NCBI GenBank assembly: GCA_903930515.1
Contig: CAIYYW010000274.1
Coordinates: 1-21,053, forward strand
Direction: 5' to 3'
Source of the DNA: an uncultured delta proteobacterium
GTDB lineage: Bacteria > RBG-13-61-14 > DRUE01
DNA length: 21,053 bases
Position 1 is the stretch's first letter; every line of letters starts with the position of its first letter. Below, piece by piece: positions 1 to 21,053 of the stretch. The notes beneath the pieces were generated by a model. The model made no database searches. It saw only the letters and a list, made by a program, of their open reading frames with translations, and had not been told where the DNA came from. The position numbers were made by a program, and so were the translations under genes.

Positions 1-41
1 AGCAGCCAGAACGCTTTTTGCGGCTTGAACATCATCCCCCT

Positions 42-818
42 CTAATCTTTATTCCTATTCAGAGTCGCCTGAGCCGCGAGCTGACTGATGCAGAGCGCCT
101 GGTTCCGGTCTTCCAATTTGATCGCGTCTTCCAAACTCGCCGCGCCGACATTCCGGTCCAAGGCTTCCTTGGTCAGCCTCAGTCCGAGCGGGGATTTGCC
201 GGCCATATTTTTGGCCAGCGCCAGGCCCTCGTCCATCAGTTTTTCCTTGGCCACGATTGCCTGGACAAACCCGATCCGATAAGCCTCGTCGGCGTTGAAA
301 AAATCCCCGGTCAGGAGGTAGCGGCTGGAATTGCCCAAGCCGACCGCCCGGGTGAAAAGCCAGGACGACCCCATATCCGCGCCCCCGGTGCCGATGTTGA
401 TGTAGGCCGCGGAAAATTTAGCCTCGGGAGCGGCCAGCCGGAGATCGCAGGCCATGGCGATGGAAAGGCCGGCGCCCACCGCGGCTCCGTTGATCGCGCC
501 GATGATCGGCTGGGGACAGCGCCGCATAAAAACGATGATGTCGGAAAAAAGCTGCTGGAGTTCGTAGGCAAGCTTGGGGGTGTAATTATTTTCCGGCTTG
601 GTGATCTTGGAATCCTTGATGTCCAGCCCGGAGCAAAAACCCTTGCCCGATCCGGTGACGATGAGCACCCGGGTCTCCGTGTCGGTAAGCCGGCTGATGA
701 AAAAATCCCGAAGCTCGTCCCGCATAAGGTAATTGATCGCGTTCATCCGCTCCGGCCGGTTAAAAGTTAAAACCCCGATTGCGTCCTTGGACTCGAAATT
801 GATGGTCTGATAGTTCAT
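42..818 (-). CDS. Crotonase-fold enoyl-CoA hydratase/isomerase family protein (258 aa)
   Basis: Full-length crotonase-superfamily protein, expected to act on an acyl-CoA thioester in the cytoplasm. The oxyanion-hole segments are visible: FCSGLD near residues 61-66 and GAAVGAGLS at 111-119, followed by a CDLRLA strand. Both glutamates of classical enoyl-CoA hydratases seem to be missing: the GGGxE position holds Ser119 and the PE position of the next strand holds Tyr139. Asp148, in GGADMGSS, is acidic and sits where some isomerase-type crotonases carry their acid. An isomerase or other crotonase reaction is therefore likelier than plain hydration. The ATG at 816-818 is preceded by GGAGGG with about 5 nt spacing, and a good promoter lies further upstream (854-882). 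It is transcribed divergently from the polyferredoxin operon. Family assignment is firm, substrate unknown. Confidence 0.93.
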   Translation of the reverse strand: MNYQTINFESKDAIGVLTFNRPERMNAINYLMRDELRDFFISRLTDTETRVLIVTGSGKGFCSGLDIKDSKITKPENNYTPKLAYELQQLFSDIIVFMRRCPQPIIGAINGAAVGAGLSIAMACDLRLAAPEAKFSAAYINIGTGGADMGSSWLFTRAVGLGNSSRYLLTGDFFNADEAYRIGFVQAIVAKEKLMDEGLALAKNMAGKSPLGLRLTKEALDRNVGAASLEDAIKLEDRNQALCISQLAAQATLNRNKD

Positions 819-853
819 CGGATCCCTCCTGGCTAATTTTGAAACCGGATAGG

Positions 854-882
854 ATCATACTACAAGAAAAAAGTTTGCTCAA
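854..882 (-). promoter_or_regulatory. Sigma70-type promoter of the crotonase gene
   Basis: On the minus strand TTGAGC (877-882) and TATGAT (854-859) are separated by exactly 17 bases. Initiation would fall near 847, giving a leader of about 30 nt that contains the GGAGGG ribosome-binding site. The -35 box overlaps that of the candidate promoter firing the other way. Confidence 0.55.
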
Positions 883-902
883 AAGCCAATAGCCGCTAAA
901 AT
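875..902 (+). promoter_or_regulatory. Candidate promoter of the polyferredoxin operon
   Basis: TTGCTC (875-880), 16-base spacer, TAAAAT (897-902). Initiation would be near 909, only a few bases before the ATG at 913, and no Shine-Dalgarno sequence is visible there, so the transcript may be leaderless. The -35 box shares bases with the divergent promoter, so the two could compete for polymerase. Inferred from motifs only. Confidence 0.35.
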
Positions 903-912
903 AAACATATTG

Positions 913-2472
913 ATGTCCAAAATCCGGCGAGTATCGCAGATAGTTTTCTTGTTGCTATTCTGCGCCCTGCTTTTTCAGCCGAACATAAATTACCGGAGAT
1001 ATTTGCACACCGATCTTTTCCTGGAGCTGGACCCGCTGGCGACGATCCTGGCTTCAATTTCCGGCCGGGTGCTCGCGGAATGGATCGCGCTCAGCGCGGT
1101 TACCATCCTTCTGACCTTGCTTTTGGGCCGGGTGTTTTGCGGATGGTTCTGTCCGATGGGAACCACCATTGATCTCGCGGAGCTGGCGGTTTATCGGAGG
1201 AAGAAGAATCCGGCGCAGAACAAAAATTGGCAATGGCTGAAATACGCGGTTTTGACCGGGGTGATCGTGTCGGCTTTGCTGGGGATCAATCTCTGGCATT
1301 ACCTGGATCCGATCCCGCTGCTCACCCGGATTTATACGGTGGTGTTATATCCGATTTTGGTTTCCGGCGCGGACCTCTTGGTCAAAGGCTTCCGGCCGGT
1401 TGCGGAAAAGCTCAAGATCCAGAGCCTGGAATATCTTCAGTTGGAGCCTCCGTTTTTCCGCCAGATTTTTCTCACCCTGGGAATCTTCATCGGGATCATC
1501 GGCCTGAGCGCGATCGCTCCGCGCTTTTTCTGCCGGAACCTCTGCCCGCTCGGGGGCTTGCTGGGAATTTTATCCCGCTTCTCCATCCTGGGCAAGACCG
1601 TGTCCAAATCTTGCAATAACTGCTCTATCTGCGAGCGGGTCTGCCCGACCGGGGCGGTGGAAGCTGAGAGCTGGAAGGATCAAGAGGCTGAATGTATCAA
1701 GTGTTTTGTTTGCCAAGACCGTTGTCCGACCGAGGCGATTAAATATTCATTTGGCAAAAAAACAGGGCGCGACCCGGCGATTGATTTAAGCCGGCGGAAA
1801 TTTTTTGTCGCGGGCGCGCTCGGGTTGGGAGCGGGCTTGGCTGGCAGGCAATCCGGGGATTTGAAGAACCGGCCGGCTGATTTGGTCCGGCCGCCCGGGG
1901 CTTTGCCCGAGCTGGAATTCCTGGCCAGATGCAGCCGGTGCGGGGAATGCGTCAAGGTCTGTCCGACCCGGGTGATCCAGCCGCAGGGACTGGAGCAGGG
2001 CCTGTCCGGGGCTTTTTCCGCAAGGCTGGTGATGCGCCTGGCCGGTTGCGATCAGCAATGCAGAATCTGCGGGGAAATTTGCCCGACCAAGGCGCTGCGC
2101 GAGTTGGACCTGGAAGAGAAGAAATACGCCAAACTCGGCACCGCGGAGCTTGACCAGGATCGGTGCCTGGTTTACGCCTGGGACAAGATCTGCCTGATCT
2201 GCGACGAGATCTGTCCGTATAACGCGATTGTTTTCAAAACCATCAATAATAAGCGCGTGCCGGTGGTCATCCCGAGCCGGTGCAACGGCTGCGGCTGGTG
2301 CGAGAACGTCTGCCCGGTGATCGGCGAGTCCGCGATCCGGGTAAGCGCGGCCGGAGAAATCCGGTTGCGGGAAGGTTCCTACAAAGAAGAAGCCCAGTCC
2401 AAGGGCATTGACCTCGCCGCCACGGACCAACTTGATAATCCCGAAAAAGTGCCTGACAATGAATTTAAGTAA
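913..2472 (+). CDS. Membrane polyferredoxin, NapH-like plus NapG/MauM-like fusion (519 aa)
   Basis: Integral membrane iron-sulfur electron carrier. The N-terminal third is NapH/NosR/RnfA-like: about five membrane segments (near 8-24, 55-74, 110-126, 138-155, 184-203) and the paired CGWFCP (76-81) and CRNLCP (207-212) motifs. Next come two four-Cys clusters (234-244, 261-271), an internal twin-arginine-like stretch SRRKFF followed by a hydrophobic segment (293-312), and a NapG/MauM-like half with four more clusters (340-350, 379-390, 418-434, 457-467). The six clusters suggest a wire of [4Fe-4S] centres across or along the membrane, possibly drawing on the quinone pool. NapG and NapH are normally separate proteins; no break is seen here. 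I chose the ATG at 913; TTG at 910 adds one residue. It is first in a tight operon with the next two genes. The partner enzyme is unknown; the flavoprotein at 5442 is a candidate. Confidence 0.9.
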   Translation: MSKIRRVSQIVFLLLFCALLFQPNINYRRYLHTDLFLELDPLATILASISGRVLAEWIALSAVTILLTLLLGRVFCGWFCPMGTTIDLAELAVYRRKKNPAQNKNWQWLKYAVLTGVIVSALLGINLWHYLDPIPLLTRIYTVVLYPILVSGADLLVKGFRPVAEKLKIQSLEYLQLEPPFFRQIFLTLGIFIGIIGLSAIAPRFFCRNLCPLGGLLGILSRFSILGKTVSKSCNNCSICERVCPTGAVEAESWKDQEAECIKCFVCQDRCPTEAIKYSFGKKTGRDPAIDLSRRKFFVAGALGLGAGLAGRQSGDLKNRPADLVRPPGALPELEFLARCSRCGECVKVCPTRVIQPQGLEQGLSGAFSARLVMRLAGCDQQCRICGEICPTKALRELDLEEKKYAKLGTAELDQDRCLVYAWDKICLICDEICPYNAIVFKTINNKRVPVVIPSRCNGCGWCENVCPVIGESAIRVSAAGEIRLREGSYKEEAQSKGIDLAATDQLDNPEKVPDNEFK

Positions 2473-2497
2473 CCGATCCTGAAGCGAGGTATTGATT

Positions 2498-3583
2498 ATG
2501 GATTCGGAACCGAGAAATCCGGTTGAAGTTGCGGAGAAACCCGAAAAGATTACAAAACCGGGCATGGTCAACCAGTTGATTCCTTATCTGATCACTGCGG
2601 CCATCTTCATTTACCTCTACCTGACCATAGATTTCGGGAAGATGTTTCATTTGCTCGCCTCGGCCAACCTGGTTTGGTTCATTCCGGCCACAGTCTTGAT
2701 GACCGTGGTTTTCGCGTTGGTGGACAGTTTTTCCTTCGGCCAGGCCTATAGCTGGTTCAACACCAAGCTGTCAACCTACGAGAAGATCGAACTGCGCACC
2801 GCGCCATATGTGATCCAGGTTACACTCGCGCCTTTGGCGGAAGTGCTGTTTGTGCTTTATTTGTGGCGCCGGAAAGGGATCTCCCCGGCGCACGCCCTGA
2901 GTTCGTCTATCTGGACCGTGATCAACGACTTCGCCTCGGTCTTCACCGCGCTCACCCTGGCGGTGGTTTACAACCTGAAGACCGACCTGGTGCCGGAGAT
3001 CGGCGTTTGGTGGCTGGTGGTAATGATCGTGTTCTGGGTGTTTTATTTCGGAAACCTGATTTTCTGGCACTCGCCGCTCCAGCCCAAAATGGCCGGCTGG
3101 ATTGAGCGCTCGCATCAGGCCGGTCTGGACCAGAAGGGCGCGCGGAAAATAATTTTGCGCGTGGCCGGGCCCCTGATCCAGCTTCTCCGCACCTTCAGCA
3201 TCGCCCGCTGGTATCATTATCTGTGGGTTTATTTTGTCAGACTGTTCATCGTGGTCGCCGCGGTGATTTCAAATTACGCGGCATTGAGAGCGCTCGGGCT
3301 TCATCCGCCGCTCGCGCTGGTGCTGATCGCCATCCCGATTATTTTCTACGCGCATTTCCTGCCCATCAATGTCGGCGGATACGGCGGTCCCCAGGCCCTC
3401 TCCATCCTGTTCTTCTACGAGATCGGACAATGCGGGAGCAAGGAAGCGGTTGCCGCGTATTCTTTTCTCTGGTCCACCGGATTCCTAGTGGGCAGGTTCC
3501 TGTTCGGCGCCGTCTTCATCCGGGGCTTCATGAAAAAAACCTTTCCCGAGGGGTTCCGCAACTGGCGCCGGCAAGCCCAGTGA
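2498..3583 (+). CDS. UPF0104 / lysylphosphatidylglycerol-synthase-type transmembrane protein (361 aa)
   Basis: Polytopic inner-membrane protein with roughly seven to eight hydrophobic segments, starting near residue 29 after a charged N-terminal tail rich in Glu, Pro and Lys. The segment LPINVGGYGGPQAL near residues 288-301 matches the conserved Pro/Gly-rich motif of the LPG_synthase_TM (UPF0104) family, whose members act as flippase-like domains for aminoacylated lipids or sit in polyprenoid and glycolipid loci. No LPG-synthase catalytic domain follows, so this is a stand-alone membrane domain. The ATG at 2498 has GAGG eight bases upstream; the in-frame TTG at 2492 lies too close to that site. 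It starts 25 bp after the polyferredoxin gene and 9 bp before the methyltransferase, consistent with co-transcription. A lipid or lipid-carrier role is inferred from the family. Confidence 0.8.
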   Translation: MDSEPRNPVEVAEKPEKITKPGMVNQLIPYLITAAIFIYLYLTIDFGKMFHLLASANLVWFIPATVLMTVVFALVDSFSFGQAYSWFNTKLSTYEKIELRTAPYVIQVTLAPLAEVLFVLYLWRRKGISPAHALSSSIWTVINDFASVFTALTLAVVYNLKTDLVPEIGVWWLVVMIVFWVFYFGNLIFWHSPLQPKMAGWIERSHQAGLDQKGARKIILRVAGPLIQLLRTFSIARWYHYLWVYFVRLFIVVAAVISNYAALRALGLHPPLALVLIAIPIIFYAHFLPINVGGYGGPQALSILFFYEIGQCGSKEAVAAYSFLWSTGFLVGRFLFGAVFIRGFMKKTFPEGFRNWRRQAQ

Positions 3584-3592
3584 TGGAGTGAG

Positions 3593-4426
3593 ATGTCGGA
3601 AAAAAGCTGGAAAGAATTGTTCGAGTCCAGCCTCCCTTCTCAATGCCCGCAAATGTATGAGAAGCTCAAGCTCTGGCACCTGGAGGTTTCCGAGCGGGCC
3701 GGGGTGATCTGGGACAACTTGAGCAAGTTCACCTCGCTTCCTGGCAAAACCTTTCTGGACTTCGGATGCGGCGAAGGGGGCATGGCCATTTATTTTGCCA
3801 AAAAAGGGATGACCGCTTCGGGAGCCGACATCACCCAGGCGCAACTGGAGCGCTCCCGGCTCCGGGCGCGGGAAGAGCAGGTCGGCTTGGCCGCTTTTCT
3901 GATCAATGAACAAGGACGAATCCCGGAGGCGCCGGACGAACAGTTTGATATTGTCTTGTGCCACACCGTTATCGAGCACTGCCGCTATCCGGAAGTCACC
4001 ATTTCCGAATTGAAACGGCTGCTCAAGAAAGGCGGCTTGATTTATCTTACCACCTGCAACCGGCTCGGCTTGGGCTGGATTTTTAAAGACGCGCATTATC
4101 ATCTGCCCTTGGTGTCGTTCCTGCCCAAATTCCTCAGTGATCCGTTGGTAAGAAAATTCCGCAAAATGGAAAACGATGTGACGCATTTATTCACGCCCAT
4201 CGGCCTGAACCGGATTTTCAAGAAACACGGCCTGAAAGTTGTCTATTCATATCCCGATGAGGTGCGGGAAAAAATACAAAAGCCGGGGAAAATCGTGTCC
4301 CCGTTTAAAAGCGGAATTTTTACGATTTTAAATAAACTGAGAATTACCCGGCTGCTCCCGCTGCTGATGCCGGTAATCCATTTATTCACGGACAGTTTGA
4401 TTTACATCCTTACCAAAGAGCAATAG
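3593..4426 (+). CDS. Class I SAM-dependent methyltransferase (277 aa)
   Basis: Rossmann-fold methyltransferase of the UbiG/Methyltransf_11 type. Motif I is LDFGCGEGG (55-63), the acidic residue of motif II is Asp80 in GADI, and a post-II segment with FDIVLCHTVIEH leads into LKRLLKKGGLIYLTT. The C-terminal portion carries VTHLFTPIGLNRIFKKHG, typical of small-molecule or lipid methyltransferases, and ends in a hydrophobic segment (LLPLLMPVIHLFTDSLIYIL) that could associate with the membrane. ATG at 3593 has GGAG four to five bases upstream, and the gene follows the UPF0104 gene by 9 bp, so it is the third cistron of that operon. The acceptor cannot be read from the sequence; a polyprenyl or lipid acceptor is suggested only by its neighbours. 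Confidence 0.87.
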   Translation: MSEKSWKELFESSLPSQCPQMYEKLKLWHLEVSERAGVIWDNLSKFTSLPGKTFLDFGCGEGGMAIYFAKKGMTASGADITQAQLERSRLRAREEQVGLAAFLINEQGRIPEAPDEQFDIVLCHTVIEHCRYPEVTISELKRLLKKGGLIYLTTCNRLGLGWIFKDAHYHLPLVSFLPKFLSDPLVRKFRKMENDVTHLFTPIGLNRIFKKHGLKVVYSYPDEVREKIQKPGKIVSPFKSGIFTILNKLRITRLLPLLMPVIHLFTDSLIYILTKEQ

Positions 4427-4480
4427 CCTTTATTTTTCCGGCTTTCATAAAAAAACATCTGCTCCGGCCCCACCCGCGGT

Positions 4481-4509
4481 TTGACAACTGCCGATTCCAG
4501 CCGCATAAT
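4481..4509 (+). promoter_or_regulatory. Consensus-like sigma70 promoter for the second methyltransferase
   Basis: TTGACA (4481-4486, perfect -35), 17-base spacer, CATAAT (4504-4509, five of six for -10). Initiation near 4516 gives a leader of about 40 nt before the ATG at 4556. It lies in the 129-bp gap after the first methyltransferase, so the two methyltransferases can be transcribed separately. Confidence 0.65.
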
Positions 4510-4555
4510 TGTTTTCTGAAAATGGTCCGGAAGGCTTGGCCGCCTCGCGCTTACC

Positions 4556-5176
4556 ATGTATGAAAGATTAAAAAATATCGCCTTAAAATTCCCCAGTTAT
4601 CGCATTCCCGATGTCACCCGGTTCAGCCTGGACCAAATCCTGATTCGCCTGTTTAAAAAGTTGAATCCCGGGAGGGTTCTTGATGCCGGCAGCAAGCATG
4701 CTCCCTATCGGAAACTGATCCCTCACACCAAATATGTCAGGCTGGATCTGGACCCGAGCAGTAATCCGGACCTGCTTTGCGGCGTGGAAGACATTCAGTG
4801 GGAGTCGGACTATTTTGACCTGGTGTTAGCCACGGAGTTGCTGGAACATTTGCCCCGGCCCGAGCTTGCGCTCGGGGAAATGCGCCGGGTATTAAAGCCG
4901 GGCGGAGTGCTGATCCTTTCCACCCGGTTTATTTTTCCCTACCATCCCGGCCCGGCTGATTATTATCGCTTTACCAAGGATGCGCTGGCATTTCTACTCC
5001 AGGATTTTCGCCGCGTTGATATTTATCCGCAGGGGAACCGATTGCAGTCAATCTGGGATTTGCTGGCCCAGGGCGCGCCCGGTCTGATTTTAAGACTCGC
5101 CAACCCCCTGATTGGCAGGATCAATTTCCCCGACGCAAAATGCGTCTGCGGGTATGTGGTCTGGGCGGAAAAATAA
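4556..5176 (+). CDS. Class I SAM-dependent methyltransferase (206 aa)
   Basis: Second, unrelated-looking methyltransferase of the Methyltransf_11 type. Motif I is VLDAGS (41-46), followed by an acidic RLDLDP turn (62-67), FDLVLATELLEHLP (87-100) and RRVLKPGGVLILSTRF. The DYYRFT element (135-140) is common in methyltransferases from polysaccharide or glycolipid loci. It is compact compared with the 277-residue enzyme upstream, with no added domain. A strong promoter candidate lies 47 bp upstream of the ATG; no convincing ribosome-binding site sits just before the start, so translation initiation is uncertain. A 265-bp gap with an inverted-repeat structure follows before the flavoprotein gene. 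Substrate unknown. Confidence 0.84.
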   Translation: MYERLKNIALKFPSYRIPDVTRFSLDQILIRLFKKLNPGRVLDAGSKHAPYRKLIPHTKYVRLDLDPSSNPDLLCGVEDIQWESDYFDLVLATELLEHLPRPELALGEMRRVLKPGGVLILSTRFIFPYHPGPADYYRFTKDALAFLLQDFRRVDIYPQGNRLQSIWDLLAQGAPGLILRLANPLIGRINFPDAKCVCGYVVWAEK

Positions 5177-5186
5177 GCACCCGCAA

Positions 5187-5254
5187 GGGGAGGCCCTTTT
5201 CCCGGCGGAAAAATTCAGCGCGAGCTGAACCTGCTTGCTAAACCCGGCCTCCCC
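5187..5254. other. Nested inverted repeat in the methyltransferase-flavoprotein gap
   Basis: GGGGAGGCC (5187-5195) is exactly complementary to GGCCTCCCC (5246-5254). Between them lies a second stem, TTCAGC (5214-5219) and GCTGAA (5224-5229), closed by a GCGA tetraloop of the stable GNRA type. There is no T tract, so it does not look like an intrinsic terminator. The rest of the gap (5255-5441) holds no feature I can support apart from the ribosome-binding site before 5442. Function unknown. Confidence 0.35.
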
Positions 5255-5441
5255 CGCCTGCTTCCTCCGGCCTTGCCCTTGCTCCACCTGTTCTCAAACG
5301 CCTTCATTTTAATTCTGAAAAAAGATTAGCCGGTGAAACGGTTCAAAGCACACTGCTAAACGCGGGGCGGCGCCGCATCACTTTGCGCGAGGCCTTTTCC
5401 CGGCTAGATTAGATGAAAAGAATTTTACCGGAGGCAGTTTA

Positions 5442-6803
5442 ATGGATTTTGATGTAGTGGTTGTCGGCGCCGGTCCGGGCGGCTGCATAGCCGCGAGAGA
5501 TTTGGCGCGCGCGGGTTTCCAAGTGGGCCTTTTTGATTCCGACACCAGAGAAAATCTGGGCAAGACCGTCATCATCGAGGCTGAAAAAGTTATGTTTGAT
5601 ACCGTGTCCGTTACCCATCCGAACGCGGAAGAAATACCCTATCATCCCAAATCCGTCCGGATTTTTTCCGGCCGGGGCAAAGAGGCTTTTGTCTTGCAAA
5701 AAGAGCTTCCCAGTTACGGCATATATCTTGACCGGATGGTAAAAAGATTCCGGGCGGACGCGGAAAAGAGCGGGGCGAAATTTTTCGGAGGATTCCGCGC
5801 CTTGGGTCCGGTGGTTTCCGAGGGCAGGGTTGCCGGGGTGGTTTTCCAGAACCGCGAACAAAAGCAGGAGGCGCGGGCGCGGCTGGTGATTGACGCGACC
5901 GGGTTCAACGCGGCGTTGTTGCGGAAATTAGATCCGGGCCTGGGGATTGAATTTGAGGAAAAGCCCGGGGATATTGTGGTTGCGGCAAATCAGTTTTGCG
6001 AGATAGATCCGGCCAAAGCCGAACAAGCGGTGAGCAGCGGCCGGCGCAAGGACGAGGAAGTCTGGAATTACCTAAGCCCCTATGGCTCATATTCAACGCG
6101 ATACTCTCACTTGTCGGTAAAGAATAAACGCGCCTACATTCTGGTCGGACTGAAAGCGGACTACGATATGCCCGCGCCGGATGAACTGATCGAGCGATTC
6201 AAACGGGAGCAGGGCTACTATGGGAAAAGTCTTTACCGGGGCAAGGGATCCATCAGGATCCGACATTCTTTGGAGCGGCTGGTGGCTGACGGGTTTATGG
6301 CGATCGGCGAGGCCGCCTGCCAGGTGATCCCGGCTCACGGGAGTGGGGTGTCATCTGCGATGTACGCGGGACATCTGGCGGCCCAGGCCGCGATCCCGGC
6401 GCTCAGCAAGGGCCAGGCGACCACCGCGGAGCTTTGGCCCTATGCCCGGGAATATCAGTCGGGAAGGGGGGCCGTGCTTGCCACCTTGAGCGCGGTGAGA
6501 CTGATGGCTGATTCCCTGAGCCAGGACCAGCTCGCCGCAATGCTGGAACAGGGGATTATGACCGAAGACGACCTCTCCAGCGCGTTCGTGCCCGCGTTTG
6601 CCAAAATTTCCATTTCAAGTTTTCCGCGCCGGATCATCGGGTTTGCCAAGAATTCTGGAGTGATCCGACCGATGGCCAGGACTTTGAAAGCCGTGGCAAC
6701 CCTCCGGTTCCATTATGGGAAATACCCCAGGGCTTATGACCCGCAGGAATTCGCCGCATGGAAGGAAAAGACCAAGCGCATCTTCTCGTCCCTCGGATAT
6801 TGA
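5442..6803 (+). CDS. Geranylgeranyl-reductase-family FAD-dependent oxidoreductase (453 aa)
   Basis: Flavoprotein with an N-terminal dinucleotide-binding fold (DVVVVGAGPGG, residues 4-14; acidic end of the second strand at FDSD, 31-34) and a second FAD motif, GEAACQVIPAHGSGV, near 287-301. This pattern belongs to the geranylgeranyl reductase/FixC/tryptophan-halogenase-like class. Known relatives reduce double bonds of polyprenyl chains in chlorophyll or archaeal lipids, some with ferredoxin as donor; others hydroxylate or desaturate. The start is secure: GGAGG lies about 8 bases before ATG 5442. The C-terminus ends FSSLGY. A close copy of its last 24 codons and 3' flank recurs after the acyltransferase gene (7857-7964). 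The methyltransferases and polyferredoxin upstream suggest isoprenoid or lipid-tail reduction, but this is inference. Confidence 0.85.
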   Translation: MDFDVVVVGAGPGGCIAARDLARAGFQVGLFDSDTRENLGKTVIIEAEKVMFDTVSVTHPNAEEIPYHPKSVRIFSGRGKEAFVLQKELPSYGIYLDRMVKRFRADAEKSGAKFFGGFRALGPVVSEGRVAGVVFQNREQKQEARARLVIDATGFNAALLRKLDPGLGIEFEEKPGDIVVAANQFCEIDPAKAEQAVSSGRRKDEEVWNYLSPYGSYSTRYSHLSVKNKRAYILVGLKADYDMPAPDELIERFKREQGYYGKSLYRGKGSIRIRHSLERLVADGFMAIGEAACQVIPAHGSGVSSAMYAGHLAAQAAIPALSKGQATTAELWPYAREYQSGRGAVLATLSAVRLMADSLSQDQLAAMLEQGIMTEDDLSSAFVPAFAKISISSFPRRIIGFAKNSGVIRPMARTLKAVATLRFHYGKYPRAYDPQEFAAWKEKTKRIFSSLGY

Positions 6804-6840
6804 AAATCCCCCTGGCCTCAGAGGCGGATGTCCGGGTGTG
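6733..6840 (+). repeat. Left copy of a 108-bp direct repeat (3' end of flavoprotein gene)
   Basis: Matches 7857-7964 at a constant offset of 1124. Over the coding part (6733-6803) 68 of 71 bases are identical and all three differences are synonymous (Gln, Ala, Ser third positions). The first 37 bases after the stop still match at 31 positions, then similarity fades near 6850. Weaker similarity extends left to about 6725. Confidence 0.92.
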
Positions 6841-6912
6841 ACCCCTGGAGTTCTTTCAAGTTTGACCCTTATCCATGCTTATGCATGATAAAAATGTGCC
6901 TGCGCCAAGGCG

Positions 6913-6941
6913 TTGACATGTCCGTCTTTCATAGGTAACTT
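6913..6941 (+). promoter_or_regulatory. Candidate promoter of the acyltransferase gene
   Basis: TTGACA (6913-6918, perfect -35), 17-base spacer, TAACTT (6936-6941, keeping the T1, A2 and T6 positions of the -10). Predicted initiation near 6948 is directly at the ATG at 6949, which has no well-placed ribosome-binding site, so a leaderless message is possible. Upstream, CATGC-TTAT-GCATG (6874-6887) forms a small hairpin. The promoter lies inside the segment bracketed by the direct repeats, so the gene carries its own promoter. Confidence 0.45.
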
Positions 6942-6948
6942 CAAAAAT

Positions 6949-7863
6949 ATGAATTTTACCGACAAAGTTAGAGGTTCCATATCATTTCTGCTCATGGCGC
7001 TTAACACCATCTTCTGGGGATTGCCGATCTTCTACCCGCTGGCCCTGGCCAAAGTGGTGGCGCCGTTCAAGTCCTGGCGCAAGCTGATCGGCCGGGCGCT
7101 GACCCTCATTGCCGAGACCTGGATCTCATTCAACAGCCTCAACCTGCGCATTTTCAGCGGCGTGAAGTGGACCGTCAACCTGCCGCCGGGTATGAAAAAG
7201 AATGACTGGTATCTGGTGATCTCGAACCACCAGTCCTGGGCGGACATCCTGGTGCTCCAGAAAATATTCAACCGCAAAATCCCTTTCCTCAAGTTCTTCC
7301 TCAAGCAGGAGCTGATCTGGGTGCCGGTACTGGGCATTGCCTGGTGGGCGCTGGACTTCCCGTTCATGAAGCGCTATTCCAAAGCGCTGCTGGCCAGGAA
7401 GCCCGAGCTCAAGGGCAAAGACCTGGAGACCACCAAAAAGGCCTGCGAAAAATTCAAGACCATCCCGGTTTCGGTCATGAACTTTGTGGAAGGCACGCGC
7501 TTCACCGGCCGGAAAAAACTGGACCAGAAATCCCCTTACCAGCGCCTGCTCCAGCCCAAGGCCGCGGGCATGGCCTATGTGCTTTCCGCCCTGGGCGACC
7601 AGATGCATAAGATCCTTAATGTTACCATCGTCTATCCGCCGGAGGCGCGCACCCTCTGGCAGCTTCTCTGCGGCGAGATCCGGGAGATCAAGATAAATAT
7701 TGAATCAATGGACATCCCCCCGGAACTGATCGGCGACTATTTCAACGACGAAACCTTCCGCGCCAGCTTCCAGGATTGGCTTAACCGCCTGTGGGCCAAG
7801 AAAGACCTGCAAATGGCGGCGATGTCCAAATCACCAAATCCCGGGGGCCCCCAAGCCTTATGA
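6949..7863 (+). CDS. yihG: YihG-type 1-acylglycerol-3-phosphate/lysophospholipid acyltransferase (304 aa)
   Basis: PlsC-superfamily membrane acyltransferase. The HX4D catalytic motif is NHQSWAD (93-99), with the glycerol-phosphate-binding FVEGTR (179-184) downstream. A hydrophobic N-terminal segment (11-37) anchors it. The order and wording of blocks, including PFMKRYSKA, GKDLETTKKACEKF, PKAAGMAYVL and the GDYFNDETFR-SFQDWLN end, follow Escherichia coli YihG closely from memory, and the length is similar (about 310). YihG-type enzymes transfer acyl groups, including polyunsaturated ones, to the sn-2 position. ATG 6949 is preferred over TTG 6913, which is the -35 box of the candidate promoter. 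The last few residues and the stop lie inside the right repeat, so the native C-terminus may have been replaced. Likely acquired as a unit by recombination. Confidence 0.87.
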   Translation: MNFTDKVRGSISFLLMALNTIFWGLPIFYPLALAKVVAPFKSWRKLIGRALTLIAETWISFNSLNLRIFSGVKWTVNLPPGMKKNDWYLVISNHQSWADILVLQKIFNRKIPFLKFFLKQELIWVPVLGIAWWALDFPFMKRYSKALLARKPELKGKDLETTKKACEKFKTIPVSVMNFVEGTRFTGRKKLDQKSPYQRLLQPKAAGMAYVLSALGDQMHKILNVTIVYPPEARTLWQLLCGEIREIKINIESMDIPPELIGDYFNDETFRASFQDWLNRLWAKKDLQMAAMSKSPNPGGPQAL

Positions 7864-7927
7864 CCCGCAAGAATTCGCCGCTTGGAAGGAAAAGACCAAG
7901 CGCATCTTCTCGTCGCTCGGATATTGA
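7850..7927 (+). pseudogene. Orphan 3' end of a second flavoprotein gene
   Basis: In the frame starting at 7850 the sequence reads PKPYDPQEFAAWKEK and on to FSSLGY and a TGA at 7925-7927, essentially the C-terminus of the flavoprotein ending at 6803 (PRAYDPQEF there). Nothing upstream in this frame continues the protein: it runs straight into the acyltransferase gene, whose own stop (7861-7863) lies inside this fragment. It is a remnant with no start. Because its differences from the intact copy are silent, it probably descends from a once functional homologue. Confidence 0.82.
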
Positions 7928-7964
7928 AAAGCCCCCTGGCCTCAAAGGCGGATGCCTTTGTGTG
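7857..7964 (+). repeat. Right copy of the 108-bp direct repeat
   Basis: Second member of the pair with 6733-6840. It holds the orphan flavoprotein tail and the start of its former 3' flank. After about 7974 the sequence becomes unrelated and leads into the end of the minus-strand protease gene. No other feature is seen in the 124-bp gap. Confidence 0.92.
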
Positions 7965-7987
7965 CCCCTGAAGCTCCCCGCTCTGGG

Positions 7988-8821
7988 TCAGGAAAAGCGG
8001 GAAAAGATGCCGAGCATGACCGGAATGTCGGCACCGGCATGGAACAGGACCGAGCCCCAGATGCTGTTGGTCTTTTGCATGAGGTAACCCCACCATAAGC
8101 CGAGGGGGAAAACGATAATCATAAAGAGGAACACATCCGTTGAATAGCTGACCTGCAGGTGCGCCAGCGCAAAAATGATGGCCGCACAGAAATTGGCCGG
8201 GTGCGGCCCCAGGGTCGCCGCGAAATTTTTCAGGAACAGGCCGCGGAACAAGAGTTCCTCGCTGGCCGCGTTGCAGAGCACAAAAATCAGGATCCAGGGC
8301 GACCAAGCCAGGGCTTTGGCCGCGGTAAGGTCATGGGCTTTGAATAAATGATTGGCGGCAAAAAAGCAGGTGACCAGGAAAAATCCAAAGCCGATCAGAC
8401 CGATGGCCAGGCCCCGTTTGAGGTTGCCTTTTCCGAGAGAGATCGAGTCCAGGTTTCCGCCGGCAAGCTTGACCAGCAAAATAATCGGAACGATCCAGCA
8501 AACGCTCATCGAGACCTTGGCCGCGGCTTGCCCCTCGGGCGTGTTAACGGATAAAGATAGCCATTTAAGGGGCTTGCCGCTGAATTCCCAACTCACCAAC
8601 AAACAGAGGGAGGCGACGAAGAAAGCGTAAAATACCTGCCCAAGTTCTGCAAAGCGCTTGACCCTCCCGAAGCCGAGGGCGGCGGCCAGGAAAGCGGCGC
8701 ACAGCCCGATCCGGAGAGGCCATTCAATCCCGTTGGGAATCGAGTCTGAAAAGGAGATGCCCACGAATATTGTGATCAAACCGCAGATCAGAAATAGCAC
8801 AAATAGCCCGACTTTCTTCAA
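7988..8821 (-). CDS. CPBP (CAAX/Rce1-type) intramembrane glutamic endopeptidase (277 aa)
   Basis: Multi-spanning membrane protease of the CPBP/Abi family. All signature motifs are present: EELLFRG (E188, E189, R193), FALAHLQ with H221, and a late HAGAD with H261. About eight hydrophobic segments surround them. Family members cleave prenylated proteins in eukaryotes and process or protect small peptides in bacteria; the bacterial substrates are mostly unknown. The start is TTG at 8821, supported by GGAG five bases upstream; no ATG lies nearby in frame. It ends 23 bp from the orphan flavoprotein fragment on the opposite strand. It stands 38 bp downstream of the small HTH gene and could be read with it. 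Confidence 0.88.
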   Translation of the reverse strand: MKKVGLFVLFLICGLITIFVGISFSDSIPNGIEWPLRIGLCAAFLAAALGFGRVKRFAELGQVFYAFFVASLCLLVSWEFSGKPLKWLSLSVNTPEGQAAAKVSMSVCWIVPIILLVKLAGGNLDSISLGKGNLKRGLAIGLIGFGFFLVTCFFAANHLFKAHDLTAAKALAWSPWILIFVLCNAASEELLFRGLFLKNFAATLGPHPANFCAAIIFALAHLQVSYSTDVFLFMIIVFPLGLWWGYLMQKTNSIWGSVLFHAGADIPVMLGIFSRFS

Positions 8822-8859
8822 CGCCTCTCCTATAACTTCAGGAACATGCGGGGTCAGGT

Positions 8860-9069
8860 CTAAATTTTAAATTTAAGGGCATTGACCTTTTTTCCCAAAT
8901 CCGAGTCATCAAACATTCGGTCGGTTAATCTTTGGTCCCCCAAAAGCACCGCCATCGGACTCACCCCCAATTCATTTGCCACCCGAGTTTTGCTGATCCC
9001 GCAATGCTCGACCAGATGGTAGTAAGCCGCCAGCCGGTCTTTGTCAACTACTTTAGCGACGGTTTGCAT
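8860..9069 (-). CDS. Small helix-turn-helix protein (69 aa), possible transposase remnant
   Basis: Short basic protein whose middle (24-44, GISKTRVANELGVSPMAVLLG) reads as a clear helix-turn-helix: a first helix, a Gly turn, then a recognition helix. A helical lead-in (KDRLAAYYHLVEHC) precedes it, and the C-terminus is KKVNALKFKI. Just after the stop the strand reads GACCTGACCCC, preceded by an AT-rich stretch encoding the last codons; similar ends occur, as I recall, beside REP-associated transposase genes in environmental genomes. It may be the C-terminal DNA-binding piece of such an element, or a small stand-alone regulator. There is no good ribosome-binding site before ATG 9069. Coding status is moderately likely, family unknown. 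Confidence 0.5.
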   Translation of the reverse strand: MQTVAKVVDKDRLAAYYHLVEHCGISKTRVANELGVSPMAVLLGDQRLTDRMFDDSDLGKKVNALKFKI

Positions 9070-9179
9070 TTTATTAAGAAAAAATATTCTTTGTCAAGCA
9101 AAAAGTGAAAGAATCGGTATGGAGGGGTTATGCGGACAGGGCAATCCAAAGCGTCTTCGGCGCGGGATAAAGAAGCGCC

Positions 9180-9193
9180 TGATTGGGCGGGAA
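9180..9193 (+). repeat. 14-bp direct repeat, copy 1
   Basis: TGATTGGGCGGGAA, repeated exactly at 9262-9275, 82 bp apart, both in the leader region of the glycosidase gene. Copy 2 runs into the ribosome-binding site. It could be an operator pair or chance duplication. Confidence 0.5.
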
Positions 9194-9225
9194 TAAAGGT
9201 GTTAGACGGTCAGGGGTCAAAAGCT

Positions 9226-9253
9226 TTGAAATAAAATTGGCTGGTGATAGACT
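9226..9253 (+). promoter_or_regulatory. Candidate promoter of the glycoside hydrolase gene
   Basis: TTGAAA (9226-9231), 16-base spacer, TAGACT (9248-9253, four of six). Initiation near 9260 gives a leader of about 20 nt with GGAAGGAAC before ATG 9281. It lies between the two copies of the 14-bp repeat. The rest of the 211-bp gap (9070-9280) shows nothing else I can support. Confidence 0.35.
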
Positions 9254-9261
9254 TTCGGAAA

Positions 9262-9275
9262 TGATTGGGCGGGAA
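9262..9275 (+). repeat. 14-bp direct repeat, copy 2
   Basis: Exact second copy of the 9180-9193 sequence. It starts just after the predicted transcription start and its last bases precede the AAGGA of the ribosome-binding site, so a protein bound here would affect initiation. Confidence 0.5.
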
Positions 9276-9280
9276 GGAAC

Positions 9281-12262
9281 ATGAAGAAATCCAAGTTCGG
9301 CTTGATGACGGGATTGATGTTGCTGATCGGTTTGGTCTGCATAGGCCCAGGAATGGCCAAGGAAGATGGCGCGGCCAAGGAAGAGCAAACTGGTTTGTCG
9401 TGGTCGGCATTTGCGGAACCGGGCAAGGAGTTCCGTCCGCTGGTTCGGTGGTGGTGGCCGGGGAACGATGTGGATGAGAAGGAACTCCGGCGCGAGGTTG
9501 ACCTGCTCGCGGACAATGGGTTTGGGGGCGCGGAAATCCAGGCGTTCAATGCCGCGCTCGGTAAATTGACTCCGGAGGAATCGGAAAGGATGCATTCGGT
9601 TGACACCGAGGCATATTTTAAAAACCTGGCCGGGGTGATGGACCAGGCGAAAAAAGACGGGTTGATCATAGACCTGACTTTGGGATCAGGCTGGCCCTCG
9701 GGCGGCTCGCACCTCAAGAGCGAGCAGGCGATCAAAACCATGTTCTGGGGAGAGACCCAGTTGACCGGCCCGACCGGGAAAATCAAGATCACAGTTCCGC
9801 CTCCCCCAAAGCCGGCGCTCTATCAACTGAGCGGGGTGTTGAAATTTGTCGCGGCCGAGGCCGCGATCAGGTTTATGCCGGACCAGGCGCAACTGGTAAC
9901 GGTGCTCGCGGCAAAAGTAATTGGCGGGGCGCGCTCCTCAAATCCGCTCAATCTCGCGGACACGATCCGTCTTGACCCGAATTCAGTCCAGGTCCTGAGC
10001 AACCAGACCGACCGGGAGGGAAAAATTTCCTGGCAGGTCCCGGAAGGAAAATGGCAAATCATTTCCCTTTACCTTGCGCCGGACGGACAATATCTTTCGC
10101 TCAGCGCGTCACCTGAGCCGGCTTATGTGGCGGATTATTTTGACGCCGAGGTTTTCCAATCCAACCTGGAGCATCTGCTGGGCGGGCGCTCGGGTTTGCC
10201 GAAATATTACCACGATCCCTTGCGCGCTTTTTTCAATGACAGCTTTGAACTCAAGACCGAGCGTTTCTTCACCAGAGACTTCGTCTCTGAATTTCAGAAG
10301 CGACGCGGCTATGACCTGACCCCGCTGCTTCCCGCAGTCCTGATCCCGGGCGCGGACAATATGCTCTTCATTGATGGAGGCATCAAGACCGGGTCCGCGT
10401 TCACCCTTTCGCCGGAGGACCGGCGCGTCCAGTATGATTACCAACTCACGGTTTCGGATTTGTTCATGGAACGCTTCATTGATAATGCCGAGCAATGGGC
10501 TGAGGCTCGGGGGCTTCTCTCGCGCGTGCAAGCCTATGGTCTGAACATTGATGTCTTGAAAGCGCTGGGCCATTCCGGGATCCCGGAAGTGGAACAGCTT
10601 TACGCCGGCGGCTATGAGGCGTTTTTGAAAATGGGAGGCGCAGCCTCTCATCTTTACAATCGCCCGATAGTGACTTGTGAAAGCATGGTCTGGATGGGCA
10701 AGCCATTTATGACCACGCCGCTCAAGTTCAAGGCCTCGGCGGATAAATTGCTCGGCAGCGGAGTGAACCAGATCATCTATCACGGGTTCCCCTATCAAAG
10801 GGATTCGCGCTACGGCGAGACCGGCTGGTTCCCGTTCGGGGGCGGCTTTTCCGAAAATGTATCCGAGAAGAATCCGTTCTGGAAATTTATCCCGGAGCTC
10901 AACCGATATATTTCGCGCTGCCAATACGCGCTCCGGCAGGGAAAGCCCGAGGCCGACCTTTTGATCTACTACCCCTTCTTCGGGTTCCCCACTTCGTTTG
11001 ATCAGACCGGCAATAACGATGAACTCCTGTTCAACGGCGAATTTGATTCCGAGCCGGCCGGCCCGATCAATACTTTGGTCGCGATCGGCTCAAAAATATT
11101 GCCGATGGGGCCGGACGAGCGCGCGCAATGGCGCGCGCGAATCAGGCCGCTGCTCAAGGAGCTTGAGGACAACGGATACACCTGGGACTGGGTGAATGAT
11201 GACAGCCTGCTGGAAGCCAAGTCGGAGAACGGAAGGGTCTGGATCCGGGGTAATGAATGGAAAGCGCTTTTGCTCGTGAATATTGAAACGCTTGACCCAA
11301 AAACCGCGTCCAAAATTTCCGGGCTGGCCAGGGATGGATCCGCGCTGCTGTTCCTTGGAAATCCGCCGGCCCGGCAGCCGGGATATAAAGATTATGCGCA
11401 AGGAGACCAATCGGTTCAGCGGGAGATCAAGAACACCCTGGCCGGGGCGAGAGCGAGAAAGGTTGATCCGGGATCGGCGCTGAAGACCCTTTCCGAAATC
11501 CAGGTGCAGCCGGGAATTGTTTTTGACCGTCCGCGCGGGATTGGTCATCTCAGCAGAAGGGTCTCGGAGCGGGGCCGAATTATTTTTTTGCGCAATCCCG
11601 GAGAGGCCTCAACCAAATTCAGCTTCGCGGTTTCGGGCGGATGCGAGAACGGCCAATGGCTGGATGCCTGGAAGGGAGAGAGGTTCGGGGCGAGGATGAG
11701 CCGGGAGGGGATGATTGAGTCCGAGCTTGCGGCTTATGGATCAATGATCCTGGCCTGCGGGATGGAAATACCGCCCGGAGAGATCAAGTCCTTCCGGCTC
11801 TGGCCGCAAAATCTCGCGAGCGCGGGCGAGGTTGAAATCAAGAACTGGAATTTGTCCGTGAGCGGGTCGGATGTAAAAGGCGCAAGCGTGAGCCTTGCCC
11901 TGGATCAATTAAAAGATTGGCGGGAGCTTGAGCAGTTGAAATATTGCTCCAGTCCGGGGGGTTACCAAAGCGATTTTGAATGGCCCGAAATCAAGCCCGG
12001 ACCAAAGGCGATTTTGGAAGTCGGATGGGTTTATGGAGCGGCAGAAGTCAAAGTCAATGATCAGCCGGCAGGCAACCTCCTGATCCCTCCGTTCCAGCTT
12101 GAAATCGGCCGCTATTTAATTCCCGGCAAAAATAAAATTGAAATCACCCTGACCCCGGCCTTGCGCAACCGATTGGCCGGAAAGGACAGGGCCAGGAAAG
12201 AAAACCTTCTTCCGACCGGAATCATCGGACCGGCCCGGGTTCTGATTTTGGAAGCGCGCTAG
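9281..12262 (+). CDS. Secreted GH106-like glycoside hydrolase, possible alpha-L-rhamnosidase (993 aa)
   Basis: Large exported enzyme. A signal peptide is clear: MKKSK, a hydrophobic core to residue 22, and cleavage after GMA near residue 26. The start of the mature protein has the block PLVRWWWPGNDVDEKELRRE (53-72), characteristic of GH106-type enzymes whose known members remove alpha-L-rhamnose from plant glycans. A TIM-barrel-like region follows, with the CESMVW segment near 466-471 before a KASADKLLGSGVNQIIYHGFPY block. The C-terminus (EVKVNDQPAG to EIGRYLIPGKNKIEITL) reads as a beta-sandwich carbohydrate-binding domain. The length fits the family. ATG 9281 follows GGAAGGAAC. It stands alone, without transporters or other glycosidases nearby, and ends 4 bp from a convergent gene. 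Substrate not proven. Confidence 0.85.
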   Translation: MKKSKFGLMTGLMLLIGLVCIGPGMAKEDGAAKEEQTGLSWSAFAEPGKEFRPLVRWWWPGNDVDEKELRREVDLLADNGFGGAEIQAFNAALGKLTPEESERMHSVDTEAYFKNLAGVMDQAKKDGLIIDLTLGSGWPSGGSHLKSEQAIKTMFWGETQLTGPTGKIKITVPPPPKPALYQLSGVLKFVAAEAAIRFMPDQAQLVTVLAAKVIGGARSSNPLNLADTIRLDPNSVQVLSNQTDREGKISWQVPEGKWQIISLYLAPDGQYLSLSASPEPAYVADYFDAEVFQSNLEHLLGGRSGLPKYYHDPLRAFFNDSFELKTERFFTRDFVSEFQKRRGYDLTPLLPAVLIPGADNMLFIDGGIKTGSAFTLSPEDRRVQYDYQLTVSDLFMERFIDNAEQWAEARGLLSRVQAYGLNIDVLKALGHSGIPEVEQLYAGGYEAFLKMGGAASHLYNRPIVTCESMVWMGKPFMTTPLKFKASADKLLGSGVNQIIYHGFPYQRDSRYGETGWFPFGGGFSENVSEKNPFWKFIPELNRYISRCQYALRQGKPEADLLIYYPFFGFPTSFDQTGNNDELLFNGEFDSEPAGPINTLVAIGSKILPMGPDERAQWRARIRPLLKELEDNGYTWDWVNDDSLLEAKSENGRVWIRGNEWKALLLVNIETLDPKTASKISGLARDGSALLFLGNPPARQPGYKDYAQGDQSVQREIKNTLAGARARKVDPGSALKTLSEIQVQPGIVFDRPRGIGHLSRRVSERGRIIFLRNPGEASTKFSFAVSGGCENGQWLDAWKGERFGARMSREGMIESELAAYGSMILACGMEIPPGEIKSFRLWPQNLASAGEVEIKNWNLSVSGSDVKGASVSLALDQLKDWRELEQLKYCSSPGGYQSDFEWPEIKPGPKAILEVGWVYGAAEVKVNDQPAGNLLIPPFQLEIGRYLIPGKNKIEITLTPALRNRLAGKDRARKENLLPTGIIGPARVLILEAR

Positions 12263-12266
12263 ATTT

Positions 12267-12974
12267 TTATTGTTTTGGAAACTGCTCCCGGATCGCGGCC
12301 GGATCTAGTTCGTCAATAGCCTTGGAGATGTGAGCCGCCCAACGCTGCTTGGTGAGGGAGAAGGCGGGCTGGGCTTTGAGCGACATAAATTTTGCCAGCT
12401 CAAGGGCCTTGGGCAAAAGCTGGTCTTTGCCCAGCGCTTCCTTCGCCCATCCCAGCGCGACGGCTTCCGGCCCGGGATACCTTTTCGCGCTGAAGCCCAT
12501 TTCGCGGAAGCAAACCTTGCCCAGTCCGTGTTCGCAGAGCGCGATCATTCCCGGGAGGAATGGGATGTTGATGTCCATTTCCGGAAAGCAGATGAAGCCC
12601 TTGTCCGCGCGCACAAACCGGAAGTCAAAGCCCGATCCCCAGATCGCTCCCAGGCCGAAGGCGTGGCCGTTGACCGCGGCGATCAGGGGCTTGGGGAACA
12701 GGGCGGTGTCTTTCAAGAGCTGGGTCATATTGATCAGGAACGCGACCAGGTCTTCGGATTTCTGGCCGGCCATCCATTGCAAATCCAGACCGGTGCAAAA
12801 ATATTTCTCGTGCCCGCCCGTGATCACCACTGATTTCACCGAGCCGTCCTGCTTCAAACCGGCCAGGCATTCCCTCAACTCCTGCGTGAACGGCCCGTTC
12901 AGCTCGTTCTTCTCTTTGCTGTTGATCGTGACCACGGCAACATTCTCCCGGATAGATTTTTCCCATAAGGACAT
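12267..12974 (-). CDS. Enoyl-CoA delta-isomerase-like crotonase (235 aa)
   Basis: Crotonase-superfamily protein, shorter than typical hydratases. Oxyanion-hole segments are FCTGLD (59-64) and VNGHAFGLGA (101-110). The GGGxE glutamate is absent, but FPEMDINIPFLPGM (130-143) keeps Glu132, the pattern of delta3-delta2-enoyl-CoA isomerases, in which one acid moves a proton. An isomerase helping unsaturated acyl-CoAs enter beta-oxidation is the best guess. It is distinct from the 258-residue crotonase at 42-818, which keeps a different acidic position. GGGAGG lies about 7 bases before ATG 12974, and a stem-loop lies further up the leader. It follows the aldo/keto reductase gene by 138 bp on the same strand. 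Confidence 0.87.
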   Translation of the reverse strand: MSLWEKSIRENVAVVTINSKEKNELNGPFTQELRECLAGLKQDGSVKSVVITGGHEKYFCTGLDLQWMAGQKSEDLVAFLINMTQLLKDTALFPKPLIAAVNGHAFGLGAIWGSGFDFRFVRADKGFICFPEMDINIPFLPGMIALCEHGLGKVCFREMGFSAKRYPGPEAVALGWAKEALGKDQLLPKALELAKFMSLKAQPAFSLTKQRWAAHISKAIDELDPAAIREQFPKQ

Positions 12975-12999
12975 CTGATACCCTCCCTACATTTATTTC

Positions 13000-13025
13000 C
13001 GCGGCAATCAGGGATTGAAACCGCG
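13000..13025 (-). promoter_or_regulatory. Stem-loop in the leader of the isomerase gene
   Basis: Minus strand: CGCGG, TTT bulge, CAATC, loop CCT, GATTG, CCGCG. Two 5-bp stems stack around a three-base bulge, 26-51 nt before the start codon. No T tract follows, so it is not a plain terminator; a leader structure affecting stability or translation is possible. Confidence 0.35.
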
Positions 13026-13070
13026 CGTTGATAGACCGGACTCCGCGGCTTTCCTTCCCGGCCACATTAT

Positions 13071-13099
13071 TATTTACCGGGTTTCCGGGAAAATTTCAA
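13071..13099 (-). promoter_or_regulatory. Weak candidate promoter of the isomerase gene
   Basis: Minus strand TTGAAA (13094-13099), 17-base spacer, TAAATA (13071-13076, three of six). Initiation near 13064 would give a 90-nt leader containing the stem-loop at 13000-13025. Motif quality is modest; read-through from the upstream gene is the alternative. Confidence 0.25.
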
Positions 13100-13112
13100 G
13101 GAAGACCCTCTA

Positions 13113-13913
13113 TTATTTTGAAGCTTTTCCTCCGTAAACCGCGTCTCCGAATTCCCTCATCCATTTCATCTCTTCCTCGCTCATCGGGCCTTTTTGCAGG
13201 GTGGATAAAACATCTTTAACCTGTTTTTCGTCCGTGAGCCCGGCCAGGCACATGGTGACTTTGGAATGGGTAAGCGCAAACCTATAGCAGTCTCCCGCGG
13301 TCGGGACCGGCTTGTTCTTGTCCCAGCCCTTGGGGGCCTTGAACAGGGATTTATGGCGGGTGGCGTTGAACGCGACCACCGAGATTTTTGCCGGGTCAAC
13401 GGACGGGAAAAATTCCGTCTCGGCCCCTCGGTGCGCGGCATTGTATCTGATCATCGCCAGGTCCACCGGGTATTTCTGAATGATCCGGGCGCTGAGCTTG
13501 CGGTCATGGGAGGAAAAAGCAAGATGGCGAATGATCTTTTGCTCCTTGAACTTGAGCAATTGTTCAAAAGCAGCCGGGTCGTCCTTCCGGAGCATGCCGA
13601 GGTGGAAGTAATCAAGATAATCCGTGCCCAGCCATTTCAAATGCCGATGCAAGCTTCTTTCCAGCGACCCCGGCATTTTCCAGAAATAGGTGCAGGTTCC
13701 AATGATGATTTGGTCGCGCCGGCTTTTGAATTTTCCTTTCATCCATTTGGCTGATTTTCGATAGGTGGGGAAAACCGGGGCGTAGAAAAAATAATTGATC
13801 CCGTGCTCCAACGCCAGTTCAAACACCCGGCCCGGCGAGCCATAGCCTCCTCCGATCGCGATCGCCTGCACCATTCGTCCGTCATTCACCAGTTTTCGCG
13901 GTTCAAATTTCAT
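13113..13913 (-). CDS. Aldo/keto reductase-like protein with an eroded catalytic tetrad (266 aa)
   Basis: The fold of the aldo/keto reductase superfamily is recognisable: ALEHGINYFFYAPVF (34-48) aligns with the GINFFDTAxxYG block, then RRDQIIIGT (65-73), LKWLGTDYLDYFHLG (92-106), IIRHLAFSSHD and a C-terminal CLAGLTDEKQVKD. Normally Asp, Tyr, Lys and His form the active site. Here Asp is replaced by Phe43, Tyr by Phe48 and Lys by Cys74; only His104 remains. Either the protein catalyses something else, or it binds a ligand without reducing it. GGAG lies about 7 bases before ATG 13913. Spacings suggest the same transcription unit as the gamma-glutamyltransferase upstream, though a folded element separates them. 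Function unknown. Confidence 0.82.
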   Translation of the reverse strand: MKFEPRKLVNDGRMVQAIAIGGGYGSPGRVFELALEHGINYFFYAPVFPTYRKSAKWMKGKFKSRRDQIIIGTCTYFWKMPGSLERSLHRHLKWLGTDYLDYFHLGMLRKDDPAAFEQLLKFKEQKIIRHLAFSSHDRKLSARIIQKYPVDLAMIRYNAAHRGAETEFFPSVDPAKISVVAFNATRHKSLFKAPKGWDKNKPVPTAGDCYRFALTHSKVTMCLAGLTDEKQVKDVLSTLQKGPMSEEEMKWMREFGDAVYGGKASK

Positions 13914-13932
13914 TGTTCACTCCTTTTGTTCG

Positions 13933-14040
13933 GTTTCTCGTTTCCGGTTTCCAGTTTCCGTTTAATATTATCCATCCCCTTGTTGCTTATGGTTCCCGGA
14001 GGTCCGGCTTGCGCTTAACCATAACCTGGAAACCGGCAAC
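13933..14040. repeat. Folded intergenic element with heptad repeats and terminal inverted repeats
   Basis: Four GTTTC cores start at 13933, 13940, 13947 and 13954, exactly 7 bp apart (heptads GTTTCTC, GTTTCCG, GTTTCCA, GTTTCCG). CCGGTTTCCAG (13944-13954) is exactly complementary to CTGGAAACCGG (14026-14036); allowing one mismatch the match runs 13940-13954 to 14026-14040. Nested inside are TTATGGTT (13987-13994) with AACCATAA (14017-14024), and CCGGA (13996-14000) with TCCGG (14003-14007). About 100 bp long, it fills most of the gap between two minus-strand genes. It may be a MITE-like or REP-like repeat or an RNA structure; copy number cannot be judged from one window. Confidence 0.7.
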
Positions 14041-14047
14041 TTATTTT

Positions 14048-15859
14048 TCATTCGCCCTTGGCGACAGCTTCCTCTCTCGGGTCCGCGCCCCCGATCAGTT
14101 TTCCGGACTTGTCCCGGATGATCGCGCAGACCGCGCCCATTGTTACCGCGGGCGGGCTCAGGATCTCCACCTTGTAGTTGCGCTTGCTCAAAATTTCCGC
14201 CCGGTCCCGGATCGCTTCTTCCAGTTGAATTTTCCCGGGATAGTAAAAATGGGGCGAGAAGGAATCCGGGAAGTTCAGGGACTTGAAGCGGGGCGCGTTG
14301 ATCGCGGTCTGCGGGTCCATTCCGAATTCCACGATGTTCAAAAAGACCTGAACCATTGCCTGGGGTTGCTGGTCTCCGCCCGGGGTTCCGAAGGCCATAA
14401 ACAGCTCGCCGTCCTTGGTCACCATACTCGGGTTGGGGGTGAGCCGGGGCCTTTTGTTGGGAGCGATCTGGGCGGGATGTCCCTCTTTGAGCCGGAACTG
14501 CTGGATGCGGTTTCCCAGCATGATCCCGTAACCAGGGACCATCGGCGAATACGGAAAGTCAGAGGGCGTGAGCGAGAAGCCGTTTCCCATTTTGTCCACC
14601 ACGGCGAGATAGGTGGTATCATGCGCGGCGCGATGCGGGGGCAGGCTCGCCGGGGTGAGACGCGGACGATAAACTTTCGCCGGCCGCGGACGGCCCTCAT
14701 ATTTCCAGGGATCGCCGGGATCGGGCATTTTTCCGAAGCCCGCTTTGGGATTGATCAGCTTCCTCCGTTCTGCGGCGTATTCCTTGCTCAGCAGCCCCTT
14801 GAGCGGGACATCCACAAAATCCGGATCCCCAAAATACGCCTCGCGGTCGGCATAGGCCAGCTCAATCGCCTGCGCGACCATGGCGATATATTCCGGCGAG
14901 TTATGCTTAAGCGCTTTGAGGTCAATCCCTTCCAGGATCTGGAGGATCATCGGCACGGTCGGCCCCTGGCACCACGGCCCATTGGAATACACCGTATAGC
15001 CCTGGTAAGTCCCAAAGACCGGCTGTTCCCATTTACCGTGAAATTTTTCCAGGTCGGACTTGGTCATCGGACCCCCGCGGTCCTGATGAAGCTTCGCGAT
15101 TGCGTCCGCGATTTCTCCCCGGTAAAAAACATCGCGGCCGGCCTCAAGGGCCTTGATCCGGTCATGGGATTTTTTCAGCTCGGCCTGCTCGGCCTGAGCC
15201 ATCAGCGTTAAAGTTTTGGCAAGGTCTTTCTGATAGAGGATGTCACCGGGCTTGGGACCCTTTGGCTCAAACGGTTTCCAGAAAATGGAATAGTTGTAGG
15301 GCCATAAATGTTTCATCAGCGAAATTTCCACCGACGATATTTGCATAAAGCCGGCCGTGGTTTTATTGAGCGGATGCCCTCCCTCGGCCAGCTTGATCGC
15401 CGATGCCGAGACTTCCGCAAAGCTCATCGTGCCGTATTTTTCCAGGATCGCGATCCAGGCGTCGGGCGAGGCCGGGATCAACTGCGCGTTGATCCCGAAG
15501 ATGGGCGCGACCGGCCAGCCTTGAGCGCGGATATATTCAGGGGTATCTTTGGCCGGGGCCGGGCCGAGCCCGTTGTAGCTGTGAACCTCTTTCTCGTTTG
15601 CCACATAGATCAGGGTGGGCGCGACCCCCATCATCCCGGCGGACATCGGCCGGGTCACATTGAGCGCCATCGCGGTTGCCACTCCCGCATCAAAGGCGTT
15701 GCCGCCCTTGCGCAAAATGTCCAGCCCGGCCTCGGTGGCGAGCTGATGGCCGGACGCAACCATATAATGATCCGATTGCGCCGGCTGATCCCATTGTCCG
15801 TTCGCGGCCGGCGCTTGAAAATACGCTGCGATCAAAATCAAAACCGCTATTTTTTTCAT
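14048..15859 (-). CDS. ggt: Gamma-glutamyltransferase-family N-terminal-nucleophile hydrolase (603 aa)
   Basis: Exported, self-processing hydrolase. A signal peptide (MKKIAVLILIAAYFQAPAANG) precedes the mature protein. The large-subunit region has ASGHQLATEAGLDILRKGGN and a long helical middle; the small subunit should begin at Thr415, the first Thr of DTTYLAVVDKMGN, matching the TTHYSVVD nucleophile site of E. coli GGT (580 aa). Family members hydrolyse gamma-glutamyl bonds of glutathione or transfer the glutamyl group in the periplasm. The later motif is TPGGDQQPQAM rather than the E. coli-type SPGG-RI, a form found in GGT-like enzymes whose substrate is less certain. GAGGAG lies just before ATG 15859. 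It follows the two-TM protein by 28 bp and is probably co-transcribed with it. Confidence 0.92.
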   Translation of the reverse strand: MKKIAVLILIAAYFQAPAANGQWDQPAQSDHYMVASGHQLATEAGLDILRKGGNAFDAGVATAMALNVTRPMSAGMMGVAPTLIYVANEKEVHSYNGLGPAPAKDTPEYIRAQGWPVAPIFGINAQLIPASPDAWIAILEKYGTMSFAEVSASAIKLAEGGHPLNKTTAGFMQISSVEISLMKHLWPYNYSIFWKPFEPKGPKPGDILYQKDLAKTLTLMAQAEQAELKKSHDRIKALEAGRDVFYRGEIADAIAKLHQDRGGPMTKSDLEKFHGKWEQPVFGTYQGYTVYSNGPWCQGPTVPMILQILEGIDLKALKHNSPEYIAMVAQAIELAYADREAYFGDPDFVDVPLKGLLSKEYAAERRKLINPKAGFGKMPDPGDPWKYEGRPRPAKVYRPRLTPASLPPHRAAHDTTYLAVVDKMGNGFSLTPSDFPYSPMVPGYGIMLGNRIQQFRLKEGHPAQIAPNKRPRLTPNPSMVTKDGELFMAFGTPGGDQQPQAMVQVFLNIVEFGMDPQTAINAPRFKSLNFPDSFSPHFYYPGKIQLEEAIRDRAEILSKRNYKVEILSPPAVTMGAVCAIIRDKSGKLIGGADPREEAVAKGE

Positions 15860-15887
15860 CGGCTCCTCTTCAAATCGGTTTTTTCCA

Positions 15888-16631
15888 TTATGCCTTAATC
15901 ACCGGAGAGGCGTCCGGATTGAACGGGTTGGTCCGGAGCGCGAGCGAATAGATATAAGGATAGGAATTCCGCAGATGCTTCAGATAGGCGAGCCATTCCC
16001 GGATCAAAAGAGAGAACGCCCTCCGGAGATCGTTCCGGAGATGCTCCAGATCCGCGCCCGGCAGCGACGCCAAATCCCCTCTCGCCTCCAACTCCTCGGC
16101 AAGATGAAAAACCGCCCAGAGCAAATCGGTGAAATTCTCGTGCTCCAACAGGTTCGGGTTTTCCAGGAGCATCAAGAGGAATCCGCGTTTTTGCAAAAGC
16201 AATTTCCGCAAAGACTGGAGTTGGCTCGGATCCGGGGCCAATTTAAAATCGCCGCTTTGAGCGAAATTGAGCGCGATTTTGTAATCCTGGTCCTTCCACT
16301 CCGGTTTGATCCCGAAATGATCGCCCAGTCCGGAGCCGTCCGGGCAGGATTGCAGGCTTTCCTTCAAAAGCGTATTCCCGACTTCCCCGAAAAAGGCCCC
16401 GATCACCATATTCAATTTATGCAGGAGCAACTGCTTCTCGCGCTCGGCCAGAAGCCGCTCAATGATCAGGGTGACCAGCAAGACCTGGATCGGCACAAAG
16501 ACAATGTCCAAAGTCAGATAAAAAAACAGGTCTTTGGGATTCCGGAACAGCGCAATATGGGCCAGCCCGAGCAGGACCGTCATTCCCACCAGGATCAGCG
16601 CGACATAAATTTTCCAGGAATTCCGAGCCAT
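15888..16631 (-). CDS. Two-TM membrane protein of unknown function (247 aa)
   Basis: I do not recognise the family. Two hydrophobic segments near the N-terminus (about residues 7-28 and 36-58) are followed by a charged, helical stretch (RLLAEREKQLLLHKLNMVIGA) and a soluble C-terminal region of about 170 residues rich in Leu, Glu and Arg. It probably sits in the inner membrane with a cytoplasmic helical domain. ATG 16631 is preferred over an upstream in-frame TTG at 16658: a TAAGAT -10-like box lies at 16642-16647 (minus strand), and MARNSWK is a better start before a membrane segment. No ribosome-binding site is convincing for either. It ends 28 bp before the gamma-glutamyltransferase gene, so an operon is likely. 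Confidence 0.8.
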   Translation of the reverse strand: MARNSWKIYVALILVGMTVLLGLAHIALFRNPKDLFFYLTLDIVFVPIQVLLVTLIIERLLAEREKQLLLHKLNMVIGAFFGEVGNTLLKESLQSCPDGSGLGDHFGIKPEWKDQDYKIALNFAQSGDFKLAPDPSQLQSLRKLLLQKRGFLLMLLENPNLLEHENFTDLLWAVFHLAEELEARGDLASLPGADLEHLRNDLRRAFSLLIREWLAYLKHLRNSYPYIYSLALRTNPFNPDASPVIKA

Positions 16632-16761
16632 TTCCGATTTTATCTTATCCCAGGCCAACTGATTTTGAAAGAAGGCGCGATTTAAAAATTTTTCCTTAAG
16701 CTCCCGGGAACAGGCTTGACGAATTTGGGCGGGAGTGATAGTGATTTTCAGGCAGGGGAAG

Positions 16762-17859
16762 ATGGTCAGGAAGAAACTTAAATGCGGAGCCGGGATGGTT
16801 TTGATCGGGTGGCTGATTTTGCAAAGCTTGAGCGCAGCGGAGCCGGGGGAGGAACCTTCGGGCGAGGATCAATGCCGGGATCCGATGAGGTGCGAGGCGA
16901 AAGTGATCAGTCCGGGCGTGCCGCTCAGTTTCGGCAGCCAGGCGATTTTGCAAAGCTGCTGGTCGGAAAAGGATTTGCAGGGATCACTGCTGGACCGGCG
17001 GGTGATGCGCTCGGCTCCGGACCGGAAACCCCCGTCCCGTCAATTCCCGATCCATGGTTTGCCCGCGCTCAAGCCGGAGCTTCAGAATTCCATTCGCTCC
17101 GTGAACCCGGCCGGCGGCAAGAAGGTGATCGCGCTTACTTTTGATCTGTGCGAGCGCGCGAACGAGCTCACCGGGTATGACGCCGCGATCGTGAACTATC
17201 TCCGCAAGAATCGGGTCCCGGCCACTTTTTTTGCGGGCGGCAAATGGATCAAGGATCATCCGGAAAAGGCGATGCAGTTGATGGCCGACCCGTTGTTTGA
17301 GATCGGGAACCACGCCTGGACCCACGACGATCTCCGGGTGGAAAAAGGGATCCGGATGGAAGACCAGGTTTTATGGACCCAGGCCGAGTATGAGTTGAAG
17401 TGGGAGGCATTGAAGGCAAGACCGTGCGCGCAAAAACTGGGGCCGGCGGAGATGGAAAAAATTCCGGCGATCCCCCTGGCCTTCCGGTTCCCTTATGGGG
17501 TGTGCAGCAAGCAGGCGCTGGAATATTTGGCGCAACTAGGCCTGCCCGCGATCCAGTGGAGCATTGTCACGGCTGATCCGGCCAAGAACCGGACCCCTCA
17601 GCAAATCGCGCGCTCGGTTTTGAAAAATGCCCGGCCGGGCGCGATTGTGATCTGTCATGCCAACGGGCTGGGCCACAGCACGGCGCGCGCCTTGCCGCTG
17701 TTTATTCCGAAGCTGAAGGAAAAGGGATATCAGTTCGTGACTATCTCCGAGTTGCTGAGTTCCGGCCCGGCCTTCGCGGCCCGGGATTGTTACGAGCTTA
17801 AGCCGGGGGATAATTGGAGGTATGATAAAATTTATGGCCATCCAAAAATCAAAAAATAA
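16762..17859 (+). CDS. Secreted polysaccharide deacetylase, NodB-fold (365 aa)
   Basis: Exported carbohydrate esterase-like protein. From ATG 16762 the N-terminus is a good signal peptide (MVRKKLK, hydrophobic 10-24, cleavage after SAA near 26). About 95 residues of variable, Cys-containing sequence precede the NodB domain (about 120-340). Metal and catalytic motifs: TFDLCE (126-131, in place of the usual TFDDG), GNHAWTH with His184 and His188, RFPYG (242-246) and ICHANG with His299. NodB enzymes remove N- or O-acetyl groups from chitin-like chains or peptidoglycan. The TFDLCE variant keeps the first Asp but not the second metal-binding one. The start at GTG 16735 would put charged residues ahead of the signal peptide. 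GGGGAA precedes ATG 16762 closely. Its end overlaps the GNAT gene. Confidence 0.86.
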   Translation: MVRKKLKCGAGMVLIGWLILQSLSAAEPGEEPSGEDQCRDPMRCEAKVISPGVPLSFGSQAILQSCWSEKDLQGSLLDRRVMRSAPDRKPPSRQFPIHGLPALKPELQNSIRSVNPAGGKKVIALTFDLCERANELTGYDAAIVNYLRKNRVPATFFAGGKWIKDHPEKAMQLMADPLFEIGNHAWTHDDLRVEKGIRMEDQVLWTQAEYELKWEALKARPCAQKLGPAEMEKIPAIPLAFRFPYGVCSKQALEYLAQLGLPAIQWSIVTADPAKNRTPQQIARSVLKNARPGAIVICHANGLGHSTARALPLFIPKLKEKGYQFVTISELLSSGPAFAARDCYELKPGDNWRYDKIYGHPKIKK

Positions 17860-18346
17860 ATTGCCCTTTGAAAAAAAGAGATACCCGCTGGCCGGATGCG
17901 AGCTTGAGCCGATGGAGCCGGTGGACGCGCTCCTGATCGCGCAGGCCCTGAGCAAGATGAATCCCTGGCGCACCCTGAACTATGAAGCGGAAAACCTCTC
18001 CCGCGGCTTGCTCAGCCCGGATCCTTTTTCATTCCGATATACCATCACCGGCTCGGGGCAACGGGTGGGAGTGGTCTGCGTCAAGCATCCCTGGCTGAGA
18101 GGGACCTACCTGGAATTGCTCGGGATTTTTGAGCCGTTCCAGCAAATGGGGATCGGGAGTCAGATCATTCAGTGGATGGAATCCCGAACCAGAAGCAACG
18201 GAAATAATCTCTGGGCCTTGGTCTCCGGTTTCAATAAAAGCGGCCGGGAATTTTATCGCAAAATGGGTTTTGAAGAAATGGCCACGCTCAAGGATTTGGT
18301 CCAGACCGGATCTGACGAAATCCTGATCAGGAAGATCTTGAAATAA
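17822..18346 (+). CDS. GNAT-family N-acetyltransferase (174 aa)
   Basis: The GNAT fold is recognisable by RVGVVCVKHPWLRGTYLELL leading into the acetyl-CoA-binding motif QQMGIGSQII (a Q-x-x-G-x-G pattern, near 107-116) and the C-terminal FYRKMGFEEMATLKDLV. About 65 N-terminal residues precede the beta-sheet core. It transfers an acetyl group from acetyl-CoA to an amine, but the acceptor cannot be told. The start is ambiguous: ATG 17822 is only one base after a GGAGG, while ATG 17834 is 13 bases after it. Either way it overlaps the end of the deacetylase gene by 38 or 26 bp, so translational coupling is likely. Its end meets the convergent peptidase gene after 9 bp. Confidence 0.83.
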   Translation: MIKFMAIQKSKNKLPFEKKRYPLAGCELEPMEPVDALLIAQALSKMNPWRTLNYEAENLSRGLLSPDPFSFRYTITGSGQRVGVVCVKHPWLRGTYLELLGIFEPFQQMGIGSQIIQWMESRTRSNGNNLWALVSGFNKSGREFYRKMGFEEMATLKDLVQTGSDEILIRKILK

Positions 18347-18355
18347 CCTGCGCCT

Positions 18356-19714
18356 CTAAAAATCAGTAACCAATTCTGAAACCGTTTCCAGGAAGACTCG
18401 GAGGCCGAATTTATAGCCGTCAAGGGAGACGCGTTCGTTGAAGCCGTGGAAGAGTTCCTGAAAGCTCTCGCCGGGTTTGAGCTTGAGGGGGGAGAAGCCG
18501 AAGTATTTGATCCCGAGCCTGGAATAATGTGACCCGTTGGTGAAGCCCATAATCAGGTTGGGGACCACGATTGCGGCGGGGTCGTGCGCCTTAAGATGTT
18601 TTTCAAAAATTTTCATGATCGGGTCATCGGGATTCTGGGAGGCGGCCGGCATCCGCTTGATGAATTCAAGCTCGTAACCGTCTCCGATATTTTCCTTGAC
18701 TTCCCGAAGCAGGTCCTCCGGGGTCTGGCCGGGAAGGATCCTTCCGTCCAGTTCGCAGGTCGCCTCGGAAGGGACCACATTGGTTTTATCCCCGGCGCGA
18801 ATCACCGTCGGGTTGACCGTGTTATGAAGCATCGCCCAGAAGCTTTTGGCCAGCTTCTTGTCCGGGAGCATGCGGTCAATGATGAAATCCGCGAGGCTGG
18901 GGCTGAGCAATCTTTTCAGCATCAAGCCCTTGATCCCGCCCAAACTTTCCGCCAGCCGGATGATAAAAACCCTGACCGGTTCGGAAAGATGATAGGGCAA
19001 TTTCTTTTCGCCTAAAATTTTGACCGCGGCCGCCAATTTGATCACCGCCGATTGCGGGGCCGGGATGGACCCGTGGCCGGGCTCTCCCTTGGCCCTGACC
19101 CTGAGCCAGCACACCCCTTTCTCCGCGACCTCAATCGGATATATCCTCTTCCCGCTCATCTCCATACAAAATCCGCCGATCTCGCCCAATCCGTATTCGG
19201 CCTTGATCAGGTCCGGATGATTCTCAACCAGGAACTCGGCGCCGTATTTGCAACCGGCTTCTTCATCCGCAACCGCGGCGAAAATCAAATCTCGCTTCAG
19301 CTTCATGCCCGATCGCTTCAAAACCAGCAGCGCCATCAGGTTCGCGATCACGGTCTGCTTCATATCCAACGCGCCCCTGCCCCAGATGTATCCGTCCGCA
19401 ATTTTTCCGGAAAAGGGAGGATGTTTCCATTCGCTCTCCGGCTCCGCGGAAACCACATCCAGGTGGCCGTCTAAAAGGATCGGGGGTCGTTCGCCCGTGC
19501 CTTTGAGTCGCGCGATCACATTTCCCCGGCCGGGCGCGGATTCAATCACCTTCGGCTCGATCCCGTTTCTGGAGAGAATTTCAGCCAGGTAGTCGGCCGC
19601 GGGTTTTTCGTTCCCCGGAGGATTGACGGTCTTGAACCGGATCAGCTCGGAGAGGCTTTTGATCGCCTCTTCAAACAGCGATTCCCATTCCTGGTCTTTG
19701 AGCGGGATGGTCAT
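18356..19714 (-). CDS. M20-family metallopeptidase, ArgE/DapE/CPG2 type (452 aa)
   Basis: Cytoplasmic zinc amidohydrolase with the full M20 signature: GHLDVV (83-88; zinc His84, catalytic-site Asp86), GRGALDMK (112-119; bridging Asp117), ADEEAG (149-154; base Glu151 and zinc Glu152), GEPGHGS at the dimerisation domain, and a late FHGFNERV carrying the last zinc His. The family includes acetylornithine deacetylase, succinyl-diaminopimelate desuccinylase and carboxypeptidases. At 452 residues it is longer than ArgE or DapE and fits the general M20 dipeptidase-like group. It has no signal peptide. It lies 28 bp downstream of the bTHX gene and probably shares that gene's promoter; no good ribosome-binding site precedes ATG 19714. 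Confidence 0.9.
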   Translation of the reverse strand: MTIPLKDQEWESLFEEAIKSLSELIRFKTVNPPGNEKPAADYLAEILSRNGIEPKVIESAPGRGNVIARLKGTGERPPILLDGHLDVVSAEPESEWKHPPFSGKIADGYIWGRGALDMKQTVIANLMALLVLKRSGMKLKRDLIFAAVADEEAGCKYGAEFLVENHPDLIKAEYGLGEIGGFCMEMSGKRIYPIEVAEKGVCWLRVRAKGEPGHGSIPAPQSAVIKLAAAVKILGEKKLPYHLSEPVRVFIIRLAESLGGIKGLMLKRLLSPSLADFIIDRMLPDKKLAKSFWAMLHNTVNPTVIRAGDKTNVVPSEATCELDGRILPGQTPEDLLREVKENIGDGYELEFIKRMPAASQNPDDPIMKIFEKHLKAHDPAAIVVPNLIMGFTNGSHYSRLGIKYFGFSPLKLKPGESFQELFHGFNERVSLDGYKFGLRVFLETVSELVTDF

Positions 19715-19742
19715 TTTTTAACAGGCTGAAACGATGTCCGAA

Positions 19743-19838
19743 TTATTTCTTGCCTTTTTTGGATTTGCGCGGCCGGGACTTGCCATAGGTTCCCAGATAA
19801 ATTTTCCCTTTTTTGGTCCGTCTGTCTCCTCTGCCCAT
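19743..19838 (-). CDS. thx: 30S ribosomal protein bTHX (31 aa)
   Basis: Very short gene of 31 codons plus stop. It begins [20 protein letters not shown], continues SRPRK and ends in Lys/Gly. This matches the bTHX (Thx) family from memory: MGKGDxxTxRGKI, a GTYGK block and an RPRK end. The protein is highly basic and lies in a pocket of the 16S rRNA in the small-subunit head. The ribosome-binding site is excellent: GGAAGGAGG about 6 bases before ATG 19838. A near-consensus promoter lies at 19877-19905. The M20 peptidase gene follows after 28 bp. The gene is too short for normal ORF filters and easily missed. Confidence 0.9.
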
Positions 19839-19876
19839 TTTGCCTCCTTCCTTAAAACCTTTCTTAATTACATTTG

Positions 19877-19905
19877 ATTATATCAAAAATTGGTTTTGCG
19901 CACAA
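19877..19905 (-). promoter_or_regulatory. Strong promoter of the thx-peptidase unit
   Basis: Minus strand TTGTGC (19900-19905), 17-base spacer, TATAAT (19877-19882, perfect -10). Initiation near 19870 gives a leader of about 32 nt with the GGAGG site before ATG 19838. Strength fits a ribosomal protein gene. Confidence 0.7.
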
Positions 19906-19910
19906 TCCCT

Positions 19911-19938
19911 TTGCCAGTTGGGAATGGTTTGCTAGAAT
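19911..19938 (+). promoter_or_regulatory. Promoter of lptE-holA
   Basis: TTGCCA (19911-19916, five of six), 16-base spacer, TAGAAT (19933-19938, five of six). Initiation is predicted near 19945, at most 3 bases before ATG 19948. The adjoining GGAG touches the ATG and cannot act as a normal ribosome-binding site, so a leaderless start is plausible. It diverges from the thx promoter, with only 5 bases between their -35 boxes. Confidence 0.55.
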
Positions 19939-19947
19939 AGTGCGGAG

Positions 19948-20469
19948 ATGAGGACGATCAAGGGAATAATGTTTTTTTCGATTTTGCTCCTGCTCTGGCT
20001 GTGCCAATGCCAATATCACCTTTTGGGGAAAGAGCTCAAGCTGCCCGGGGGGGTGAGCAGGATTTATGTGGAGCCGGCCCGGAACGGCACGCTGGAGGCG
20101 GGATTGGAGCAGGTGTTCACGCAAAGGCTGTTGGAGCATCTTCAAGCGGACGGCCGGGTGAAGCTGGTGAAGAAGGACGAGGCGGAGGCGGTATTGCGGA
20201 CGGAGGTTTTTCAGGCGCGGGACCAGTCTCTTTCTTTTGACCAGTTCGGCCGGGTGACTTTGATCCAGGTGCAGGTTTCCGCGAGCGCGACCTTGATCGC
20301 GTCCAAGGAAAACCAGAAGCTCTGGGATACCGGCATTTTGCAGGACCGGGAACAATATCCGGTGGGGGACGATTTTCTTCGGAACGACCAGCTCCGGAAG
20401 ATGGCGTTGAACCAGGCGAGCATCCGGTTGAGTCGGATCATTGTCGAGATGCTCACCAGCGATTTTTAG
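19948..20469 (+). CDS. lptE: LPS-assembly lipoprotein LptE (173 aa)
   Basis: Outer-membrane lipoprotein that plugs the LptD barrel and helps insert LPS. The N-terminus is a lipoprotein-type signal (MRTIKG, hydrophobic 7-18) followed by CQCQYHLLGKELKLPGG, where LptE proteins have C-G-Y-H-L-x-G, then VSRIYVEPARNGTLEAGLEQVFTQ and a beta strand region. The likely lipidated residue is Cys21, with Cys19 as the alternative; neither is preceded by the usual small residue at -1, so the lipobox is atypical. The length matches the family. It sits 2 bp before holA, a pairing widespread in Gram-negative bacteria. It implies an LPS-bearing outer membrane. Confidence 0.85.
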   Translation: MRTIKGIMFFSILLLLWLCQCQYHLLGKELKLPGGVSRIYVEPARNGTLEAGLEQVFTQRLLEHLQADGRVKLVKKDEAEAVLRTEVFQARDQSLSFDQFGRVTLIQVQVSASATLIASKENQKLWDTGILQDREQYPVGDDFLRNDQLRKMALNQASIRLSRIIVEMLTSDF

Positions 20470-20471
20470 AA

Positions 20472-21020
20472 ATGAGCTGGCACAAATTCAGCGATTACCT
20501 CAATAAGCTCAAGCTGGGCGAGTTGACTCCGATCATCGCGGTTTACGGCTCGGACCGTTTTTTAAGGAAACAGGTGATAGATGCGGTGTCGAAGAAGCTG
20601 GGAGAGGGCAAGCATCTCGATCAGGAATCTTTTTACGGGAGCGAGTCCGGTCCGACCGGGATTTTGGCCGCTTGCCAGACCTATTCGATGTTTACGCAGT
20701 TGAAGCTGGTCCTGGTCCTTCAGTTCCAATCCCTAGTCGCGGCTCAGCGGACGCAGTTGATGACCTACCTGGATAACCCCAACCCGACAGTTGAATTGAT
20801 CTTACTCGCAGACCCTCCGGAGGAGCATTTTGAGGAAAAGCGGTTCAAGGAATGGTTTACGGGAGCGAGCAAGAAGATAGATGTGGTGGATGTGTCCGGG
20901 GTCAGCGACAAGGAAATCAGCGCGTTATTCAAGCAAATGGTGAAGGATTATACAACCTTCTGGTCAGCTATCGCATGGGAGACATCTGGGCGCCGAGATT
21001 GGATCAGGTGGAGGCGTTGA
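20472..21020 (+). CDS. holA: DNA polymerase III delta subunit HolA, truncated by a junction (182 aa)
   Basis: HolA loads the sliding clamp as part of the clamp-loader complex. Residues 1 to about 160 look genuine: PIIAVYGSDRFLRKQVIDAV (20-39), the helical FYGSE region, LKLVLVLQ, ELILLADPPEE and VSDKEISALFKQMVKDY (144-160). Full-length HolA is about 340 residues. After residue 160 the reading (TTFWSAIAWE to RWRR, stop at 21018-21020) resembles nothing in HolA, while the same DNA in another frame encodes a Gfo/Idh/MocA C-terminus. So the last 22 residues are an out-of-frame artefact of a junction near 20945-20953, and the second half of holA is missing from this window. ATG 20472 is 2 bp after the lptE stop. 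Confidence 0.8.
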   Translation: MSWHKFSDYLNKLKLGELTPIIAVYGSDRFLRKQVIDAVSKKLGEGKHLDQESFYGSESGPTGILAACQTYSMFTQLKLVLVLQFQSLVAAQRTQLMTYLDNPNPTVELILLADPPEEHFEEKRFKEWFTGASKKIDVVDVSGVSDKEISALFKQMVKDYTTFWSAIAWETSGRRDWIRWRR

Positions 21021-21053
21021 AAATCGAAACCCAATACTTCCTAGATTGCATAA
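20951..21053 (+). pseudogene. C-terminal fragment of a Gfo/Idh/MocA-family oxidoreductase, running off the window
   Basis: Reading from 20951, the sequence gives YNLLVSYRMGDIWAPRLDQ, then VEALKIETQYFLDCI, open to the last base. This is the late beta-sheet region of NAD-dependent Gfo/Idh/MocA sugar dehydrogenases, close to UDP-N-acetylglucosamine 3-dehydrogenase (WlbA/WbpB) types, in which YRxGDxxxPKLDxxEPLxxE-HFxDCI is characteristic. There is no start; it begins where HolA similarity ends and is in a different frame from it. It is either a recombinational fusion or an assembly join at a contig end. Confidence 0.72.

Follow-up and report, generated by a model that had tools for sequence, protein, structure and literature searches.

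How single genes and small selfish modules reach new sites without a recognisable transposase is poorly understood. One described class is insertion with long target duplication (ILTD), in which restriction-modification (R-M) systems are flanked by direct duplications around 100 bp in size (PMC3874152, PMC3031569, PMC4978471). Another is homology-facilitated illegitimate recombination (HFIR), in which one end is homologous and the other illegitimate, with a match of 3-10 bp and inserts of about 1 kb; it is known in S. pneumoniae, A. baylyi, P. stutzeri, and E. coli (PMC3240628). A displacement similar to the one discussed below has also been proposed for V. cholerae T6SS immunity arrays and for Rhs orphan 3' ends (PMC5361080).

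The locus described here lies on contig C274 of a 401-contig draft genome of 3.65 Mb (G000), in a stretch of 21,053 nucleotides that was analysed as a whole and is referred to as the window. On balance, and with restrained confidence, we read this locus as the scar of one horizontal exchange, i.e., a one-sided homologous import from a congener by HFIR. The features concerned are given below, where G001 is the only other genome of the genus compared (MAG AlinenSedimentsD2_bin-1424, contig CAIUDS010000609.1).

5442..6803, + strand: intact gene for a FAD-dependent flavoprotein of the geranylgeranyl-reductase superfamily, 453 aa (Pfam DAO, FAD_binding_3)
6725..6847, + strand: left repeat copy (L), the final 25-26 codons of the intact flavoprotein gene and its 3' flank
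6826..6853: stretch of the left 3' flank with a short sequence also scattered between genes in G001 (3 sites, 21 nt, at most 2 mismatches)
6857..7848: insert of 992 bp without counterpart in the interval between the flavoprotein and GH106-like genes of G001
6949..7863, + strand: YihG-family 1-acylglycerol-3-phosphate O-acyltransferase gene (NF058536, PF01553), with its likely start at ATG 6949 in an ORF that opens at TTG 6913
7845..7852: putative illegitimate junction, from the aligned junction sequences, where the acyltransferase end is joined to a flavoprotein tail with the bases CCCC in common
7849..7970, + strand: right or orphan repeat copy (R), the final 25 codons of a flavoprotein allele and its 3' flank, now outside any flavoprotein gene
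7988..8821, - strand: Rce1/CPBP-like intramembrane protease gene, directly behind the orphan copy
9281..12262, + strand: gene for a GH106-like protein, the right edge of the synteny common to G001

The 108-bp repeat of the original prediction is present, and the gapped match is slightly longer: in a within-window search, 6725-6847 matches 7849-7970 over 123 columns with 90.2% identity (E 3e-40). The counts of differences given with it (three in 71 coding bases, all silent, and 31 of 37 bases identical after the stop) are correct for the stretch chosen. Two codons further to the left, the match adds two replacement differences (Arg/Lys and Ala/Pro), and past the stop the homology of the flanks runs on beyond a 1-nt gap, to about 53 nt. 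The acyltransferase's stop codon does lie inside the right copy, as had been claimed (TGA, 7861-7863). A search of the whole genome (3.65 Mb, 401 contigs) retrieved these two copies of the flavoprotein tail (E 2e-57 and 4e-41) and no third. A draft in 401 contigs could in principle have brought the flavoprotein tails of two strains together in one contig, but the sequence makes such an assembly artefact unlikely. The junction shows an overlap of at most about 4 bases, the sequence has no Ns, a third copy is absent, and the orphan tails of both the flavoprotein gene and rpoD (described below) differ from their intact counterparts within the first 6-15 bases, whereas a k-mer misjoin would start with a shared k-mer.

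Judged by its translation, a complete gene for a YihG-type lysophosphatidate acyltransferase (LPAAT) separates the two copies. It passes the curated threshold of NF058536, the YihG-family LPAAT model, with 428.1 bits against a cut-off of 260 and a match to model positions 3-289 of 290, and its translation contains the acyltransferase motifs HX4D (as NHQSWAD) and EGTR (as FVEGTRF). The enzyme is predicted to make phosphatidic acid with a fatty-acyl preference of its own. In a comparison of C-termini, YihG relatives terminate 7-19 residues past a common Trp...Lys-Asp motif; here the last few codons and the stop are supplied by the junction with the right copy, which places that junction at or just before the natural end of the acyltransferase. 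Of the promoter attributed to the gene, all that was found is one 9/12 consensus match (6862-6889), with 1.8 sites expected by chance in the scanned region. Foreign codon usage was considered as evidence of transfer and set aside, in that a z of 4.5 relative to the window's genes was gone when the gene was compared to 91 ORFs of similar length from the genome, among which its usage is ordinary (79th percentile).

Among 385 other genomes searched, five have a YihG homologue at E < 1e-20, none of the five being from the window's phylum, and the acyltransferase was absent from the other genomes of the phylum compared (three phylum genomes in the set). No donor with the gene order flavoprotein-acyltransferase was found in a comparison set in which three genomes represent the phylum: searches of genome contigs returned G001 again and nothing else, viral contigs yielded no flavoprotein, and plasmid records yielded acyltransferases only, at about 51% identity or less. 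Separately, a YihG-like acyltransferase with 54% identity over residues 23-293 was observed on the viral contig IMGVR_UViG_3300035190_000295 (L102, 4965-5858), with a Toprim/AAA replication gene on one side and terminase genes on the other, and this is possibly a phage-borne lipid acyltransferase.

The intact flavoprotein scores under threshold for both equivalogs (NF041080, 185.7 bits with a cut-off of 580; TIGR02032, 102.2 bits with a cut-off of 158.8), and on these scores it is a relative within the superfamily only, not a geranylgeranyl reductase or DGGGPL reductase equivalog. Its ortholog in G001 is a 77% identical protein. On the other side of the insert, the CPBP protease was not found in G001 or in G002, the further relative compared. 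Beyond the protease is a 69-aa ORF (8860-9069, - strand) with an 11/12 sigma-70-like match at its start, which we take, as a guess, to encode a small DNA-binding domain.

The comparison with relatives, suggested originally as a means of telling the histories apart, finds in G001 an "empty site": the locus reads methyltransferase, flavoprotein, 2.5 kb of other genes, and a GH106-like gene, the order of methyltransferase, flavoprotein, and GH106 being that of the window; it has a single flavoprotein tail and lacks both the acyltransferase and the CPBP protease. The G001 interval diverges beyond the tail, so this match is not base-exact at its right edge, and since the whole interval from flavoprotein to GH106 differs between G000 and G001, we regard the site as variable. 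The flavoprotein gene and the region upstream of it are homologous to G001 throughout. These relatives bear on the possibility that the orphan is what remains of a tandem flavoprotein paralogue, the body of which was replaced by the acyltransferase or deleted beside it. Such a pair would result in coding-type divergence between the tails; nevertheless, G001 holds a single copy and so lends no support, G002 has none above threshold, and three separate steps (duplication, insertion, and deletion) are needed. We therefore consider this history, which the original prediction had put among the simple ones, unlikely.

The same variable site is occupied in G001 (C609, L033) by two proteins without clear family (7649-8653 and 8780-9388), and the DNA adjoining them contains short repeats that match the window's genome about 30 times. 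The sequence AGGGGTCACACCCGGACATCC from the left 3' flank (window 6826-6846) is dispersed intergenically in G001, on contigs C391, C320, and C718 (L045, L047, and L044). The flank was considered as a mobile repeat that brought the acyltransferase, and this candidate was rejected: the 21-nt core, with one occurrence in G000 and three in G001, is too short and too rare.

With G001 as outgroup, the differences between the two copies could be assigned to one or the other lineage. Over 75 coding nt, three changes are derived in the intact copy L (one replacement, and two of the three that are silent), none is resolved as derived in R, and two are left unplaced by G001. Over the 53 nt of flank, in an alignment read by eye, about six changes are derived in R and two in L. 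The lineage of R has thus accumulated 0/75 derived coding changes compared to 6/53 in the flank (Fisher p = 0.004; treating four clustered changes as a single event gives p = 0.07, and assigning the unplaced sites to R gives p = 0.03). This supports the view that, for the larger part of the time since the copies separated, the right copy would have belonged to a functional gene. The original proposal that the right copy was under selection before it lost its gene stands in part: this contrast, together with the rpoD case below, favours it, but its own argument that the differences are all silent is weak by itself, given that the intact copy accounts for two of the three silent changes and that, for the flavoprotein pair alone, neutral decay of an orphan is not rejected in simulation (p = 0.25).

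Silent divergence between L and R is about 0.22, compared to about 1.0 for the whole gene between G000 and G001 (NG86), which indicates that the tails split long after the species did and yet are not fresh duplicates. The earlier argument against a recent slippage duplication is borne out by this value. At all three resolved coding sites R carries the base of G001, and its flank aligns to G001 slightly further than that of L, as expected if R is the resident tail. In the flank, L rather than R is marginally nearer to G001.

The import of the acyltransferase from a relative by recombination, one of the histories originally offered, remains the simplest, though its direction is probably the reverse of the one proposed: the intact gene's tail and the acyltransferase were probably imported, and the orphan right tail is probably the resident one. 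In such an exchange, DNA from a congener, in which a YihG-type acyltransferase came after the congener's own flavoprotein gene, would have paired with the resident flavoprotein region. The left joint would have formed by homologous recombination, upstream of or inside the flavoprotein gene, and the right joint by illegitimate fusion of the acyltransferase end at the 4-base CCCC match, 75 bases before the stop of the resident flavoprotein. The donor's flavoprotein 3' end and acyltransferase would replace the body of the resident gene, of which the last 25 codons would remain. The product would be an intact flavoprotein gene (donor or hybrid) with tail L, a new acyltransferase gene, and the displaced resident tail R with the original downstream DNA, and both neighbours would keep their function.

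The observations behind this reading are the architecture of the locus, the number of copies, the acyltransferase-free site with a single tail in G001, the complete acyltransferase domain, and the excess of flank over coding change in R; what we infer is the donor and direction of the exchange, its one-step mechanism, and the enzyme's activity. The CCCC match at 7849-7852 is within the 3-10 bp range of HFIR and is a weak indication, as chance can produce a match of four GC bases. Genes for ComEC and DprA are present in G000 and in both relatives; as both proteins are widespread, their presence only leaves DNA uptake open. Counting against the import, the contrast between coding and flank changes involves few sites, and the ordinary codon usage does not mark the acyltransferase as foreign.

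About 1.05 Mb of the same genome was sampled for pairs of nearby copies, 40-400 bp long, with one copy inside an ORF and the other outside. This sample gave nine hits at eight sites, all in direct orientation; all near pairs together number 48 direct and one inverted, and are mostly tandem paralogues or repeat proteins. Once repeat proteins were set aside, along with a single pair of dispersed intergenic repeats, five clean loci were left, the window among them. The others are as follows.

Contig C62 (L118), 12161-12246 and 14204-14289: the last 84 nt of rpoD (28 codons, stop included) recur with 83% identity
Contig C267 (L163), 7036-7085 and 7779-7828: 50 bp of recG recur with 98% identity around a hicBA pair
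Contig C5 (L066), 2658-2756 and 3734-3830: an SRPBCC-like (Polyketide_cyc) gene has its 5' end repeated with 80% identity around a HepT/MNT pair
Contig C22 (L178), 4503-4552 and 6217-6266: a 50-bp boundary of two genes, prophage-like, recurs on either side of a LamG-like gene

Directly behind rpoD, the cargo on C62 consists of an N6/N4 methylase and a Tsp45I-type restriction endonuclease. HicA on C267 was assigned by Pfam and HicB by reading of the sequence, the duplicated 5' end on C5 is a signal-peptide-like region, and the gene names and prophage-like nature of C22 come from reading of translations. Six silent codon changes and three conservative ones (Lys-Arg, Met-Ala, and Thr-Val) separate the rpoD orphan from the intact tail, and none of 430 neutral-orphan simulations run with that number of differences gave so few replaced codons. 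Because none of the simulations was as protein-conserving, the rpoD orphan looks like the allele of another lineage and not like a decayed duplicate. The same simulation gave p = 0.07 for the SRPBCC-like pair and p = 0.31 for recG.

These loci also bear on a true insertion with long target duplication, in which a staggered or replicative process doubles a target of about 120 bp, the two copies being identical at birth and the orphan decaying thereafter. The architecture is the same as that of the R-M insertions of Nobusato 2000 and Furuta 2010, as described in PMC3874152 and PMC3031569. R-M, HicBA, and HepT/MNT cassettes provide further instances of it in this genome, the recG pair is 98% identical, and the neutral-orphan model is not rejected for the flavoprotein pair taken alone. 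In contrast, R has no derived coding changes and six in its flank, and the differences of the rpoD orphan conserve the protein and cluster by codon, which is unlike decay; nor were a transposase or terminal inverted repeats noticed in the insert. Taken together, we regard target duplication as rather unlikely at this locus.

Site-specific integration at the 3' end of a gene could leave a similar picture, the element bringing a replacement tail and the old tail being left at its far end, as when the element e14, integrated at the 3' end of icd, supplies that gene with a replacement tail. It would yield a direct duplication of a gene's 3' end with mostly silent differences, and the gene would stay intact. 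Against it, scanning of window proteins revealed no integrase, the acyltransferase being the sole gene seen between the copies, and none was found in the inserts of the four further loci. Moreover, the targets differ (rpoD at its 3' end, recG internally, an SRPBCC-like gene at its 5' end, and a phage gene boundary) and provide no common site, making such integration very unlikely. Most likely, the one-sided exchange favoured here is an event of a known kind that recurs at several other genes in this genome.

Among described systems, the acyltransferase itself compares to E. coli YihG (PMC7277886), with which it shares the LPAAT family, a full-length domain, and both the HX4D and EGTR motifs. 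It differs in its neighbourhood and in an identity of about 42-43% to the enterobacterial homologues found, and its activity is a predicted one. The locus resembles the V. cholerae T6SS/Rhs arrays (PMC5361080) in that an incoming module anchors by upstream homology and the old 3' end is pushed downstream as an orphan; in those arrays the old part is retained for immunity, whereas the orphan tail here is without evident function. With HFIR the locus would share one homologous end, an illegitimate end with a short match, a gain of about 1 kb, and the possibility of a single event. Unlike HFIR in controlled transformation, it is read from a natural scar, and its illegitimate end would have fallen inside a resident gene, so that the tail stayed behind.

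The likeness to ILTD lies in a cassette with no recognised transposase between direct repeats of the order of 100 bp (here 123 columns at 90%), in a relative (G001) that has the site without the cassette, and in the R-M cassette at rpoD of the same genome. The window's cargo, however, is a single metabolic gene and not an R-M system, and the 10% difference between its copies shows signs of coding constraint, so that they look like two alleles and not like a fresh duplication. What may be new is this indication that the two copies are alleles, tying the ILTD class to one-sided homologous recombination. We tentatively suggest, as an idea that could well prove wrong, that the "long target duplications" around R-M, toxin-antitoxin, and metabolic cassettes here are allele pairs in which the resident end was displaced by one-sided recombination with a relative. 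If so, ILTD and HFIR would be the same process, and the scars a readable record of gene acquisition; with paired ends that are alleles of two lineages, each scar would name its resident and its donor, and silent divergence would date the event. Such scars can be found in any genome by a scan for orphan gene ends in direct orientation, which would make the proposed link between ILTD and one-sided recombination testable across genomes.
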